From IMG/VR virus record IMGVR_UViG_3300046012_000429, positions 1-56,148 of that record: a DNA stretch of 56,148 nt; one strand, written 5' to 3'. Each line of letters starts with the position of its first letter. Within the stretch, counting starts at the first letter, position 1. The DNA is from a virus. A program made the position numbers and the translations under genes. This document shows, one piece after another, positions 1 to 56,148 of the stretch. The notes below the pieces were generated by a model. The model worked only from the letters and a program-made list of their open reading frames with translations. It was not told the DNA's origin and ran no database searches.

Positions 1-1
1 G

Positions 2-1885
2 AAGGACACCGGGGACAACATCTTTGTGCTGCTCACCGACGCGGTGAAGGACTTCCGCGACTGGCTGAAGAAGGCTCAGGCAGACGGCACCCTGCAGCAG
101 TTCTTCGATGACGCGCAACGGCTGGCGATCAAGTTGGGCGAGATCGTCGGGGCGGTGATCGACATCGTCGCCGCCCTGGACACCCCGATGAACCGGACGA
201 TCCTATTCTGGATGCTCGACCGGGCAGTCGACATCCTCACCTTCTTGGCCAAGACCTTCGAGTGGCTTGGCAAGATCAACGGCATCTCCTGGGACATCGC
301 CATCAGCGCCTGGGGCAGCATCAAGGACGGCATCGCCGACGTCGGGGACAAGGCCGAGGAGGTGGCCAACGGAACCGCCTGGGGGGTGCTGAAGGGTCAC
401 ATCGACGAGGTCACCGACGGCACCGCCTGGGACTCGCTGAAGGAGAAGATGTCCCAGGTCGGCAACGGCGAGGCGTTCGCTCCGCTGAAGGAGGCTGGGG
501 CCGCGATCAAGACCGCCTTCGCCCCAGTGGGTACCTTTTTCTCCGGTCTGGCCTCCCAGATCGGAGAGAACCTGGGCCGTGGATTCGCCACTTTGAAGCA
601 GAGGGCGGGTGAGGCAGCCCAGGGCATCCAGACCGCGTGGGGCACCGTCACTGGCTTCTTCGCCGGGATCGGCCGATCCATCGCCACCAACGTCAGCACC
701 GGCCTGGCCACCTTGAGGCAGCGGCTCACCGAACTGCCCGGTCAGATCGTGGCCGCCTTCACCAGCCTGCCAGCCAACATCTGGATCTTCGTGCAGCAGA
801 TGGTGGCGCCCTTCGTCTGGCTCTACAACCAGTTGATCGGAGCCTCGATCATCCCCGAACTGGTGAACGGGATCGTGGAGTGGTTCGCCGGGCTGCCGGG
901 CAAGATCTCCGCCGTGCTCGGTGACCTCGCTGGTCGGTTCGTGATCTGGCTGGCAGGGGTGCCGCAGAAGATCCAGTCAGCCGTCGGGTTGGTGGTCGGG
1001 GCCTTCGGTGGCCTGGCGCAGAAGGCCATCGCCCGGGCGGGCAACATCGTCGCCGCCTTCGGCAAGTGGGTGGCCGGACTCCCGGGCAAGGCGCGGACCA
1101 TCGCCACCTCGGTGGCCACGGCCTTCGTCGGACTCGCAAGCAAGATCATCGCCAAGGCAGGGTCCATCGCGGGTCGCTTCGCCTCCTGGGTGGCCAGCCT
1201 CCCAGGCAAGGCCCGCACCGTCGCCAACCAGGTGGCGTCTGGGTTCAGTGGGCTGGCAAGCAAGATCATCGCCAGGGCGGGCAGCCTGACTGCCAAGTTC
1301 GCCTCCTGGGTGGCCTCACTGCCGGGCAAGGCCAGGACTGTCGCCAACCAGATCGCCAGTGCCTTCTCCGGGCTGGCAAGCAAGATCATCGCCAAGGCGG
1401 GCGACCTGGCGGGCAAACTCGCAGGCTGGGGTTCCAGGGCGGTGGCCAAGGCTGGCGGGGTGGCCAACAACATCGTCAGCAAGTTCTCCGGCCTGGCCTC
1501 CCGGATCGTGAACGCCATCGGCGACATCGTGCCCAAGATCAGGATGCCAAGCATCAAGGTGCCCACCGTGGTGGCCAAGGTGATCGTCCCGAAGAAGGCT
1601 GCCGGTGGCATCATCAGCGGGCCTCAGATGGTGACCGTGGGTGAGGCTGGTCCGGAGGCCATCGTGCCGCTGGACCGGGCTCTGTCTCGGGTCGATCCGG
1701 CGGTGCGGGCCCTGTCGGCCTTCGCCCAGGGGCTCAGCCAGCCCGGTACCGGCAACGCCAGCACCGGACCCTCGATCGGCCGGAACATCGAGGTCGGCGG
1801 CATCACCATCAACACGCCCACCACAGACCCGAGGGCGGTGGCCAGCGAGGTGGTCAACCGGATGACCTTCGCGGCCTACATCTGA
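2..1885 (+). CDS. Tape measure protein, C-terminal part (5' truncated by window edge)
   Basis: The frame is already open at base 2, so the gene starts before the window; the GTG at 26 is only the first internal start codon. The protein sets tail length and is threaded through the tail tube. The visible 627 residues are Ala/Gly-rich amphipathic helix with hydrophobic stretches and a 40-residue tandem repeat (LPGKARTVANQ). Near the end comes the tape-measure signature GGIISGP...VGEAGPEAIVPL. The stop is followed by a GTTAAGG palindrome and then the next tail gene. Position right before minor tail genes supports the call. Confidence 0.92.
   Translation, partial: KDTGDNIFVLLTDAVKDFRDWLKKAQADGTLQQFFDDAQRLAIKLGEIVGAVIDIVAALDTPMNRTILFWMLDRAVDILTFLAKTFEWLGKINGISWDIAISAWGSIKDGIADVGDKAEEVANGTAWGVLKGHIDEVTDGTAWDSLKEKMSQVGNGEAFAPLKEAGAAIKTAFAPVGTFFSGLASQIGENLGRGFATLKQRAGEAAQGIQTAWGTVTGFFAGIGRSIATNVSTGLATLRQRLTELPGQIVAAFTSLPANIWIFVQQMVAPFVWLYNQLIGASIIPELVNGIVEWFAGLPGKISAVLGDLAGRFVIWLAGVPQKIQSAVGLVVGAFGGLAQKAIARAGNIVAAFGKWVAGLPGKARTIATSVATAFVGLASKIIAKAGSIAGRFASWVASLPGKARTVANQVASGFSGLASKIIARAGSLTAKFASWVASLPGKARTVANQIASAFSGLASKIIAKAGDLAGKLAGWGSRAVAKAGGVANNIVSKFSGLASRIVNAIGDIVPKIRMPSIKVPTVVAKVIVPKKAAGGIISGPQMVTVGEAGPEAIVPLDRALSRVDPAVRALSAFAQGLSQPGTGNASTGPSIGRNIEVGGITINTPTTDPRAVASEVVNRMTFAAYI
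1021..1500 (+). repeat. Four 120-bp tandem repeats in tape measure gene
   Basis: The phrase caagatcatcgcca recurs at 1141, 1261 and 1381, an exact 120-bp period encoding a 40-residue unit (KIIAKAG...WVASLPGKARTVANQ...FSGLAS). A diverged copy lies on either side. In-frame unit gain or loss would change tail length in 40-residue steps. Confidence 0.85.
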
Positions 1886-1903
1886 GTTAAGGCGACCTTA
1901 ACC
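1885..1903. repeat. Dispersed palindrome copy 1 (GTTAAGG CGA CCTTAAC)
   Basis: Perfect 7-bp arms with a 3-nt centre. It lies directly after the tape measure TGA and 13 bp before the ATG at 1917, just ahead of the SD AAGGAGG. Confidence 0.9.
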
Positions 1904-1916
1904 ACAAGGAGGGGCG

Positions 1917-3230
1917 ATGGCCTGGTCTGGATACTTCATGTTCGGTGGCACCGAGATCATCAACGCCACTCGGACGGAGGACTACGCCCGCCACCTCAAC
2001 GTCGGCTGGTTCCGCCCGATCTACAACGAGGTGGGTCTGCCCTGGCTACTGGGCGAGAAGGAGTACACCACCCCGCTGCAAGACGATGCGCCCTGGACCG
2101 ACCCCGACAACCTCGACTCCTACGACTTCTACGGGGTCTACCCTCTCGACATCACCGGGATCGAGGACTCCACCACCGATGTCACGGTGACCGAGTCGGT
2201 GGTCGACGGCGGGTTCATCGGCAAGGCCCGCAAGAAGTCACGGGTGGCGGTCTTCAACGCAGTGCTGACCGGGGCCAGTGAGTGCGCGGTCGAGTACGGC
2301 TTCCGCTGGCTACGCAGTGTGCTCACCGGTGGCCCGTGCTTCAACGAAGCCTACGGTGCCTGCGGTGGCGTAGACCTGTGCTACTTGGCTTGCCCACCGA
2401 TCTTCACCAACGTGGACGGGGTCGGCCCGGTGGAGTGCTACGCGAAGGTCGGACGCTCGCTGCACGAGGTGACCGTCACCAGTGGCCCGGCGGTCACCCA
2501 GAAGTTGGAGATGGTCAACGGTGGCGCAGCCTGGACGGTCACCTGGACGATGACGGCAGCCAACCCGGCCGAGTTCGGCGTGGAGAAGCCGCTGATCGTG
2601 GGCTTCCTCGACCCTGCCGTGGACGTGCCCTACTTCGGCGGCATCATCCCTCCGGGCGGAGAGTTCGACGAGAACGGCAACGTACAGACCGACGCCCCGT
2701 GTGCAGTGCCGGTGTTTCGGCCCGTCTACGACCCGCTGTGCGGGCTGCTGGCCGCGCCGCCGGACGTGCCCAGCGTGGTGCCGCTGTGCTTCTCGTTCCC
2801 GGTCAACTTCTTGCGCACCTCCTTCTCGATCCCGCGCGAGCAGATCCCGCTGTGGACCACGGTCACCCCGGTCCTGTCGGTGAGCACCAAGACCGCCGAG
2901 GTCCGCTCGGTGCGGGTGCGCTTCTACGCCGACATGTTCGACACCGGCGATCCGTCCCAGGACCCATGCAACTTCTGCGGTGACGTGGTGTTCTCCTATA
3001 TCCCGCCTGGGAGCACCATCGTGTTGGACTGCGCGGACCGGGAGGTCTACATCGACCAACCGGGCATCGGTCGGCGGCGGGCTGACGCTCTGGTGACCAA
3101 CTCCAAGGGTGAGCCGTTCGAGTGGCCGGAGTTCTCCTGCGGTTACGGGTACGTGGTCACCGTGGACATGCCGCAGCAGATGACGCAGCGTCCGATCGTT
3201 GACCTGTCGCTGGTTCCCCGGATGGTGTGA
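1917..3230 (+). CDS. Minor tail protein (distal-tail-like)
   Basis: This 437-residue protein follows the tape measure gene, the usual place for the distal tail or first minor tail protein joining the tube to the tip. The start is well set: AAGGAGGGG lies a few bases before ATG 1917. No enzymatic motif is visible. It has several Cys in the middle (GACGGVDLCYLACPPIF) and near the C terminus. The next gene begins 3 bp after its stop, so the two are probably co-translated. The Dit role is inferred from synteny. Confidence 0.75.
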   Translation: MAWSGYFMFGGTEIINATRTEDYARHLNVGWFRPIYNEVGLPWLLGEKEYTTPLQDDAPWTDPDNLDSYDFYGVYPLDITGIEDSTTDVTVTESVVDGGFIGKARKKSRVAVFNAVLTGASECAVEYGFRWLRSVLTGGPCFNEAYGACGGVDLCYLACPPIFTNVDGVGPVECYAKVGRSLHEVTVTSGPAVTQKLEMVNGGAAWTVTWTMTAANPAEFGVEKPLIVGFLDPAVDVPYFGGIIPPGGEFDENGNVQTDAPCAVPVFRPVYDPLCGLLAAPPDVPSVVPLCFSFPVNFLRTSFSIPREQIPLWTTVTPVLSVSTKTAEVRSVRVRFYADMFDTGDPSQDPCNFCGDVVFSYIPPGSTIVLDCADREVYIDQPGIGRRRADALVTNSKGEPFEWPEFSCGYGYVVTVDMPQQMTQRPIVDLSLVPRMV

Positions 3231-3233
3231 CCC

Positions 3234-6200
3234 TTGCCCACCAGCAACTACACCAAACTCGGCTGGTCGGTCTTCACCGTCCCCAACCGGGTCACCAGCC
3301 TGACGGTCAGCCTCGACGGGGCTGGCTCCGGCTCGCGTCCGGGTAGCCGGGTCACCGGGAAACTGGCCGTCAAGGCGGGCCAGAAGTTGTACGTCTACTG
3401 CGGCACCGCAGGCAAGGCGAACAACGCCACCGCCGGTGGCGCGGCGACCGGTGGTGGTGGAGGTGTGGGTGGCACTGGGCGGAGCAGGAACGGCGGCTAC
3501 TCCGGTGGTGGCTACTCGATCATCCGGCTGGGCGCGACCAACGGCACCATCAAGGCAATCGCGGGCGGGGCGGGCGGCAACTCCGGCGATGGCGGGCTGG
3601 GTGGGGCGGGCGGCGGCAGCACGGGCGGGTCGGGGGCTCGTGGCAACGCTGGACCGAACAGCACAGGCGCCGCCACGGGTGGCACCCAGACCCAGGGCGG
3701 CAACGGCGGTACCTCCTCGGCAGGTGCGGCCTGGAACGGCAAGAACGCCACCGACGCTCAGGTCGCGGCAGCGGGTGCAGGCGGCATCACCCCCTCGGGC
3801 ACAGGCGCAGGCGGCGGCGGTGGTGGTGGTGGCTTCCATCCCGGCGGCGGTGGTCAAGCGGCAGCGGACGGCTACGCCCCCGGCGGCGGTGGTGGTGGTG
3901 GCTCTGACTACTGGCTTGGGCTGACCGGCGCATCCAGCGTCCAGGGCGGCGGTGGCGCGGGCAACGGCTCGGTGTCGATCACCTGGGTCACCCCACCTCC
4001 GGGCAACCTCCCCCCGACGGTGCCGACAGCGGTCAAGGTCAACAACGTCGACGCCACGGGCGGGATGCTGACCAAGGCCACGACCTCGGTGAAGATCTCG
4101 GCCAACATCTTCGATCCGGACAAGAACAGCGTCCGGATGCTGGTGCGCTGGTCGACAGCGTCGAACTTCTCCTCCTACAAGTCTGGCTTCAGCGGCTGGG
4201 TCACCTGGCACGCCGACGGTCGGGTGGCCACCTTCACCATGACGGGGCTGGCCCAGAACACGCACTACTACGTCCGGCTCTACACCCAGGACCCCAAGGG
4301 CCTGTACTCCACCACCTACAACTCGGTCGACTTCTGGACCAACAAGGCTCCACTGCCTCCGACGGACCTGCGGATCAACACTCAGTCCGAGGGCATGATG
4401 CTGCCGGTGCTGTCGTCGGCCACCTTCGGCTGGACGCACAACGACGAGGACTACGCCGACTACCAGTCAGGCTTCCAGATCGGCTACCGCACCATGGCCA
4501 CGGCGTCGGTCGCGGCTGGGCCCTGGACCTATGTCACCGCCTACCCCGGCACCGGGGTCAACCTGAATCCCAAGGTCGCCGGACCACCGTCGTCCTCGCA
4601 CAACGAGTGGGTGTTCGACCCGGGGACGTTCAAGGGCAACCAGTTCTACGAGTGGATGGTCAAGACCCGGGACGGTCAGGGCCTGTGGGGTGCCTGGTCC
4701 GCTCCGTTCTCCTTCTACTCCGAGTCGACCAGCACCCCACCGGCCCTCATCTCCCCTGCCAACAAGTCCCCGGTGCGAATCGATGTCGCCACCACGTTCA
4801 TCTGGCGGTTCATCGACCCCGACTCCGGCGCGCTTCAGTCCAAAGCCGACATCCGCTGGCGGGCTCTGGGCCACACCAAGGACGTGACGGCCGGTACCGC
4901 ACCGGTGCCGTCGGAAGACGCCTGGATCATGCTGCTCGGTGCGGTAGCCCCCGGGGTACCCGGGGCTGCCACCTCCTGGGTCGTGCAGGACCACACCTTC
5001 ATCCCTGAGTACACCTACGAGTGGCAGGTCCGGACCTACGACAACGCGGTCTCCCTCGCCTCGGGCTGGTCAAACTCGTTCACCTTCCACGCCATCGCCC
5101 AGCCGGGCGCTCAGGGAGGCTCGCTGCCCTTCGCTGGGGTCGGCAGACCACAGGGCTCACTGGGCTGCGGGGAGTATCGGGTGTTCCTGTATCAGCAGGG
5201 AGGTCAGAAACTGCTCGGTGAGGTCACCCCGGCGACCAAACTCAACTTCACCCGGGTGAGAGACGACATCTCTGCCTGCACCGTCTTGACCAACGGCTAC
5301 TCCTCCGACTGCGGGTCGCTGTACGCCAACACCCGGTCTTGGATGCACGAACTGGTGGTGTACCGCGACGGGGTGCGGGTCTGGGAGGGTCCGATCACCC
5401 GGATCGCGTACTCCACCGACTCGGTCGAGATCGAGGCCAAGGACGTGATGGCCTACGTCTACCGGCGAATCATGAGGGCGGGCTACAACGACGCCTACCG
5501 ATTGATTCAGAAGGGCACCGCCGGTCAGCCAGACACCTATCTGGGTCTGCTGAGTGTGGTCCACCGGGCCGCACTACTCATCACCCAGGCGCTGGCCCCG
5601 TTCGACCCGAACGTGCTGCCCTACCTGACCGCGTTGGAGTTCGCCGACGATGCCCAGGAGTCGCGGATCGTGGCGGACTGGTCGCGGACCTGTTGGGAGG
5701 AGGTGGACGACCTGGCGGCGACCGCCGGGCTCGACTACACCGCCGTGGGGCGGCGAATCCTGCTCTGGGACACCCACCGGCCGATTGGACGGCTACCGGA
5801 GATGCGAGACGGTGATTTCAGCGACTCACCCATCGTCACCGAGTACGGAATGCAGTTGGCGACCTTCTTCGCAGTCACCAACGGCTCCGGAGTCGTCGGC
5901 TGGACCTCTGAGCAGAAGGGGATGGTCCCCTACGGCCCTATCGAGCAGTTGGCGTCGTCCTACAGCGACTCTGAAGGTGCCGGGGGTGAGGTGATGACCC
6001 CGGCAGCGAAGGCGGCGGCTGAGGCGTCACTGATCGAGCAGGCGAAGCGCAACATCAGCGGTCGGTGGCCTGCTCCGTTGATCGTGCGGGTGCCCGACAA
6101 CACCACACTGAGCCCGAAGGCCAATGTTGGCTTCCAGCAGTTGATCCCGGGTGTCTGGCTGCCGCTGCGCAGCGTGAGCACCCCCCGCCGGGTCTTCCAG

Positions 6201-6326
6201 TGGCAGAAGTTGGATTCGGTGGCGGTCGAGGTCGATGAGAACGGCGAGAAGGTGCACGTGGTCATGTCCCCGGCTCCCAACGGTGGCAACGACCCCGACT
6301 CCGACACGGCAGCAGAGGAGGGCTGA
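3234..6326 (+). CDS. Large minor tail protein: Gly-rich, Fn3-like and baseplate-hub-like regions
   Basis: A 1030-residue tail-tip protein. Residues about 65-245 are extremely Gly-rich (runs of GGGG), like adhesive phage tip domains. Residues about 255-630 look like fibronectin-type-III beta-sandwich repeats (PPTVPTAVKVN, YYVRLYTQDPKGLYS, YEWMVKTRDGQG). Residues about 650-1030 (YRVFLYQQGG, TRVRDDISACTVL, RTCWEEVDDLAATAGLDY) resemble the actinophage tail hub/Gp37-like module. The start is TTG 3234, three bases after the preceding TGA, with no other in-frame start nearby. Hub function is inferred; tail location is firm from context. Confidence 0.8.
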   Translation: MPTSNYTKLGWSVFTVPNRVTSLTVSLDGAGSGSRPGSRVTGKLAVKAGQKLYVYCGTAGKANNATAGGAATGGGGGVGGTGRSRNGGYSGGGYSIIRLGATNGTIKAIAGGAGGNSGDGGLGGAGGGSTGGSGARGNAGPNSTGAATGGTQTQGGNGGTSSAGAAWNGKNATDAQVAAAGAGGITPSGTGAGGGGGGGGFHPGGGGQAAADGYAPGGGGGGGSDYWLGLTGASSVQGGGGAGNGSVSITWVTPPPGNLPPTVPTAVKVNNVDATGGMLTKATTSVKISANIFDPDKNSVRMLVRWSTASNFSSYKSGFSGWVTWHADGRVATFTMTGLAQNTHYYVRLYTQDPKGLYSTTYNSVDFWTNKAPLPPTDLRINTQSEGMMLPVLSSATFGWTHNDEDYADYQSGFQIGYRTMATASVAAGPWTYVTAYPGTGVNLNPKVAGPPSSSHNEWVFDPGTFKGNQFYEWMVKTRDGQGLWGAWSAPFSFYSESTSTPPALISPANKSPVRIDVATTFIWRFIDPDSGALQSKADIRWRALGHTKDVTAGTAPVPSEDAWIMLLGAVAPGVPGAATSWVVQDHTFIPEYTYEWQVRTYDNAVSLASGWSNSFTFHAIAQPGAQGGSLPFAGVGRPQGSLGCGEYRVFLYQQGGQKLLGEVTPATKLNFTRVRDDISACTVLTNGYSSDCGSLYANTRSWMHELVVYRDGVRVWEGPITRIAYSTDSVEIEAKDVMAYVYRRIMRAGYNDAYRLIQKGTAGQPDTYLGLLSVVHRAALLITQALAPFDPNVLPYLTALEFADDAQESRIVADWSRTCWEEVDDLAATAGLDYTAVGRRILLWDTHRPIGRLPEMRDGDFSDSPIVTEYGMQLATFFAVTNGSGVVGWTSEQKGMVPYGPIEQLASSYSDSEGAGGEVMTPAAKAAAEASLIEQAKRNISGRWPAPLIVRVPDNTTLSPKANVGFQQLIPGVWLPLRSVSTPRRVFQWQKLDSVAVEVDENGEKVHVVMSPAPNGGNDPDSDTAAEEG

Positions 6327-6329
6327 CTT

Positions 6330-7328
6330 ATTGGCGGCTCGAACTCATGGCGGGCACCGCAGGATGCGGCCGACTGGATGCGAGAGGTGGAGAAGCGCAT
6401 CCTGCACGAGGAGCGGCGACCCAACATCCGCACCGCCTCCGACCTGATGGGTCCCGGGCTCAGCCCATACAGCATCTTGATCAACGACTGGAACGCGGCC
6501 GAGACCGCCTTCAACGGCTTCTTCCACAGCGACCCCAACGCGCTCAACACCCCCGACAACACTCGCTACTGGATGGGCACCAGCCAGGCCAGCCCCGAGG
6601 GGTACGGCCTGCAGCGGGTGACTGAGTACCGGGAGGGTCGGACCTCGGCGACCTGGCCGAGGTTCACCTACCTGCGAAAGTTCTTCACTCCGCCGGGGGC
6701 GCAGCGGCAGTTCTCGGCCTGGCGGTTGGACGACGGCACCCCTGCTGGGATCATCACCGACTACGGCGGGTCCAGCGTGGCCCAGAACAACTACAGCGCT
6801 TCCAACGACAGCACGGCCTGGACGGGAGCGACGGGGTTCAGCATCACCCGACAGGAGACCCGGCGGATCGCCGAGACCATCATCGCCGTCGACGTGGAGT
6901 GGACCCGGACCGGAGCACCCCTCACCATCCCGGCCTCAGGCGACACCGCCAACACCTTGGTGGCCGTGCTGAACGGCTACACCCTGACCTCTCAGCAGAA
7001 CGCACTGATCTCGGGGCAGGCTGGTCGGCCAGCGCACTTCAACCTGTACAACAACCTGCAGTGCTCGATCACCTCGTTCGGTGGTTCCACCCCCTACGCC
7101 ACCGGCGAGAACGGCTCCTTCGGTGGACACGTGGGGGTCACCGCGATCTCCCAGCCCAGCCCGACGGCAGCGGCACCGAGCGGCTGGTTCTACTGCAACG
7201 GAGCGGTGAAGAACCGGACCGACTACCCCGAACTGTTCATCGCCATCGGCACCCGCTGGAACACCTCCGGGGAGTCCGGCACCCAGTTCCGACTGCCCAA
7301 TCTGCCCGGGAAGGTCATCAAGGCATGA
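6330..7328 (+). CDS. Tail tip protein with C-terminal phage collar domain
   Basis: The last about 55 residues (PSGWFYCNGAVKNRTDYPEL, then FIAIGTRWN and FRLPNLPGKVIKA) are a phage tail-collar domain, common at fibre and tip ends. The N terminus (WRAPQDAADWMREVEKRI) looks like a structured tail module. The first standard start is ATG 6378, but it has no good SD. The frame is open back to 6327, and GAGGAGGG at about 6313-6320 is correctly spaced for an ATT at 6330, so I place the start there and flag it as unusual. If ATT is not used, the gene is 6378-7328. Confidence 0.8.
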   Translation: MGGSNSWRAPQDAADWMREVEKRILHEERRPNIRTASDLMGPGLSPYSILINDWNAAETAFNGFFHSDPNALNTPDNTRYWMGTSQASPEGYGLQRVTEYREGRTSATWPRFTYLRKFFTPPGAQRQFSAWRLDDGTPAGIITDYGGSSVAQNNYSASNDSTAWTGATGFSITRQETRRIAETIIAVDVEWTRTGAPLTIPASGDTANTLVAVLNGYTLTSQQNALISGQAGRPAHFNLYNNLQCSITSFGGSTPYATGENGSFGGHVGVTAISQPSPTAAAPSGWFYCNGAVKNRTDYPELFIAIGTRWNTSGESGTQFRLPNLPGKVIKA

Positions 7329-7356
7329 CAATGCAAACAACGAAAGGTGGGCTCTG

Positions 7357-8280
7357 ATGCCATCCGGATGCTGCGGCGGGACGACCTGTGCCTGCCAGAT
7401 GATCGGTCAGGGCGGGATCACGATCGAAGGCTCCGGCCAACCGTCGGACCCGTTCATCATCGATGCTGCGACCTACCACACCGACAGCAACAACGGTCAG
7501 TTCCTGACCACGGCGGTGGGCAGTGGGACGGCGGCGGACCCGTACGCCATCGAGGTCGACTACGCCCCGCAGGCCAAGTTGGACGACATCCCCAACGTCG
7601 ACACCCCGACCCCGAGCAACGGCCAGGTGCTGACCTGGGACAGCAGCACCAGCCACTGGGTGGCCGCACCTCCAGCCATTGCGCCGGTGGGTTCGATCTC
7701 CCACGACACCTCGCTGCTGGGCGACGGCTCGGCGGCGACACCACTGGGGGTGGTCGGTCACCAGGCCCGCTACATCGGGGTGTCGCCCTCGGGCGTGGGG
7801 CTGAACGACAGCGGCATGGCCGCGATGGTGCACCACTTCTCCAACGACGCGGCTCGGTTCGCCTCGATCCCGTTCCCGGTCTCGAACATGCTGTCGATGC
7901 TGGACACCGCGCCCGGGGTCATCACCTACTGGAACGGCACCGTCTGGCGTCCGCTGCCGAACCAAGTCGGGTGGGTGGCCACCGAGGCGCTGCTGGAACT
8001 GTCTGGGCCGTACGCCGCTGGGGTGCCGATCACCATGGCGGTGATTCAGGTGGACACCACCACTGACGCCAGTGGGGTCTTCGACGTGCTCGGGGTGGCA
8101 GACCTGGCTGGTCGCTCGGGAGTGCTGTCGGTGCAGGTACAAGAGACCGGTGCCGTGGCCTGGCATGCGATGGTCTTCGACAACACCAACCGGGTCTCGG
8201 CGACGGCCTATCGACTGACCGACGGCTCAGTGATGGCAGGCACCCCGGTGACCGCCTCGGTGAACGCCATCATGTACTGA
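7357..8280 (+). CDS. Tail protein with Cys-rich N-terminal motif
   Basis: This 307-residue protein starts at ATG 7357 behind GAAAGGTGGG. Its N terminus (CCGGTTCACQMIGQGGI, then EGSGQPSDPF) shares a CGC..C.C...G.GI...G.G...P pattern with the two leftward receptor-binding genes at 38385-41712, suggesting a common attachment module. The rest is Ser/Thr/Gly-rich beta-type sequence without enzyme motifs. It is the last rightward gene of this block; a structural or adsorption role is inferred. Confidence 0.7.
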   Translation: MPSGCCGGTTCACQMIGQGGITIEGSGQPSDPFIIDAATYHTDSNNGQFLTTAVGSGTAADPYAIEVDYAPQAKLDDIPNVDTPTPSNGQVLTWDSSTSHWVAAPPAIAPVGSISHDTSLLGDGSAATPLGVVGHQARYIGVSPSGVGLNDSGMAAMVHHFSNDAARFASIPFPVSNMLSMLDTAPGVITYWNGTVWRPLPNQVGWVATEALLELSGPYAAGVPITMAVIQVDTTTDASGVFDVLGVADLAGRSGVLSVQVQETGAVAWHAMVFDNTNRVSATAYRLTDGSVMAGTPVTASVNAIMY

Positions 8281-8281
8281 T

Positions 8282-8308
8282 CCCCGGGACCTTTGAGAAA
8301 ACCTGGGG
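8282..8308 (+). terminator. Candidate terminator after the tail operon
   Basis: CCCCGGG (8282-8288) pairs with CCTGGGG (8302-8308, one G-T pair) around a 13-nt loop, starting 2 bp after the last tail gene stop, between convergent operons. There is no strong T-run. Confidence 0.45.
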
Positions 8309-8463
8309 GTTGGAGAAGTGATCGGCACATATAACGTACTTAGAACGTGGTGCCGCGCAGCACTAGCCGGTTGCCCCCGTGGTTTAGACCGGACGTAATC
8401 AGTAGGAGAGTCGGCCAGTCCTCATTCGTACTACATCACTGCGCACGACTGGCCCAAAGGTCC
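8309..8463. other. Intergenic region between convergent operons
   Basis: No gene is visible. It contains an inverted repeat GGCCAGTC (8413-8420) / GACTGGCC (8447-8454) that could terminate leftward transcription past the stop at 8464. No tRNA T-loop or anticodon stem was found. Confidence 0.4.
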
Positions 8464-8838
8464 CTAGAACAGTGTGTCCTGCCCAACCAGCGGAGCGCCA
8501 CGGGCACTGATGAACCGGTCCAGTTCGTCAGCCAACTGCCCCCACAACGCGCGGTCCTCGGGATCGTTGGTCTCGTCTTCTGCCTGAGCCTGGAACCAGG
8601 CCCACTGGCTCCTCAGCGACGGGGTGCGACTACCCAGGTGGGCGCGAATGCGCTCGATCTCTTGGAGGTGGGAGATGAACCAGTCTTCGACGGTGGAGCG
8701 GCTGCCGATCTCGGAGCGCTTCTTGCACGAGCAGCGAGCCTGGAGGTTGGGGTCCAGCCCGGCGTAGTGAACGCGATGATTCGACACCTCAAACCGTAAG
8801 CCCCACCCGGCCAGCCCCACCAGAGAGGGAGCCATCAT
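8464..8838 (-). CDS. Hypothetical protein, end of leftward block
   Basis: 124 residues, unrecognised. It has RCSCKKRSEIGSRS followed by a charged helical region. It starts at tandem ATG codons (8838/8835), 57 bp after the preceding gene's stop, with no strong SD. It is the most promoter-distal gene of the leftward block. Confidence 0.55.
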   Translation of the reverse strand: MMAPSLVGLAGWGLRFEVSNHRVHYAGLDPNLQARCSCKKRSEIGSRSTVEDWFISHLQEIERIRAHLGSRTPSLRSQWAWFQAQAEDETNDPEDRALWGQLADELDRFISARGAPLVGQDTLF

Positions 8839-8895
8839 GGCCGCACGTGTCGTGCTGGTCGGCCGTAGCCAGCCAGCCGGGACCGGGTGGGGTAG

Positions 8896-9123
8896 TCACC
8901 AGTCTTCCGGATCTTGGAAGATGTCGTGGCACGAGGAGTAGTGCACCGGGTTCTCGACTGACCACATGACGGCATGGGTGGTCTTGTGCCAAGACCCGTG
9001 CCGGTGGTCGACGGTGACGAAGTTCATCCACTGCCCGCCGTGACCCCAGCCGCGCAGCACCGGCTCTCCGATGGTGCGCTCGATCCGGCGGCACGACCGC
9101 TCGTTGAGGATCTGGGCGCTCAC
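8896..9123 (-). CDS. Hypothetical small protein
   Basis: 75 residues starting at GTG 9123, which overlaps the nuclease gene stop in a GTGA junction; that overlap decides the start. It is rich in His and Trp (GHGGQWMNFVTVDHRHGSWH) and ends DIFQDPEDW. Unrecognised; co-translation with the nuclease suggests an early DNA-metabolism context. Confidence 0.6.
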   Translation of the reverse strand: MSAQILNERSCRRIERTIGEPVLRGWGHGGQWMNFVTVDHRHGSWHKTTHAVMWSVENPVHYSSCHDIFQDPEDW

Positions 9124-10097
9124 CGGATCGGCCGAATGTCGAGTTTGGTGTAGGGCGCACGGTCGTACTCGACGTGAGCCCCGGTCACCTTGACCCACTT
9201 CACGGTAAACGCGCCGGTCGATCCCTCGATGCCCTTCAGCGCAGCCTTGGCCTCGTCCTTCAGCCGACGAGCACGACGCTCCAGATCCATTGCCTCCCGC
9301 TGCATCTCCACAGCGGCCAGCAGGTCGGGATCTTCTATGAGTCCCTGCGGACCACCACGGCCCGCACGACAGTCCAGGAAGAACCCGCAGGCTTTTTCGC
9401 ACATCTGGATGGGGGGCTCTTTTCGGGCTTCCTCTCCGTGCTGGAAGGCGTAGACGACATCGTCCAGCCAGGCAGTGGCAGCCTCGACAACACGCTCGTC
9501 ATAGCGTTCTTCATGGACGTAGGGCTCACGGTCATCCCCCGCTCGGTCGAACCAGACATTGCTCACCCGCACATCGGCGAGGGAGACATTGTCGTGGAAC
9601 AGCCCAGCCTGATGCGAGGCTTTCGCGTACAGGTGTCGCTGGAACTGCTGGGCCTGGGTGGGTCCGGTCTTGCGCACCCGCCCCAACCCTCGGGTGGTCT
9701 TCACGTCGATCAGCCGTCCAGTGGGCTCAATCAGGTCGGGGTGTCCGATCAGCACATAGGTGCCGGTGTCGCCGTAGAGGGTGATGGATACCTCAGACTG
9801 GCGGATCATGTTCGGGAACATGGTCATCATCGCGGCCTCGATGTGGTCGCCCAGGGCGGTGCCGATGAAGGCGGCGGTCTTGTCGGTCTCCGGTTCCTGC
9901 TGACCGAGCAGGTGCCGTCGCACGCGCTCACTGCAATGACCCAGATCGCTGACGCCGACCCGGTGCCCTGATGCCTGGATTGAGCGGGCGGTCTGGTTGG
10001 TGGCCGTCTGCACCGCCTCGTAGAACTGCTCTGACATCGCCAGTTCATCGGCGGTCATGGGGCGAGTCGGCAGGGCATCCAACATCTGTAAATCCAA
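9120..10097 (-). CDS. RecB/Cas4-like PD-(D/E)XK nuclease
   Basis: A 325-residue protein with a PD-(D/E)XK core: GHPDLI supplies the Asp and LIDVKTT the (D/E)xK, followed by a Gln/Tyr helix (QAQQFQRHLYA). An early Cys (GHCSE) and late Cys (CEKACGFFLDCR) are placed as in Cas4-type nucleases that bind an Fe-S cluster. It probably works with the adjacent Rad52-like annealing protein in recombination or end processing. TTG 10097 lies a few bases after AGGAG; ATG 10085 is the alternative. Confidence 0.82.
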   Translation of the reverse strand: MDLQMLDALPTRPMTADELAMSEQFYEAVQTATNQTARSIQASGHRVGVSDLGHCSERVRRHLLGQQEPETDKTAAFIGTALGDHIEAAMMTMFPNMIRQSEVSITLYGDTGTYVLIGHPDLIEPTGRLIDVKTTRGLGRVRKTGPTQAQQFQRHLYAKASHQAGLFHDNVSLADVRVSNVWFDRAGDDREPYVHEERYDERVVEAATAWLDDVVYAFQHGEEARKEPPIQMCEKACGFFLDCRAGRGGPQGLIEDPDLLAAVEMQREAMDLERRARRLKDEAKAALKGIEGSTGAFTVKWVKVTGAHVEYDRAPYTKLDIRPIR

Positions 10098-10100
10098 GGC

Positions 10101-10256
10101 TCAGCGCTCCTGGTGGTTGTTGGCCCAGCACCGGCAGTGCGTCGGCCTGTCGTTCAGGTCCGACCAGGCAGTGGTGTCACAGTTCCAGCATTTGTGATCG
10201 CGGCACTCTGGGCAGATCGGCTTCTCCTCAGTGTCGCGGTTCAGGCCGACACTCAC
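10101..10256 (-). CDS. Small zinc-ribbon protein
   Basis: 51 residues starting at a GTG that overlaps the Rad52-like gene's TGA (GTGA). It carries CPECRDHKCWNCD and HCRCW, enough Cys/His for one or two zinc sites. It sits between recombination genes; function unknown. Confidence 0.65.
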   Translation of the reverse strand: MSVGLNRDTEEKPICPECRDHKCWNCDTTAWSDLNDRPTHCRCWANNHQER

Positions 10257-10909
10257 GACACTGACACCGCCTGCTCGTTGCTCGCTGCGTCGCCGTCATA
10301 GCCGATCTCGACCGCTCCCAGGGATGTGGCCAGGGTCGCCTTCTGCTCGTCTGTCAGCACCACCGGAGCGGGCGACCCAGGGGCCTCGGGATCGAACATG
10401 GGGGAGTCGGGGTCGCTCTGTTGCAAGGTGCCCTTGACGAGCGGTCCCAACTGACCGTCGCGGTAGAGGTGCAATCCGAACGTGTCACCGAGGTTGATGG
10501 CTGCCCGGCGCAGGGCGTAGGACTCCACAGAGGTCACCGCCAGGGCATGGGCCTCACCCCGGCTGGGCTGGGGAGCGGACTCCTCGGCATGCCACTCGGT
10601 GAACTCGGTCACCGGCATTCCGTTGTAGTCACGGATGGTGAGGGTGCAGGCGCAGCGATAGCAGACCTTCCAGTAGGTCTGGGAGGAGATGACCTCACCC
10701 GCGTCGTTGGTCTTCTCCCGTACGTCGGGCTCCTCGTAGATGAGGGTCATGTCGTGGATGCGGGAGTCCCAATTACCAAACCCAAACACTCTGCTCAACT
10801 CAGCCCGCACCTCGAACTGGGGCACGTAACTCTGACCGCGCACCTTCTCGATGCGGTCGGGGCGTACGGGGGTGAGCAGTCTCTTGATCTGTCCGGTGGT
10901 GAATGGCAT
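10253..10909 (-). CDS. Rad52-family single-strand annealing protein
   Basis: 218 residues. The N-terminal half has the Rad52/Sak pattern: QIKRLLTPVRPDRIEKVRG, FEVRAELSRVFGFGNWD, then a beta-rich core with Cys (CYRCACTLTIRDYNGMPV) and the helix AVTSVESYALRRAAINLGD. Such proteins anneal complementary single strands in phage recombination. A -10 (TACAAT) lies exactly upstream so that transcription would begin at ATG 10909, giving a leaderless mRNA; the ATG at 10918 overlaps the -10. The nuclease neighbour fits an annealing/exonuclease pair. Confidence 0.8.
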   Translation of the reverse strand: MPFTTGQIKRLLTPVRPDRIEKVRGQSYVPQFEVRAELSRVFGFGNWDSRIHDMTLIYEEPDVREKTNDAGEVISSQTYWKVCYRCACTLTIRDYNGMPVTEFTEWHAEESAPQPSRGEAHALAVTSVESYALRRAAINLGDTFGLHLYRDGQLGPLVKGTLQQSDPDSPMFDPEAPGSPAPVVLTDEQKATLATSLGAVEIGYDGDAASNEQAVSVS

Positions 10910-10916
10910 GTCTCCC

Positions 10917-10944
10917 ATTGTACCGGAGAAAGGTACAGTGTCCA
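10917..10944 (-). promoter_or_regulatory. Leftward promoter, leaderless start
   Basis: On the minus strand TGGACA, 16 bp, TACAAT. Transcription should start at or next to ATG 10909. Confidence 0.6.
10919..10939. promoter_or_regulatory. Symmetric element between divergent leaderless genes
   Basis: TGTACC (10919-10924) and GGTACA (10932-10937) are inverted about a 7-bp centre. The two arms generate TACAAT on the minus strand and TACAGT (10934-10939) on the plus strand, each about 7 bp before a start codon. It could be a shared operator. No convincing plus-strand -35 was seen. Confidence 0.5.
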
Positions 10945-10945
10945 T

Positions 10946-11215
10946 GTGACCACCACCCAGGCCAGTCTGCGCATCGACTTCTCCGAGGCACCCCACGATC
11001 CGGTGGAGCGGCTGCTCTGGCTGAGTGGGGCGAAGGAGGCGTTCGACGCTCAGGTGGCCACCATGTGGCAGACCGCTTACTTCGAGGCGAGGCTGTCCGG
11101 TCGGTTCGCCGCCGCCTTGGATCTGCACCTACACAGCAGGAAGCGGGCGCTCGCGTTCACGCGGGCAGAGAACGAGCGGCGCGGCCGACCGATGCGCTGG
11201 GGCGACGGGTTCTGA
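10946..11215 (+). CDS. Hypothetical rightward protein inside the leftward block
   Basis: 89 residues from GTG 10946 placed for leaderless translation behind TACAGT. The sequence is mostly helical with a basic C terminus (LHLHSRKRALAFTRAENERR). It runs against all neighbours and its last 59 bp overlap the 3' end of the VRR-NUC gene, so the two transcripts converge. Unrecognised; possibly a regulator of the divergent Rad52-like gene, by position only. Confidence 0.6.
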   Translation: MTTTQASLRIDFSEAPHDPVERLLWLSGAKEAFDAQVATMWQTAYFEARLSGRFAAALDLHLHSRKRALAFTRAENERRGRPMRWGDGF

Positions 11216-11501
11216 GTTCGGTCAGGATGTCGTCCCAGTCGTCGGGATACCACAGCCGATAGGTGTCTCCGAGGGCCACACCCCAGCATGCCTGGTCTGA
11301 TCGCGGTCTGCCCCGGCCGACCTTCAACTCGGCGTGGATGACTACTCCGTCGCGGGCAAGCACCAGGTCGACGAAGCCGGAGTCACCGGACAGGGGGGTA
11401 CGCCAGCCCTTTGCGGTCTTCGCGGGACGGAAGTGGGTAACCAGCCAGCCGAACAACCTGGCAGTGTCGATGACCCGCTGCAGGAAATCCGTCTCGGTCA
11501 T
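11157..11501 (-). CDS. VRR-NUC domain nuclease
   Basis: 114 residues with the compact VRR-NUC/Holliday-resolvase-like fold of the PD-(D/E)XK group: GFVDLVLARDGVVIHAELK gives the catalytic Asp and ExK, followed by QACWG and YRLWYPDDWDDI. These enzymes cut branched or replicating DNA. The ATG sits one base after a GGTTAAGG palindrome; AAGGTGG inside that palindrome is the only SD-like sequence. The 3' end overlaps the convergent gene at 10946-11215. Confidence 0.8.
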   Translation of the reverse strand: MTETDFLQRVIDTARLFGWLVTHFRPAKTAKGWRTPLSGDSGFVDLVLARDGVVIHAELKVGRGRPRSDQACWGVALGDTYRLWYPDDWDDILTELRTRRPSASVGRAARSLPA

Positions 11502-11502
11502 C

Positions 11503-11521
11503 GGTTAAGGCCACCTTAACT
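11503..11521. repeat. Dispersed palindrome copy 2 (GGTTAAGG CCA CCTTAAC)
   Basis: Perfect arms. It abuts the VRR-NUC start codon and begins 2 bp from the HNH gene stop. Confidence 0.9.
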
Positions 11522-11522
11522 T

Positions 11523-11852
11523 TCACAGTGCCAGCGTCCATCCTCCTGAACAGTCTGGCAGCACCCAGCCGGTGGGTGTCTTGAACGGCATCAGCCAGGG
11601 CTCGCAGACATTGCGTTCGACGATCAACCCGGCTTCTTTCGCCTTGGTCGGATTGTGGTGGGCCCAGGTGTGGCATGTCGCGCACAGCCAGACGCCAACA
11701 CAGGGACAGTGGGTATGGCTGTCGCGCACCGAACGCGACCGACGGTGGTGCCAGTGTCCGTTCGGTGCGGGTATCTGGCACCTAGCACACCGGAAGCGCT
11801 CCCGGGCTTTGACTAGTTCCCGGGAGCGCTTCGGTATAGGTGTTGCTTTCAC
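11523..11852 (-). CDS. HNH endonuclease
   Basis: 109 residues with an HNH/zinc layout: RCARCQ, GHWHHRRSR, WLCATCHTWAH and a later Asn/Cys (VERNVCEP). GTG 11852 overlaps the preceding TGA (GTGA), setting the start. HNH enzymes near phage replication genes may act in DNA packaging, homing or host DNA degradation. It is not next to the terminase here. Confidence 0.8.
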   Translation of the reverse strand: MKATPIPKRSRELVKARERFRCARCQIPAPNGHWHHRRSRSVRDSHTHCPCVGVWLCATCHTWAHHNPTKAKEAGLIVERNVCEPWLMPFKTPTGWVLPDCSGGWTLAL

Positions 11853-11989
11853 TTCTTGTGATTCTCGTCCCTGTGGTGACCCCAGAGACGGGCACGCCAC
11901 CGCGCACCCGTCTCCAGGTAGTAGGCGACGACGCCTCCTAGGAACCCACCGCTGAACGCCACGACGAGGACCTGCCACCACTCACTCAT
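11849..11989 (-). CDS. Small single-pass membrane protein
   Basis: 46 residues: MSEWWQ, one hydrophobic helix (VLVVAFSGGFLGGVVAYYL), then a basic tail ending HHRDENHKK. Start and stop both lie in ATGA/GTGA overlaps. Orientation is probably N-out, C-in by the positive-inside rule. Function unknown. Confidence 0.6.
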   Translation of the reverse strand: MSEWWQVLVVAFSGGFLGGVVAYYLETGARWRARLWGHHRDENHKK

Positions 11990-12111
11990 CGTGAGCGGGT
12001 TTCTTCCAACTCGACCAGCATCCACAGCCATGACTCGGCCTGCAACTCGCTGATCTCACGGCGGGCCAGCAGTGCGAGCACACTGGCGACCAACAGGTCC
12101 CACTCGCTCAT
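11986..12111 (-). CDS. Hypothetical 41-residue protein
   Basis: It starts MSEWDLLVASVLALLARREI and is then helical and acidic. Both ends are in 4-bp ATGA overlaps with neighbours, the main support for it being real. Confidence 0.5.
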   Translation of the reverse strand: MSEWDLLVASVLALLARREISELQAESWLWMLVELEETRSR

Positions 12112-12206
12112 CCGACCACCACCATCAACACCGTGTAGAACACCAAGATGGCGATGCTGACGGCAGCGATCGCTCCGAGGAGAACCCAGTCTTGATCCTC
12201 AGTCAC
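12108..12206 (-). CDS. Tiny membrane peptide
   Basis: 32 residues, GTG start, nearly all one transmembrane helix (LLGAIAAVSIAILVFYTVL). It overlaps the upstream stop by 8 bp and the downstream start by 4 bp. It shares an identical 20-bp stretch (12141-12160) with the minus-strand peptide gene at 52225-52308, indicating common origin. Confidence 0.55.
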   Translation of the reverse strand: MTEDQDWVLLGAIAAVSIAILVFYTVLMVVVG

Positions 12207-12768
12207 TGCTGTCGGACTCCTCACTCTCTACTCCCTTCAGCCGACCTGGCTGCTGTTCGATCTGGACCGCGTGCTCACGACCGAGCCCACCCTCCAGCCC
12301 CTTGCCGAGACCAGCGGTCAGGTTGGTCAAGATCTCGGGGTTGGCGTCGATGGTGTCCATCACTCGGTTGACGATGTGCACCACGTTGTCCAGCCGGACC
12401 TTGAGCATGGCCTGGACCCGGACGTTGTCGATCTGCACGTCGACTCGGTCGATGGACACGTCAGCGCCCACGTCGAGTTCCAGCAGATCGAGCACCTTGG
12501 CTCGCAGGTTCACATGGGCGCGGAGGTTGTCGACCTCGATGCCGATGTGGTCGACCCCCAGGTTGGGGATCGACAAGAGCACGTCCGGGTCGTTGTTGGA
12601 GCCCAGCCACTGCTCGGCGGTGGCGTGTTGCAAGGGCTCCAACGTGGCCGAGGTGTCGGTCCGCCCGGCCTTGTCCTGCCTGGCGTTCCAGGTCTCGATG
12701 TTGCGACCATCGTCAGTCCCGTGGCGGACGAGGCTCCCTTGGCTTTCTTGGCTGTCGGTCGGGTCCAC
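12199..12768 (-). CDS. Gas-vesicle-cluster-associated-like protein (third of trio)
   Basis: 189 residues if GTG 12768 is used; the start is uncertain because the 5' part overlaps the preceding gene and lacks a clear SD. The core, about residues 60-150, is a regular repeat-like beta pattern (VDHIGIEVDNLRAHVNLRAK, then ALLELDVG-type and VRVQAMLKVRLDNVVHIV). I recall similar proteins in Actinobacteria close to gas-vesicle genes. The C terminus is acidic and Ser-rich. Together with the next two genes it forms a unit; biochemical role unknown. Confidence 0.6.
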   Translation of the reverse strand: MDPTDSQESQGSLVRHGTDDGRNIETWNARQDKAGRTDTSATLEPLQHATAEQWLGSNNDPDVLLSIPNLGVDHIGIEVDNLRAHVNLRAKVLDLLELDVGADVSIDRVDVQIDNVRVQAMLKVRLDNVVHIVNRVMDTIDANPEILTNLTAGLGKGLEGGLGREHAVQIEQQPGRLKGVESEESDSSD

Positions 12769-13693
12769 GTCGGCGGGGCTGCTTGGGCTCCTCGGCGTCC
12801 TCGGACTGTCCGGCATCTCCGGCGCCATCATCTATCTCGTCCTCCGGCTCGGCTTCGCCCTGTTCCTGGGCTTCACCTTCCGACCCACGTTCTTCCCCGT
12901 CACCGGCTTCGGACTGTGCTTGTAGGCCATCCTGTTCGCCCACGCCTGCCGAATCCTCTCGGTCCATCTCATCTGGTTGCTCCTCCTCGTTCTCAGGTGC
13001 GGGCAGCATCATCAGGTGCCGCCCGAAGTGCTTCACGTCCAACCGGGCACGGCGCCCGACCGTCCGCCATCTGTTGCCCATCCACTCGAAGAACCCCTTC
13101 GGCCGGTACTCCAGCGTGTAGAGGATCAGGGTGGCGTTGTCCCCGATGGGGGTGAAGGTGATGCAGCCGTCGATGGTCCCCTTGGCCGCCTCGGTCGACC
13201 ACCGGATACGCCGGTTCTCGACCTGTTCCTCGACGGTCGCCTTCCACGACCGTCGGTTGAGGAAGATCTTGGCCGTCCACTGGGAGGTCTGCTTGGCCTC
13301 GCCGTCGTCGCCCTCCTCCTCGTCGACCGTGACCTTCTCGGGACCCTTCATGAACTCGGGGAACTGGGCGTAGTTGGTCCACTCCTCGAACGCCTGCTCG
13401 ACCGGGACACCGACGAACAACTGTTCGTAGATGTTGGTCGGACGCTTGGCGGAGCCGCCCACCATCTTCTTGAATGCCCCTTTGATGCCTCCCCAGAGGG
13501 TCGACCTCCCCTCCGAGGCGGCGTCCGTGGCCCCCTCAACGGCACCCGATGTCGCACTGTCCTCTCCCGCGAACTTGGCGGCGGCTCCAGACACCATGTG
13601 CCCCGCTTGGGCCCCGGCGAAACTGCCGAGGGCTCCGAGCAGGTCCTTGGTGGCCGGGTCCTCCCGCAGTCGGGACAGGAACGACTCAGCCAT
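12713..13693 (-). CDS. SRPBCC-domain protein like those of actinobacterial gas-vesicle clusters
   Basis: 326 residues. The N terminus (MAESFLSRLREDPATKDLL, then a Gly/Ala helix) precedes a START/polyketide-cyclase (SRPBCC) domain at about 88-235: YEQLFVGVPVEQAFEEWTNY, FPEFMKGPEKV, RSWKATVEEQVENRRIRW, PIGDNATLILYTLEYRPKGF, RARLDVKHFGRH. The C-terminal 100 residues are highly acidic, then basic-Pro. This order (N helix, SRPBCC, charged tail) matches the SRPBCC protein I know from Streptomyces gas-vesicle loci. ATG 13693 overlaps the upstream gene by 8 bp. No lipid ligand can be inferred. Confidence 0.75.
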   Translation of the reverse strand: MAESFLSRLREDPATKDLLGALGSFAGAQAGHMVSGAAAKFAGEDSATSGAVEGATDAASEGRSTLWGGIKGAFKKMVGGSAKRPTNIYEQLFVGVPVEQAFEEWTNYAQFPEFMKGPEKVTVDEEEGDDGEAKQTSQWTAKIFLNRRSWKATVEEQVENRRIRWSTEAAKGTIDGCITFTPIGDNATLILYTLEYRPKGFFEWMGNRWRTVGRRARLDVKHFGRHLMMLPAPENEEEQPDEMDREDSAGVGEQDGLQAQSEAGDGEERGSEGEAQEQGEAEPEDEIDDGAGDAGQSEDAEEPKQPRRRGPDRQPRKPREPRPPRD

Positions 13694-14237
13694 CGGAGTT
13701 CTCCTCCTTGTTCTCCTCCGCTTCGGCGTCGTCCTCGGTCCACTCCTCGTCGGACTCGTGCTCGGGGTCATCGTCAGGAGTTGCGTCGTCTGTATCAGAG
13801 GGGGCGTCTTCGCCCTCCTCCTTCTTGGGCTTGCGCTTCAACTTGCTCGTCAACTTGCTCACCGTCCCTGTGGTCTGGTCGACCGTGTCGCTAACGGTTT
13901 CGGCGGTTCCCTCGACTACCTCAGTAGAGGCGTTCTGCAGCCGCTGGGTCCGCTCGGTCAAGCCTTTGGTGATGCCGACCATCCGGGCCTGCACAGCGGC
14001 CATCGCTGCCTGCTGGATGGCCTCCTGCAGTGGCCCACGTACCTGGTCGGTGATCTGTTTGGCTTCCTCGCTGGCCAGCATCTGGGTGGCAAGGGTCCGG
14101 CCCTTGCCGACCAACTGCTGGGCTTGCTGATTGCCGGACAGGAACATGGCGAAACGTAGGGCAGTCCCGCCCTTCTTCGTCCGGCCCAGGATGTAGCCAC
14201 CGACGACGGCTGCACCCAACTTCGCGTTCTCGTTCAT
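13686..14237 (-). CDS. GYxLGRTKK-type protein, gas-vesicle-cluster-associated (first of trio)
   Basis: 183 residues beginning with a short hydrophobic segment and basic motif (KLGAAVVGGYILGRTKK), then amphipathic helix with coiled-coil character and a very acidic tail. This is the design of the small protein, often mislabelled DNA primase, beside the SRPBCC gene in Streptomyces gas-vesicle loci. ATG 14237 has AAAGGA upstream. A GGTTAAGG palindrome lies 40 bp upstream and probably marks the start of the three-gene unit. No GvpA-like structural gene is present in the window. Confidence 0.7.
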   Translation of the reverse strand: MNENAKLGAAVVGGYILGRTKKGGTALRFAMFLSGNQQAQQLVGKGRTLATQMLASEEAKQITDQVRGPLQEAIQQAAMAAVQARMVGITKGLTERTQRLQNASTEVVEGTAETVSDTVDQTTGTVSKLTSKLKRKPKKEEGEDAPSDTDDATPDDDPEHESDEEWTEDDAEAEENKEENSDG

Positions 14238-14275
14238 GGTTTTCCTTTGTGTGGTTGGTTGTGGTTGCTCGAACT

Positions 14276-14294
14276 GGTTAAGGCTGCCTTAACC
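14276..14294. repeat. Dispersed palindrome copy 3 (GGTTAAGG CTG CCTTAACC)
   Basis: Full 8-bp arms. It lies between the gene ending 14323 and the gas-vesicle-like trio starting 14237. Confidence 0.9.
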
Positions 14295-14322
14295 GGGGGA
14301 CCCCTGGCTCGGGTGGTCATGG

Positions 14323-14550
14323 TCAGTACCGCTCCGGCCAGGTGACCGGGCGGCGCGGCTTCATCACCAGCCCGCCCATCATGGACACGATGTCGTCGAA
14401 CTTCTCGGTCACATCGAGGTACTGGCCGGTGCCCAGGAAGATCCGGGTCACCTCGTTCAGCGGCACCGCGAAGTCGATGCTGATGATCGGCACCAGGACC
14501 GGTCCACCCACCTCCTCCGCGCTGGTCAGCAGCAGCACGTACGGCGTCAT
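14323..14550 (-). CDS. Hypothetical 75-residue protein
   Basis: Starts at ATG 14550 in a 4-bp overlap with the preceding gene. It has hydrophobic beta strands (YVLLLTSAEEVGGPVLVPII) and ends RRPVTWPERY. Unrecognised. Confidence 0.6.
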   Translation of the reverse strand: MTPYVLLLTSAEEVGGPVLVPIISIDFAVPLNEVTRIFLGTGQYLDVTEKFDDIVSMMGGLVMKPRRPVTWPERY

Positions 14551-15122
14551 GCCAGCACCAACTCCTGCATCAACCGGGGGAGGTCGCCGTCGGTGCCGAT
14601 GGCCTCGATCTGGGTGGGCTCGCCCCACTCGATTGCGTGTCCGTTCCGGGTGTAGCGCTGCTGGACGTCATAGCCCGGTCCGTCCGGGGCCACACAGATC
14701 GCTGCCAGTGCCTCGTAGGCGTCCGGGTCCCCGACCTCGAACGCTGCCTGGGCCTCACCCCGCACCACGTTCGGGTCGTCGATCACCTTCGCGTAGGTGT
14801 CCAGGGCCAGCGCCACCCAGTCCACGCTGGGGATCTGACCAGCCAGCCGCAGGTGCACCAGTTCGTGCAGCGCCTCGACCGGGTGGACGTTCAGCAGTGG
14901 CAGCATCCCGGACTCCGAGCCCATGCCGATGCAGATGACACCGAGGGCCTCGCCGCTGCTCTCGATCATCTCCCGCATCATCGCGAGGAAGAACGAGGCA
15001 TCCGGCGGCGGTCCACCGTAGGGGTGGATGATCAGCGCCCCGGCGTTCTCGGCCTCGGCCAGTGCGGTGATCATCGCCGCCTGCTCGGCCAGCGATGACA
15101 AGAACCCCTCGCCCTCAGTCAT
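14547..15122 (-). CDS. Hypothetical 191-residue protein
   Basis: An acidic, well-folded-looking protein with helices and a hydrophobic core (EALGVICIGMGSESGMLPLL, HELVHLRLAG, WVALALDTYAKVI). HELVHL resembles an HExxH zinc motif only loosely (HELVH), so no protease claim is made. It overlaps the upstream gene by 8 bp and the downstream gene by 4 bp. Confidence 0.65.
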   Translation of the reverse strand: MTEGEGFLSSLAEQAAMITALAEAENAGALIIHPYGGPPPDASFFLAMMREMIESSGEALGVICIGMGSESGMLPLLNVHPVEALHELVHLRLAGQIPSVDWVALALDTYAKVIDDPNVVRGEAQAAFEVGDPDAYEALAAICVAPDGPGYDVQQRYTRNGHAIEWGEPTQIEAIGTDGDLPRLMQELVLA

Positions 15123-15306
15123 GGGTCTCCTCCCCACCCTCGCGATGGCACCCGCAGGTGCACTCGTCCCCGTTCGGGTCTGAGCACTCCTCGTGGTAGC
15201 CCAGCGAGCACTGCCGGAACATGCCCATCAGGCGACCGGCCGCGATCTTGGTCTCGGTGGTCTCGTCGTCGTCACCGGGTCTGTTGATGTGCATCACGGG
15301 GCTCAT
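15115..15306 (-). CDS. Small Cys/His-rich protein
   Basis: 63 residues with CSLGYHEECSDPNGDECTC followed by GCH, likely a zinc-binding knuckle. The ends overlap neighbouring genes by 8 and 4 bp. Function unknown. Confidence 0.6.
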   Translation of the reverse strand: MSPVMHINRPGDDDETTETKIAAGRLMGMFRQCSLGYHEECSDPNGDECTCGCHREGGEETHD

Positions 15307-15671
15307 CGGTACGCCCCTTCCACCAGACCGACGACCAGGTTGAGGGCGACCTCAGCCCGCTCGGCGGTCATGTCGACGAAGTCGGGACCCTCGGGGGTCA
15401 TCCCCTCCTGCATCACCAGCACGTCACCGCGCAGGGTGTAGCCCTGCACCGGGTAGAGGGGCCAGGCCCGCATGTTCTGCGGCTGGCCGTTGCGCTGGCC
15501 GTCCTCGTCGCAGACCCCGACCAGGCCGTGGATCGAGGTGAGCGGGCACCGGAACCGCTCGATGTAGGTGCATGGTCCACCGATCTTGGCGGCGATGGAC
15601 TTGTAGCCGTGCTCGACCGCGACGACCTCGATCGGGTCGACAGGGTTGACGGGCACTCGGATTGCTCTCAC
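15303..15671 (-). CDS. DUF3846-like protein
   Basis: 122 residues. The pattern IGGPCTYIERF, VGVCDEDGQRNGQPQNMRAW, GDVLVMQEG resembles DUF3846, a family common in phages and plasmids of Gram-positive hosts with unknown role. GTG 15671 follows AGGAGCAACCACA, a clear case of the start-associated motif shared by many leftward genes here. Confidence 0.65.
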   Translation of the reverse strand: MRAIRVPVNPVDPIEVVAVEHGYKSIAAKIGGPCTYIERFRCPLTSIHGLVGVCDEDGQRNGQPQNMRAWPLYPVQGYTLRGDVLVMQEGMTPEGPDFVDMTAERAEVALNLVVGLVEGAYR

Positions 15672-15691
15672 TGTGGTTGCTCCTCTTTCGC

Positions 15692-15955
15692 TCACTGGTT
15701 GTGGTCGCTTGCGGTGATGTTGTTGATGACTTCGAGCAGTCGTTCCACCTCGCTCTCCGCCTCGGTCTGGGCCTCTTGGGTGTCGCGCAGTTCGTCCCGC
15801 AGGGTGTCGATGTACTCGGCCAGCACCAGCCGGTCGAGGTATGCCTGCTCGTTGTCGACGTGGCTGTTGTCGACGCCCCATATCCAGTGCCGTCGGGCCA
15901 GGGCGAGGTTCACGGTGACGATGCTGAGTTCGCGCAACAGGTCAGGCATCGTCAC
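15692..15955 (-). CDS. Hypothetical coiled-coil protein
   Basis: About 87 residues starting at GTG 15955 (or ATG 15949), overlapping the preceding gene. The second half is a long heptad-like acidic helix (ELRDTQEAQTEAESEVERLL). Possibly an oligomeric early protein; unrecognised. Confidence 0.6.
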   Translation of the reverse strand: MTMPDLLRELSIVTVNLALARRHWIWGVDNSHVDNEQAYLDRLVLAEYIDTLRDELRDTQEAQTEAESEVERLLEVINNITASDHNQ

Positions 15956-16265
15956 CTTCCTCGTGCTCGTCGTTGGGACTCGGCACGTAGAGGCTGCCGT
16001 TGACCCACAGGTACCCGTCCGGCTGCATCCACACCGTCGGTCCCAGGTGCACCTTGGCGTCGGTGTCGGCGTACGGGTAGAGCGGAGTGTGGTCCGGGCC
16101 CTGGATGATCCAGGTAGCCACGGTGATCAGGTCATCCGGAGCGGGTGAGATCTTGCTGGCCAGACCGGTGTTGGTGAGGAACGGCCTGGCGATGCCCAGT
16201 GCAAACGCGCGCGCCTGCTGCTCATGGCTGAGCGGGTTGTCATGGGGCTCGGGTGGTTGGTCCAT
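15942..16265 (-). CDS. Hypothetical 107-residue protein
   Basis: ATG 16265 sits in a TGATG junction with the upstream gene and has GGAGCATCACC before it. Mixed alpha/beta sequence with LITVATWIIQGPD and VHLGPTVWMQPDGYLWVNG. Unrecognised. Confidence 0.6.
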   Translation of the reverse strand: MDQPPEPHDNPLSHEQQARAFALGIARPFLTNTGLASKISPAPDDLITVATWIIQGPDHTPLYPYADTDAKVHLGPTVWMQPDGYLWVNGSLYVPSPNDEHEEGDDA

Positions 16266-16495
16266 CAGGTGATGCTCCTTCGCATGCGGTGCTGTAGTTC
16301 GTGGATCAGACAGGGTGAGCAGGACTGGGGTCGGCAGGCGTAGCGCTCGCCGAGGACACAGGGCTGCTCGGGCATCTCCATCGCCAGGTCGAGCACGGGC
16401 TGCAGGACGAACAGCCGGGCACTGTCGTTGCGCCAGCACCAGATCTGGTAGATCGGGTCATCGGTGCTGACGGTGATGCCGACGCGCTCAAGCAT
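16265..16495 (-). CDS. Hypothetical protein, paralogue of next upstream gene
   Basis: 76 residues. The start VGITVSTDDPIYQIWCW is nearly repeated in the gene at 16488-16769 (VVSTEDPVYQIWCW). The C-terminal half carries Cys (CVLGERYACRPQSCSPC) and may bind zinc. Overlaps indicate co-translation. Confidence 0.6.
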   Translation of the reverse strand: MLERVGITVSTDDPIYQIWCWRNDSARLFVLQPVLDLAMEMPEQPCVLGERYACRPQSCSPCLIHELQHRMRRSIT

Positions 16496-16769
16496 TGGGC
16501 ATCCCGTACTCGCCTTCGCCGATGTTCAGGAACGATGACTCGTTCGCCCGCCAGGTGCGCAGGTTCTCGTCGTCGTTCTCCAGCCGGACAGTGACGCGCT
16601 CCCAGACCGGTAGCCCGTCCTCCCCTCGTTCGTCGGAGAACTCCATCCAGGGGTTCTGGCAGTTGGCGTGGGTACCGAAGGGCACCCAACCCTCACTCTC
16701 CAGCCAGCACCAGATCTGGTAGACCGGGTCCTCGGTGCTGACGACCAGGACCTGCTGGCCCTCAGCCAT
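16488..16769 (-). CDS. Hypothetical protein, paralogue pair member
   Basis: 93 residues sharing the STEDPVYQIWCW segment with its downstream neighbour but with a different, acidic and Trp-containing C-terminal half, so the pair looks like a tandem duplication followed by divergence. Overlaps of 8 bp at each end. Confidence 0.6.
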   Translation of the reverse strand: MAEGQQVLVVSTEDPVYQIWCWLESEGWVPFGTHANCQNPWMEFSDERGEDGLPVWERVTVRLENDDENLRTWRANESSFLNIGEGEYGMPNA

Positions 16770-17040
16770 CGGTCTTCTCCACCACGATCAGCACGCTGTT
16801 GCCCTCACATCCAGGCAGGGCGCAGCGTCCGTCCACCCAGGTGGTCATGCCGCAGTACGGACAGACGGGGGACTCCCGTGGCTTCTGCTCCAGCGCAACG
16901 ACCACGTCCTCGGTGATGATGGCCATCACCTTGGCGGTGGCGGTGTCGGCGGCGTGCTCCATCGTCAGGCCGTCGTTGCGGGCGTCGTAGTAGGAGTCCG
17001 AGATGGCGTCTCGGATGCGGTCCCGGATGGTCTCAGACAC
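16762..17040 (-). CDS. Zinc-ribbon protein
   Basis: 92 residues: a helical N-terminal half (IRDRIRDAISDSYYDARNDG) and a C-terminal zinc ribbon (CPYCGMTTWVDGRCALPGC). Possibly nucleic-acid or protein binding. Overlaps both neighbours. Confidence 0.6.
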   Translation of the reverse strand: MSETIRDRIRDAISDSYYDARNDGLTMEHAADTATAKVMAIITEDVVVALEQKPRESPVCPYCGMTTWVDGRCALPGCEGNSVLIVVEKTDG

Positions 17041-17224
17041 GCTGCCTCCCCATCATCTTGGCGATGGCGATCACGGCATGGGTGAGCGCGGCCAGCAGGG
17101 CATCGGTCGGTGACTCCTCACCCTTCTCTATCCGGTTTGCGGTGACGACCTCAGCATGGTGAAGCAGTCTCTCGGCGTTGTGGATGTGCCGGAACGGCGG
17201 CATGTCGTCGGGTTGGTTGGTCAT
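17033..17224 (-). CDS. Hypothetical 63-residue helical protein
   Basis: ATG 17224 directly follows the AGGAGCAACC motif. The sequence is mostly helix (IHNAERLLHHAEVVTANRI, ALLAALTHAVIAIAKMMG). It overlaps the next gene by 8 bp. Confidence 0.6.
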   Translation of the reverse strand: MTNQPDDMPPFRHIHNAERLLHHAEVVTANRIEKGEESPTDALLAALTHAVIAIAKMMGRQRV

Positions 17225-17667
17225 GGTTGCTCCTCTGGATAGGGGTTGGGAGTGACGGTGCCGTGGCGGCCGTCGTCGTGACCGGCCAGGTAGCCCTCCT
17301 CCCAGACGGTGTGCTTGTCGATGTGTGCTCGGTTGCTCCGATGCGGGGCGACCTGTCGATCCCCCACGTGCTGCGGGAGGACGTAGATCTGGCTGCGTCC
17401 TCGTCGTTCGACCAGCCGTTCGATCCGACCGGCCAGGTGCAGGGCAGACAGGGTGGCCGAGGCTTGGCCATGGTGCAGGCCCAGAGAGTGGCCCACCTCG
17501 GCCCAGGTGACCCCGACTCCCTCCTGCCTGCTCACCAGGTCGAGTACGGCCCGCTGCCGCTTGCCTGCGGTGCCCTCGGTCGCGTCGGCATAGGCCCGCT
17601 CCCGGCTGGTGTCACTGCCCGACCAGCCCTCGGTGCCCGCGTAGGGCAGTTCGGCCTGGTCGCTCAT
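17221..17667 (-). CDS. Winged-helix DNA-binding protein
   Basis: 148 residues. About 35-95 forms a MarR/GntR-like winged helix: KRQRAVLDLVSRQEGVGVTW, AEVGHSLGLHHGQASATL (recognition helix) and LAGRIERLVERRGRSQIYVL (wing). A likely transcription regulator acting within the leftward block. ATG 17667 and the upstream TGA overlap by 4 bp. Confidence 0.65.
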   Translation of the reverse strand: MSDQAELPYAGTEGWSGSDTSRERAYADATEGTAGKRQRAVLDLVSRQEGVGVTWAEVGHSLGLHHGQASATLSALHLAGRIERLVERRGRSQIYVLPQHVGDRQVAPHRSNRAHIDKHTVWEEGYLAGHDDGRHGTVTPNPYPEEQP

Positions 17668-18716
17668 CGGCTGACCCGATAGACCTTGTCGGTCTGCTTC
17701 AGCGGAGCGTCAAGATTGCCTTTCAGATGCGGCGACACCCAGATCAACTTCCGCTCCTGTCTGCGTGGTCCGTACGCCTGCCAGCGGGGATGCCCACGAA
17801 CAACCCAGTGATGCTGCCACTCGACGTGACCCTCCTCGTCGGGTCGGTGCGGGTTCGCCGGTCTCCTGAGAGTGATGACGGTGACCTGGGGTGGGATCTT
17901 CATCCGGGTCATCCGCCGCTTCGTGGCCCGGTCCACCTGGTGCTGCTCCAGCACGGCGATGGGCTGGTTCATCACCGTCCACAGGGCGTAGACGAACCTG
18001 TTCAGGTTGCGGGTCGGCACGATCTGCTGCTGCAGCGAGGTGCCGCCCTGTCGTCGGATGGTCTGCACCAGGTCGTCGACCGGCCACTCCTTCGGACCCA
18101 TCCGCTCGTCCTGGTACATCGCCTGGAACGAGGAGTAGGCCCAGCGCCCCAGGTGCCGGATCGAGTTCTGGGTCGACGACACTGTCCTCGCCTCGACCAT
18201 CGCGGCCACCGACTGCGGATCGGGACTGGCGATCATGTCGTTGAAGCAGATCACCCCGTAGGTGCGGCGGTCGCCCTGGGGCACCGGACCCCACACCATC
18301 CAGTCGGTCCACAGTTCCTCGCCGTGGACGTCGGTGGCCTTGAAGGGCTTGGCGAAGTGCACCATCCCGTACGGGGAGGGGGCCAGGTCCAAGTCGACGT
18401 GGTCGACTTCCTCGAAGTCGTTGGCGACCCAGTTGACCAGGTCGACCATGTGCTCGGTGACCTCGATCATGATCCCGTGCCGAGCCCAGTTCTGGATGGC
18501 CCTCGGCGACTCGAACCTGACCCACTGCGGCACCCGGTCCTGCCACCGTTCCATCGTCGCCCGGCTGTGGTGGATCAGCCCATGCTCGTCGGTCTGGAAA
18601 GCATCGGGAGGTAGGTACGGCCCCGACAGCGAGCCGACGATGATCTCGCAGAAGTCCTCGTTGTCGAAGCGCTGCACCAGGTCCGCCTTGCAAGCCAGCA
18701 GGGCTGCCGGTCTCAC
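17664..18716 (-). CDS. Conserved-looking protein of unknown function
   Basis: 350 residues starting at a GTG overlapping the upstream TGA. Landmarks are ERWQDRVPQWVRFESPRAI near the start and a C-terminal module with HHWVVRGHPRWQAYG and LIWVSPHLKGNLDAPL, which resembles a C-terminal signature I recall from many actinobacterial phage and mobile-element proteins of unknown role. No catalytic motif found. Confidence 0.65.
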   Translation of the reverse strand: MRPAALLACKADLVQRFDNEDFCEIIVGSLSGPYLPPDAFQTDEHGLIHHSRATMERWQDRVPQWVRFESPRAIQNWARHGIMIEVTEHMVDLVNWVANDFEEVDHVDLDLAPSPYGMVHFAKPFKATDVHGEELWTDWMVWGPVPQGDRRTYGVICFNDMIASPDPQSVAAMVEARTVSSTQNSIRHLGRWAYSSFQAMYQDERMGPKEWPVDDLVQTIRRQGGTSLQQQIVPTRNLNRFVYALWTVMNQPIAVLEQHQVDRATKRRMTRMKIPPQVTVITLRRPANPHRPDEEGHVEWQHHWVVRGHPRWQAYGPRRQERKLIWVSPHLKGNLDAPLKQTDKVYRVSR

Positions 18717-18922
18717 CGGTTCCTCCGGATCATCGTGCGGTAGCCCGCGCAGGAGTTCGGTCGGGCGTCGGTGAAGAAGGTGGTGCCCCGCTCGTCGCAG
18801 TTGGTGCACCCCTCGCTGTCGTCACGGTCAGACGGGCTGACGAAGGGGCGGAGTCCGTGCATCCCGCTACCCCCGCAGCAGGGGCAGGTGGGCCGGGTGT
18901 CGCGTTCGGTCAGGATGACCAT
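18713..18922 (-). CDS. DnaJ-type zinc-finger protein
   Basis: 69 residues with CPCCGGSGMHGL and CTNCDERGTTFF, two CxxCxxxG knuckles like those of DnaJ. ATG 18922 lies behind GAGAGGAACCACCG; a start-associated motif and a palindrome are immediately upstream, so this gene probably begins a transcription or translation unit. Confidence 0.65.
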   Translation of the reverse strand: MVILTERDTRPTCPCCGGSGMHGLRPFVSPSDRDDSEGCTNCDERGTTFFTDARPNSCAGYRTMIRRNR

Positions 18923-18947
18923 CGGTGGTTCCTCTCGTGGTTGCTCC

Positions 18948-18966
18948 GGTTAAGGAAGCCTTAACC
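18948..18966. repeat. Dispersed palindrome copy 4 (GGTTAAGG AAG CCTTAACC)
   Basis: Full 8-bp arms, 26 bp upstream of ATG 18922. Confidence 0.92.
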
Positions 18967-18992
18967 GCTGTGTGCCTCTCTAAGACGACGAG

Positions 18993-19025
18993 CCCCCTCT
19001 CCGGTGCCCTACCCCGGAGAGGGGG
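18993..19025 (-). terminator. Hairpin terminator after primase-helicase
   Basis: CCCCCTCTCCGG (18993-19004) pairs perfectly with CCGGAGAGGGGG (19014-19025), 12 bp with a 9-nt loop, 64 bp beyond the helicase stop. It lacks a U-tract, as is usual in high-GC actinobacteria. Confidence 0.75.
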
Positions 19026-19089
19026 AGATCGTCGATCCTTGCCTGTGCCCAGCCCTGGTGGCGTGCCGTTCTGGGCAGGTTGCCTCAGG

Positions 19090-20679
19090 TCATGGCTGGC
19101 CCCCGTTGATCACCCGGAGACCGGCCTTGGTGGTGACGATGTGCTCGGGCCGGGCTGGGTCGATCAGGTGCCACGACCAGCCGTCGCGGACCATCGACAA
19201 CTCGTGCTCCCCGGCGTCGCGGGAGGAGACCAGCAACCTCGCCTCCTTGGTGCCGCGCTTGTGGTCGACCATCATCAAGGTGGTCGCCGTGGCCACGATC
19301 CCCTGGCTGCCGATGAAGCGGGCCATCCAGTCGTCGTCGCCGGACTTGCGGATGTGGTGGGTGGCGAGCACCCCGATCCGCTGGTTGAGCGCCAACTCCG
19401 ACCACTTGCTGAGGTTGGTGGCTGACTGCGCGTAGCCACCGTTCATGCTGTTGCGGTTGGAGGACCCGTCGAAGTTGGGCTCGATCTTCTGCAGCGTGTC
19501 GGCTACCACCAGCAGTGGCCGACGGCCGTCCTCGCGCTTGTCCGCACACCACTCCGCGATGGCCTTGATCGCGGCGTCCCCGGTGGGGAAGTCGGTGTGG
19601 AACTCGATGTCGATGTTGGCCTCGCTGACCCCGTACTGCACCTGCAGGTGCTTGAGCCGCAGTTGCAGCCGCCACTCGGCGTCGTTGTCCATGGACAGGT
19701 AGAGCACGCTGCCCTGGACGCACTGCTGGGTGTGCAGGAACTCCCCGCCCAGGGCCACGTTCAGCGCGGCATCCAGCACGATGAAGGACTTGCCCACCTT
19801 GGGTGCGCCACCGAGGACGGTGAACCCAATCGGCATCATGTCGGTGATCACCCACTCCACCGGCGGGAAGATCTCCTTCAGCAGCCCGTTGGCCAGCCTG
19901 CCCTCGGGTCGGAACTGGTTGAGTCGTACCGGCACCAGGTCGGCGATCCCGAGCCCGGCCAGCACGTGGTCGTACAGGTCGGCCTTCGGGTCAGCAACCC
20001 CGACCTTCATGGTGCGGACCTTCAGGCCGTTGCCGCGAAGCGATGCCGCCACGGCTGCCGCGTAGCGCATCCCCGGCTCGTCGTTGTCGCAGATGATCGT
20101 CACCTGTGAGCAGCCCTGCAGCCACTTGGTGTAGTAGTCGCGCCAGCCGTTCACCCCGGCCGGTGCGGTGGTGGCCACCACACCGAGGTGCTCAGCCGCA
20201 GCGACGCACTTCTCTCCCTCCACGATGAACACCTCCTCTCCGGCCTTCGCCGCTGCCAGCACCTTCGGCAGTTTGAACAGACATGGCTTGAACTCGGCGG
20301 GCAGTCCGGCTCTCTCACTGCCGGGCACCCGCTGCACGAACCGCTTGCCCTGGGGGGTCTGCCATCGCTCGACGGTCAGCCAGGGTGAGCCGTCGCGGGC
20401 CTGGTAGGTCCACTCGGCCTCCTTCACGCCTCGCTCGTTGGTGATCGGTTCGTCGTACAGGTCGGGCCAGTCCAGCCCGAGAGCGATGAGCACGTCCTGG
20501 GGGTTGCACTCAGACATGCAGTGGATCAGCACCCTGCCGTCCTTCTCCGCGATGGAGAGGGAGGGGTTGCGGTCACCGTTGCCCTTGCCGTGGGAGGTGA
20601 CCGGACACGATGCCAAGGTGGATGTGCCGTTGCGCTGGACTCGGTCGAGTCGGTCGAGGACTCGCTCCAGCGCGCTCAT
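19090..20679 (-). CDS. Primase-helicase (TOPRIM plus RecA-fold ATPase)
   Basis: 529 residues. An N-terminal zinc-type segment (CPVTSHGKG, LIHCMSEC) precedes a TOPRIM domain at about 155-250 (VFIVEGEKCVAAAEHLG with the catalytic Glu; IICDNDEPG with the DxD). Then a RecA/DnaB-type ATPase follows: Walker A GGAPKVGKSF, Walker B LLVVADTL, then VLATHHIRKSG. It should prime and unwind at the phage replication fork, where the SSB encoded at 23680 would act. ATG 20679 overlaps a 13-codon leader ORF by ATGA; the frame is open further upstream but without a good SD. Confidence 0.85.
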   Translation of the reverse strand: MSALERVLDRLDRVQRNGTSTLASCPVTSHGKGNGDRNPSLSIAEKDGRVLIHCMSECNPQDVLIALGLDWPDLYDEPITNERGVKEAEWTYQARDGSPWLTVERWQTPQGKRFVQRVPGSERAGLPAEFKPCLFKLPKVLAAAKAGEEVFIVEGEKCVAAAEHLGVVATTAPAGVNGWRDYYTKWLQGCSQVTIICDNDEPGMRYAAAVAASLRGNGLKVRTMKVGVADPKADLYDHVLAGLGIADLVPVRLNQFRPEGRLANGLLKEIFPPVEWVITDMMPIGFTVLGGAPKVGKSFIVLDAALNVALGGEFLHTQQCVQGSVLYLSMDNDAEWRLQLRLKHLQVQYGVSEANIDIEFHTDFPTGDAAIKAIAEWCADKREDGRRPLLVVADTLQKIEPNFDGSSNRNSMNGGYAQSATNLSKWSELALNQRIGVLATHHIRKSGDDDWMARFIGSQGIVATATTLMMVDHKRGTKEARLLVSSRDAGEHELSMVRDGWSWHLIDPARPEHIVTTKAGLRVINGGQP

Positions 20680-20717
20680 GCGGTCGTAGGTCTGGGGGAA
20701 GTGGGCGGGTTGAACAC
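20676..20717 (-). other. Possible 13-residue leader peptide ORF
   Basis: GTG 20717 follows the start-associated motif (AAGGAGCGACCA) and encodes MFNPPTSPRPTTA, stopping in an ATGA overlap with the helicase start. It could translationally couple the helicase. It is Pro-rich. Seen directly; function inferred. Confidence 0.4.
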
Positions 20718-20809
20718 TGGTCGCTCCTTGCTGCTGAAGAACGATATGGATCTCTGACTCTGCCGCTACGGCGTGCGACACGCCAGGTTCTGACGGGGTG
20801 ATCTCAGCG

Positions 20810-20828
20810 GGTTAAGGTGGCCTTAACT
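20810..20828. repeat. Dispersed palindrome copy 5 (GGTTAAGG TGG CCTTAAC)
   Basis: Immediately after the TGA of the small gene ending 20829, upstream of the helicase leader. Confidence 0.9.
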
Positions 20829-21035
20829 TCACTTGGCTGGACTTGGGTGGGCTCGGCAGTTTCTGGGACAGATGCAGGCGTAGGTGATCTCGACCGGACC
20901 CCCTCTCTCCTCTCGATTCCGCTTCGCTGCATGAGCGGCGTCGGTGGCTGACGCCCTGGTTCGGGGGTGCACATTGATCAACTTCTTCAACCTGGCCCTG
21001 CGTCGTGCTTCCGGCGAGCGGTATCGCTTGCTCAT
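20829..21035 (-). CDS. Small basic protein
   Basis: 68 residues, start MSKRYRSPEARRRARLKKLI and Arg/Lys-rich throughout, with two Cys (CICPRNC). ATG 21035 has GAGAGGAGTGATTG upstream. Probably nucleic-acid binding by charge; unrecognised. Confidence 0.6.
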   Translation of the reverse strand: MSKRYRSPEARRRARLKKLINVHPRTRASATDAAHAAKRNREERGGPVEITYACICPRNCRAHPSPAK

Positions 21036-21223
21036 CAATCACTCCTCTCTGGTTTGGTTTGGTAACCCCCCCCACCGGGATGGCGATCCCCGCGCTGCGT
21101 CTCATGCTCACCTGATCCCCAGTCGGGGCACGTCTGAGGGCGAACCCTCGACGGCAGACCTCGTGTCGGCTTGGCTGCGGGTGAGCCCGTGGCATCCGAC
21201 CTAGCCGCTCTCATGGCGTTCAC
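21035..21223 (-). CDS. Hypothetical 62-residue protein
   Basis: GTG 21223 overlaps the upstream stop by 4 bp, and its TGA shares one base with the next ATG. Low-complexity, hydrophilic (HPGGGGYQTK). The overlap chain is the main evidence. Confidence 0.45.
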   Translation of the reverse strand: MNAMRAARSDATGSPAAKPTRGLPSRVRPQTCPDWGSGEHETQRGDRHPGGGGYQTKPERSD

Positions 21224-21411
21224 GGACGCACGGCTCCAAGGCCCAGTGGGATGCGCGGATGGCCGAAGATCGGTACCCTTGGCACGTCGGCGTACTGGGA
21301 TTCTCCGCCGACCATGACCCCGGTCCGCGCTAACGGATGCGGGGTCAAAACCTGCAACGACCCTATCGCTGACGCGCCCTTACGTCGAGAGACCGTGGGT
21401 GTGGATACCAT
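21220..21411 (-). CDS. Hypothetical 63-residue protein
   Basis: ATG 21411 has AAGGAAG about 10 bp upstream, and the stop is in a GTGA overlap with the next gene. Sequence MVSTPTVSRRKGASAI then Pro/Gly-rich. An AGGAGCAACC motif lies far upstream at about 21546-21556, leaving a leader of about 140 nt. Confidence 0.45.
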   Translation of the reverse strand: MVSTPTVSRRKGASAIGSLQVLTPHPLARTGVMVGGESQYADVPRVPIFGHPRIPLGLGAVRP

Positions 21412-21563
21412 TGGTGCTGTCTTCCTTAGATCGGTCGGATAGTCGCCAGCCCTGACACGGCGAGACGGGTTGGCCTTGGTTCTCCCTCGGGTTTCCTTTC
21501 CCCGAGGTGCTACGACTCCTTCCTTTAGGTGGACTTGCGTGGTAGTTGGTTGCTCCTGCGCTT

Positions 21564-21591
21564 GGAAGGCCCCCCTCGCGGGGGGCCTTCC
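21564..21591 (-). terminator. Perfect 12-bp hairpin terminator
   Basis: GGAAGGCCCCCC (21564-21575) and GGGGGGCCTTCC (21580-21591) with a 4-nt loop, 6 bp past the stop of the tiny membrane peptide at 21597. The region 21412-21563 downstream has no gene I can support. Confidence 0.8.
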
Positions 21592-21596
21592 TGCTG

Positions 21597-21683
21597 TCAG
21601 GGCCACATGAAGATGATCACCAGGACCACGAACCCCAGGCCGAGGATGCCGACCAGGTTCCAGTCGATCCCGGGCCTACTCAC
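21597..21683 (-). CDS. Tiny membrane peptide
   Basis: 28 residues: MSRPGIDWN then one transmembrane helix (LVGILGLGFVVLVIIFMWP). The GTG overlaps the stop of the preceding gene. Function unknown. Confidence 0.5.
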   Translation of the reverse strand: MSRPGIDWNLVGILGLGFVVLVIIFMWP

Positions 21684-22032
21684 CCTCACCCTGCTGCTCG
21701 TCGGCACCCTCCAACTGGGCAGCCAGTCGCTCAGCCACCTGCTCAGCGATGTCGGGGTACTCGCTCAGCAGGTCGGTGATCTGGTCCAGCGCCTGCTCGG
21801 CCTTGCTCTTGCGCGGCGTCCACTCGATGCCTCGCTCGGCACACCGCTTCTGGTAGTAGCGATTGAACTCGTCCTTGTACTTCTCCCGCAGGTCCTTCTG
21901 GGCAGCGCCGTACGCCTGCGACATGAGCCTGTCCCGTTCGGACTGGGACTGCTGATCGTTCACTTGCTGCTCCTCATCAGTGGGCTCACCGATGATCTTC
22001 TCAACGTTCTTCTCCTCGGTGGAGGTTGTCAC
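21676..22032 (-). CDS. Hypothetical acidic helical protein
   Basis: 118 residues, rich in Glu/Gln, helical (KDLREKYKDEFNRYYQKRCA, QALDQITDLLSEYPDIAEQV). GTG 22032 follows AGGAGCAAC; a promoter with TATAAT and a palindrome copy lie just upstream, so it heads a transcript. Unrecognised. Confidence 0.65.
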   Translation of the reverse strand: MTTSTEEKNVEKIIGEPTDEEQQVNDQQSQSERDRLMSQAYGAAQKDLREKYKDEFNRYYQKRCAERGIEWTPRKSKAEQALDQITDLLSEYPDIAEQVAERLAAQLEGADEQQGEGE

Positions 22033-22058
22033 GTTGCTCCTTCTGGTTAGGTGGTGGT

Positions 22059-22077
22059 GGTTAAGGATGCCTTAACT
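22059..22077. repeat. Dispersed palindrome copy 6 (GGTTAAGG ATG CCTTAAC)
   Basis: Perfect arms; between promoter -10 (22090-22095) and GTG 22032, so transcribed in the leader. Confidence 0.9.
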
Positions 22078-22089
22078 GGCCTTGTCTCC

Positions 22090-22118
22090 ATTATATCAGT
22101 GGAGAAAGGTTAGGTCGA
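22090..22118 (-). promoter_or_regulatory. Leftward sigma70-type promoter
   Basis: Minus strand TCGACC, 17 bp, TATAAT, with extended -10 TGA before TATAAT. Drives 22032 and genes beyond. Confidence 0.7.
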
Positions 22119-22121
22119 GCC

Positions 22122-22160
22122 TGACATAGAGCGGGCTCTCGACCAGCCCGCCCTATGTCA
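22122..22160 (-). terminator. Long hairpin terminator
   Basis: TGACATAG-a-GCGGGCT pairs with AGCCCGC-c-CTATGTCA (one A/C mismatch), starting 6 bp past the stop at 22166 and ending just before the promoter at 22118. Confidence 0.7.
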
Positions 22161-22165
22161 AGTGG

Positions 22166-22657
22166 TCAGGCGGCGTGCCCGTTAGTGCTGCTGAGATCCC
22201 GCATCGCCTCGGCAAGGTAGAACTCGGCCTCCTCCACTCCCGTCAACCGCAAGGCACGGAGGCAGTCAGCGTAGGCAGCAGAGGTCCTCTTGGTCTCCCG
22301 AGTCACCCCGAACTCGGAGGCCCGCTTGCGCACCAGTAGCAGGGTGTGGGCTGCCCGGCGAGCAATGTCCCGGCCGCGCTCCCTCTCGTAGATGCGTGAC
22401 TCTGCGGCGTCGGGCTTCTTGTAGCACCACCGTCGCCCGTCTTTGCCGCTCCGGAAGGCATAGATCCTGTACCTCGGATCGTCCATCCGGTACCGACACC
22501 ACTCGATGATCTGGTAGGTCTTGGCCTTGCTCCAGTTCAGATCGTCGGCCATCGCGGAGAGGTAGTACCCGTAGTCAGGTTCCCTCTCGTAGAGTTCCTC
22601 CAGGTGTTCCATCAGCCTGTTGGCGTTGCGCTCCATCACCTCATGCCCGGTCTTCAT
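22166..22657 (-). CDS. Hypothetical DNA-binding-like protein
   Basis: 163 residues, basic and helical. DYGYYLSAMADDLNWSKAKT followed by YQIIEWCRYRMDD looks like a helix-turn-helix with a wing (RIYAFRSGKDGRRWCYKK). ATG 22657 lies within the 3' end of the preceding gene (17-bp overlap). A regulator role is inferred from shape only. Confidence 0.55.
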   Translation of the reverse strand: MKTGHEVMERNANRLMEHLEELYEREPDYGYYLSAMADDLNWSKAKTYQIIEWCRYRMDDPRYRIYAFRSGKDGRRWCYKKPDAAESRIYERERGRDIARRAAHTLLLVRKRASEFGVTRETKRTSAAYADCLRALRLTGVEEAEFYLAEAMRDLSSTNGHAA

Positions 22658-23576
22658 GGCGAAGAACCTCCCCGACCACGTCGTCGGTGAGGTTCATGTC
22701 GAGGATGTCGAGGTTGTCTCGGACCCGGCTCATGTGGTGCCGCACCTCGGCCAGGTCACCTGAAGTGAGGAACCCTCGGTACTCCGGCCACTCCCCAACC
22801 ACCACGGTGATGGTGTACGAGGCTTCGAGCAGCCGTTGCGGGATGTGCAGATGTGCCTTTGCCTGGTCCCCGAGTGCTGCGACCTCTCGACCATCGACAC
22901 CGTTCGCTAGTTCGTCGGCCGCGATCTGGTCGGCGACGATCTTCCGGTCGGCCCGCTCCCTGCCCTTCAGTGCGTCCGCCATGCCGAGGCGTTGCAGCGG
23001 GGTCATGGCTCTGACCACCGGACCCGGAGCAGTCCCGATGATCTGGACTGCCTCGGCTGCTGGGTCGTGACCCAGCAGTGCCAGTCGAACGGCACGACGG
23101 GCCGCTGGGGTCATCCCCTCGACCAGTTTCACTGCCTCGTCGGGTCGCTGGTTGATGGCCCGAGCCGCAGCCGGGACATCCCCCGTCGATGCTCCTGCCT
23201 GCTCACGGACTGCCCGCTTGGTCCGCTTGCCTGCCACGAACTCAGCCCACGGCATCCTCTTCCTGAACGCCTCGTAGTGAGCGGTCCACGATGCATCGGC
23301 CCACGTAATGGAATGGCTTGCCATTCCATTACCCTCAGCAACCCAGGCTGCGACCTGGCGGTACTCCTTCAGGGTGAGGACTTCATAGGACTCACCGGTC
23401 TCGGCAAGGATCTCCCTCGCTGCCTCCTTCAACTGGTCTTCCAGGTTGGGCTCACCTTTCGGTGGCCTTCCCCGACGAGGAGGTATCTCCAGATAGAGGG
23501 CCTCAGCCAGGTTCTTCTTCTCGGTGCCGATGTTGCGTGCTGCTTGCACGACACCGGGGTACTTGATGGTGCTCAT
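22641..23576 (-). CDS. Probable DNA-binding protein with AT-hook-like motif
   Basis: 311 residues. PPRRGRPPKGEP near residue 35 is an AT-hook-type motif. The rest is helical, with several Ala/Arg-rich helices and a central KRTKRAVREQAG. Between start and upstream palindrome lie a large hairpin and the AGGAGCAACC motif, then AAGGAAACACAACC before ATG. The gene contains a perfect 12-bp inverted repeat (23305-23332), a candidate self-operator. No named family recognised. Confidence 0.6.
   Translation of the reverse strand: MSTIKYPGVVQAARNIGTEKKNLAEALYLEIPPRRGRPPKGEPNLEDQLKEAAREILAETGESYEVLTLKEYRQVAAWVAEGNGMASHSITWADASWTAHYEAFRKRMPWAEFVAGKRTKRAVREQAGASTGDVPAAARAINQRPDEAVKLVEGMTPAARRAVRLALLGHDPAAEAVQIIGTAPGPVVRAMTPLQRLGMADALKGRERADRKIVADQIAADELANGVDGREVAALGDQAKAHLHIPQRLLEASYTITVVVGEWPEYRGFLTSGDLAEVRHHMSRVRDNLDILDMNLTDDVVGEVLRHEDRA
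23305..23332. promoter_or_regulatory. Perfect 12-bp inverted repeat inside coding sequence
   Basis: GTAATGGAATGG, 4-nt centre CTTG, CCATTCCATTAC. It is AT-richer than its surroundings and lies at about codons 82-91 of the AT-hook-like gene. Candidate operator or protein-binding site; no second copy seen. Confidence 0.6.
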
Positions 23577-23613
23577 GGTTGTGTTTCCTTCTGTTGTTGG
23601 TTGCTCCTGAAAG

Positions 23614-23654
23614 CCACCAACCCCCTCTCCCGGCGAGGAGAAAGGGGTTGGTGG
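23614..23654 (-). promoter_or_regulatory. Leader hairpin upstream of 23576 start
   Basis: CCACCAACCCC (23614-23624) pairs with GGGGTTGGTGG (23644-23654), extendable inward. It lies between palindrome copy 7 and the start, so it could terminate or attenuate transcription from the SSB gene's direction. Confidence 0.55.
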
Positions 23655-23661
23655 GTCGTGC

Positions 23662-23680
23662 TGTTAAGGCGGGCTTAACT
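23662..23680. repeat. Dispersed palindrome copy 7 (GTTAAGG CGG GCTTAAC)
   Basis: One mismatch in the right arm. It begins at the SSB TGA. Confidence 0.8.
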
Positions 23681-24123
23681 CAGAACGGAGGCTCATCCGT
23701 CTGAGGTCCGTACGCCTGCTCCACCGGTGCTCGGTAGGTCTGAGCAGCCGGTGCCGTACGCCGGGCCTCCCCGTGCGGGATGACCCGGAACTGCAGCGAC
23801 GCCGACACGGTGTCGGCGATCAGTGCCACCTTGGAGCGCTTGGCGCCGCTGTCGCGGTCCTCCCACTCCTCGGTGCGAATCTTCCCTGTCACGATGACCA
23901 GGTCACCCTTGACCACCGACTCGACCACGTTCTCGGCGAGTTGCTTGAAGCAGGTGACATCCATCCACAGGGTGTCGGCGTCTTCCCACTCGTCGGTCTG
24001 CTTGTTCAGCCTGCGGTCGGCGGCGACCAGTCGCATCCGGCAGATGGCGGTGCCCGACTGCGCGAACCGGAGTTCGGGGTCGGCCACCACCCTCCCTTCC
24101 ATCGTGATGCGTGGGAGTGGCAT
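23680..24123 (-). CDS. ssb: Single-stranded DNA-binding protein
   Basis: 147 residues with the OB-fold SSB pattern: ITMEGRVVADPELRFAQSGT, WMDVTCFKQLAENVVESVVK, GDLVIVTGKIRTEEW, then a disordered linker and the acidic/aromatic tip DEPPF that recruits partner proteins. It coats ssDNA during phage replication and recombination. ATG 24123 shares a base with the upstream TGA. The slightly short length is normal for phage SSBs. Confidence 0.92.
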   Translation of the reverse strand: MPLPRITMEGRVVADPELRFAQSGTAICRMRLVAADRRLNKQTDEWEDADTLWMDVTCFKQLAENVVESVVKGDLVIVTGKIRTEEWEDRDSGAKRSKVALIADTVSASLQFRVIPHGEARRTAPAAQTYRAPVEQAYGPQTDEPPF

Positions 24124-24416
24124 CAACTTCCTTCCTCGTCGTTGGTTGCCCACCGGAGGTACATCGTGGCAGTCCTGGGTGGGCCGGGCTTGTTGTTGCG
24201 GGTGCGGACCTGCACCCCGTCCTGCACACCGGCCTTGAAGGCCGGACGCAGGGCCGCGATCTGCGCCTGCCGGATGGCGTTGACAATCGACAGCGGGCCG
24301 TCGTCGAAGACCTTGAGCCACTCGTTGGGGTGGTCCAGCAACTCGTTCGCTATCGCGTTCCAGTCGTAGCCGTGCCCCGTAGGTGGTGGTTCCTCCCACG
24401 ACATTCCTCCGGTCAT
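24123..24416 (-). CDS. Hypothetical 97-residue protein upstream of SSB
   Basis: ATG 24416 follows GAGAGGAGAGCAG. Features WEEPPPTGHGYDWNAIANEL and a basic C-terminal half (RTRNNKPGPPRTATMYLRW). Translationally coupled to SSB, so possibly a replication accessory protein. Unrecognised. Confidence 0.6.
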   Translation of the reverse strand: MTGGMSWEEPPPTGHGYDWNAIANELLDHPNEWLKVFDDGPLSIVNAIRQAQIAALRPAFKAGVQDGVQVRTRNNKPGPPRTATMYLRWATNDEEGS

Positions 24417-24437
24417 CTGCTCTCCTCTCGTGCGAGG

Positions 24438-24472
24438 GAGAGCCGGGTGGTGGGGAGCACCGCCCGGCTCTC
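24438..24472 (-). terminator. 15-bp hairpin terminator
   Basis: GAGAGCCGGG-T-GGTG pairs with CACC-G-CCCGGCTCTC (one G-T pair) around GGGAG, just beyond the stop at 24482. Confidence 0.75.
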
Positions 24473-24481
24473 GTCTGTGGG

Positions 24482-24865
24482 CTAGCCGCGATAGCCGTTG
24501 GTGCGTGCGAACTCGGTGAGGCTGTCGATCCGCTCGGTCAGGCTGGTGAGCAACCGCTCGACCCGACCTATCGCCCCGGTGTCGGCGGACTCGGGCTCGT
24601 CCTCCTCGTCCTCCTCGTCCTCGACCACGGGATCGGGCACGGCCATCCCGGTCTCCGCGATGTAGGTCCGGACCTCCTCCTCGGAGGCGTCGTAGTCGAT
24701 CGCGTAGTCGATCAACTGCGACGCGATCTCCTTCTCCCGGGCCTCCAGCGCCTCGACCACCGGCCGGGCGTACGACACGTACGAGCCGTAGCCCGCCTGC
24801 TGCAGCGCCTGCTGGATGGTGTCGGAGATGGACGCGGACGTGGTGTCGTTCTGGGTGGTGCTCAT
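24482..24865 (-). CDS. Acidic coiled-coil-ending protein
   Basis: 127 residues: helical N-terminal half, a run of Glu/Asp near residue 85 (EDEEDEEDEPES) and a C-terminal heptad helix (VERLLTSLTERIDSLTEFA). AAAGGAACCACATTCAG precedes ATG. Function unknown; acidic proteins of this kind are common early in phage operons. Confidence 0.6.
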   Translation of the reverse strand: MSTTQNDTTSASISDTIQQALQQAGYGSYVSYARPVVEALEAREKEIASQLIDYAIDYDASEEEVRTYIAETGMAVPDPVVEDEEDEEDEPESADTGAIGRVERLLTSLTERIDSLTEFARTNGYRG

Positions 24866-24936
24866 CTGAATGTGGTTCCTTTACTTGGGTGGTTGCTACT
24901 GAATGTGAGTGTAGTGGATGGACTGTACTTGTCTGT

Positions 24937-24954
24937 CGTTAAGGTGCCTTAACC
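24937..24954. repeat. Dispersed palindrome copy 8, 2-nt centre
   Basis: GTTAAGG TG CCTTAACC. On the minus strand its TAA is the stop codon (24949-24951) of the gene at 24949-25374. Confidence 0.9.
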
Positions 24955-25374
24955 TGTCTCCTTCCGTGGTCGTCCCCGGCCTCGGACCGGGATGTCTGTG
25001 ATGTCGAGACCCAGCCCCAGGACCAGGCCCCGGCTGCCCTCGACACGACCAAGACCACTCACCGCGTAGCCCTCCGGTGGCTGGTAGGTGGCGTTGATCT
25101 TGGTCAGGTAGGTGTGACCTCGGCGCGAGGAGATCGAGTAGAAGTCGTGCCGCACCATCCCGCAGCGGTCGCAGGTCAGCGACCGCTTGGCGTACACGTA
25201 GTTGCCCATGTGCGGGTAGGCACCCTCCTCGGCTCGTGAGTCCACGATCCGGAACGGGTCCGTGATCGTCATCTTGTGCTGGGTGGAACGACACTCCAGG
25301 TATTCCTCAGGCATGTTGGCCAAGTGCGCCAGGTAGGCATCTTCCGCGCTGGCTACTCTGCGCAGTTCTGTCAT
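24949..25374 (-). CDS. Hypothetical protein with zinc knuckle
   Basis: 141 residues. LTCDRCGMVRHDFY is a possible zinc knuckle, and the C terminus is basic (VRGRGRPRKETG, an AT-hook-like RGRP). The TAA stop is provided by palindrome copy 8. ATG 25374 overlaps the upstream TGA by 4 bp. DNA binding is likely but unproven. Confidence 0.65.
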   Translation of the reverse strand: MTELRRVASAEDAYLAHLANMPEEYLECRSTQHKMTITDPFRIVDSRAEEGAYPHMGNYVYAKRSLTCDRCGMVRHDFYSISSRRGHTYLTKINATYQPPEGYAVSGLGRVEGSRGLVLGLGLDITDIPVRGRGRPRKETG

Positions 25375-25922
25375 TGCGTCTCTCTCTCCATCTGGGTGAT
25401 CGCCTGGTTCAGGTAGTCCCGGGCGTAGCGGATGTTGCTGCGGGCATCCCGGGTGGCACGCAGCATGCGGTCCATCTGCACCCGGGCTTCGTTCTCCTCC
25501 GATGCCTGGTAGGTCATCTGCTTGAACTGTTGGGTTCCCCAGTCCGGACCCTCTGCTCGGGTACAGGCCGAGAGCAGTTCCTCCTGGTTGACATCGCGCC
25601 ATTCGTAGAAGCGATCTCGTCGGAAGTAGGCGCAGCGGAAGATCCGGTCACCCTTCTCCCTCACCACCAGGTAGGCCCCGTCGCTAGACCACAGCGACGG
25701 GAGGCCGAACCAGTCCCCCTGGGTCGGTGGGGTGAAGTCGCCGGGCATGATCTTCTGCTCGCTCAGCAGCCCGGAGAAGAAGAACGGCGGCAGTCGGTGA
25801 CCGTCCTTGACCATCGCCCCGTCGGTGAACTGCCAGTGCTCGATCCGCCCCTCCATCACCACGGCCAGGTCGGTGCCGTCCTCCACTCCGTCGAGGGTGG
25901 TCAGTGGATTTGCCGTGCTCAC
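25371..25922 (-). CDS. Hypothetical 183-residue protein
   Basis: GTG 25922 overlaps the upstream stop (GTGA). N-terminal beta-rich part (DLAVVMEGRIEHWQ, YLVVREKGDRIFRCAYF) and a helical C terminus (MDRMLRATRDARSNI). Unrecognised. Confidence 0.6.
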   Translation of the reverse strand: MSTANPLTTLDGVEDGTDLAVVMEGRIEHWQFTDGAMVKDGHRLPPFFFSGLLSEQKIMPGDFTPPTQGDWFGLPSLWSSDGAYLVVREKGDRIFRCAYFRRDRFYEWRDVNQEELLSACTRAEGPDWGTQQFKQMTYQASEENEARVQMDRMLRATRDARSNIRYARDYLNQAITQMERETQ

Positions 25923-27016
25923 AGTGGCCACCCCGTCACCTGGTAGGTGAAGTAGTTGACCACCTGCCGCCTGACCTCGGCGTTCAGCGTCCGGTCGGCG
26001 CCGTTGATCCGTACGGTCACGCCGTCCGGCAGGTGAGCAGCCAGGAAGCCGTCGATCCGCCAGGCCATCGGCTCCTCGGGTGTCTGCACCACGACCATGT
26101 GCCCGTGGGTGTGGGCGCCGTCGTCGTCGTAGCCGTGCACCCGCCGGGTCTTGGAGATATTGCGGGCTGAGTCGTCCCGGATGTAGACGGCGAACGCCCG
26201 CCCGCCACGCCATCGCCACCACAGCAGCGTGCCCTCCGGCATCCGCGCGACCTCCTCCCGGTCGAGGGTGTCGCCGGGACCCTTGGTGGTGGCCCCGATG
26301 CCGGCGAAGACCTTGTCTGTGATGCCCAGCCCGGCCAGGCAGTTGTCGAACGTGCCGCACCAGGAGTTGTTCCGCTGGTACGTCTTGCCCACCCGGTAGG
26401 CGCGGAGTGCGATCCGGGTCAGGGTCTCGTCGTCGGCCACCGGCTCAGGGGCTGGTGGGGTGTAGCCGGGGATGGAGTGGATGGTCAGCGGGTGCCCCGC
26501 TGGCCAGTCCCGGGTGCCGAGGATGCGGGCCAGTGTCCCGGTCCCGGTCTTCTCGAACACGTTCAGCAACTTCGGCAGGTCCGGGTGACCGGCGTAGAGC
26601 AGCGTCCCGTTCGGCAGCAGGTCGACGTCGGTCCGGCTGGAAACGATTCCACCCTCGGTGAACACCGGGTTGGATGCCCCGAACGCGGCACACATCTCGA
26701 CCACTGGCGCGATGGCGACGCCGGAACGATCGGCGGCACCCAGGGCGGAGTCTCGCAGCCGCCAGCGGAACGCCTCGACCGACTCCAGCGGGATGTCGAT
26801 GGACTCAGCCTCTGCTTTGTACAGCCAGTTCGGGCCGTTCAGGTAGTAGGAGTCCATCCCAGCCCGGCCACTCTGCTCGACCCAGGTCCGAGGTGCGGTC
26901 TGCTCGAAGATCTGGCCGGTGGGGTGACCGATCCGAATGGCGCCGCCGACCGGTATCAGGTCACCGTGATGGATGAGGTCGGGGAACGGCTCCCCGGGCT
27001 TGACTTGTCTGATCAC
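25919..27016 (-). CDS. Hypothetical 365-residue protein
   Basis: GTG 27016 follows AGGAGCAACCAGCA. The protein has many beta strands and Trp/Tyr-rich segments (TWVEQSG, NGPNWLYKAEAESI, LLWWRWRGGRAFAVYI, VNYFTYQVTGW). A Cys pair occurs in NSWCGTFDNCLAGLG. No family recognised; position suggests an early function. Confidence 0.6.
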   Translation of the reverse strand: MIRQVKPGEPFPDLIHHGDLIPVGGAIRIGHPTGQIFEQTAPRTWVEQSGRAGMDSYYLNGPNWLYKAEAESIDIPLESVEAFRWRLRDSALGAADRSGVAIAPVVEMCAAFGASNPVFTEGGIVSSRTDVDLLPNGTLLYAGHPDLPKLLNVFEKTGTGTLARILGTRDWPAGHPLTIHSIPGYTPPAPEPVADDETLTRIALRAYRVGKTYQRNNSWCGTFDNCLAGLGITDKVFAGIGATTKGPGDTLDREEVARMPEGTLLWWRWRGGRAFAVYIRDDSARNISKTRRVHGYDDDGAHTHGHMVVVQTPEEPMAWRIDGFLAAHLPDGVTVRINGADRTLNAEVRRQVVNYFTYQVTGWPL

Positions 27017-27035
27017 TGCTGGTTGCTCCTTTGCT

Positions 27036-27054
27036 GGTTAAGGTTGCCTTAACT
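27036..27054. repeat. Dispersed palindrome copy 9 (GGTTAAGG TTG CCTTAAC)
   Basis: Between TGA (27054) and the start-associated motif of GTG 27016. Confidence 0.92.
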
Positions 27055-27479
27055 CATTCCTCGATGACACTGACGCTGAGCGAGTACGGCACCCCGTTGT
27101 TCGCGACCCCGTTGTCTCCCTGGAACGGGAGGCCAGGCGCGAAGTAGCGCGAGACCGACAACTCCCTGACCTGCTCGATGGCCTGTTCCCAGGTCCGGTC
27201 AGAGACGGTGATGGTCTGCCGGTAGGTGACCTCGATGTCCACCTCCTGCCTTCTCACCCGGGGCAGCAGCCCGGCCTGCTCAGCCACCTCGTCGTAGACC
27301 TCACACAGGTCACGCTCGTCGGCAGCCGAGCCGAGCACCTCCGAAGCATGGGCCACGAAGTCCTCGTGCTTCTTGACTGCAGCGACGGTCTCGGCACGGG
27401 CTTGCGCCAACTGCCGCTCCAACTCCGCGATCCTGCCCGCCTGTTCGGTGGGTGGCTTGTCGTCGGTCGTGATGGTCAT
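27054..27479 (-). CDS. Hypothetical protein with N-terminal coiled coil
   Basis: 141 residues. AGRIAELERQLAQARAETVA is a coiled coil; the C-terminal half is beta-rich (VDIEVTYRQTITVSDRTW). Start ATG 27479 behind GAGAGGAATCGC. It is the first gene after the strong promoter at 27612-27643, with a GCCGT-loop hairpin in its leader. Unrecognised. Confidence 0.65.
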   Translation of the reverse strand: MTITTDDKPPTEQAGRIAELERQLAQARAETVAAVKKHEDFVAHASEVLGSAADERDLCEVYDEVAEQAGLLPRVRRQEVDIEVTYRQTITVSDRTWEQAIEQVRELSVSRYFAPGLPFQGDNGVANNGVPYSLSVSVIEE

Positions 27480-27502
27480 GCGATTCCTCTCGGTTCTGTC
27501 GG

Positions 27503-27521
27503 CTCAGCCACGGCGGCTGAG
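27503..27521 (-). promoter_or_regulatory. Leader hairpin with conserved loop GCCGT
   Basis: Transcribed strand CTCAGCC-GCCGT-GGCTGAG, about 24 nt before ATG 27479. One of five such leader hairpins. Confidence 0.65.
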
Positions 27522-27559
27522 ACGCGTCGGAGGGCAGGGGAATCACTCCCTGCCCTCCG

Positions 27560-27577
27560 GGTTAAGGTGCCTTAACT
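27560..27577. repeat. Dispersed palindrome copy 10, 2-nt centre (GGTTAAGG TG CCTTAAC)
   Basis: Lies about 35 bp downstream of the -10 at 27612, so it is in the 5' leader of the transcript. Confidence 0.9.
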
Positions 27578-27611
27578 GTCATTGTCTGGGCATTACTTAA
27601 CCGTTAACTAC

Positions 27612-27643
27612 ATTATACCACTTGACGAGTCTTAAGTCAAGTG
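27612..27643 (-). promoter_or_regulatory. Strong leftward promoter with overlapping operator
   Basis: Minus strand TTGACT (27640-27635), 17 bp, TATAAT (27617-27612) with extended TGG before -10. Operator arms CACTTGAC (27619-27626) and GTCAAGTG (27636-27643) flank 9 bp and cover the -35 and spacer. Nearly identical to the promoter at 30681-30712. Confidence 0.85.
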
Positions 27644-27831
27644 ATGTCAGGCCGATCACTGACATCGGCAGCCCACTCCATCGGAGCGAACCCACCATGG
27701 CTGAGCCACTCGTCGAGCGCGGAGAAGTTCTCGGCGAACTCGCGTTCCTCGACCGTGTGACCACGACCGGCACTCTTGGTGACCTGCTCGACCAGGGCCC
27801 GCAGCCGGGCCAGCAGTACTTCGGGATCCAT
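27637..27831 (-). CDS. Hypothetical 64-residue protein
   Basis: Starts MDPEVLLARLRALVEQVTKS; helical. Its TGA lies inside the operator right arm, so the upstream operon ends exactly at the next promoter. ATG 27831 shares a base with the upstream TGA. Confidence 0.55.
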   Translation of the reverse strand: MDPEVLLARLRALVEQVTKSAGRGHTVEEREFAENFSALDEWLSHGGFAPMEWAADVSDRPDIT

Positions 27832-28046
27832 CACTCGCCCTCCTTCGTTGACGGCTCGTCGGGCAGCGGCGCGACAGCCGCCCTCTGGACCAACTCCCAC
27901 ACCGAGTCGTCGGTGACCGCCCGAGCCAGCACCATTGCGGCCAGGTAGCGCTGCCGGTCTGGGTCCAGGAAGACGACCCCGACATCGGCGATCTCGAACA
28001 TCCGCTTGACCCGCTCCGGTGTCATCTCGATGTGGCGGTCGCTCAT
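27831..28046 (-). CDS. Hypothetical 71-residue protein
   Basis: Sequence TPERVKRMFEIADVGVVFLD and DDSVWELVQRAAVAPLPDE, mixed alpha/beta. ATG 28046 overlaps the preceding stop by 4 bp. Unrecognised. Confidence 0.55.
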   Translation of the reverse strand: MSDRHIEMTPERVKRMFEIADVGVVFLDPDRQRYLAAMVLARAVTDDSVWELVQRAAVAPLPDEPSTKEGE

Positions 28047-28393
28047 GACTCCTCCTCACCGACGGCAGGGTCGAGCCGTCTGCGCTGGGTCGAGGTCATC
28101 TGCGCCCAGGCCCAGCACTGACGCTGTGCCATCCGCCAGTCCAGCCCGAACACCTCGTCGTCGGGACGCTTGGTGGTGTCGTTGACCGCCAGGGAGGTGA
28201 GTGGCGGCCACCCGTGGTCTTCGAACAGTGGACGCAGGTAGGCCAGCAGGTCATCCAGCGAACGGGTCATCCGCTGGTAGTCCACAGCCCAGGCCAGGTT
28301 GGACAGCGTGATGGTGGCCTGACCTACGGCCACTGCCTTGAGCACTGCCACCACCCGCTGTTCGTAGTTGATCCGTGGTGGGACGACTGTCAT
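28043..28393 (-). CDS. Hypothetical 116-residue protein
   Basis: NYEQRVVAVLKAVAVGQATI with TLSNLAWAVDYQRMTRSLD suggests a winged-helix-like start (AVDYQRMTRSLDDLLAYL as recognition region). The C-terminal part is Trp/Arg-rich. It overlaps both neighbours. DNA-binding role is a guess. Confidence 0.55.
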   Translation of the reverse strand: MTVVPPRINYEQRVVAVLKAVAVGQATITLSNLAWAVDYQRMTRSLDDLLAYLRPLFEDHGWPPLTSLAVNDTTKRPDDEVFGLDWRMAQRQCWAWAQMTSTQRRRLDPAVGEEES

Positions 28394-28623
28394 GGTGTCG
28401 GCTCCGCGACCTTGACCACCGCGAACGGGTCGCTGCTCAGCAGGATCAGGCTGCGGTTGCCTGCGGTCTTGGGGTCCCAGGCGACCAGGATCTGGTCGGG
28501 GTGGCCGTGACCGTCGATCACCTGGATGACGGTGCCGCGCGCACCGACCGGCATCGGGTCGGGATCGTTGGGCATGGTGCCGGTCATCACGATCTCCTGA
28601 CCGGCGGTGACGAGTTGGTTCAT
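28390..28623 (-). CDS. DUF4314-like small beta-barrel protein
   Basis: 77 residues fitting DUF4314 by eye: GQEIVMTGTMPNDPDPMPVG, ARGTVIQVIDGHG, ILVAWD, SLILLSSDPFAVV. This SH3-like family is frequent in actinobacterial and Firmicute phages and plasmids with unknown function. ATG 28623 has GAAGGGAACAACCA upstream. Confidence 0.7.
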   Translation of the reverse strand: MNQLVTAGQEIVMTGTMPNDPDPMPVGARGTVIQVIDGHGHPDQILVAWDPKTAGNRSLILLSSDPFAVVKVAEPTP

Positions 28624-28775
28624 TGGTTGTTCCCTTCGTTGTCCGACGACACGGTGTCGTCGTGGTTAAGGCGGCCTAAACTCTGGCCGTCGCAGCGGTA
28701 CCACTGCTGCTGCTTGCGGTAGAACCAGGTGTGCGGCAGGTGCCGTGCCCGGGTAGTGCAGTGCCAGGTGAGCAT
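28620..28775 (-). CDS. Small protein extended through a mutated palindrome
   Basis: 51 residues from ATG 28775 behind CAGGAGCAGCC. Sequence MLTWHCTTRARHLPHTWFY then WYRCDGQSLGRLNHDD. At S-L the palindrome reads AGT TTA where an intact copy would read AGT TAA, so the ancestral protein probably ended at QS and the last 16 residues are read-through of former leader. The present TGA overlaps the next ATG. Confidence 0.55.
   Translation of the reverse strand: MLTWHCTTRARHLPHTWFYRKQQQWYRCDGQSLGRLNHDDTVSSDNEGNNQ
28644..28662 (-). promoter_or_regulatory. Leader hairpin, loop ACCGT
   Basis: Transcribed strand CGACGAC-ACCGT-GTCGTCG, directly between palindrome copy 11 and the SD of ATG 28623. Variant of the GCCGT family. 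Confidence 0.6.
28664..28682. repeat. Dispersed palindrome copy 11, mutated (GGTTAAGG CGG CCTAAAC)
   Basis: One substitution in the right arm on the plus strand removes the TAA stop on the minus strand. Confidence 0.8.
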
Positions 28776-28843
28776 GGCTGCTCCTGTGCGTGAAGCACCA
28801 CCACCCACGCCCTGACGACGGAGGTGGTGGTGAGGAGACCTGG

Positions 28844-29116
28844 TCATCGGCTGCTGACCAACGGCGTCACCGTTCCCCCCGTCTTCCACCGCCTGGTCGG
28901 CAGGTCGTCGTGGGCTCGCCTGAGGATGGTCTGTGCGGCCACCAACAGGTTGATCTCGGCCCAGCGAGCACGCTCCGCCTCGGCCTCGCGCTGCTCTCGC
29001 AGCCGTTGCTGCTTGCGGCTCTCGCCTCGCGTACGCCTGCCGAGCACCAGCCGCATCGACCATGACCCGATGTGCAGGGCGACCACGAAGCCGGTGTCGG
29101 CGACCTGGCCGGTCAC
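28844..29116 (-). CDS. Hypothetical basic helical protein
   Basis: 90 residues from GTG 29116 (GTGA overlap). Hydrophobic N-terminal third (GFVVALHIGSWSMRLVLG) then a long charged helix (KQQRLREQREAEAERARWAE). May be membrane-associated; unrecognised. The 68 bp after its stop hold only the AGGAGCAGCC motif of the next gene. Confidence 0.55.
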   Translation of the reverse strand: MTGQVADTGFVVALHIGSWSMRLVLGRRTRGESRKQQRLREQREAEAERARWAEINLLVAAQTILRRAHDDLPTRRWKTGGTVTPLVSSR

Positions 29117-29298
29117 CGGGTCACCCCAACCGCTCTGTAGAACTTGGCCCGGTCGAACCTCGGGTTGGTCCGGGCGAAGTAGTCCGCCATCGAGTACGCG
29201 ATGTTGACTACCACCCGGGAGGCCAACTCGTTGTGCCGGTGGGTGGCCAACTCCCCGGCGAGGATGGCTGCGATGGCTTGGTAGTTCCGGGTGGTCAT
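29113..29298 (-). CDS. Hypothetical 61-residue protein
   Basis: ATG 29298 overlaps the preceding TGA. Helical (YQAIAAILAGELATHRHNEL, VVVNIAYSMADYFARTNPRF). Unrecognised. Confidence 0.55.
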   Translation of the reverse strand: MTTRNYQAIAAILAGELATHRHNELASRVVVNIAYSMADYFARTNPRFDRAKFYRAVGVTR

Positions 29299-29639
29299 GC
29301 CGCCACCCACTCCCAGGTGCAGGCGTACTCGGTATGTACGGTCTCGCCTGACTTGACGGTGAAGGTGGCGAAGGTGGTGCGACCGTTGACGGTTGCCTCG
29401 CACACCCTGGTATTGCCTTGCCAGGTGCCAGGCTTGATCTTCTTCGCCACGTGGTTGCTGGCTACGTAGGTACCGCTCCCCTCGAATGTGGTCATTGCTG
29501 GCGCACTGAAGTGCGCGACGATGGCGAGGATGATGAGCAAGCCGACAAGCCCCGGCGGTAGGGCTAGCAGCCCGCCGCAACCGAGGCCCTGACTTATCCG
29601 CAGTGGTCCGGCGCTGACGCCGATGCTTGCGTTGGGCAT
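29295..29639 (-). CDS. Membrane protein with extracytoplasmic beta domain
   Basis: 114 residues: a transmembrane helix at about 22-45 (GLLALPPGLVGLLIILAIVA) and a C-terminal beta-rich part (CEATVNGRTTFATFTVKSG, HTEYACTWEW) with two Cys that could pair outside the cell. ATG 29639 after AAGGAAGTGGGCAACC. The leader contains a palindrome and a GCCGT hairpin. Function unknown. Confidence 0.6.
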   Translation of the reverse strand: MPNASIGVSAGPLRISQGLGCGGLLALPPGLVGLLIILAIVAHFSAPAMTTFEGSGTYVASNHVAKKIKPGTWQGNTRVCEATVNGRTTFATFTVKSGETVHTEYACTWEWVAA

Positions 29640-29663
29640 GGTTGCCCACTTCCTTTCGGTTGT

Positions 29664-29682
29664 CCCGACCACGGCGGTCGGG
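29664..29682 (-). promoter_or_regulatory. Leader hairpin with conserved loop GCCGT
   Basis: Transcribed strand CCCGACC-GCCGT-GGTCGGG, one base after palindrome copy 12 and about 12 nt before the SD of ATG 29639. Confidence 0.7.
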
Positions 29683-29683
29683 A

Positions 29684-29702
29684 GGTTAAGGCCGCCTTAA
29701 CG
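29684..29702. repeat. Dispersed palindrome copy 12 (GGTTAAGG CCG CCTTAAC)
   Basis: Sandwiched between terminator 29710-29738 and the GCCGT hairpin. Confidence 0.9.
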
Positions 29703-29709
29703 GCGGTAG

Positions 29710-29738
29710 GCCCGGAGGGGGAAGACCCCCCTCCGGGC
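29710..29738 (-). terminator. 12-bp hairpin terminator
   Basis: GCCCGGAGGGGG and CCCCCTCCGGGC with a 5-nt loop, 14 bp past the stop at 29753. Confidence 0.78.
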
Positions 29739-29752
29739 GTTGGACTACGTTC

Positions 29753-29971
29753 TCACTGAACGACGCGGGTCACCACGTTGTCGGTGTCGACCTCGACGAC
29801 GGCGTACCAGCGGTGCGGCTGCGGGTAGTGCGGGCCCTCGACGTTGACCCGGCCGTTACGCACGGTGAGGTCGAACACCCCGCCGGGCTGGAAGACAGTG
29901 ACGCGGTCGCCCGCCTTGACCGCTTCCTTGAGCGCCTTCTTGGTCTGGTAGTTGGGGTTGACGTAGGGCAT
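29753..29971 (-). CDS. Hypothetical 72-residue protein
   Basis: Basic N terminus (YQTKKALKEAVKAGDRV) and SH3-like beta strands (TVFQPGGVFDLTVRNGRVNV, HRWYAVVEVDTDN). ATG 29971 is the base shared with the preceding stop. Unrecognised. Confidence 0.6.
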   Translation of the reverse strand: MPYVNPNYQTKKALKEAVKAGDRVTVFQPGGVFDLTVRNGRVNVEGPHYPQPHRWYAVVEVDTDNVVTRVVQ

Positions 29972-30165
29972 CAGTCGACCTTCGTCCAGTGGTCGGTGCT
30001 GACTGTGACCTCGGCGGCGGGCACGTTGGCGTAGACCGGGAAGGACCCGTCGTGCCAGTGACCGGCGACCATCCGCTCACCGCGATCAGTGGTGAACAAG
30101 GTGGCCTCGGTCGAGAAACCGTAGACCGGGTGGTGAGCCACGGTCGGTGAGGTGAGGCTGTACAC
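29971..30165 (-). CDS. Hypothetical 64-residue protein
   Basis: GTG 30165 lies 3 bp after the upstream stop. Beta-rich with several His (VAGHWHDGSFPVYA). Unrecognised. Confidence 0.5.
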   Translation of the reverse strand: MYSLTSPTVAHHPVYGFSTEATLFTTDRGERMVAGHWHDGSFPVYANVPAAEVTVSTDHWTKVD

Positions 30166-30168
30166 GGC

Positions 30169-30609
30169 TCAGTCCCCACAGATTCCGTCGGTGTACTCGC
30201 CGAGGTAGATGTCTCGGCCCGGCACCTTGAGCCTGCTCACCGGTAGCCAGGGCTGGACGTTGTGCAGACCACCCTTGCCGGTCTTGCCCTGGTAGGCGTG
30301 CTTGAGGTCGGCCAGGCAGCCGTTCTGCCATGACCCGAACTCGGCCAGGTAGGCGCGCTTGGCGTTGGCCCGCTCGGCCTTACCGGCGTGGCGCCACGCC
30401 TTGCTCGGGCCGAGGTGGGTGACGTAGGTGTGCTCGGCCTTGGCCACCTTGTGCGGGTGAGCCTTGGCCTGGTGGCTGGTCGGGCCCATCGGCGCGGCGT
30501 GGGCGACCTCGGAGGAGATGCCGATGCCGCCGAATGCAGACGCTGCTCCGATGGCCAGGACGGCGAACCCGGTAGCGAGTGGCCGCAGAACGTTGCGGTA
30601 GTTGGACAT
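30169..30609 (-). CDS. Secreted protein, first gene of leftward operon
   Basis: 146 residues with a clear Sec signal peptide (basic start, ATGFAVLAIGAASAFGGI, probable cleavage after AHA at about 38). The mature part is basic and has two Cys (QNGCLADLKHAYQ, DGICGD). It is transcribed from the promoter at 30681-30712 with the start-associated motif before ATG 30609. A phage protein sent outside the cell early could affect surface or superinfection; inferred. Confidence 0.7.
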   Translation of the reverse strand: MSNYRNVLRPLATGFAVLAIGAASAFGGIGISSEVAHAAPMGPTSHQAKAHPHKVAKAEHTYVTHLGPSKAWRHAGKAERANAKRAYLAEFGSWQNGCLADLKHAYQGKTGKGGLHNVQPWLPVSRLKVPGRDIYLGEYTDGICGD

Positions 30610-30627
30610 GGATGGTTGCTCCTTGCT

Positions 30628-30646
30628 GGTTAAGGTTGCCTTAACC
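30628..30646. repeat. Dispersed palindrome copy 13 (GGTTAAGG TTG CCTTAACC)
   Basis: In the leader between the -10 at 30681 and ATG 30609. Confidence 0.92.
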
Positions 30647-30680
30647 TAGGTTGACTGGACAGACTTCTACTTACTACTCC

Positions 30681-30712
30681 ATTATACCACTTGACCATGC
30701 TTAAGTCAAGTG
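30681..30712 (-). promoter_or_regulatory. Strong leftward promoter with overlapping operator
   Basis: Minus strand TTGACT (30709-30704), 17 bp, TATAAT (30686-30681), extended TGG. Operator arms CACTTGAC (30688-30695) and GTCAAGTG (30705-30712), 9-bp centre. An extra half-site GGTCAAG lies at 30714-30720. Confidence 0.85.
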
Positions 30713-30715
30713 AGG

Positions 30716-30949
30716 TCAAGCCGTTGACCGGAAGGTCAGCACGCGTTCGGTGAGCGCGGTGCGCCAGCGTCTGGTCCGTCGACACGACCCACAGGTGACG
30801 GCGAACGGGTCAGGTGACCAGGCGTGGGCGTGGCGGCAGCGCGACCCGGCGTGGTGGATGGGTCGGGCCCGGGGTGGTCGGGGCCGCCGTCGCCTGTCGA
30901 CCAGCCCGGTGATGACCGGGCCGGTGACTGGCTCGTCGAGGGTGGACAT
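30716..30949 (-). CDS. Small basic Cys-containing protein
   Basis: 77 residues, very Arg-rich (VDRRRRPRPPRARPIHH) with CRHAHAWS and CGSCRR. ATG 30949 follows GGAGCAACCAACCA. Its TGA overlaps the operator's extra half-site, the same arrangement as at 27637. Probably nucleic-acid binding by charge. Confidence 0.55.
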   Translation of the reverse strand: MSTLDEPVTGPVITGLVDRRRRPRPPRARPIHHAGSRCRHAHAWSPDPFAVTCGSCRRTRRWRTALTERVLTFRSTA

Positions 30950-30992
30950 TGGTTGGTTGCTCCATTCGTTGATCGTTGACCGCACGTGGACC

Positions 30993-31048
30993 GTGACGCG
31001 TGGATGGTGGGTGGTGACGCGATCACCGTGACGCGATGTGTGCGTCAC
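30993..31048. repeat. GTGACGCG iterons
   Basis: GTGACGCG at 30993, 31014 and 31028 (spacing 21 and 14 bp) plus an inverted GCGTCAC at 31042-31048, all within the 107-bp leader upstream of ATG 30949. Candidate regulator-binding cluster. Confidence 0.5.
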
Positions 31049-31055
31049 GCTCGGG

Positions 31056-31073
31056 AGTTAAGGTCCCTTAACC
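31056..31073. repeat. Dispersed palindrome copy 14, 2-nt centre (GTTAAGG TC CCTTAACC)
   Basis: Between the terminator at 31082 and the iteron cluster. Confidence 0.9.
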
Positions 31074-31081
31074 GCCGAGAG

Positions 31082-31107
31082 GGCCGGAGTCCCCGTGGGA
31101 CCCGGCC
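31082..31107 (-). terminator. Hairpin terminator overlapping stop codon
   Basis: GGCCGG-A-GTCCC / GGGAC-CCGGCC with a 3-4 nt loop, directly at the stop of the lipoprotein-like gene. Confidence 0.65.
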
Positions 31108-31286
31108 TAGTTCGGTAGGCGGTCGTTGTGGGTCACCGTGCCGTCGGAATGGTCTGCGCAGTAGTGCTGCGCGTCGCTGGCATCCCAGCAGGTGACGGAG
31201 GTCTCGACCGGCGCGCATGCGCTCGCTCCGAGTGTGGCCAGGACGGCCACGCCTGCCACGATGGCGCGGCGGGTGAAGGTGTGCAT
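31107..31286 (-). CDS. Small lipoprotein-like secreted protein
   Basis: 59 residues: TRRAIVAGVAVLATLGASAC is a signal peptide with a permissive lipobox (ASA-Cys), followed by about 35 mature residues with two more Cys. ATG 31286 behind AAAGG. The leader holds a GCCGT-loop hairpin. Surface function possible; unrecognised. Confidence 0.6.
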   Translation of the reverse strand: MHTFTRRAIVAGVAVLATLGASACAPVETSVTCWDASDAQHYCADHSDGTVTHNDRLPN

Positions 31287-31306
31287 GGTGGAACCTTTCG
31301 TTACGG

Positions 31307-31325
31307 GTGAGCCACGGCGGCTCAC
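31307..31325 (-). promoter_or_regulatory. Leader hairpin with conserved loop GCCGT
   Basis: Transcribed strand GTGAGCC-GCCGT-GGCTCAC, 20 nt before ATG 31286. Confidence 0.7.
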
Positions 31326-31367
31326 ACCTAGCGGGTCACACGCGGTTAGTCGTGTGGCCTGCTAGGT
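31326..31367 (-). promoter_or_regulatory. Composite stem-loop
   Basis: ACCTAGC (31326) pairs with GCTAGGT (31361) and CACACG (31337) with CGTGTG (31351). It overlaps the adjacent terminator stem by three bases, so the two could compete. Confidence 0.5.
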
Positions 31368-31390
31368 GCCCGGTCCTTCGACCGGGCACC
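31365..31390 (-). terminator. 11-bp hairpin terminator
   Basis: GGTGCCCGGTC-CTTC-GACCGGGCACC, 9 bp past the stop at 31399. Confidence 0.8.
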
Positions 31391-31398
31391 CGTCCCTG

Positions 31399-32211
31399 CT
31401 ACTTGCCTGCCTTGCTCCGGTTCACCCGACCGTGCAACGCCTGACCCGCCCGACGGATCTCGGGAGTGCTCGCCTCCCCCTTGGCTTGGATCAGGTTGCG
31501 CAACTCGAGCAACCCGGCCCAATCTTCGGCAGTCAGGGTGCCGACCTTCCGCACTGCCTCCAGCGCGTCGCGGATGGCCTGCCCGTTCGGGGTCAGGTCA
31601 CCTGTCTTGGCTTCCTGCGCCGAACGCTTGTCACCGGTAGCGTCCTTGCCAGCAGACGACTGCACCGCTTTGGTGCCCTTCGACTTCGTGCTGGGAGTCT
31701 TGGACTCGGCCCACACCTTCTCGACAGCCTCCCGGGTGAGCCCTGCCTTCCGCGCCTCGGTAAACGCGGGGGAGTTCTGGACACTGGACGTGATGGCCCA
31801 TAGTTCCTCGGTAGGGCTCACCTCCAGATCGAACGCAATCTGCGCCGACCGGCCCAACTGAATCCCGCGCGGCTCGGAGATGCCGAACTCTTTACAGAAC
31901 TCAGAGTTCGTCATGGTGCCGTTGGGGTTGGCCTTGGACTTGACCAAGGCGCGGTGTGCGTAGGCGCCAACGTAGGTCGCGTTTGTGCCTGCCCTGTCCT
32001 TGATTTGCTCCAGAGCGTGGTAGAGACCCTTGACCTTCGGGAGGTCCTTGGTCGCGATACCAGCGGCCACGGTCTGCGGGTTGAGCGACCCCAGCAGGCG
32101 CTGTTGAGCGGGGGTGAGACCGGTTAAGGAAGCCTTAACCACGACCTGACTGGGGGCAGAGTCCTCCTGAGGATCGAGGACGGGACCTGTTACTGCGGTT
32201 GCCTCAGACAT
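31399..32211 (-). CDS. Probable DNA-binding protein at head of leftward block
   Basis: 270 residues, helical. The region MTNSEFCKEFGISEPRGIQL is a plausible helix-turn-helix, followed by RSAQIAFDLEV. The C-terminal part has a basic linker and helices (LQ/AK-rich). It is the first leftward gene after the promoter at 32309-32337. A complete GGTTAAGG palindrome lies inside the coding sequence (32122-32140). SD AAAGGTAGG. It is a candidate master regulator or replication protein; no named family recognised. Confidence 0.6.
   Translation of the reverse strand: MSEATAVTGPVLDPQEDSAPSQVVVKASLTGLTPAQQRLLGSLNPQTVAAGIATKDLPKVKGLYHALEQIKDRAGTNATYVGAYAHRALVKSKANPNGTMTNSEFCKEFGISEPRGIQLGRSAQIAFDLEVSPTEELWAITSSVQNSPAFTEARKAGLTREAVEKVWAESKTPSTKSKGTKAVQSSAGKDATGDKRSAQEAKTGDLTPNGQAIRDALEAVRKVGTLTAEDWAGLLELRNLIQAKGEASTPEIRRAGQALHGRVNRSKAGK
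32122..32140. repeat. Dispersed palindrome copy 15, intragenic (GGTTAAGG AAG CCTTAACC)
   Basis: Full 8-bp arms inside codons about 24-30 of the 270-residue gene, encoding VVKASLT on the minus strand. Confidence 0.9.
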
Positions 32212-32228
32212 GAGGCACCTACCTTTCT

Positions 32229-32276
32229 GCGCGGGTTCCCCCGCGCGAGGGTGCGGGGCGGGGCCACGGCGGCCCC
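32229..32276 (-). promoter_or_regulatory. Tandem leader hairpins including a GCCGT loop
   Basis: GGGGCC-GCCGT-GGCCCC (32260-32276) and GCGCGGG-4 nt-CCCGCGC (32229-32246), both in the leader of ATG 32211. Confidence 0.65.
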
Positions 32277-32308
32277 TGGTTTCCCTGCATCCCTCACTTA
32301 CAAGACTT

Positions 32309-32337
32309 ACTTTACCAGGTTTGTCCACCTAAGTCAA
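32309..32337 (-). promoter_or_regulatory. Leftward promoter for the 270-residue gene
   Basis: Minus strand TTGACT, 17 bp, TAAAGT. It lacks the left CACTTGAC arm found at the other two promoters, so it may escape that control. AGGT/ACCT repeats lie in the spacer. Confidence 0.7.
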
Positions 32338-32370
32338 GCCTTGCAAAGTGCCTCTGACTAGGGGAGATAG

Positions 32371-32388
32371 AGTTAAGGGGCCTTAATG
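32371..32388. repeat. Dispersed palindrome copy 16, degenerate (GTTAAGG GG CCTTAA)
   Basis: 2-nt centre; lacks the final C. Located about 34 bp upstream of the -35 at 32337. Confidence 0.7.
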
Positions 32389-32582
32389 TGAGCAGGATCA
32401 CAAGGCCCCCCACCCCCCGGAGTCGCGCGCGCGGCCCCCTAAGGGGGTGCTAGCCACCTCTGTACCCATCCAGGATTTTGAATCAGCCCTGTGTCAAGTG
32501 GAGCAAACGGGCCTCGGCGGGTACCGGGGATTTCGGATCGGACGCGCGTAACAGACCCTGTTACAGTGCTACAGTGTGTTAC
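32389..32582. other. Divergent intergenic region
   Basis: Between leftward and rightward blocks (32212-32582 has no gene). It contains a G/C-run hairpin (CCCCCTAAGGGGG, about 32434-32446) and the operator/promoter of the RHH gene. A 21-codon frame from GTG at 32388 is possible but not supported. Confidence 0.4.
32548..32575 (+). promoter_or_regulatory. Operator and -10 of the RHH gene
   Basis: GTAACAG-ACC-CTGTTAC is a perfect 7-bp-arm palindrome (32548-32564), followed by TACAGT (32570-32575) 7 bp before ATG 32583, so the mRNA is probably leaderless. A third partial site, GTTAC, lies at 32579-32582. Likely autoregulation by the RHH protein. Confidence 0.65.
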
Positions 32583-32765
32583 ATGACCGAGAGCACTCCT
32601 GAGGGCCGGAGGCGGGACGTGTACGTGCCCCTGTGGCTCAGCCAACTGGGGGCAGCCGTCCTGGATGAGAAGAGGGGAACGTGGAGCAGGAGCGAGTACA
32701 TCAGGCAGGCTCTGAACAAGGCGGTGAGCAGCGGCCTGGTTGGGCCCAAGCCCGGGAAGTTCTAA
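32583..32765 (+). CDS. Ribbon-helix-helix (CopG/Arc-type) regulator
   Basis: 60 residues. RRRDVYVPLWLSQLGAAVLD is the beta strand plus first helix and WSRSEYIRQALNKAVSSGL the second helix of an RHH fold, which dimerises to bind palindromic operators. A perfect palindrome sits in its own promoter. It faces away from the leftward regulator gene, resembling a genetic switch region. No toxin gene follows. Confidence 0.75.
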   Translation: MTESTPEGRRRDVYVPLWLSQLGAAVLDEKRGTWSRSEYIRQALNKAVSSGLVGPKPGKF

Positions 32766-32940
32766 CAACCGGGCATGCAAGTGCACGAAGGCCGGGGTCA
32801 GCACCACCAAGGGGATGAGCGGGTTGCCCCTGTGCCGCTGCGGTCACCTCATGGCCGTCCACGAGACACACGGGATCGACTTCAACAGCCAGATCGGTCC
32901 CGGGCACCCCTGGACACCAACCCCGAGGTTCGCGGCATGA
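32740..32940 (+). CDS. Small Cys/His zinc-binding protein
   Basis: 66 residues if TTG 32740 is used, overlapping the RHH gene; ATG 32815 would give 41 residues but loses ACKCTK. The pair CKC and CRCGHLMAVHE look like one zinc site, favouring the longer form. The stop overlaps the next ATG by 4 bp. Confidence 0.5.
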   Translation: MGPSPGSSNNRACKCTKAGVSTTKGMSGLPLCRCGHLMAVHETHGIDFNSQIGPGHPWTPTPRFAA

Positions 32941-33086
32941 GCAACAACTGCCCCACCTGCCACCCGGCACCCGAGACACCGAAGAAGGAGCGACCAGTGA
33001 CCAAGACCGAGGGGTGTGAGCACCTCAACACCAAGACGAAGTTCGGCATCCGGATCTGTCTCGACTGCCACCAGGTGGTGTCGTGA
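32937..33086 (+). CDS. Small zinc-finger protein
   Basis: 49 residues with CPTCHPAPE and CEHLNTKTKFGIRICLDCH. ATG 32937 in an ATGA overlap. Function unknown. Confidence 0.55.
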   Translation: MSNNCPTCHPAPETPKKERPVTKTEGCEHLNTKTKFGIRICLDCHQVVS

Positions 33087-33310
33087 TGAGCACCCAGTGG
33101 CCGACCCGGCTGAGGGTGGACATGGAGGGCTCCTCCCGCGAGGACCTGATCACCCGGCTCGACGCTCAGGCGGCGCAGTTCTTCGGGGCCATCCCGTACC
33201 GGCTGACCGGTGAGGTCGAGGCTGAGGTCGGGGAGCGGACGCAGGACGTGGGCGGCAAGATGACGCTGCTCACCTGGACCGGCTACGCCTACTTCGAGAC
33301 CCTGCCGTGA
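33083..33310 (+). CDS. Hypothetical 75-residue protein
   Basis: GTG 33083 (ATG 33086 alternative) overlaps the preceding stop. Alpha then beta (REDLITRLDAQAAQFFGAIP, KMTLLTWTGYAYFETLP). Unrecognised. Confidence 0.55.
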   Translation: MMSTQWPTRLRVDMEGSSREDLITRLDAQAAQFFGAIPYRLTGEVEAEVGERTQDVGGKMTLLTWTGYAYFETLP

Positions 33311-33480
33311 GTACCGTCACCGTCCGGGTGCTGATCGAGGCCACCTGGCATGGCGAGGACCGTACTCAGGTGATCGAGGCCGGGAGCGTGGTACTGCTGG
33401 GTCCTCAGAACCTGCCCGAGGTGAGAGAACTGCTGCACGACATCGCGGATGCGTGGCCACAGGACGGGGAGTTGCCGTGA
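33307..33480 (+). CDS. Hypothetical 57-residue protein
   Basis: GTG 33307 overlaps the preceding TGA (GTGA), and its TGA overlaps the next GTG. Sequence MSTVTVRVLIEATWHGEDRT, beta-rich. Supported by the unbroken overlap chain. Confidence 0.55.
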   Translation: MSTVTVRVLIEATWHGEDRTQVIEAGSVVLLGPQNLPEVRELLHDIADAWPQDGELP

Positions 33481-33671
33481 GGCTCGCGGAGTTCCTTGCG
33501 GGGCAGCAGGAGGACCCCAACCTGTTCTGGCGACTGTCCAGCGGTGACCACCAGAACCTGCTTGAGGAGGCGTGCGACCAACTCGACGCTGTGCGGCGCC
33601 AGTTGGTCGAGGTCAACGGGATTGCCTTCGCACTCCAGGTCCTCGACGACAAAGAGGAGGACGAACGATGA
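33477..33671 (+). CDS. Hypothetical 64-residue protein
   Basis: GTG 33477 in a GTGA overlap. Helical, acidic (LLEEACDQLDAVRRQLVEVN). Unrecognised. Confidence 0.55.
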   Translation: MRLAEFLAGQQEDPNLFWRLSSGDHQNLLEEACDQLDAVRRQLVEVNGIAFALQVLDDKEEDER

Positions 33672-33916
33672 GTGTCGAGCACCCAGACCCCACTCCCGAG
33701 CCCGACCCCATCGGTGTGCTGCCCGGTGAGAGCGTGGTGGTCGGCGCCGAGCCCACCTTCATCGAGGAGTTGCAGCACCTGATCAACCGCTACAGCGTCG
33801 AGAACGCCGGTGACACCCCCGACTTCATCCTGGCCGAGTTCATCCAGAACGTGCTGATCGACTACGCCAAGGCCGTCAAGGCCCGCGACCGCTGGTACGG
33901 AGAGGAGAAGCCATGA
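33668..33916 (+). CDS. Hypothetical 82-residue protein
   Basis: ATG 33668 in an ATGA overlap. Pro-rich start (HPDPTPEPDPIGVL) and helical rest (FIEELQHLINRYSVENAG). Unrecognised. Confidence 0.55.
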   Translation: MSVEHPDPTPEPDPIGVLPGESVVVGAEPTFIEELQHLINRYSVENAGDTPDFILAEFIQNVLIDYAKAVKARDRWYGEEKP

Positions 33917-34215
33917 ACCGCATCCTGAGTCTGGCTGCGGTGGGAGCGGCACTGCTGATGCCGCTGGCCACCGACGCCTGCGGCACCACCGCTGACCGGC
34001 AGGGACCAGCCGGAACCCAGCCTGACGGCTACCAGGACATGACCAAGGTGGTCGTCTACCGGGCTCCCGACACGGTGCCCAACATCGCGGTCGGCTGCAT
34101 CGGTGGCTATGGGTTCATGACCACCCTCAAGGCCAGCGGCAGCGACACCAACTCCGGTGGCTCGGCCCCGTCGCTGCTCCGCTTCCCCGAGTACGACAAG
34201 ACGTGCGCGTCGTGA
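33913..34215 (+). CDS. Secreted or lipoprotein-like protein
   Basis: 100 residues with a signal peptide (MNRILSLAAVGAALLMPLA) and Cys at 23 (ATDAC, a weak lipobox). The mature part contains VGCIGGYGFMTTLKASGSD and a final Cys. ATG 33913 overlaps the preceding stop. Possible surface function; unrecognised. Confidence 0.6.
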   Translation: MNRILSLAAVGAALLMPLATDACGTTADRQGPAGTQPDGYQDMTKVVVYRAPDTVPNIAVGCIGGYGFMTTLKASGSDTNSGGSAPSLLRFPEYDKTCAS

Positions 34216-34451
34216 GCGTCGAGCAGATGACCGGGGAGGGTCACTACCGGGTCACCTTCCACAACGGAAGACCGGTGGTGGCCGAGATCTGGCGAGACGG
34301 GGTGCGGATGGTGCTCGGCAGGCGCAACCACCAGGGCACCTGCGCCCGCTGCGGCCGGGTGACCCCGGTCTACGAGCCGACCAACACCACGATGGAGGTT
34401 TGTGACACCTGCGAGCAGATCCTCACGTCCCTCCAGGAGAGCCATGACTGA
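34212..34451 (+). CDS. Zinc-ribbon protein
   Basis: 79 residues: beta-rich start (GHYRVTFHNGRPVVAEIW) and a zinc ribbon CARCGRVTPVYE...CDTCEQ. GTG 34212 overlaps the preceding TGA. Confidence 0.6.
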   Translation: MSVEQMTGEGHYRVTFHNGRPVVAEIWRDGVRMVLGRRNHQGTCARCGRVTPVYEPTNTTMEVCDTCEQILTSLQESHD

Positions 34452-34692
34452 GATCCTGCACGACCCGGAGTTCTGCCTGCACAACTGCGGCATCATCACC
34501 GTGGTCGACAACACCTTGCGGTGCGACCAGTGCCACACCGAGATGGTGTTCGTGTCCGTCGACCGGCTGCGGTCCCTGCAACGCACCCCCACCGAGGTCG
34601 AGGCCGACCTGCGACGGCAGAACGAGCGGCTGCGGGGTGTGCTGACCGCCGTCCAGCGCTCCATCGAGATGATCGCGAGGATGCCCCAGTGA
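34444..34692 (+). CDS. Zinc-finger plus coiled-coil protein
   Basis: 82 residues. CLHNCGIITVVDNTLRCDQC is a zinc site; the C-terminal half is a coiled coil (EVEADLRRQNERLRGVLTAV). ATG 34444 overlaps the preceding gene by 8 bp. Confidence 0.6.
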   Translation: MTEILHDPEFCLHNCGIITVVDNTLRCDQCHTEMVFVSVDRLRSLQRTPTEVEADLRRQNERLRGVLTAVQRSIEMIARMPQ

Positions 34693-34871
34693 ACTGGCTG
34701 CTGGTCGCGCTCGTGCTGTCCAACCTGGCCTGGCTCGTCGCCTTCGCCGTCGCGGTCAGGACCCGCAAGCGGAGATCGGTGCACATCGGTGGGCCGAACT
34801 TCGTCACGGTCGAGGGCTACTCCGCCAAGCAGGCCGCCCGACTGCTCGATCTGATCGACGAGGTGCGCTGA
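34689..34871 (+). CDS. Small membrane protein
   Basis: 60 residues: one N-terminal transmembrane helix (MNWLLVALVLSNLAWLVAFA) and a basic cytoplasmic part (RTRKRRSVHIGG). GTG 34689 overlaps the preceding stop. Confidence 0.6.
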   Translation: MNWLLVALVLSNLAWLVAFAVAVRTRKRRSVHIGGPNFVTVEGYSAKQAARLLDLIDEVR

Positions 34872-35224
34872 TGCGCTTGATCCACTTCACCTGCGACCAC
34901 TCCGCCGCCAAGATCGCCCTCGATCGCGTGCTGCGGCCCAACCCGCTGTCGTTTCGACACCTGCTGTGGCTCACCGACCTGGAATCACCCTCGGTGCGCG
35001 GGCTCGGGTTGACCAGTTACATGCTGCGCTGCGACCGCACGGCGTGGAAGGTGGTGGTGGAGACCGACGCTGCGGTCAGGTGGACGAAATGGGCCCACGA
35101 CAACAAGGTGGACTTCGCCAATCGGCTCGGACTGGACGGCGCTGAGGGGGCTATGCCTCTACGGTGGTGGGTATCTGAGGTCGAACTGCCCATTGTGAGC
35201 ATCGAGCGCATCAAGAAAGGCTGA
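34871..35224 (+). CDS. Hypothetical 117-residue protein
   Basis: ATG 34871 shares a base with the preceding TGA. LIHFTCDHSAAKIALDRVLR with PLSFRHLLWLTDLE and a C-terminal RWWVSEVELPIVSIERI resembles small phage proteins of unknown role; no named domain assigned. Confidence 0.6.
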   Translation: MRLIHFTCDHSAAKIALDRVLRPNPLSFRHLLWLTDLESPSVRGLGLTSYMLRCDRTAWKVVVETDAAVRWTKWAHDNKVDFANRLGLDGAEGAMPLRWWVSEVELPIVSIERIKKG

Positions 35225-35227
35225 GAG

Positions 35228-35425
35228 ATGCCTGCCAAAGCCAAAAAACTGGCCTGCTGCTCGGCTCGGTCGGTGAAACTGAAGAAAGCGTCCTACGCGA
35301 AGGCCAAAAAGGCCGCAGATGCCGCGTCGAAAGGCCCAGTGAAGAAGGCACCGGCCAAAAAGGCCCCAGCGAAGAAGGCAGCAGCCAAAAAGGCCAAACC
35401 GTGCATGATGTGCGGCAAGAAATGA
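35228..35425 (+). CDS. Lys/Ala/Pro-rich histone-H1-like protein
   Basis: 65 residues. The core is AKKA/PAKKA repeats (KKAPAKKAPAKKAAAKKAK) like bacterial H1-type or HU C-terminal tails, flanked by Cys motifs (ACCSARS, CMMCGKK). It should bind DNA nonspecifically. Base use is visibly more A-rich than neighbours because of Lys codons. Confidence 0.65.
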   Translation: MPAKAKKLACCSARSVKLKKASYAKAKKAADAASKGPVKKAPAKKAPAKKAAAKKAKPCMMCGKK

Positions 35426-35508
35426 CCACCAGAGAGAAACTTCTGGTCGGGTCCGCGTTCTTTGTCGGCTCGGCCTGGGCCACGCTCGTGATGTGGTGGC
35501 TCAGATGA
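35422..35508 (+). CDS. Tiny membrane peptide
   Basis: 28 residues: MTTREK then one helix (LLVGSAFFVGSAWATLVMWW). Both ends overlap neighbours in ATGA junctions. Confidence 0.5.
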   Translation: MTTREKLLVGSAFFVGSAWATLVMWWLR

Positions 35509-36038
35509 TCGTCTCCGGCGGGGTGAAGTACCACCCGTCGCTGGAGCCGCTGATGGAGCCGATCTCGGCACTCTCCCCGCACCCGGGCAACCCCAACAAC
35601 GGCGACTACGAGGAAATCGCGGTCTCCATCGAGGTCAACGGCATGTACCGCCCCGTCGAGGCTCAGCGGTCGACTGGCTTCGTGCTCGCGGGCAACACCA
35701 CCTACGCCGCCTGCCTGCTGCTGGACGCCACCATCATCCCGGTGGTGTGGCTGGACGTGGACGACATCGCCGCGACACGCATCCTGCTCGGCGACAACCA
35801 ACTCGCCCGGCTCGCCATCATGGACCAGGCCCTGCTCCAGCCCCAGATCGCGACCCTGCTGGAGACCGAACTACGACTGCTGGGCACCGGCTACACCGAG
35901 CCCCCGCCGCCCCCGCCGCAGGCACCGCCCGGCCACACGGTCAGCGTGTACTTGACCGCTGATGCCTTGGCGTCGTGGTTCGACGTGCCCGGGGAGAGCG
36001 ACCGGGAGCGGCTGTTCTTCCTGCTCGACCTGCGCTAG
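35505..36038 (+). CDS. ParB/Srx-like nuclease-fold protein
   Basis: 177 residues. EPISALSPHPGNPNNGDYEE, SIEVNGMYRPVEAQRSTGFV, LAGNTTYAACLLLDATIIPV and LLGDNQLARLA fit the ParB N-terminal (ParB/sulfiredoxin) fold, which in CTP-dependent ParB and related phage proteins binds nucleotide. There is no obvious C-terminal HTH or dimer domain; a Pro run (PPPPPPQAPPG) leads to a short end. Last gene of the rightward block, with its TAG in a palindrome. Confidence 0.7.
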   Translation: MIVSGGVKYHPSLEPLMEPISALSPHPGNPNNGDYEEIAVSIEVNGMYRPVEAQRSTGFVLAGNTTYAACLLLDATIIPVVWLDVDDIAATRILLGDNQLARLAIMDQALLQPQIATLLETELRLLGTGYTEPPPPPPQAPPGHTVSVYLTADALASWFDVPGESDRERLFFLLDLR

Positions 36039-36057
36039 CGCAGGACGCGATGGCGTC
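36029..36057. terminator. Two adjacent hairpins between convergent genes
   Basis: CCTGCG-CTAG-CGCAGG (36029-36044) and GACGC-GATG-GCGTC (36044-36057) lie over the two facing stop codons; a bidirectional terminator is likely. Confidence 0.6.
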
Positions 36058-37399
36058 AGTCAGTCCACGCCTGCAGTGCGGCATAGGCGGGCTTCGTGGT
36101 GCCGTTGGTGCGGATGATTCCGAACGTGGGCTCATTGCCGGTGGTGCCCGTGTCGAAGCCGGTGTACCACATCATCGGACCGGTCGCGCCGCGTGCTGTG
36201 CCCTGGTCGTACCAGCCGGTGAACAGGTCGGTCAGCCACTGTCCCTGGTTGGCGTCACCCACATCGGCGCGCGCGGTCGGGAAGCCCTGCTCGGTCGTCC
36301 AGATCTTCTTGCCTCGGTCACCGTTCGCGTTCATCGTGGCGCGGACGTTGGTGACGTTGCCCATGTTGCCACCGGTGAAGCAACCCGATGAGGACTTGCA
36401 CCAAGCCGAGTCGGCGTACGGGTGGACGGCGACACCGTCCCAGTTGCCCTTCGCCAGCGGGTACAGGTCGGCGTACCACAGGTCCTGTTTGAGCCGTCCC
36501 GAGTCGTTCCACGCCGTCCCACCGGTCAGCACGTAGGCATCCGGGTCAGCAGCCTTGACGGCCGGGTAGGTCGCCTTGATCAGGTCCGCGTACCGGGCGA
36601 CGTTCGGCGAGGTCCAGAACGTGGCCAGGTTCGGCTCGTTCCAGATCTCCCAGGCGGCGACGTTGCTGCCCTTGAAGTGGGTCACCGCAGCCGCCGCGAA
36701 GTTGGCGAACGCGGTCCGCTGCGCGGTCGTGGTCGGCCCGACATCCCACGACGAGGCAGACCAGGCTGGCAGCGTGGAGACGCACCAGATGACCTTGAGT
36801 CCGTTCGCCTTCGCCGCTGACTGGATGCGGTCGGGAGCCGTCCAGTTGCGGCTGCCCTGCGACGTCTCGATGTAGACGGCGGGCAGATCCATCCGGAACC
36901 ACTTCACACCGGTCGCGGCGAGTTTGGCCATGCGGGAGTTGATCGTGCTGGCCGACAGACCAGACCATAGGTGATAGGGCTCCGCGATGCCGGACATCTC
37001 CGCGTGCGATGCAACCGCCGTGCTTGACGGTGACGGGGTGGCTGACCGCGTGGGGGTGATCGTCGGTGTGGGGGTGACGCTGGGCGTCACCGACGCTGAA
37101 GGGGTGGCAGATCGACTCGCGGTGACGCTGGGCGCCGGGGAAGGCGCATCCAGCGCTTCACGAATCGCCCGCAGTTCCGCATCCTGCCGGTCAAGACGAC
37201 AGTCCAGGTAGCGGTAGTTCTCGTAGCCGCTCACCGAACTGCTGCTGGTGTCCACGTACTGGGCGCATGGATCTTGGGGGGTAGCGATGGCGACGGTGCC
37301 GCCACCAACCAAGGCACCGGCACCAACGAGCGCGAACACGGCAAGTAGCCGCCTACGTGCAGGAGCGGTTCGGGGCTGACGGGGAGCGATCTTCCACAT
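36056..37399 (-). CDS. Secreted glycoside hydrolase (GH39/GH5-type TIM barrel)
   Basis: 447 residues. The N-terminal signal/anchor (RRRLLAVFALVGAGALVGGG) is followed by a coiled segment (DRQDAELRAIREAL), then a Ser/Thr/Pro linker at about 92-130. The catalytic TIM-barrel follows: acid/base Glu in AAWEIWNEPNLATF, nucleophile Glu in KIWTTEQGFPT, plus GVAVHPYADSAWC. It would hydrolyse a polysaccharide outside the cell. A secreted enzyme rather than a tail-borne one is suggested by the signal peptide. ATG 37399 has GGAG 8 bp upstream. Confidence 0.8.
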   Translation of the reverse strand: MWKIAPRQPRTAPARRRLLAVFALVGAGALVGGGTVAIATPQDPCAQYVDTSSSSVSGYENYRYLDCRLDRQDAELRAIREALDAPSPAPSVTASRSATPSASVTPSVTPTPTITPTRSATPSPSSTAVASHAEMSGIAEPYHLWSGLSASTINSRMAKLAATGVKWFRMDLPAVYIETSQGSRNWTAPDRIQSAAKANGLKVIWCVSTLPAWSASSWDVGPTTTAQRTAFANFAAAAVTHFKGSNVAAWEIWNEPNLATFWTSPNVARYADLIKATYPAVKAADPDAYVLTGGTAWNDSGRLKQDLWYADLYPLAKGNWDGVAVHPYADSAWCKSSSGCFTGGNMGNVTNVRATMNANGDRGKKIWTTEQGFPTARADVGDANQGQWLTDLFTGWYDQGTARGATGPMMWYTGFDTGTTGNEPTFGIIRTNGTTKPAYAALQAWTD

Positions 37400-37443
37400 G
37401 TGGTGCTCCAATGTCGAGGAGCCCCCGCTCTCCGGAACAGACG

Positions 37444-37950
37444 CTAACGGATCAGCAGCCGAACTCGACTACCCACAGGCGGCGTGTTCTGGGTACCGAA
37501 GGTCGCCGTCCGAATCGCCGGGAACGACACCCAGGCCCCATGGGAGGTCTCCTCCCCGGTCACCAGGTACTGGCGAAAGGCGGTGATCGGCGGCGAACTG
37601 GGGTCGTCGGTCAACACCACCGTGGCTCCCGGTGCCAGTCCGGCCAGGGATGGCTGCACCCCGTCGGCGTCGGTCTTGCTGACCGCCAGGATGCGGTCGT
37701 TGCCGGTGGTGATCTGCACCGTCAGCCGACCTGCTCCCGGGTTGGTGCTGGCCGGACCCCCGGCCCACTCCCAGGAGCCCTCCGACCCGGGCAGCCGGGC
37801 GTACAGGTCGGCGACCGCGTTCGCGGCCCAGTCGGCGGCCTGCTCGGCGTGCCACAGCCTCGACAAGACCTGCTGGGCGAAGGCGTCCCAGCCCTGGTAC
37901 ACGTCGCTCAACGGCTGCAGGTCCGCCTTGGGGGTGGGGACGAAGGTCAC
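37444..37950 (-). CDS. Hypothetical tail-region protein
   Basis: 168 residues: helical N-terminal half (YQGWDAFAQQVLSRLWHAEQ) and beta-rich C-terminal half (RLTVQITTGNDRILAVSKTD, AGLAPGATVVLTDD). GTG 37950 overlaps the preceding TGA. Between receptor-binding and hydrolase genes; a structural accessory role is inferred. Confidence 0.6.
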   Translation of the reverse strand: MTFVPTPKADLQPLSDVYQGWDAFAQQVLSRLWHAEQAADWAANAVADLYARLPGSEGSWEWAGGPASTNPGAGRLTVQITTGNDRILAVSKTDADGVQPSLAGLAPGATVVLTDDPSSPPITAFRQYLVTGEETSHGAWVSFPAIRTATFGTQNTPPVGSRVRLLIR

Positions 37951-38240
37951 GGGGTGGGCTCCTCGACCGGCTGCGGCAGCAGCGACTGCACGGCGGACAG
38001 GATCTGGCCGTCGGTGATCACCGAGGGATCGTTGCCGGGTCGCTCCACGCTCCCGGCAATGGCTGAGGCGTAGGCGTCCCCGAAGCCAGGCTGGGCAGAC
38101 ATGTCCCAGGAGTGCATGGCCTGCCAAGAGCCCGGGTCGATGGCCCCGGCGTCGTCCAGGGTCTCGACTGCGTAGGCAGCCATCACCCGCTGCGAGAAGT
38201 CGGAGTCCTGGTTGAGTGCTGCGATGTCGGAGTAGCCCAT
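37947..38240 (-). CDS. Hypothetical 97-residue protein
   Basis: ATG 38240 behind GAAAGGCAGTCTC. Begins MGYSDIAALNQDSDFSQRVM, then FGDAYASAIAGSVE and DGQILSAVQSLLP; helical. The position in a tail-fibre cassette resembles small phage head/tail-adjacent proteins that start with the same MGYSDI...D pattern; role unknown. Confidence 0.6.
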   Translation of the reverse strand: MGYSDIAALNQDSDFSQRVMAAYAVETLDDAGAIDPGSWQAMHSWDMSAQPGFGDAYASAIAGSVERPGNDPSVITDGQILSAVQSLLPQPVEEPTP

Positions 38241-38251
38241 GAGACTGCCTT

Positions 38252-38365
38252 TCAGTCGGTGAGGTAGGAGTCGGACCGGTCGTAGTTTGCGGCCAGGGCT
38301 GTCCCGCCGCCACGCCGTTGAATCGTGTTGAGCGCCCCGCCCGCGCCGATCAAGAACTGGGCGAT
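38252..38365 (-). pseudogene. Remnant duplicate of receptor-binding gene 3' end
   Basis: 37 codons plus TGA encode IAQFLIGAGGALNTIQRRGG then GTALAANYDRSDSYLTD, matching the true C terminus at 38385-38498 (IAQFLIGSGTGNTVQWRGGG, ending SGSYLTD). The following GAAAGGCAG-ATGGGCTA junction is duplicated too; offset 133 bp. There is no independent start; it is a recombination scar. Confidence 0.75.
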
Positions 38366-38384
38366 AGCCCATGAGACCTGCCTT

Positions 38385-40595
38385 TCAGTCGGTGAGGTAA
38401 GAGCCGGACCAGTAGTAGTTCGCAGCCAGGGCGGTCCCGCCGCCCCGCCATTGAACCGTGTTCCCGGTACCCGAGCCGATCAAGAACTGGGCGATGCTGC
38501 TACCCACGTTGGCACCGGCAGCCAGGTAGTAGGACACCTTCGGCAGCCCAATCCCCACCGGGAAGGTGCCGACGGTGTAGGCGTTGGTCAGGACGGCGAA
38601 CCCGGTGTTCAGCCAGGCGCCCCTGAGGAACACCTGGTTGCCGATCTGGCGCATCATCGGCGGGTCGGTGGCGTGTGCGGCGAACCCGGGCGAGATGGCG
38701 ACCGGCAGCCAGCCGGTGTCAGCGGCGTCCGGCTTGGACCGCAACTGGCCCCTGGAGTCGATGTAGATCTCGCGACCCTTGAGGGGATCGGTGCCGACCA
38801 GCGCAGGAGCCAGGTTGCCAACCCCCCACACCCCGGACGCCGCCGCCCCGTTCACCACGGGGGCAGGAACCTTCACAATGTCGATGCTGCTGTTGGCCAC
38901 CCCAGCGGCGGTGCCCAGTGTCGACCCGGAGTTCTGGTCGATCTGCGTCTGAATGGTGTCCCCGGCGGCGCACTTGAGCACGCGCGACAGCGTGTTGGTC
39001 GGCGTGGACGCACCCGGACTGACGAAGTTGTAGCCCGCTCCGGCCGACGAGCCGTTCTGCAGGATGCGAAGCCGTCGGTACCCGGTGGCGTTGGAGTCCC
39101 AGCCGACCTTTGCGCTCACCTGGTAGTAACCCGCCACCGGCACCGTGAAGATCCCCCCGGCGAAGGCGATGCCATCGGTGAAGTCCTCGGTGTCCCACGG
39201 GACCGGGGTGATCGTGGCATGGGTGCACGACACCGCCGCCGCTTGCCGACGCGAGGCTGCGTAGTTCTGCTCACCGTAGGTCGACACCGCCGAGCCCGCG
39301 TAGGCAGCCGGGACCTTGGTGACCGAGACCCAGTTGTAGCCCGGACCGCCGCCCAGGGCGAGGCTGGAGCCGCTGCTCTGCTGGGCTCGGACACTGATCT
39401 TCTGCCCGGCCAGGGCCTTGATGGTGGTCGCTACTCGGGCACCGGCACTAGTCGCGTCGGTACCGGCCACAGCCATAGAGACGGCATCAAGGTAGACGTA
39501 GACACTGCGTCCGCCCGTCGCATTTGCAGCGAAGGTGATCGCGGCCCCGACGTTGTAGTAGCCATCGGTGGGGACGATGAAGGCAGCGTCAGGGGCGCTC
39601 CAGGCGATCCCGTCGGTGTAGTCCTCGGTGTCGAAGGGGATCGCGGTGATGGTGGCGTTCAGCAGCGAGGTGGCTGCCGCGTGCTTGCGCCGGGACGACA
39701 TCGGCCGCTCGACGATCACCCCGCCCCCAGCGGGTGGCTGCTCCGGCACCTTGGTGATGTTCATCCAGTTCGACGCCGCGCCGCCGTTGAGCGCATTGGC
39801 GGCACCGGAGACCTGGGAGACGCCCACGTGCACGAGGTCACCGGCCGCCAGTTTCACGACCCGGTTGACCGTGGCTGAGGAGGCAGCGCTGGCTGCTCCG
39901 TAGATGGACAGCCCGCCGACGCCCGCCGACCCGTTGATCACCAGCCGCAGGGTCGGTCCGCCGGAGGACATCGTGGCCAACTGCACCGAGGCGTTGACCT
40001 GGTAGTAGCCAGCCACCGGAATGACGAAGTCAGCACCGTTCCACACGATGCCGTTGGTGTAGTCCTCGGTGTCTAGGGGGAGAGTGACGATGGTGGAGTT
40101 CGGGATCGCGGTGGCCGCTTGGTGACGCCGCGACGAGGCGTAGAGCGGCTCCACCACTGCCGAACCACCGCCGCTGGCAGCCACGGTCTCCCAGGCCGCA
40201 TCCCCGTCGGCATCGGACTGCTTGGTCAGCACCTGACCGTCGGTGCCCCCCGGCGGTACGCCAGAGCCACCACTCTGCTGCTCGTACTCCCAGCCCCCGA
40301 GCCGCCAGACCAACACGTCGCCCTCGTCGGGCTCGGTGTCGGGCACGTCGGTCAGGTCGCTGGTGGCCAGTACGGCGTCGGCGAACACCGTCAGTGGGTC
40401 GTTGAAGGTGCCGACCCCGGTGGCGGTGAAGTCGACGTTGCCGTCGTCGGTGAACTCGACCCGGCCGGTCAGGTTGGCAGACTCGGAGGTGATCTCGTAG
40501 GGGTTCTCCAGGGTGCCGATGCCCTCGACACTGATCCCGTCCCCGGCCACCACCAGGCAGGAGCAGGCGTTCGCGCAGCCGCATCTGTTCGGCAC
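38385..40595 (-). CDS. Receptor-binding tail protein with three C1q-like domains
   Basis: 736 residues. It has a Cys-rich N-terminal module (RCGCANACSCLVVAGDGISV) and a segment with TFNDPL and DGQVLTKQS. Three related jelly-roll domains of about 125 residues follow (each with ASRR.AAA, DTEDYTDGIAW, P.AGYYQV, NW...VTKVP), then a C-terminal tip (GGGTALAANYYWSGSYLTD). C1q/TNF-like trimers are typical phage receptor binders. ATG 40595. The upstream gene has a fourth such domain. Confidence 0.75.
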   Translation of the reverse strand: MPNRCGCANACSCLVVAGDGISVEGIGTLENPYEITSESANLTGRVEFTDDGNVDFTATGVGTFNDPLTVFADAVLATSDLTDVPDTEPDEGDVLVWRLGGWEYEQQSGGSGVPPGGTDGQVLTKQSDADGDAAWETVAASGGGSAVVEPLYASSRRHQAATAIPNSTIVTLPLDTEDYTNGIVWNGADFVIPVAGYYQVNASVQLATMSSGGPTLRLVINGSAGVGGLSIYGAASAASSATVNRVVKLAAGDLVHVGVSQVSGAANALNGGAASNWMNITKVPEQPPAGGGVIVERPMSSRRKHAAATSLLNATITAIPFDTEDYTDGIAWSAPDAAFIVPTDGYYNVGAAITFAANATGGRSVYVYLDAVSMAVAGTDATSAGARVATTIKALAGQKISVRAQQSSGSSLALGGGPGYNWVSVTKVPAAYAGSAVSTYGEQNYAASRRQAAAVSCTHATITPVPWDTEDFTDGIAFAGGIFTVPVAGYYQVSAKVGWDSNATGYRRLRILQNGSSAGAGYNFVSPGASTPTNTLSRVLKCAAGDTIQTQIDQNSGSTLGTAAGVANSSIDIVKVPAPVVNGAAASGVWGVGNLAPALVGTDPLKGREIYIDSRGQLRSKPDAADTGWLPVAISPGFAAHATDPPMMRQIGNQVFLRGAWLNTGFAVLTNAYTVGTFPVGIGLPKVSYYLAAGANVGSSIAQFLIGSGTGNTVQWRGGGTALAANYYWSGSYLTD

Positions 40596-40596
40596 G

Positions 40597-41712
40597 TCAG
40601 CCTCCGACCAAGGTGATGTCGATGTAGGTGTACTTGGTCCCCGCCGAGCCGTACATGTTGGCGTTCGCGATGTTGGTCTTGGTCCGAGCCGCGAGGGTGT
40701 CTCCGGCTGCGCACCTCACTGTCCGGCTCAACTGCCAGGACTTGTTCGTGCCGACCGCGCCGCTGGAGGTGTCGGCAAGGGTCGCCCCGTTCTTCACGAA
40801 GTTCGTGTTGACAGTCGAGGTGGAGGTGGTGCCCTGGATGTGGGAGCCGAAGTTGATCGCGTACTGACCCGCCACCGGCACCGTGAACACACCCCCCGCG
40901 TAGGTGATCCCGCCCTCGCTGGCCTCGATGTTCTCGAAGGTCGCGGTGTACCAGGTGTTCGCAGTGGGCATCGACTGAGGTGTGGTCTTGTAGCCCGCGT
41001 AGTGGACGTCCGCTGCAGCCAGCGTCCACGGGGACCAGACGGCGTTGTTGCCGTTGCGGTACCACGCTCTCGGCGTGGCCTGGTTGTTCACATAGCACCA
41101 CTGGGCGCAGGCGAAGTCACCACTGACTCTCTTGTGGGTGACGACGGTGCTCGACCCACCTGACGGCCAGCCCACTCCCTCGGCAGCGCTCAGCGTCATC
41201 ACCGAGGTACCGGTCGGATAGGCGGTGGGTGGATCGGTGACCAGTTTCCCGGTCGGGATCACGTCCGGCTTGGCTCGGAGTTGGTTGGTCACGTCCAGGT
41301 AGATCTCGCGGCCGATCTTCGAGTCCATCCCGAAGACATCCAGTGGGGGAGTGCCCCATGAGCCCGATAGGGGGAGGCCGGCGGCGGCGGCGGCCTCGAA
41401 CTCCCAGTGGTTGCCTCGCCAGACCGGGATCTCACCCTCGGTCGGGGTGCCCACCACGTCCTTCAGGTTGGTCAGCGACTGGGTGGCCTGACCCTGGATC
41501 CGGCGCTTGTCGGTGGCGGTGCCCGAGCCGGAGATGGTCAGGTCCAGAGTGGGGGAGTCGACCACGTCGAGGTTCAGCAGCGGGTTGCCGCCAGGGACGC
41601 TGATCAGGTAGGGCCGGTTTGCCGAGCCGTTGCCGACGACCGTCACGCCACCATCGGGGGCGGCCTTGATGACACAAGAGCAGGTCCCGGTTCCGCAGGC
41701 GCACCTGGCGAT
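40597..41712 (-). CDS. Receptor-binding tail protein with one C1q-like domain
   Basis: 371 residues if translation begins at ATC 41712; the first standard start, GTG 41646, would drop the conserved Cys module (CACGTGTCSCVI, aligned with CGCANACSCLVV of the next gene). An in-frame TGA lies at 41716-41718. The C terminus (YAGGVFTVPVAGQYAINFGS, RTVRCAAGDTL) is a C1q-like domain. Likely partner of the 736-residue protein, 1 bp downstream. Confidence 0.7.
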   Translation of the reverse strand: MARCACGTGTCSCVIKAAPDGGVTVVGNGSANRPYLISVPGGNPLLNLDVVDSPTLDLTISGSGTATDKRRIQGQATQSLTNLKDVVGTPTEGEIPVWRGNHWEFEAAAAAGLPLSGSWGTPPLDVFGMDSKIGREIYLDVTNQLRAKPDVIPTGKLVTDPPTAYPTGTSVMTLSAAEGVGWPSGGSSTVVTHKRVSGDFACAQWCYVNNQATPRAWYRNGNNAVWSPWTLAAADVHYAGYKTTPQSMPTANTWYTATFENIEASEGGITYAGGVFTVPVAGQYAINFGSHIQGTTSTSTVNTNFVKNGATLADTSSGAVGTNKSWQLSRTVRCAAGDTLAARTKTNIANANMYGSAGTKYTYIDITLVGG

Positions 41713-41881
41713 CGCTCAGCCCTGCTCTCCCCGGGTTCACAACCGGCTTGGCTCCGGCCCTTGCGAGGGGCTGGTCGTCGATCCTTTTGCGTGGCGGCCG
41801 AGGCACGCGAGTTGCCCCGGCCACCGGGGGTGAGTCTGGCACAGGCAGACAGGGGAGAGTACGTAGTCGTATCCTTCGCGC
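41713..41881. other. Divergent intergenic region (tail fibre / terminase)
   Basis: No gene. It holds a hairpin CCCCGG-CCA-CCGGGG (41815-41829) and a weak plus-strand -10-like TATCCT at about 41871, 6 bp before ATG 41882. Late rightward transcription may begin here. Confidence 0.4.
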
Positions 41882-42412
41882 ATGGCAAGTCGGCAGGACT
41901 CCTCACATCCGACCGGGGTGGTCGACGAGTTCGCCAACGGCAAGGGCGAGCCTGCGCGAATCCAGCGCAACCGCAAAGCCGACGCTGCGCTGAGCATGAA
42001 GATGTCCGGGGCGACCTGGTCCGAGATCGCCATGACGCTGGGCTACCCGACCCCGCGACAGGCGATGCTCGCGGTGGAGAAGGCCCTGGTCCGCCAACTC
42101 AACGAGGACGACGACAGGGCCAAGATGCGGCAGGTCTCCGGGGCGCGACTGGAGCGGCTGCTGCGCGGCATCTGGAACAAGGCCATCAATCCCAATGACC
42201 CGGAGCAGATGACGGCGGTGTCGCGGGCTCGTGAACTGATCGCCGACCACAACAAGTTGTACGGGCTGAACGCCCCGACCGAGGTGACGGTGCACTCCCC
42301 GACCAACTCCGAACTGGAGGACTGGGTGCTCCAGATGACCGCCACGATGGTGCCCGACGTGGCAGAACCGGACATCTACGATGCCGAGGTCCTTGAGATC
42401 GAAGCAAGTTAA
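41882..42412 (+). CDS. Terminase small-subunit-like DNA-binding protein
   Basis: 176 residues. MKMSGATWSEIAMTLGYPTP is a helix-turn-helix, followed by helices (RQAMLAVEKALVRQLNEDDD, RLERLLRGIWNKAINPND) as in small terminases that recognise packaging sites. It lies just ahead of the large subunit. The TAA stop is supplied by palindrome copy 17. Confidence 0.7.
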   Translation: MASRQDSSHPTGVVDEFANGKGEPARIQRNRKADAALSMKMSGATWSEIAMTLGYPTPRQAMLAVEKALVRQLNEDDDRAKMRQVSGARLERLLRGIWNKAINPNDPEQMTAVSRARELIADHNKLYGLNAPTEVTVHSPTNSELEDWVLQMTATMVPDVAEPDIYDAEVLEIEAS

Positions 42413-42425
42413 GGCGGCCTTAACC
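42407..42425. repeat. Dispersed palindrome copy 17 (GTTAAGG CGG CCTTAACC)
   Basis: The stop codon TAA (42410-42412) of the preceding gene is inside the left arm. Confidence 0.92.
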
Positions 42426-42459
42426 CATATGCCCAGGTTTGCCAGAGGGGGTGATGCCC

Positions 42460-42834
42460 ATGCCATTCAGACTCGATCCTGAGAAGTACGGAGAGTTCCG
42501 TGCGAAGATTCAATTCACGACCGCTGCCTGGATGCCTTGAAAGCCCTACAAGATCTATCAAGCCTGCAAGGCCACCGGCGTGCTGAGCAACACCGCCTAC
42601 TGCCAGATCGCGGTGTGCGAGAAACTGGCCCGCGACCTCGACTTGGACCTGGATGAGTTGCTGGCCACCCTGCCTCGACGACGGACCACCTCGAACTACC
42701 TGTTCGACCCGCGCGGGGTGGACACCAAGGTCCCCGGCGACGAACCGGCCAACGGCGACCGGAATGCCACCCATACTCGCATCGGCGTCGGCCGTTACGG
42801 TATGGGCGGCAGCGGCGACGAGGAGGTGTACTAA
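42460..42834 (+). CDS. HTH-like protein interrupted by an in-frame UGA
   Basis: One frame runs MPFRLDPEKYGEFRAKIQFT, TAAWMP, then UGA (42538-42540), then KPYKIYQACKATGVLSNTAY and on to EEVY-stop. ATG 42460 has GAGGGGG about 10 bp upstream. The part after UGA has no good start until GTG 42580, yet its first residues look like a continuous helix-turn-helix. Trp would fit at the UGA. It may be a pseudogene, read-through, or two peptides. Confidence 0.55.
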
Positions 42835-42863
42835 CCGATGGTCACCTTTTCTACACTGGTCAC

Positions 42864-43016
42864 GTGCAGAAGGTCCGGTGGACGGTCAAGTGCGCGGGCG
42901 GTTGCGGCACGATGCTGCAGATCGGCACCTACGCGACCCGCCTGCACTCCGGTCTGTGGTGCCTGACGTGCCTGCGAAAGCACCAACTGACGTGTCAGGT
43001 GTACCGCCCGAACTGA
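42864..43016 (+). CDS. Small zinc-ribbon protein, leaderless
   Basis: 50 residues: KCAGGCGTMLQIGTYATRLH and WCLTCLRKH form a zinc ribbon. GTG 42864 lies 7 bp after TACACT (42852-42857), suggesting leaderless translation. It overlaps the 5' part of the terminase gene. Confidence 0.55.
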   Translation: MQKVRWTVKCAGGCGTMLQIGTYATRLHSGLWCLTCLRKHQLTCQVYRPN

Positions 43017-44395
43017 TCGGCATGTTCAAGCAGTGGAAACCTGAGTACCAGGCCCGCGCGATGGCGATGCTGAAGGAGTTCGAGGGCGCGGACTGGCACC
43101 CGTTCTTCTGCCCGATCCCCACCTGCGACGGCCAGCCGCACGACGACTGGACCTGGCCGCACGCCCGGGCCGACCAGAAGCCTCCGCCGATGGGCTCCCC
43201 CGACTGGTTCACCCTGCTGTTCTCCGGCGGTCGAGGGGCGGGCAAGTCGCGCACCGGCTCTGAGATCACCCACCGGATGACTGCGCACGTACCCCGTCTG
43301 GTGCTGATCGGAGCCACCGGCCCGGACCTGCGCGAGACCATGATCGAAGGTGTTAGCGGCATCCTCGCCACTTCTCCGCCCGGGAAGCGCCCGCTGTACG
43401 AGCCGTCCAAGAAGCGGCTCACCTGGCCGAATGGCTGCATCGGCCAGGGCTTCTCGGCGGAGGAGCCGGACCGTCTGCGTGGCCCCGAGTCCGGCTTCGT
43501 CTGGGCCGACGAACCCGCCCACTACCCGCTGGTGGAGGAGGTCTGGTCGAACATGCAACTGGGCCTGCGGATGGGCTCCCGGCCCAAGATCGTGGCCACC
43601 ACCACCCCGAAGCCGACCAGGTGGATGAAGGAACTGATCAAGGACCCGTTGACCATCACCCGACGGGTCTCCACCTACGCCAACATCGGCAACCTGGCGG
43701 AGGCATTCAAGCGCACCGTGCTGGACCGGTTCGAGGGCACCCGGCTGGGTCGCCAGGAGTTGCACGGCGAGATCCTGGAAGACGTCGAGGGCGCGCTGTG
43801 GCTGTGGGAGATGTTCTCGTGGGTCGACTTTGCCCCGCCGATGCAGCGAGTCGTGGTCGGCGTGGACCCAGCCGGAAGCAAGAACAAGTCCTCCGACGAA
43901 ACCGGGATCATCGTCGAGGGTGTCGGCTTCGACAAACACCTGTACGTACTGGCCGACTACACCGGACGCTACTCACCTCGGGGCTGGGCGACCCGGGCGA
44001 ACGAGGCGTACGAGGAGTTCTCCTGCGATGCCATCGTGGCCGAGAAGAACTACGGCGGCGAGATGGTGAAGCACACCCTGGAGACCTCCGGCTACGGGGG
44101 TGCCCGGATCATCCTGGTCGACTCCCGCCGAGGCAAGGAACTGCGCGCGGAGCCCATCGTGGCCCGCTACGAACGGAAGATGGTGTCGCACGTGGGCAAG
44201 CCCGGTGACCTGGCCGAACTCGAAGGGGAGCAGACCTCCTGGGTGCCCGGACAGGGACCGTCGCCGAACCGCGTCGACGCCTTGGTGCACGCGAGCACGG
44301 ACCTGCTGAAGCGACTGGAGCCTGCTGCGATCTCGTCCCCGAACAAGTTGATGCGCCGAGGGACTGGTCCTCGGCACCTGAGGGCAGTGGGGTGA
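42968..44395 (+). CDS. Terminase large subunit
   Basis: About 475 residues. ATPase: Walker A SGGRGAGKSRTGSE, Walker B FVWADEPAH and the coupling motif VATTTPKP. C-terminal nuclease with VVVGVDPAGS (first Asp), AIVAEKNYGGEMV and NRVDALVHA (late Asp). It drives DNA packaging at the portal. The start is uncertain: GTG 42968 (also 42959) lies inside the previous gene, and ATG 43022 is a shorter option. Confidence 0.9.
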   Translation: MPAKAPTDVSGVPPELIGMFKQWKPEYQARAMAMLKEFEGADWHPFFCPIPTCDGQPHDDWTWPHARADQKPPPMGSPDWFTLLFSGGRGAGKSRTGSEITHRMTAHVPRLVLIGATGPDLRETMIEGVSGILATSPPGKRPLYEPSKKRLTWPNGCIGQGFSAEEPDRLRGPESGFVWADEPAHYPLVEEVWSNMQLGLRMGSRPKIVATTTPKPTRWMKELIKDPLTITRRVSTYANIGNLAEAFKRTVLDRFEGTRLGRQELHGEILEDVEGALWLWEMFSWVDFAPPMQRVVVGVDPAGSKNKSSDETGIIVEGVGFDKHLYVLADYTGRYSPRGWATRANEAYEEFSCDAIVAEKNYGGEMVKHTLETSGYGGARIILVDSRRGKELRAEPIVARYERKMVSHVGKPGDLAELEGEQTSWVPGQGPSPNRVDALVHASTDLLKRLEPAAISSPNKLMRRGTGPRHLRAVG

Positions 44396-44727
44396 TGTTC
44401 GACCAGCCCTGGTGGATCTGGGCACTGGCCATCATCGTGGGCACCGTGTCGGTCGCCCGAACCGCCCGGCTGCTGGTCTGGGACTCCTTCCCTCCGGTGG
44501 AGTGGCTACGGCTGAAGTTCTTCGTCGCAGCCGGTGACTCGCCGTGGCGCAAACTCGGCGAATGCGGCTTCTGCCTGGCCCCCTACCTGGCGGCGGGAAT
44601 GGTCGCCTGGGCACTGCTGTGTGACCTCGCCTGGTGGTGGTGGGTGATCAACATCTGGTGGGGGCCGATTTCATATGGAGCGGCGATCATAGTTTCCTAC
44701 GACCAGCCGTCGGACGGCACTGACTAG
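44392..44727 (+). CDS. DUF1360-like membrane protein
   Basis: 111 residues, 2-3 transmembrane helices. The pattern RTARLLVWDSFPPVEWLRLK, GECGFCLAPYLAAGMVAW resembles DUF1360, often found between terminase and portal in actinophages. GTG 44392 overlaps the terminase stop. Downstream, 44728-44799 has no gene but a small hairpin (CCGGTG/CACCGG, 44767-44784). Confidence 0.65.
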   Translation: MMFDQPWWIWALAIIVGTVSVARTARLLVWDSFPPVEWLRLKFFVAAGDSPWRKLGECGFCLAPYLAAGMVAWALLCDLAWWWWVINIWWGPISYGAAIIVSYDQPSDGTD

Positions 44728-44799
44728 GCGTTCTCTGTTTAACTGGGCACGACTGTGCGAAACTCACCGGTGTAGTTCCACCGGCGGAAGTAGTCACGC

Positions 44800-46569
44800 A
44801 TGCCCCGACGCAAGGCTGAGCCGGAAGCGGTGGTGATCCCCACTTCTTCTCTGGTGGCATCTGCCACCCGCTATCCGGGGAAGGCGGCGCGGATCTACCA
44901 GCCGCGCCAAGACTGGCAGGCCGAGTGTTATCGGCACTACGGCATCTGCGGTGAGGCCCGGTTCGCCGCCAAGTTCTTCGGCCACTCGGTCTCGCGCGCC
45001 ACGCTGTTCGCCGCCGAGAACGTCAAAGGCACCACGGTCGCCACCCCAGCGGGGCAGGCGGCCGATCTGCTGGAGGCACTGTTCAACGGCAAGGACGGCC
45101 AGACCCAGATGCTCGACAGCATCGGCACCCACCTGACCATCGCCGGGGAGTGCTACCTGGTCGGTCGTGCGGTCGAGGGGGTGGACACCTGGGAGATTGT
45201 CTCCGTGCTGGAGATGCAGGTGACCGGCACCAACTGGCAGATCAACTACGGCCAGGGCATCCCTGCGGTGCAGTTGACCGACGAGGACGTGGTCATCCGG
45301 ATCTGGCTGCCGAGCCCCGCGCATCGGATCGAGGCCGACTCCCCGTTCCGCGCCCTGCTGCCGATCCTGAGTGAGATCGAGTGGCTCACCCGGCACGTGT
45401 TCGCCCAGATCACCTCCCGGCTGGCAGGCAGCGGCATCCTGATCATGCCGCAGGGGATGACGTTCCCCCCACCACCAGAGCAGACCCTGCCGGACGGCAC
45501 CACTGCCCCGGCCAAGCCCGCCAACGACGCCGACTCGTTCATGGCCACCCTGGCCGACGCGATGATGGCGCCCATCGAGGATCCGTCCTCGCCCAGTGCG
45601 GTGGTACCGATCGTGGTGACTGCACCCGACGACACCATCGACAAGCCCCGGCTGCTCACCTTCTGGAGCGAACTCGACTCCGCGTCAATGGGGTTGCGCA
45701 ACGAGGCGATTCGTCGCTTCGCTCTGGGAATGGACCTGCCGCCGGAGCAGGTACTCGGAATGTCAGGCACCTCGACCTCGTCCAGTGGGAGCGTCAGCCA
45801 CTGGGGTGCCTGGCAGGTCGAGGAGTCGACCATCAAGTTGCACATCGAGCCGATGCTCGACGTGATCGTCAACGGCCTCACCGTGGGCTATCTGCGTCCG
45901 CTCACCGACGACTTGTCCGTCGTCGCTTACGACTCCTCCGCGCTGCGGCTACGTCCGGACCGTTCCAAGGAAGCGTTCGAGTTGTACGACCGGGGCCTCA
46001 TCTCCGCCGAGGCGCTGCTGCGGGAGAACGGCTTCGACGAGGACGACGTGCCCAAGCCGGACGAGTTCGTGCGCTGGCTGACCATCAAGGTCGCCTCCGG
46101 CTCTGCTACCCCCGAACAGGTCCAGGTGGCCCTGCAGCGGCTGGGGGTCGACCTCGGGGCGATAGCGCTGCCCGAGGCGGTTCCACGTGAAACGCGGCCC
46201 GACCGCACCCTGGAGGACCACCCCACCCGGCCCCGCACACCGGACGAGAACGCCTTGGTCGCGGCGAGCGAAGCCCTCGTCTTTCGGGCTCTGGAGCGGG
46301 CGGGCAACCGGATGCGGCAGAGCGTGGCCAAGCCCCCGGGAGTCCCCGCGTACGAGACCCACCTGTACGTGAAGGCCAACGGCACCTCGGAGAAACTCCT
46401 GGAGGATGCCTGGTCGTGCGCTCCCCAGGTGTTGGACGGCATCGCGGACTGTTCCATCGTGGTCCCGGTGCTCACCTCGTACTGCGTCTCGCTGATGAAG
46501 GAGCAGTCTCCGCACCGTCGCGACCGACTGGTCAACTGGCTGCGGCTGGCTGACCAGGTCTCGGCATGA
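44800..46569 (+). CDS. Portal protein
   Basis: 589 residues with portal-type content: FAAKFFGHSVSRATLFAAEN, NGKDGQTQMLDSIGTHLTIA, VIRIWLPSPAHRIEADSPFR, FALGMDLPPEQVLGMSGTS and HWGAWQVEESTIKLHIEP. It forms the dodecameric DNA channel that binds terminase. ATG 44800 after GGCGGAAGTAGTCACGC. The 3' part contains a parS-like site (46180-46193). It ends in an ATGA overlap with the MuF-protease gene. Confidence 0.9.
   Translation: MPRRKAEPEAVVIPTSSLVASATRYPGKAARIYQPRQDWQAECYRHYGICGEARFAAKFFGHSVSRATLFAAENVKGTTVATPAGQAADLLEALFNGKDGQTQMLDSIGTHLTIAGECYLVGRAVEGVDTWEIVSVLEMQVTGTNWQINYGQGIPAVQLTDEDVVIRIWLPSPAHRIEADSPFRALLPILSEIEWLTRHVFAQITSRLAGSGILIMPQGMTFPPPPEQTLPDGTTAPAKPANDADSFMATLADAMMAPIEDPSSPSAVVPIVVTAPDDTIDKPRLLTFWSELDSASMGLRNEAIRRFALGMDLPPEQVLGMSGTSTSSSGSVSHWGAWQVEESTIKLHIEPMLDVIVNGLTVGYLRPLTDDLSVVAYDSSALRLRPDRSKEAFELYDRGLISAEALLRENGFDEDDVPKPDEFVRWLTIKVASGSATPEQVQVALQRLGVDLGAIALPEAVPRETRPDRTLEDHPTRPRTPDENALVAASEALVFRALERAGNRMRQSVAKPPGVPAYETHLYVKANGTSEKLLEDAWSCAPQVLDGIADCSIVVPVLTSYCVSLMKEQSPHRRDRLVNWLRLADQVSA
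46180..46193. promoter_or_regulatory. Match to bacterial parS core (GTTCCACGTGAAAC)
   Basis: Identical to the chromosomal parS core GTTNCACGTGAAAC bound by ParB, lying in portal codons for VPRET. Other CACGTG hexamers in the window lack the flanking bases. Confidence 0.6.
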
Positions 46570-49091
46570 GCGTCTTCACCACGGGGCCGGACTGGGAGCA
46601 GAACTTCCTCACTCCCGAGTCCTCGGAGTCCTTCGCGGCCCGGCGACGCAAAGCCCAGGACGAGGCGATTGCGCAGATCAGGTCAACGGTCACCGCCTGG
46701 GTGGCCAACCTCGACGATCCGAACGCCTTCGTCGAGATGAACGAGGCGCTGGCAACCCTCTACACCGATACCTACCGGGGCGAAGGTGGCGACCGGCTGG
46801 CCCGTGTTGCGGGGTTCATCTTCTCGCTGCGCGGCGTGGTCAACCACACCATGTCCACCTCGAACCCGGAGGCTGTGTCGACCTGGCTGGCGGTGGCCAC
46901 GATCAATGCCGCCACCCTCCAGGCCGCTACGGAAGACCCACGTCCACTGTTGCTGAAGTGGACCACGATGCACGACAGCAAGGTCCGCGAGGCTCACGCA
47001 GCGGCCGACCGGCAGCGCCGCCCGGCGGGCTCAGTGTTCCACGTCGGCGGCGAGAACCTGCGCTATCCCGGCGACCCTCGGGCCAGCATCGAGAACACCA
47101 TCAACTGCCGGTGTGTGATTCAGGTAGTCCCGGTCAACCAGTCGGCTCTGACGGCTGCTCTCAAGGAGAACCCCATGCCCCTCGAAACCCCCCTGGCGTG
47201 GCACGGTGTCCTCGCCCCCGAAGGCGCCTGGTCCGGTGACGGGCGGCGATTCGCACTGGACTCGCTGAGCAACCGCGACCTGCCGCTGCCGCTGACCTGG
47301 CAACGGGCCACCGGCGAGGGCCACGACGGCTCCACCGTGGTCGCCCGGATCGACACCATCGAGCGAGTGCCGGGCGAGAACGGCGTCAACCTGATGCAGG
47401 CCGGAGGCACGTTCATCGACACCCCGGAGACCGACGAGGTGGTCGGGCTGATCGCTGAGTTCGGCAAGTTCGGGGTAAGCGTGGATGCCGACGACTCCGA
47501 GTTCGAGTTCGACGACGAGTCCGGCAAGGTCACCTTCTCCCGAGCCCGGATCGCCTCCGCCAGCCTGGTGTCCATCCCGGCCTTCGCCGAGGCGTACGTG
47601 GCGCTGGGGCCGTGGGAGACCGAGGAGGCCGCCGGAGCCCCGCCGTTCCCGAAGAAGGGCGAGGAGCCGGTCGACGACGAGGAGGAGTGCGACCCCGACT
47701 CCGAGGACTACGAGGACTGCATCGCCCGCAAGAAGCACGACAGCCCCGAGGGTGAGCAGGACCCCGGCTGGGTGCCGGTGGCCCCGAAGCGCAGCGCCGA
47801 CGCGGAGGCGGTGTCGGCGTCGGTGGCGTTCATCTCGGATAAGGCGTGGGACGGCAGCGCTGGTCGCTTCACCCCGGAGCAGTGGAAGAAGTCCACTGTG
47901 CTGCACGTCTGCGACGGCGACGAGAAGTCCTGCCACAAACTCCCCATCAAGGAGCCCGACGGCGCGCTCAACCGCGCCGCTGTACACGCCGCCGCGTCCC
48001 GCTTCAACCAGGTCGACGCTCCGGCCGAGGCGAAGGCCAAGGCGGCGCGCGCCCTACGCGGTGCGTACAAGACACTGGGTGAGGACCCGCCCGAGGTCCT
48101 CCAGGCCAGCCTTGTGGAGGACTTCGGGCGCGGTCCTGGCTGGGTGACCAACCCGGTGGAGACTCGGCGGATCTGGGCCTACTGGACCCAGCCGGGACAC
48201 GAGGGCTACGCCAAGATCAACTGGGGGGTGCCCGGCGACTTCAACCGCTGTCGGCTGGAGGTGGGCGAGGAGATCGGTGAGAACTCTCCAGAGGACCTGC
48301 GCTTCCTGAACCAGATCTGCGCTCAGTGGCACCACGACGCCACCGGCTTCTGGCCGGGCCGGGCACCGACTGAGCGGGCAGGTTCAGGTGGCCTTAACCC
48401 CGAAGGCAAGGCGGCACCGGCGGTCAGTCTGGTCGCCTCCGGTGGCATCAAGGCTCCGGCGTCCTGGTTCGAGAACCCGAACCTGACCGAGCCCACCCAT
48501 CTGACCGTGACCGAGGAGGGCCGGGTGTTCGGCCACATCGCGGAGTGGACCTCCTGTCACATCGGCTACCCCGAGGTGTGCGTGGCGCCGCCCACCTCGG
48601 CCAGCGACTACGCCTACTTCGCGTCCAAGCGGGTGCTGTTGGACAACGGCGAGTTCGCCCGCACCGGGGTCATCTCCCTGGGTGGCGGGCACGCCCCCGG
48701 CAACATGGGCTTCTCCGCTGCGATCGAGCACTACGACCGCACCTCCACCGCTGCCGCCGACGTGGCCGTGGGTCAGGACGAGCACGGCATCTGGGCAGCG
48801 GGCTGGATGCGTCCGGGCTGGACGGAGAAGCAGGCGTACGACCTGCGAGCCTCCGACATCTCCGGCGACTGGCGCGAGGTCCGTCCCGGTCAGATGGAGA
48901 TGGTCGCGGCGCTGGCGGTCAACGTGGCCGGGTTCCCGGTGGTCGCGGTGCACGACCAGGCTCAAGTGACCCTGGTCGCGGCCGGGGTGGTGAAGGAGAC
49001 CGACCCGATGTCTGCGGTGGTGCGGGAGGTCGTCGCCACCTTGGCTCGGCGCGACAAGATGGCTCAACTACGCGAGAGAGTGGGTGTCTGA
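46566..49091 (+). CDS. MuF-like protein fused to capsid maturation protease and an extra C-terminal domain
   Basis: 841 residues. The MuF-type region at about 130-200 has TTMHDSKVREAHAAADRQ, GENLRYPGDP, NCRC. A prohead-protease-like domain at about 210-350 has LPLPLTWQRATGEGHDGS and ARIASASLVSIPAFAEAY. An acidic linker is followed by a helical module (AVHAAASRFNQVDAPAEAKA). After residue 605 comes a second beta-rich domain (FGHIAEWTSCHIGYPEVCV, RVLLDNGEFARTGVISLGGG). At the joint (AGSGGLNPEG) sits a mutated palindrome whose intact form would be a stop. Confidence 0.85.
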   Translation: MSVFTTGPDWEQNFLTPESSESFAARRRKAQDEAIAQIRSTVTAWVANLDDPNAFVEMNEALATLYTDTYRGEGGDRLARVAGFIFSLRGVVNHTMSTSNPEAVSTWLAVATINAATLQAATEDPRPLLLKWTTMHDSKVREAHAAADRQRRPAGSVFHVGGENLRYPGDPRASIENTINCRCVIQVVPVNQSALTAALKENPMPLETPLAWHGVLAPEGAWSGDGRRFALDSLSNRDLPLPLTWQRATGEGHDGSTVVARIDTIERVPGENGVNLMQAGGTFIDTPETDEVVGLIAEFGKFGVSVDADDSEFEFDDESGKVTFSRARIASASLVSIPAFAEAYVALGPWETEEAAGAPPFPKKGEEPVDDEEECDPDSEDYEDCIARKKHDSPEGEQDPGWVPVAPKRSADAEAVSASVAFISDKAWDGSAGRFTPEQWKKSTVLHVCDGDEKSCHKLPIKEPDGALNRAAVHAAASRFNQVDAPAEAKAKAARALRGAYKTLGEDPPEVLQASLVEDFGRGPGWVTNPVETRRIWAYWTQPGHEGYAKINWGVPGDFNRCRLEVGEEIGENSPEDLRFLNQICAQWHHDATGFWPGRAPTERAGSGGLNPEGKAAPAVSLVASGGIKAPASWFENPNLTEPTHLTVTEEGRVFGHIAEWTSCHIGYPEVCVAPPTSASDYAYFASKRVLLDNGEFARTGVISLGGGHAPGNMGFSAAIEHYDRTSTAAADVAVGQDEHGIWAAGWMRPGWTEKQAYDLRASDISGDWREVRPGQMEMVAALAVNVAGFPVVAVHDQAQVTLVAAGVVKETDPMSAVVREVVATLARRDKMAQLRERVGV
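48381..48399. repeat. Dispersed palindrome copy 18, mutated and intragenic (GGTTCAGG TGG CCTTAACC)
   Basis: One change (TAA to TCA, in frame) from the consensus, at a domain junction of the MuF-protease protein. Confidence 0.8.
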
Positions 49092-49093
49092 AC

Positions 49094-49240
49094 ATGGCAT
49101 GCGCGTGCCAAGGCAAGAAGAACGTGGCCTGGAACTACGTGGCCAAGGACGGATCGACCAAGTCCTACCCGAGCGAGATCCAAGCCCGCGCGGCGGTCGT
49201 CCGCAACGGCGGCGGCAAAGTCGTGGCGGTGTCCAAGTGA
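49094..49240 (+). CDS. Small conserved-looking protein
   Basis: 48 residues beginning MACACQGKKNVAWNYVAKDG with TKSYPSEIQARAAVVRNGGG, a type of short basic protein I recall in many actinophage structural operons. ATG 49094, 2 bp after the preceding stop. Function unknown. Confidence 0.65.
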   Translation: MACACQGKKNVAWNYVAKDGSTKSYPSEIQARAAVVRNGGGKVVAVSK

Positions 49241-49461
49241 GCGGCAACACGGGGGTGGCGGGCGGCACCCAGGGCGCCGACCCGGTGCCGGTCATCCACG
49301 ACGGCGCGGAGCACGTGGCTGGCGCACCTGCCGACCCTGGCGCTCCAACAGTGCAGCCCAAGCAGACCACCGCGCCGGACAACTCCACCGTGCTCGACAA
49401 GGACTCTCCGTTGGTGACCACCGACACCACTCCACCGGAGCCGCCGAAGCCGGTCGGCTGA
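49237..49461 (+). CDS. Disordered Pro/Thr-rich protein
   Basis: 74 residues from GTG 49237 (GTGA overlap). Low complexity, ending DTTPPEPPKPVG. No fold expected; may be a linker or head-associated protein. Confidence 0.55.
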   Translation: MSGNTGVAGGTQGADPVPVIHDGAEHVAGAPADPGAPTVQPKQTTAPDNSTVLDKDSPLVTTDTTPPEPPKPVG

Positions 49462-50084
49462 TGGCCTCCCCGATCCCCGGTGTCGCGGTCTCCACGCCGT
49501 ACGGCAAGCGGGGCTCGTACTGGTCATGCAACGAGGACAGCAACGGCAACGGCATCCATACCGGGGTCGACTACGCCTGTGCGAGCGGGACAGACGTGGT
49601 GGCTCCAATCGCGGGTGAGGTCCGGCACCGGTCGTACGGCTCCTCGTTCGGCAACCACCAGTTCGCCATCTCACCCGATCCGGGTGAGCCGTTCGGCGAA
49701 GGCGAGGTGTTCTTCGCCCACATGACCTCTCGTCCAGCCGACGGCACCCGGGTCAAGATCGGGGACTACCTGGGCAACGTTGGGGCCGAGGGCAACGTCA
49801 GTGGTCCGCACCTGCACTTCGAGTACCACGCGAACACCAAGGGCAAGTGGTCGTGCTCGGTGATCGACGACCCCAAGCCGGTGCTCGACTACCAGGCCAG
49901 CGGTGGCAAGCCGGACAACCCGAACAAGGTGGAGCCCGGCGACACCGTATTCGTCATCAGCAGCGGTGCACTGAACGGTCGCGACGAGCCTTCCGGTGAG
50001 GGCGACGTGGTCAAGACCCGCCCCTACGGCGACAAGTTCGTCGTCCTCTCTGTTGTCGATGGCTGGGCTCAGGAGACACCGTGA
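49461..50084 (+). CDS. M23 peptidase lysin with SH3-like tail
   Basis: 207 residues. LytM/M23 motifs: HTGVDYAC (first His and Asp), HMTS, and HLHFEYH (HxH), all zinc-site elements. About 150-207 is an SH3-like wall-binding domain (GDTVFVISSGALNGRDEPSG, FVVLSVVDGWAQ). It cleaves peptide cross-links of peptidoglycan. No signal peptide, so it needs a holin or acts from the virion. Coupled to the GH25 lysin by a 4-bp overlap. Confidence 0.85.
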   Translation: MASPIPGVAVSTPYGKRGSYWSCNEDSNGNGIHTGVDYACASGTDVVAPIAGEVRHRSYGSSFGNHQFAISPDPGEPFGEGEVFFAHMTSRPADGTRVKIGDYLGNVGAEGNVSGPHLHFEYHANTKGKWSCSVIDDPKPVLDYQASGGKPDNPNKVEPGDTVFVISSGALNGRDEPSGEGDVVKTRPYGDKFVVLSVVDGWAQETP

Positions 50085-51784
50085 CGTACCTGATCGGGAT
50101 CGATGTCAGTTCCAACAACTCCTCCAACTGGGAGGACGACGCCTGGGACTACTGCTGGGTGAAAGCCACCGAGGGCAAGTCGTACAAGAACCCCGACTAC
50201 GCGCATCAGACCGGCGTGGTGCGGAACCGCGACAAGGTCCTCGGCCATTACCACTGGCTCAACGACGGCGACGTGATGAAGCAGGTCGACTGGTTCTGCG
50301 ACCAGTCCGACGTGCGACCGGGGGACCTGATCGCCTGCGACTGGGAGGACCCGTCGAACCCGACCACCGCCCAGAAGGACGAGTGGATTCGCACCATCCA
50401 GCACGAGTTCCCCGACTCCATGGTCGGGCTCTACTGCAACAAGGACTGGTGGATTAACCACGACACCTCGTCGTTCTTCGGCAACTACCTGTGGATCGCC
50501 AACTACACCTCGGCGGACAACCCCGGCATCAAGGCCGACTGGACCTTCTGGCAGTACACGTTCGAGCCGTACGACAAGAACCGCGGCAAGTTCGCGTCCC
50601 TGGCAGAGTTGAAGGCGTGGGCGGGTGGTGACGGAACCCCCGAGCCGTTGCCACCCGACCCCGGTATCGGCGGCGTGTGGTTCTCCACCGACTACCTGTT
50701 CCCGCAGGTCAAGCCCAACCCGACCAACCCCAACGCTGTCAAGAAGGGCGACGAGGTCGAGGTCACGGCGTCCGGTGGGCTGACGGCCCGCTCACTCCCA
50801 GGTGGGCCGCAGTCGGTCAAGGACGGTCAGCCGGTCGTCCGCGACAAGGGCTACCGCTTCGACGTGACCGGCGACCTGGTCGACGGCTGGGTCACCGGCG
50901 GCACCAACTGGTACTCCAGCGACTACCTGAAGAAGGTCACCGCACCCGCCCCACCGGCCACTCCCTCGTGGTCGTCCAAGCCGACGATCATCTTGCCGAT
51001 GAAAGACGTGCCCGGGGACCTGTCCTATATCCAAGACGTCTGTCTGGTGAACGGAGTGACCCTCGACGACGGCACGGTCTACGACCCCTGCTGGATCGTG
51101 GCCCAGGACTACAACAACGCCGGGGACATCCGGTTCCTCAAGTTCGACGACACCGGCAAGTTCCAGTCCTGGTTCCAGGTCAACGACGCCGGGCACGGCT
51201 CGTCCTTCTACGCCTACCGCAGCGCGGCGGGCAACCTGTACGTCTGGTGCGGGGAGGACGCTGCCTATCGGCACTCCTGGCAGTCGAGTAAGAAGGTCGG
51301 CAAGACCTCCGGCGACAAAATGGACTACAAGGGCGCCCGGCCGATGGGTGGCTACGGCTCAGACCGAGTGGCCTTCCGCAACGCCACCGACACCAAGGAG
51401 ACCTTCTCGATCTTCGACCGGACCGACTTCACCGACGGGTCCAACCGGACGAAGCCCATCAAAGAGGTGACGATCTCCAAGCAGACCGCCCGAACGCAAC
51501 AGACCACGGCTGCGAGTGAGTCGCGGATCTACCGCCTGTCGGGCTCGACCAACGACAACCCGCCGCACGGCACCAAACTGCACGTGCTGGAGGTGTTCGA
51601 CTGGGCAGGCAAGCGGCTGCTGGAGATGGACGTGACCGCGATGTACATCGAGACCACCTCCGACGAGCCGGAGGGACTCACGTTCAGCGGCAACCCCGGG
51701 TCGTTGATGGCGTCCAAGCGGGAGGGCTCCACCGACCCGTCCAAGCGGTCGGTGCCGGTATGGACAATGAGCAACCTGCCCTGA
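50081..51784 (+). CDS. GH25 endolysin (muramidase) with SH3 and C-terminal beta domain
   Basis: 567 residues. GH25 lysozyme at 1-190: YLIGIDVSSNNSSNW, YCWVKATEG, GHYHWLN, IACDWEDPS, VGLYCNK, DWTFWQYTF, with DVSS/DWE acidic catalytic residues. An SH3-like domain at about 210-285 follows. The C-terminal 280 residues are beta-rich (WIVAQDYNNAGDIRFLKFDD, GNLYVWCGEDAAYRHSW, MYIETTSDEPEGLTF) like propeller domains seen in some lysins and tail proteins. It cuts glycan strands. GTG 50081. Confidence 0.88.
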   Translation: MTYLIGIDVSSNNSSNWEDDAWDYCWVKATEGKSYKNPDYAHQTGVVRNRDKVLGHYHWLNDGDVMKQVDWFCDQSDVRPGDLIACDWEDPSNPTTAQKDEWIRTIQHEFPDSMVGLYCNKDWWINHDTSSFFGNYLWIANYTSADNPGIKADWTFWQYTFEPYDKNRGKFASLAELKAWAGGDGTPEPLPPDPGIGGVWFSTDYLFPQVKPNPTNPNAVKKGDEVEVTASGGLTARSLPGGPQSVKDGQPVVRDKGYRFDVTGDLVDGWVTGGTNWYSSDYLKKVTAPAPPATPSWSSKPTIILPMKDVPGDLSYIQDVCLVNGVTLDDGTVYDPCWIVAQDYNNAGDIRFLKFDDTGKFQSWFQVNDAGHGSSFYAYRSAAGNLYVWCGEDAAYRHSWQSSKKVGKTSGDKMDYKGARPMGGYGSDRVAFRNATDTKETFSIFDRTDFTDGSNRTKPIKEVTISKQTARTQQTTAASESRIYRLSGSTNDNPPHGTKLHVLEVFDWAGKRLLEMDVTAMYIETTSDEPEGLTFSGNPGSLMASKREGSTDPSKRSVPVWTMSNLP

Positions 51785-51888
51785 CTGACTGGGAGTGGGC
51801 GGCTTTCGTCGTCGGGTTCTGCCTCGGCATCGTGATCGGGATGTGCCTGGGGGTGGTGGCAGCCCTGTTGGCCGAGCCGAGGGAATGA
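51760..51888 (+). CDS. Small membrane protein, holin candidate
   Basis: 42 residues: MDNEQPALTDWEW then one helix with Gly (AFVVGFCLGIVIGMCLGVVA) and a short charged end. It starts inside the endolysin 3' end. Position beside lysins suggests holin or spanin-like help. Confidence 0.6.
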   Translation: MDNEQPALTDWEWAAFVVGFCLGIVIGMCLGVVAALLAEPRE

Positions 51889-51891
51889 GCG

Positions 51892-51999
51892 ATGGACTGG
51901 TGGGGGCGGTTGCTGTGCCTGCTGGGGGTGCATCAGTGGTCTGAGTGGGAATGGCCACCGGGCGATCACTGCCAACGGTGTGGCGACCGGTATGAGTGA
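51892..51999 (+). CDS. Tiny Trp/Cys-rich protein
   Basis: 35 residues: MDWWGRLLCLLGVHQWSEWE with a CxxC-like HCQRCGD. It overlaps the next start. Small size; moderate support from spacing. Confidence 0.45.
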   Translation: MDWWGRLLCLLGVHQWSEWEWPPGDHCQRCGDRYE

Positions 52000-52228
52000 G
52001 GAGCGACGACCTACTGGAGACCTGCTGGTTCTGATCTTCGGCATCACCTTGTGCGCTTTGATCGTGCTGGCCGGGATCACCGCACTGATGCTGCTGATCT
52101 TTCGGCCTGACGTGGACACCACCACTCGGCTGGTCAGCGCTGTGGCTACAGCACTGAACACCGTGGTCGGCCTGCTGGCTGGATTCCTGGCCGGACGGCA
52201 CACGCCGAAGCGGCGCAATGGGAGTTAG
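51992..52228 (+). CDS. Two-helix membrane protein, probable holin
   Basis: 78 residues with two transmembrane helices (LLVLIFGITLCALIVLAGIT and AVATALNTVVGLLAGFLAG) and a basic tail (RHTPKRRNGS), the class II holin layout. It follows the lysin genes. ATG 51992 overlaps the preceding stop by 8 bp. Confidence 0.65.
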   Translation: MSEERRPTGDLLVLIFGITLCALIVLAGITALMLLIFRPDVDTTTRLVSAVATALNTVVGLLAGFLAGRHTPKRRNGS

Positions 52229-52308
52229 GCGATCTGCAGCACGACGAAGATCAAGATGATCAGAACGATCACCAAGATGGCGATGCTGATGGCTCTCTCT
52301 GGGGTCAT
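52225..52308 (-). CDS. Minus-strand tiny membrane peptide in the late block
   Basis: 27 residues: MTPERAISIAILVIVLIILI then FVVLQIA. It opposes all surrounding late genes and has its own palindrome copy 20 bp upstream of its ATG, as leftward early genes do. It shares 20 identical bp with 12141-12160 in another tiny membrane gene. Its stop overlaps the end of the holin-like gene. Confidence 0.5.
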   Translation of the reverse strand: MTPERAISIAILVIVLIILIFVVLQIA

Positions 52309-52327
52309 GGCCCTGACGGTACGCCTG

Positions 52328-52346
52328 GGTTAAGGCGGCCTTAACC
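52328..52346. repeat. Dispersed palindrome copy 19 (GGTTAAGG CGG CCTTAACC)
   Basis: Full 8-bp arms, upstream of the minus-strand peptide and of the capsid gene. Nothing else is clear in 52347-52474. Confidence 0.92.
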
Positions 52347-52474
52347 CTCCTTCCAACAGACCCCTCTGTTTTGGGTGTACTGTCCCCCGCAGGAAGTTCT
52401 TCCACTGGACCTTGGTGCCCGGGATCTCGACTTGCGCTTGGCGCAGACCCCTACGACGCCGAGGAGCAAGTCCC

Positions 52475-54127
52475 GTGGACCTCAACAAGAACTTCACCGC
52501 ACTGGATGCTGACGCGCTGGCGACCTACGCCGCCCAGGTCCGTGCCGCTTTCGACGCCATCGCGTCCGCCGATGCCCCGACCGAGGCCCAGGTCACCGAG
52601 GCCGAGGGCTACGCCGAGCACCTGGAGGCCATCGAGGCCGAGCAGACCGCCCGCACCGAGCGTGCCGAGGCTCTTGCTGCCCGCACGGCCGCACTGCGCA
52701 CCCGCTTCGCCACCGAGGAGGGCGGCGAGGACGAGAGTGCCACCAACGTCCCGATGGATGAGGAGCCCAACGACGACGACGACGAGATCGGTCCCGACAC
52801 CGTCGAGGAGCCCCTCTCTGAGCCGACCATCGTCAAGCGCCCCGGTGCTGGAGAGAAGGCTCGCTCCGGTGTGACCACCCTCGCCAAGCGGACCACCCGT
52901 CCGGTCAAGCCCGCCCGGTCCCGTGCTCCGATCACCATCACGGCCGCCGCCGACGTGCCCGAGTTCGCTACCGGCTCGAAGATGGAGGGGCTGGAGCAGG
53001 TCACCACGGCGATGATCAACCGGATGCGTGGCTTCGGCGCCCCGTCCGGCGACGGCAGTCACGAGGATCTGCGCCACGTCGGCGTCGCGTCCTTCGCGCT
53101 CGACTTCCCACAGGAGTTGACCTCGGATCGGCACTCCGACGACATGGAGGTGCTCGCGGCCGCAGCCAAGGAATCCCGCCTCCCCGGCGGCTCCCTCACC
53201 GCTGCCGGTGGCTGGTGCGCGCCGAGTGAGACGATCTACGACCTGTGTGCACAGGAGACCGCCGAGGGCCTGCTCTCGCTGCCGGAGATCAACGTCACCC
53301 GGGGCGGCATCAAGTACACCAAGGGTCCGGACTTCTCCGACATCTACGACAACGTCGGCTTCTGCCAGACCGAGGCGCAGGCCATCGCGGGGACCACCAA
53401 GACCTGCCTCGAAGTGGCCTGCCCGCCGTTCCTGGAGGTCCGGCTCGACGCCTGCGGCATCTGCGTCAAAGCCCCGATCCTCACCAACGCGGCCTACCCG
53501 GAACTGGTGCAGCGCTACATCAGCGGTTCGATGATCGCCCACCAGCACAAGATGAACGTCAAGGTGATCAACACCATCGTCGCTGGCTCGACAGCCAAGA
53601 CCGCCACCGGTCTCGGCGCAGTGGCCACCGACACCTTCGATGCGCTGACCCTGTTCGCCAACGTGCAGCGGGAGAAGTACCGCATCTCGCCGAACGCCAG
53701 CCTGGAGGTCATCCTCCCGTTCTGGGTCAAGGACCTGATCAAGTCCGACATCGCCCGCCGCAACGCGGTCGCGGTCGAGGTGATCTCCGATGCTCAGGTT
53801 GCCTCGGAGTTCTCCAGTCGGAACCTCGCGGTCCAGTACGTGTACGACTACCAGCCCCTCGGCGAGGACGCGGTGGCCTACCCGGACACCTTCAACGCGC
53901 TGATGTACCCGGCGGGTACCTGGGTGAAGGGCACCGCCGACGTGATCAACCTCAACGCGGTGTACGACGCGGCGGAGTTGGCCAAGAACATGTACACGGC
54001 GCTGTTCTTCGAGCAGGGCATCCTCGCAGCGCAACTGTGCTGGGACTCCCTCAACATCGAGATCCCGGTCTGCAACGCCGGTCGCTCCGGAGCGCCTGAC
54101 CTGGTGTGCGGCGCCATCGTCCCCTGA
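52475..54127 (+). CDS. Major capsid protein with N-terminal scaffold-like domain
   Basis: 550 residues. Residues 1-170 are helical and acidic (ATYAAQVRAAFDAIASADAP, EAEGYAEHLEAIEAEQTART), like the delta/scaffold domain removed by the protease. From about 180 an HK97-fold capsid follows (ALDFPQELTSDRHSDDMEVL, TPEVRLDACG-type segments, NASLEVILPFWVKDLIKSDI, MYTALFFEQG). GTG 52475 has GAGGAG 8 bp upstream; the frame is open further but lacks an SD. Several Cys (CQTEAQ, KTCLEVACPP) might cross-link. Confidence 0.88.
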   Translation: MDLNKNFTALDADALATYAAQVRAAFDAIASADAPTEAQVTEAEGYAEHLEAIEAEQTARTERAEALAARTAALRTRFATEEGGEDESATNVPMDEEPNDDDDEIGPDTVEEPLSEPTIVKRPGAGEKARSGVTTLAKRTTRPVKPARSRAPITITAAADVPEFATGSKMEGLEQVTTAMINRMRGFGAPSGDGSHEDLRHVGVASFALDFPQELTSDRHSDDMEVLAAAAKESRLPGGSLTAAGGWCAPSETIYDLCAQETAEGLLSLPEINVTRGGIKYTKGPDFSDIYDNVGFCQTEAQAIAGTTKTCLEVACPPFLEVRLDACGICVKAPILTNAAYPELVQRYISGSMIAHQHKMNVKVINTIVAGSTAKTATGLGAVATDTFDALTLFANVQREKYRISPNASLEVILPFWVKDLIKSDIARRNAVAVEVISDAQVASEFSSRNLAVQYVYDYQPLGEDAVAYPDTFNALMYPAGTWVKGTADVINLNAVYDAAELAKNMYTALFFEQGILAAQLCWDSLNIEIPVCNAGRSGAPDLVCGAIVP

Positions 54128-54171
54128 TTGTCCGTCTACCTAACCGAGACGTGACCCCAGGGAGGTGCTGA

Positions 54172-54966
54172 ATGTCCGTCGTCATCGCGAACGCACGACA
54201 GGCGGTCTCCGCACCGGTTCGCCAGCCGCGCCGGTTCGGCCTGTTCTCCGTGGTCGAGACCATCGACAGCGGTGAGTCCCACTGGATGCTCGGTGGGATC
54301 ACCGCTGACGGTGAGTCGTGTTCCAGGCCGCAAGGGGACACGATCCTCTGCGGCCCTACCGCGCCGAAGACCTCCGAGTCTTGGTACTCCGACCTGGACG
54401 CCGACCCCTGGCTGGCGTACATGTACGAGACCTGCCGCACCGTCGGCCGGATCGAGGAGTCCGCCGCCAAGTTGAAGCAGCGGTTCCTCGCCTCCGAGCA
54501 GTCGGCGGTGGAGACCGAGTTCCAGGACAACGTGTTGGATGCTGCCCCAGCGCTGGGGTTGTTCCCCTCGCCCAGCCGGGCAGTGGCCGCCCTGGAGCAG
54601 GAGGCTGCCTCCGAGTACGGCGGTCAGATCACCCTGCACCTGGGGGCACTGGCAGCGTCGCAGGCGTTCGCGCACAGTCCGCTGATCCGGGTGGGTGACC
54701 ATCTGGAGACGGTGTCGGGCAACCTCGTCTCGGTCGGCAACTACCACGCCGATCACGCCGGGGGCTCCGACTCCGCCCCGGTCGTCTACGCCACCGGGGC
54801 CACCGTGCTGTACCGCAGTGTGCTGGCCGAGACCGGCCCGGTGCTCGGCAAGACCACCGGTGCGTACAACAACGAGTACCACGTGCTGATCGAGCGGGGC
54901 TACGCAGCCTTGGTCGACTGCTTCATGGCCAGCGCCACCGGCACCCTCTGCGATTGCGGTGCGTGA
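54172..54966 (+). CDS. Head-region structural protein
   Basis: 264 residues following the capsid gene behind GGGAGGTGCTGA. GLFSVVETIDSGESHWMLGG, then DPWLAYMYETCRTVGRIEES and SPLIRVGDHLETVSGN resemble a capsid-associated or connector protein; no exact family. Head role inferred from order. Confidence 0.65.
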   Translation: MSVVIANARQAVSAPVRQPRRFGLFSVVETIDSGESHWMLGGITADGESCSRPQGDTILCGPTAPKTSESWYSDLDADPWLAYMYETCRTVGRIEESAAKLKQRFLASEQSAVETEFQDNVLDAAPALGLFPSPSRAVAALEQEAASEYGGQITLHLGALAASQAFAHSPLIRVGDHLETVSGNLVSVGNYHADHAGGSDSAPVVYATGATVLYRSVLAETGPVLGKTTGAYNNEYHVLIERGYAALVDCFMASATGTLCDCGA

Positions 54967-55163
54967 TGGCTGAGGTGCCGTTCGACAAGAGGCCCAGCGA
55001 CCAGGCCACCCTGCTACTCGCTGCTGCTGAGGAACTTGGCCTGGACCCGAGTGTGGTGCAGACCTACGAGGGCGGCTTCCTGGTTCCCCAGGAGGTGCAC
55101 GACACGGCGTACCCGCCACCGAAGCGCAAGTCCAAGAAGAAGTCTGAGAGTGAGGAAGGCTGA
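54966..55163 (+). CDS. Small head-tail region protein
   Basis: 65 residues, ATG 54966 in a TGATG junction. ATLLLAAAEELGLDPSVVQT then YEGGFLVPQEVHDTAY and a basic/acidic tail (KRKSKKKSESEEG). This small protein type commonly sits before the tail tube gene in actinophages. Confidence 0.65.
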   Translation: MAEVPFDKRPSDQATLLLAAAEELGLDPSVVQTYEGGFLVPQEVHDTAYPPPKRKSKKKSESEEG

Positions 55164-56053
55164 TGGCCGGATCAAACACCTGTTTCTCGCTCGTCCGTGG
55201 TCGGGCGATGCGAGTGACCCGGCTCGACGGCTGCGGCTCTGTCGACCTGGGCCCCGCTGCCGCAATCGTCAGCGACGGCTTCATCACCGTCCAGTTGACC
55301 GCTCAGACCGATGAGGGCGAGACCATCTCGGTCACCAACGCCGCAGGCAAGGTCTGCATCCTGGACGAGCCGTGCCCGGTCTTCACCGGCTACGAGATCC
55401 AGGTCGAGTTCTGTGGTGTCGACCCACTGCTCTACGAACTGATGACCGGAATGCCATCGGTTACCGACGCGGAGGGCAACCGGGTGGGCATCCGGATGAA
55501 CTCCGGCGTGGATGCCTGTTCCTCAGGATTTGCTCTGGAAGTGTGGAGCAACGTGCCGAGCGCAGTCTGTGACCCGGGGGCCGGTGTCTCCTACGGCTAC
55601 TTCCTGGTGCCCTTCATCAAGGGCGGTGTGATCGGCGACTTCACCGTCGGCAACGACGCGGTCAACTTCACCCTCTCGGGAGCCAAGTCCAAGGACGGCA
55701 ACAACTGGGGCTTCGGTCCCTACGACGTGGTGAAGGACGACGGCGGTCAGCCCAGCCCGCTGCTGGAGGAGGTCGACAGCAGGGACCACCTGTGGATGCA
55801 GTTGACCACCGTCGCTCCGCCGGAGCCCTCCTGCGATGCGATCGAGGTCGGCACCGCTGCTACCGGAGCCACCGCCGGACAGCCGGGTCAGTGGACTCCG
55901 AGCCCGGGCTACGGTCCGGCCGACTTCACGGAGATGGACACCATCACGGCCAGCCCGACCACTGCCTGGACCAGTGGCCAGTACATCGTGCTGGAGGATG
56001 AGACCTTCGCCTTCTGGAACGGCACCACCTGGGAGTCCGGAAAGGCCCCGTAA
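55163..56053 (+). CDS. Major tail (tube) protein
   Basis: 296 residues. Beta-rich tube-type sequence: MRVTRLDGCGSVDLGPAAAI, GYEIQVEFCGVDPLLYELMT, YGYFLVPFIKGGVIGDFTVG, NDAVNFTLSGAKSKDGNNWG. A C-terminal extension from about 235 (GQWTPSPGYGPADFTEMDTI, WTSGQYIVLEDETFAFWNGT) may be a surface-exposed decoration domain. ATG 55163 shares a base with the preceding stop. Confidence 0.85.
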   Translation: MAGSNTCFSLVRGRAMRVTRLDGCGSVDLGPAAAIVSDGFITVQLTAQTDEGETISVTNAAGKVCILDEPCPVFTGYEIQVEFCGVDPLLYELMTGMPSVTDAEGNRVGIRMNSGVDACSSGFALEVWSNVPSAVCDPGAGVSYGYFLVPFIKGGVIGDFTVGNDAVNFTLSGAKSKDGNNWGFGPYDVVKDDGGQPSPLLEEVDSRDHLWMQLTTVAPPEPSCDAIEVGTAATGATAGQPGQWTPSPGYGPADFTEMDTITASPTTAWTSGQYIVLEDETFAFWNGTTWESGKAP

Positions 56054-56073
56054 CCCCGGGCCACTGGGAAATC

Positions 56074-56107
56074 GACGGCCACGCCCTCTGACGGAGGCGT
56101 GGCCGTC
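56074..56107 (+). terminator. 12-bp hairpin after tail tube gene
   Basis: GACGGCCACGCC and GGCGTGGCCGTC around a 10-nt loop, the common attenuating terminator between tail tube and chaperone genes. Confidence 0.75.
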
Positions 56108-56130
56108 ACCATGTCGGAGAGGATGCGGAT

Positions 56131-56148
56131 ATGGACGATGACTGCGTG
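56131..56148 (+). CDS. Start of next tail gene (probable assembly chaperone), truncated
   Basis: ATG 56131 has GGAGAGG 8 bp upstream and reads MDDDCV to the window end. Tail assembly chaperone identity is inferred only from order. Confidence 0.45.

Follow-up and report, generated by a model that had tools for sequence, protein, structure and literature searches.

The first two genes (T1 and T2) of an overlapping trio in the tailed-phage record analysed here are, in all probability, the phage homologues of the gvpY-gvpZ pair of actinobacterial gas-vesicle (gvp) clusters, and the third gene (T3) belongs with the same high probability to a separate actinobacterial family that was repeatedly joined to this pair outside gas-vesicle clusters. 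What is new here is that T1-T2-T3 recurs, free of gvp genes, as a module of Herbidospora and other bacteria.

The trio in its phage context

The window (the whole analysed stretch of 56,148 bases) represents the record of a tailed phage with portal, capsid, terminase and tape measure genes: the tape measure and minor tail genes are located at 0-8 kb, and the interval of 42-56 kb holds the terminase, portal, head genes, endolysins, capsid and major tail protein. Queries with capsid and portal retrieved 848 phage records each, mostly of actinophages (Mycobacterium, Gordonia, Microbacterium, Arthrobacter, Streptomyces); the top match of the capsid gene (52412-54127, plus strand) was Pseudanabaena cyanophage Pam4 (47% over 72%), not an actinophage. 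Separate stretches of an 841-aa ORF (46566-49091, plus strand) matched portal, head-morphogenesis, virion-structural and head-maturation-protease PHROGs, and this ORF may encode a fused multi-domain head protein. A run of minus-strand genes, including a primase/helicase-like gene, occupies the stretch between about 32 and 10 kb; the trio is situated within this recombination/replication run, on the strand opposite to the structural block and far from it:

14323..14628, minus strand: gene directly upstream of T1 (homologue of 54% identity also in a second T1-bearing virus)
14237-13686, minus strand: T1, GYxLGR protein of 183 aa (gvpY-position homologue)
13693-12713, minus strand: T2, SRPBCC/START-fold protein of 326 aa (gvpZ-position homologue)
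12831-12199, minus strand: T3, protein of 210 aa of a gvp-independent family
12108..12206, minus strand: putative 33-aa ORF with one hydrophobic segment and a GTG start just before the T3 stop
11849..11989, minus strand: putative small membrane-protein ORF (MSEWWQVLVVAFSGGFLGGVVAYY...), 3' of the trio, within its packed run
10253-11128, minus strand: Rad52-family recombination gene in the minus-strand run

The last two entries before the Rad52-family gene are readings of the sequence, and on this basis the 33-aa ORF is probably the fourth gene of the trio transcript. An earlier note on this DNA had described three overlapping genes at 12199-14237; all of them are indeed present on the minus strand, with overlaps of 8 bases (T1/T2) and 119 bases (T2/T3) and a purine-rich ribosome site before each gene. 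The ATG of T2 at 13693 has a GGAGG upstream (the first ATG of the ORF, 13771, is an unlikely start), and in T3 a GGAGG is positioned 9 nt 5' of the ATG. The trio is not a chance assembly, because homologues of T1, T2 and T3 occur elsewhere in the same order. Neither the GvpA family (PF00741) nor any other gvp homologue was found within the 56-kb record; phmmer searches of the window with Kitasatospora Gvp queries revealed no homologues of GvpF/L, GvpG, GvpK or GvpO, the matches being confined to T1-T3, in agreement with the earlier reading that a GvpA/J/F/L/K-like gene is missing. As the record may not be complete, this absence applies to the window.

The branches of phage T2 and T3 are long (about 1.8 changes per site each) and have no close relative beside them, so that T2 and T3 were not recently captured from a host. 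The IMG/VR scans (T1, T2 and T3 proteins, alignments and DNA patterns) yielded one further true case (IMGVR_UViG_3300044247_000057, L091; L092-L095); two other candidates, L116 and L117, turned out to be false. In this second virus, T1 is located at the end of the contig, and the gene preceding T1 as well as several further genes are shared with the window; the whole trio is seen in one virus only, the T1 of the second virus being cut by the contig end with the stretch beyond it out of view. Between the two viruses (71% identity of T1), the dN/dS value of T1 was 0.34 over 134 codons: T1 is under purifying selection. A test of the second virus for joining ends found no repeat shared by the two ends. 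No match to T1-T3 was obtained in 50,697 phage genomes or in the 848 phage records related by capsid and portal, and no phage-borne gvp accessory genes were found in the literature searched.

Architecture and predicted folds of the three proteins

T1 consists of a short hydrophobic N-terminal segment containing the GYxLGR motif, a helical-reading region and an acidic tail with 49% Asp/Glu; the motif of the phage protein (GYILGRTKK) and its tail are as the earlier note had given them. The residues G14, Y15, G18 and R19 are invariant across 31 T1-family sequences, and phage T1 was assigned to the family by its GYxLGR-type motif, its homologous N-terminal region (phmmer) and its position directly upstream of T2. 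No credible name was returned for T1 by Pfam, NCBIfam or PHROG, and no relative with a solved structure was found. Its middle region gave a weak apolipoprotein-like match (0.0034) that may be a composition effect; T1 also gave a weak hit to a head-scaffolding PHROG (0.0042). The identity to the gvp-cluster T1 of a Streptomyces chromosome (L053) amounted to up to 42%.

The proposal that T2 is an SRPBCC protein with an acidic tail was borne out by the match to Pfam Polyketide_cyc (2.4e-17) and by a tail of 94 aa with 35% acidic residues; the domain carries the conserved GNxWRxxGRRxRL...K segment and is preceded by an N-terminal region of about 80 aa. According to the AlphaFold2 model, T2 is predicted to adopt the START/Bet v 1 helix-grip fold (pLDDT mostly >90 in the domain; acidic tail and N-terminal helices of low confidence), and the model gave 404 matches in the PDB at E <= 0.001, the best at E 2.8e-9. 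Nearest to it were ZhuI aromatase/cyclase, TTHA0849, DR_A0006 (also found by profile comparison) and a mycobacterial START protein, i.e. START/aromatase-cyclase folds with hydrophobic pockets; the usual ligands of START-type folds are lipids or other hydrophobic molecules. Domain match and predicted fold are thus common to T2 and the SRPBCC/START superfamily (Pfam PF03364; DR_A0006, PDB 3ggn; ZhuI, PDB 3tfz), from which T2 differs by the extra N-terminal region and the acidic tail. The identity to gvp-linked T2 proteins reached 50% (L108).

For T3, no credible family was found in Pfam, NCBIfam or PHROG. The phage protein contains the T3 family domain (PDVxLDVP...GADV...KVRLDNV...DxNPxIL); the alignment of 45 sequences comprised 18 invariant columns, with 43-57% identity to the phage protein. 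The predicted structure shows a conserved amphipathic beta-hairpin (residues 84-145, two strands of 30 residues) followed by two helices (147-183), with a pLDDT of about 77-91 in hairpin and helices and a pTM of 0.32. The strands alternate between hydrophobic and polar residues, the mean hydropathy being approximately +2.4 to +4.3 on one face and -2.5 to -3.9 on the opposite one; such a long hairpin, standing alone, points to oligomerisation or to a bound partner. Foldseek revealed no match to the T3 fold at E <= 0.05 in PDB or BFVD, and a second structural comparison reached an uninformative Z of 2.2 at best, mostly with long-hairpin pore and ring proteins.

A distant relationship of T3 to GvpA, as an alignment by eye might propose (ARVSL, EA...V-D-R), was rejected: in an hhalign test against 53 GvpA/J/S cores with shuffled columns as control, the probability was 0.1%, below the best shuffled controls. 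Searches of the kind named in the earlier note as a check of the gvp link divide the trio: T1 and T2 are homologous to gvp-cluster genes, whereas T3 has no PF00741 match and resembles the GvpA family solely in its general alpha/beta amphipathic character.

Among the best 80 of 245 confirmed stretches (one genome per species), T3 was common in Streptomyces and related actinobacteria, with outliers in Deinococcus and Lysobacter. The homologue on a Deinococcus plasmid (L006:7881-8882) has a signal-peptide-like start, a sign that T3 may be able to function outside the cytoplasm. Actinobacterial T3 proteins (L086:7761-9323, L019:3372-4550) bear long tails of GAGGAVKDVG-type repeats, of LEA/apolipoprotein-like composition, that are missing in the phage protein. 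At 67 of about 87 T3 loci (among L008-L111; e.g. L019:4551-4823, L049:8945-9217), T3 is followed on the same strand by T4, a short gene that is conserved (consensus VRADRLRFEEEPETEVRFPG...NLPDRVEPGVEYRDVRVDYRLATRL); T4 has no Pfam family and was not found in the phage.

Gas-vesicle clusters and gvp-free loci in actinobacteria

The T2 homologues of Rhodococcus plasmids (approximately 50% identity, tblastn) lie inside annotated gas-vesicle clusters, with the gene of a GYxLGR protein before them and GvpA/J, GvpF/L and GvpG genes after them. In Kitasatospora, the T1-T2 pair adjoins a complete gvp cluster in divergent orientation, the pair of a Streptomyces plasmid is located upstream of the gvp cluster, and the Streptomyces chromosome L053 shows the arrangement gvpO-A-F-G-T1-T2-J-L-S-K; the Streptosporangiales possess two cluster types (O-A-F-G-T1-T2-J-L-S-K and T1-T2-A-F-G-O-J-L-S-K). 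The published gvp gene order of S. coelicolor has gvpY and gvpZ at the T1-T2 place (PMC5839063); SCO6503/SCO6504 of this species (PMC5839063) are equated with T1/T2 by gene order, not by sequence. The gvpY/gvpZ genes of Serratia bear the same letters and lie outside this comparison; their sameness with T1/T2 is not to be assumed. Phage T1 and T2 resemble the genes at the actinobacterial gvpY/gvpZ positions in sequence, T1-T2 order and tight spacing, but the phage record lacks GvpA/F/G/J/L/S/K/O and adds T3, and its T1 locus is not inside a gvp cluster (neither in a gvpG-gvpJ interval nor before gvpA).

The earlier note had assigned the whole trio to Streptomyces-type gvp loci and had named a survey of genomic neighbourhoods as a check; by this survey, the assignment holds for T1 and T2 and fails for T3. 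In 81 Streptosporangiales genomes, 39 of which carry GvpA, 28/37 strong T2 hits had a GvpA-family gene no more than 6 kb away (4/37 were within 3 kb of T3, 5/37 near neither GvpA nor T3), and GvpA was present in 33/34 T2-bearing genomes (Fisher p = 3e-15). In contrast, none of the 24 T3 genes in the same genomes had GvpA within 20 kb, and the two genes did not co-occur preferentially (GvpA in 13/24 genomes with T3 versus 26/57 without, p = 0.63); among the T3 loci fetched, L053 is the only one adjoining a gvp cluster. The description of the trio as resembling gvp accessory genes needs correction, since T3 is not gvp-linked. At one further locus (L112, G180:C8), two tandem T2-type SRPBCC genes were observed with neither T1, T3 nor gvp detected beside them.

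T1-T2-T3 without gvp is present at six Herbidospora loci (L033, L042, L052, L055, L057, L068), there on one strand, and in G186, and T2-T3 without gvp in three Actinomadura loci (L071, L086, L087) and G189. Saccharopolyspora, Prauserella and several Streptomyces have T1-T2 and T3 in divergent orientation, and S. oceani shows the order T3-T4-T1-T2. Families, order and strand of the Herbidospora (T1-T2-T3) and Actinomadura (T2-T3) loci are as in the phage; these loci are, however, chromosomal, their T3 has the long repeat tails, and T4 is usually present (67/87 loci), features which the phage lacks. Of the 20 genomes with gvp-free T3-T1/T2 loci, 15 have GvpA somewhere and 5 have none detectable (as drafts may be incomplete, this absence is provisional), which indicates that the module can occur without gas vesicles. 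In the T2 tree, T3-linked copies are scattered among gvp-linked ones and supported branches force at least 4 label changes: the co-location of T3 with T1-T2 arose more than once or was repeatedly lost, and either history argues for a functional tie. T3 has no T1/T2 neighbour at 62/84 loci. The T1-T2-T3 combination is mainly a gvp-free arrangement, which the earlier note had not foreseen; this arrangement favours the note's own option that the phage uses the trio for another task over gas-vesicle work.

Possible roles of the trio during infection

As a tentative proposal, which may well turn out otherwise although it is the most likely of the readings considered here, the trio could be a stand-alone hydrophobic-interface module that, in the infected cell, deals with lipids or with hydrophobic faces of proteins at the envelope of the host. 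Through its short hydrophobic N-terminal segment and the following helix, T1 would attach to the inner membrane or to a protein surface of hydrophobic character, the START-type pocket of T2 would bind a lipid or a hydrophobic peptide, and the T3 hairpin with its one hydrophobic face, probably oligomeric, would be laid along the same surface as T1, the acidic tails keeping the complex soluble. In a gvp cluster, T1 and T2 would have the hydrophobic GvpA shell as their client; where GvpA is missing, the natural substrate would be a membrane or lipid surface, and in the phage the target of the trio would be the envelope or the membrane lipids of the host. The START fold of T2 and the beta-hairpin of T3 are model predictions, and we infer the mutual interaction of T1, T2 and T3, their binding to membrane or lipid, the time of their expression and their effect on infection. 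The position near replication and recombination genes points to an action on the cell, not in the virion; the weak apolipoprotein match of T1, the pTM of 0.32 and the missing fold match of T3 set limits to the interface reading, as do the observation of the whole trio in a single virus and the majority of T3 loci (62/84) that have no T1/T2 beside them.

Alternatively, the phage proteins might target the gas vesicles or gvp machinery of the host, with diverged GvpY/GvpZ mimics binding GvpA or its chaperones in order to block, dismantle or redirect shell assembly. Potential hosts with GvpA are common (39/81 Streptosporangiales genomes) and the highest identities of T1 (42%, L053) and T2 (50%, L108) are to gvp-embedded copies; nearest-copy identity is, however, weak evidence because the phage copies are placed on long branches, and T3 is not linked to gvp, while the chromosomal counterparts of the full trio are located away from gvp, some of them in genomes without GvpA. 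Interference with host gas vesicles is thus considered unlikely, and less likely than the interface reading.

A contribution to virion or intracellular phage assembly (scaffold-, chaperone- or internal-membrane-like) would suit three proteins that are all acidic, amphiphilic and partly disordered, as is frequent in scaffolds and chaperones, as well as the weak match of T1 to the head-scaffolding PHROG; the distance of the trio from the structural block, its opposite strand, its vicinity to the Rad52-family gene and the missing T1-T3 matches in the 848 capsid/portal-related records make such a role improbable. The same low probability is given to an acquired host module whose benefit goes to the infected cell or the lysogen (tolerance of stress or osmotic change, storage of lipids) and not to phage growth: chromosomal and plasmid copies of the trio families are widespread in actinobacteria and the gvp clusters of Streptomyces respond to salt (PMC5839063), but the genes form part of a tightly packed phage run and not an isolated moron, and branches of this length do not indicate a recent capture.

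In a wider and more speculative extension of the interface reading, T1-T2-T3 (in bacteria usually with T4) might constitute an uncharacterised actinobacterial hydrophobic-interface system, independent of gvp, of which the gvpY-gvpZ pair would be one specialised use and which an actinophage lineage could have domesticated for envelope remodelling or for a protein- or lipid-bounded structure. The function of the genes at the gvpY/gvpZ positions of actinobacterial gvp clusters is unsettled, and a statement in PMC5839063 (citing van Keulen 2005) puts in question whether these soil bacteria produce gas vesicles at all. Judging from the phage copy and from chromosomal copies at a distance from gvp, part of them in genomes that lack GvpA, the pair seems to have a job separable from the GvpA shell; the question of what this job is becomes testable in small systems, with T3 as the partner family to pull down.
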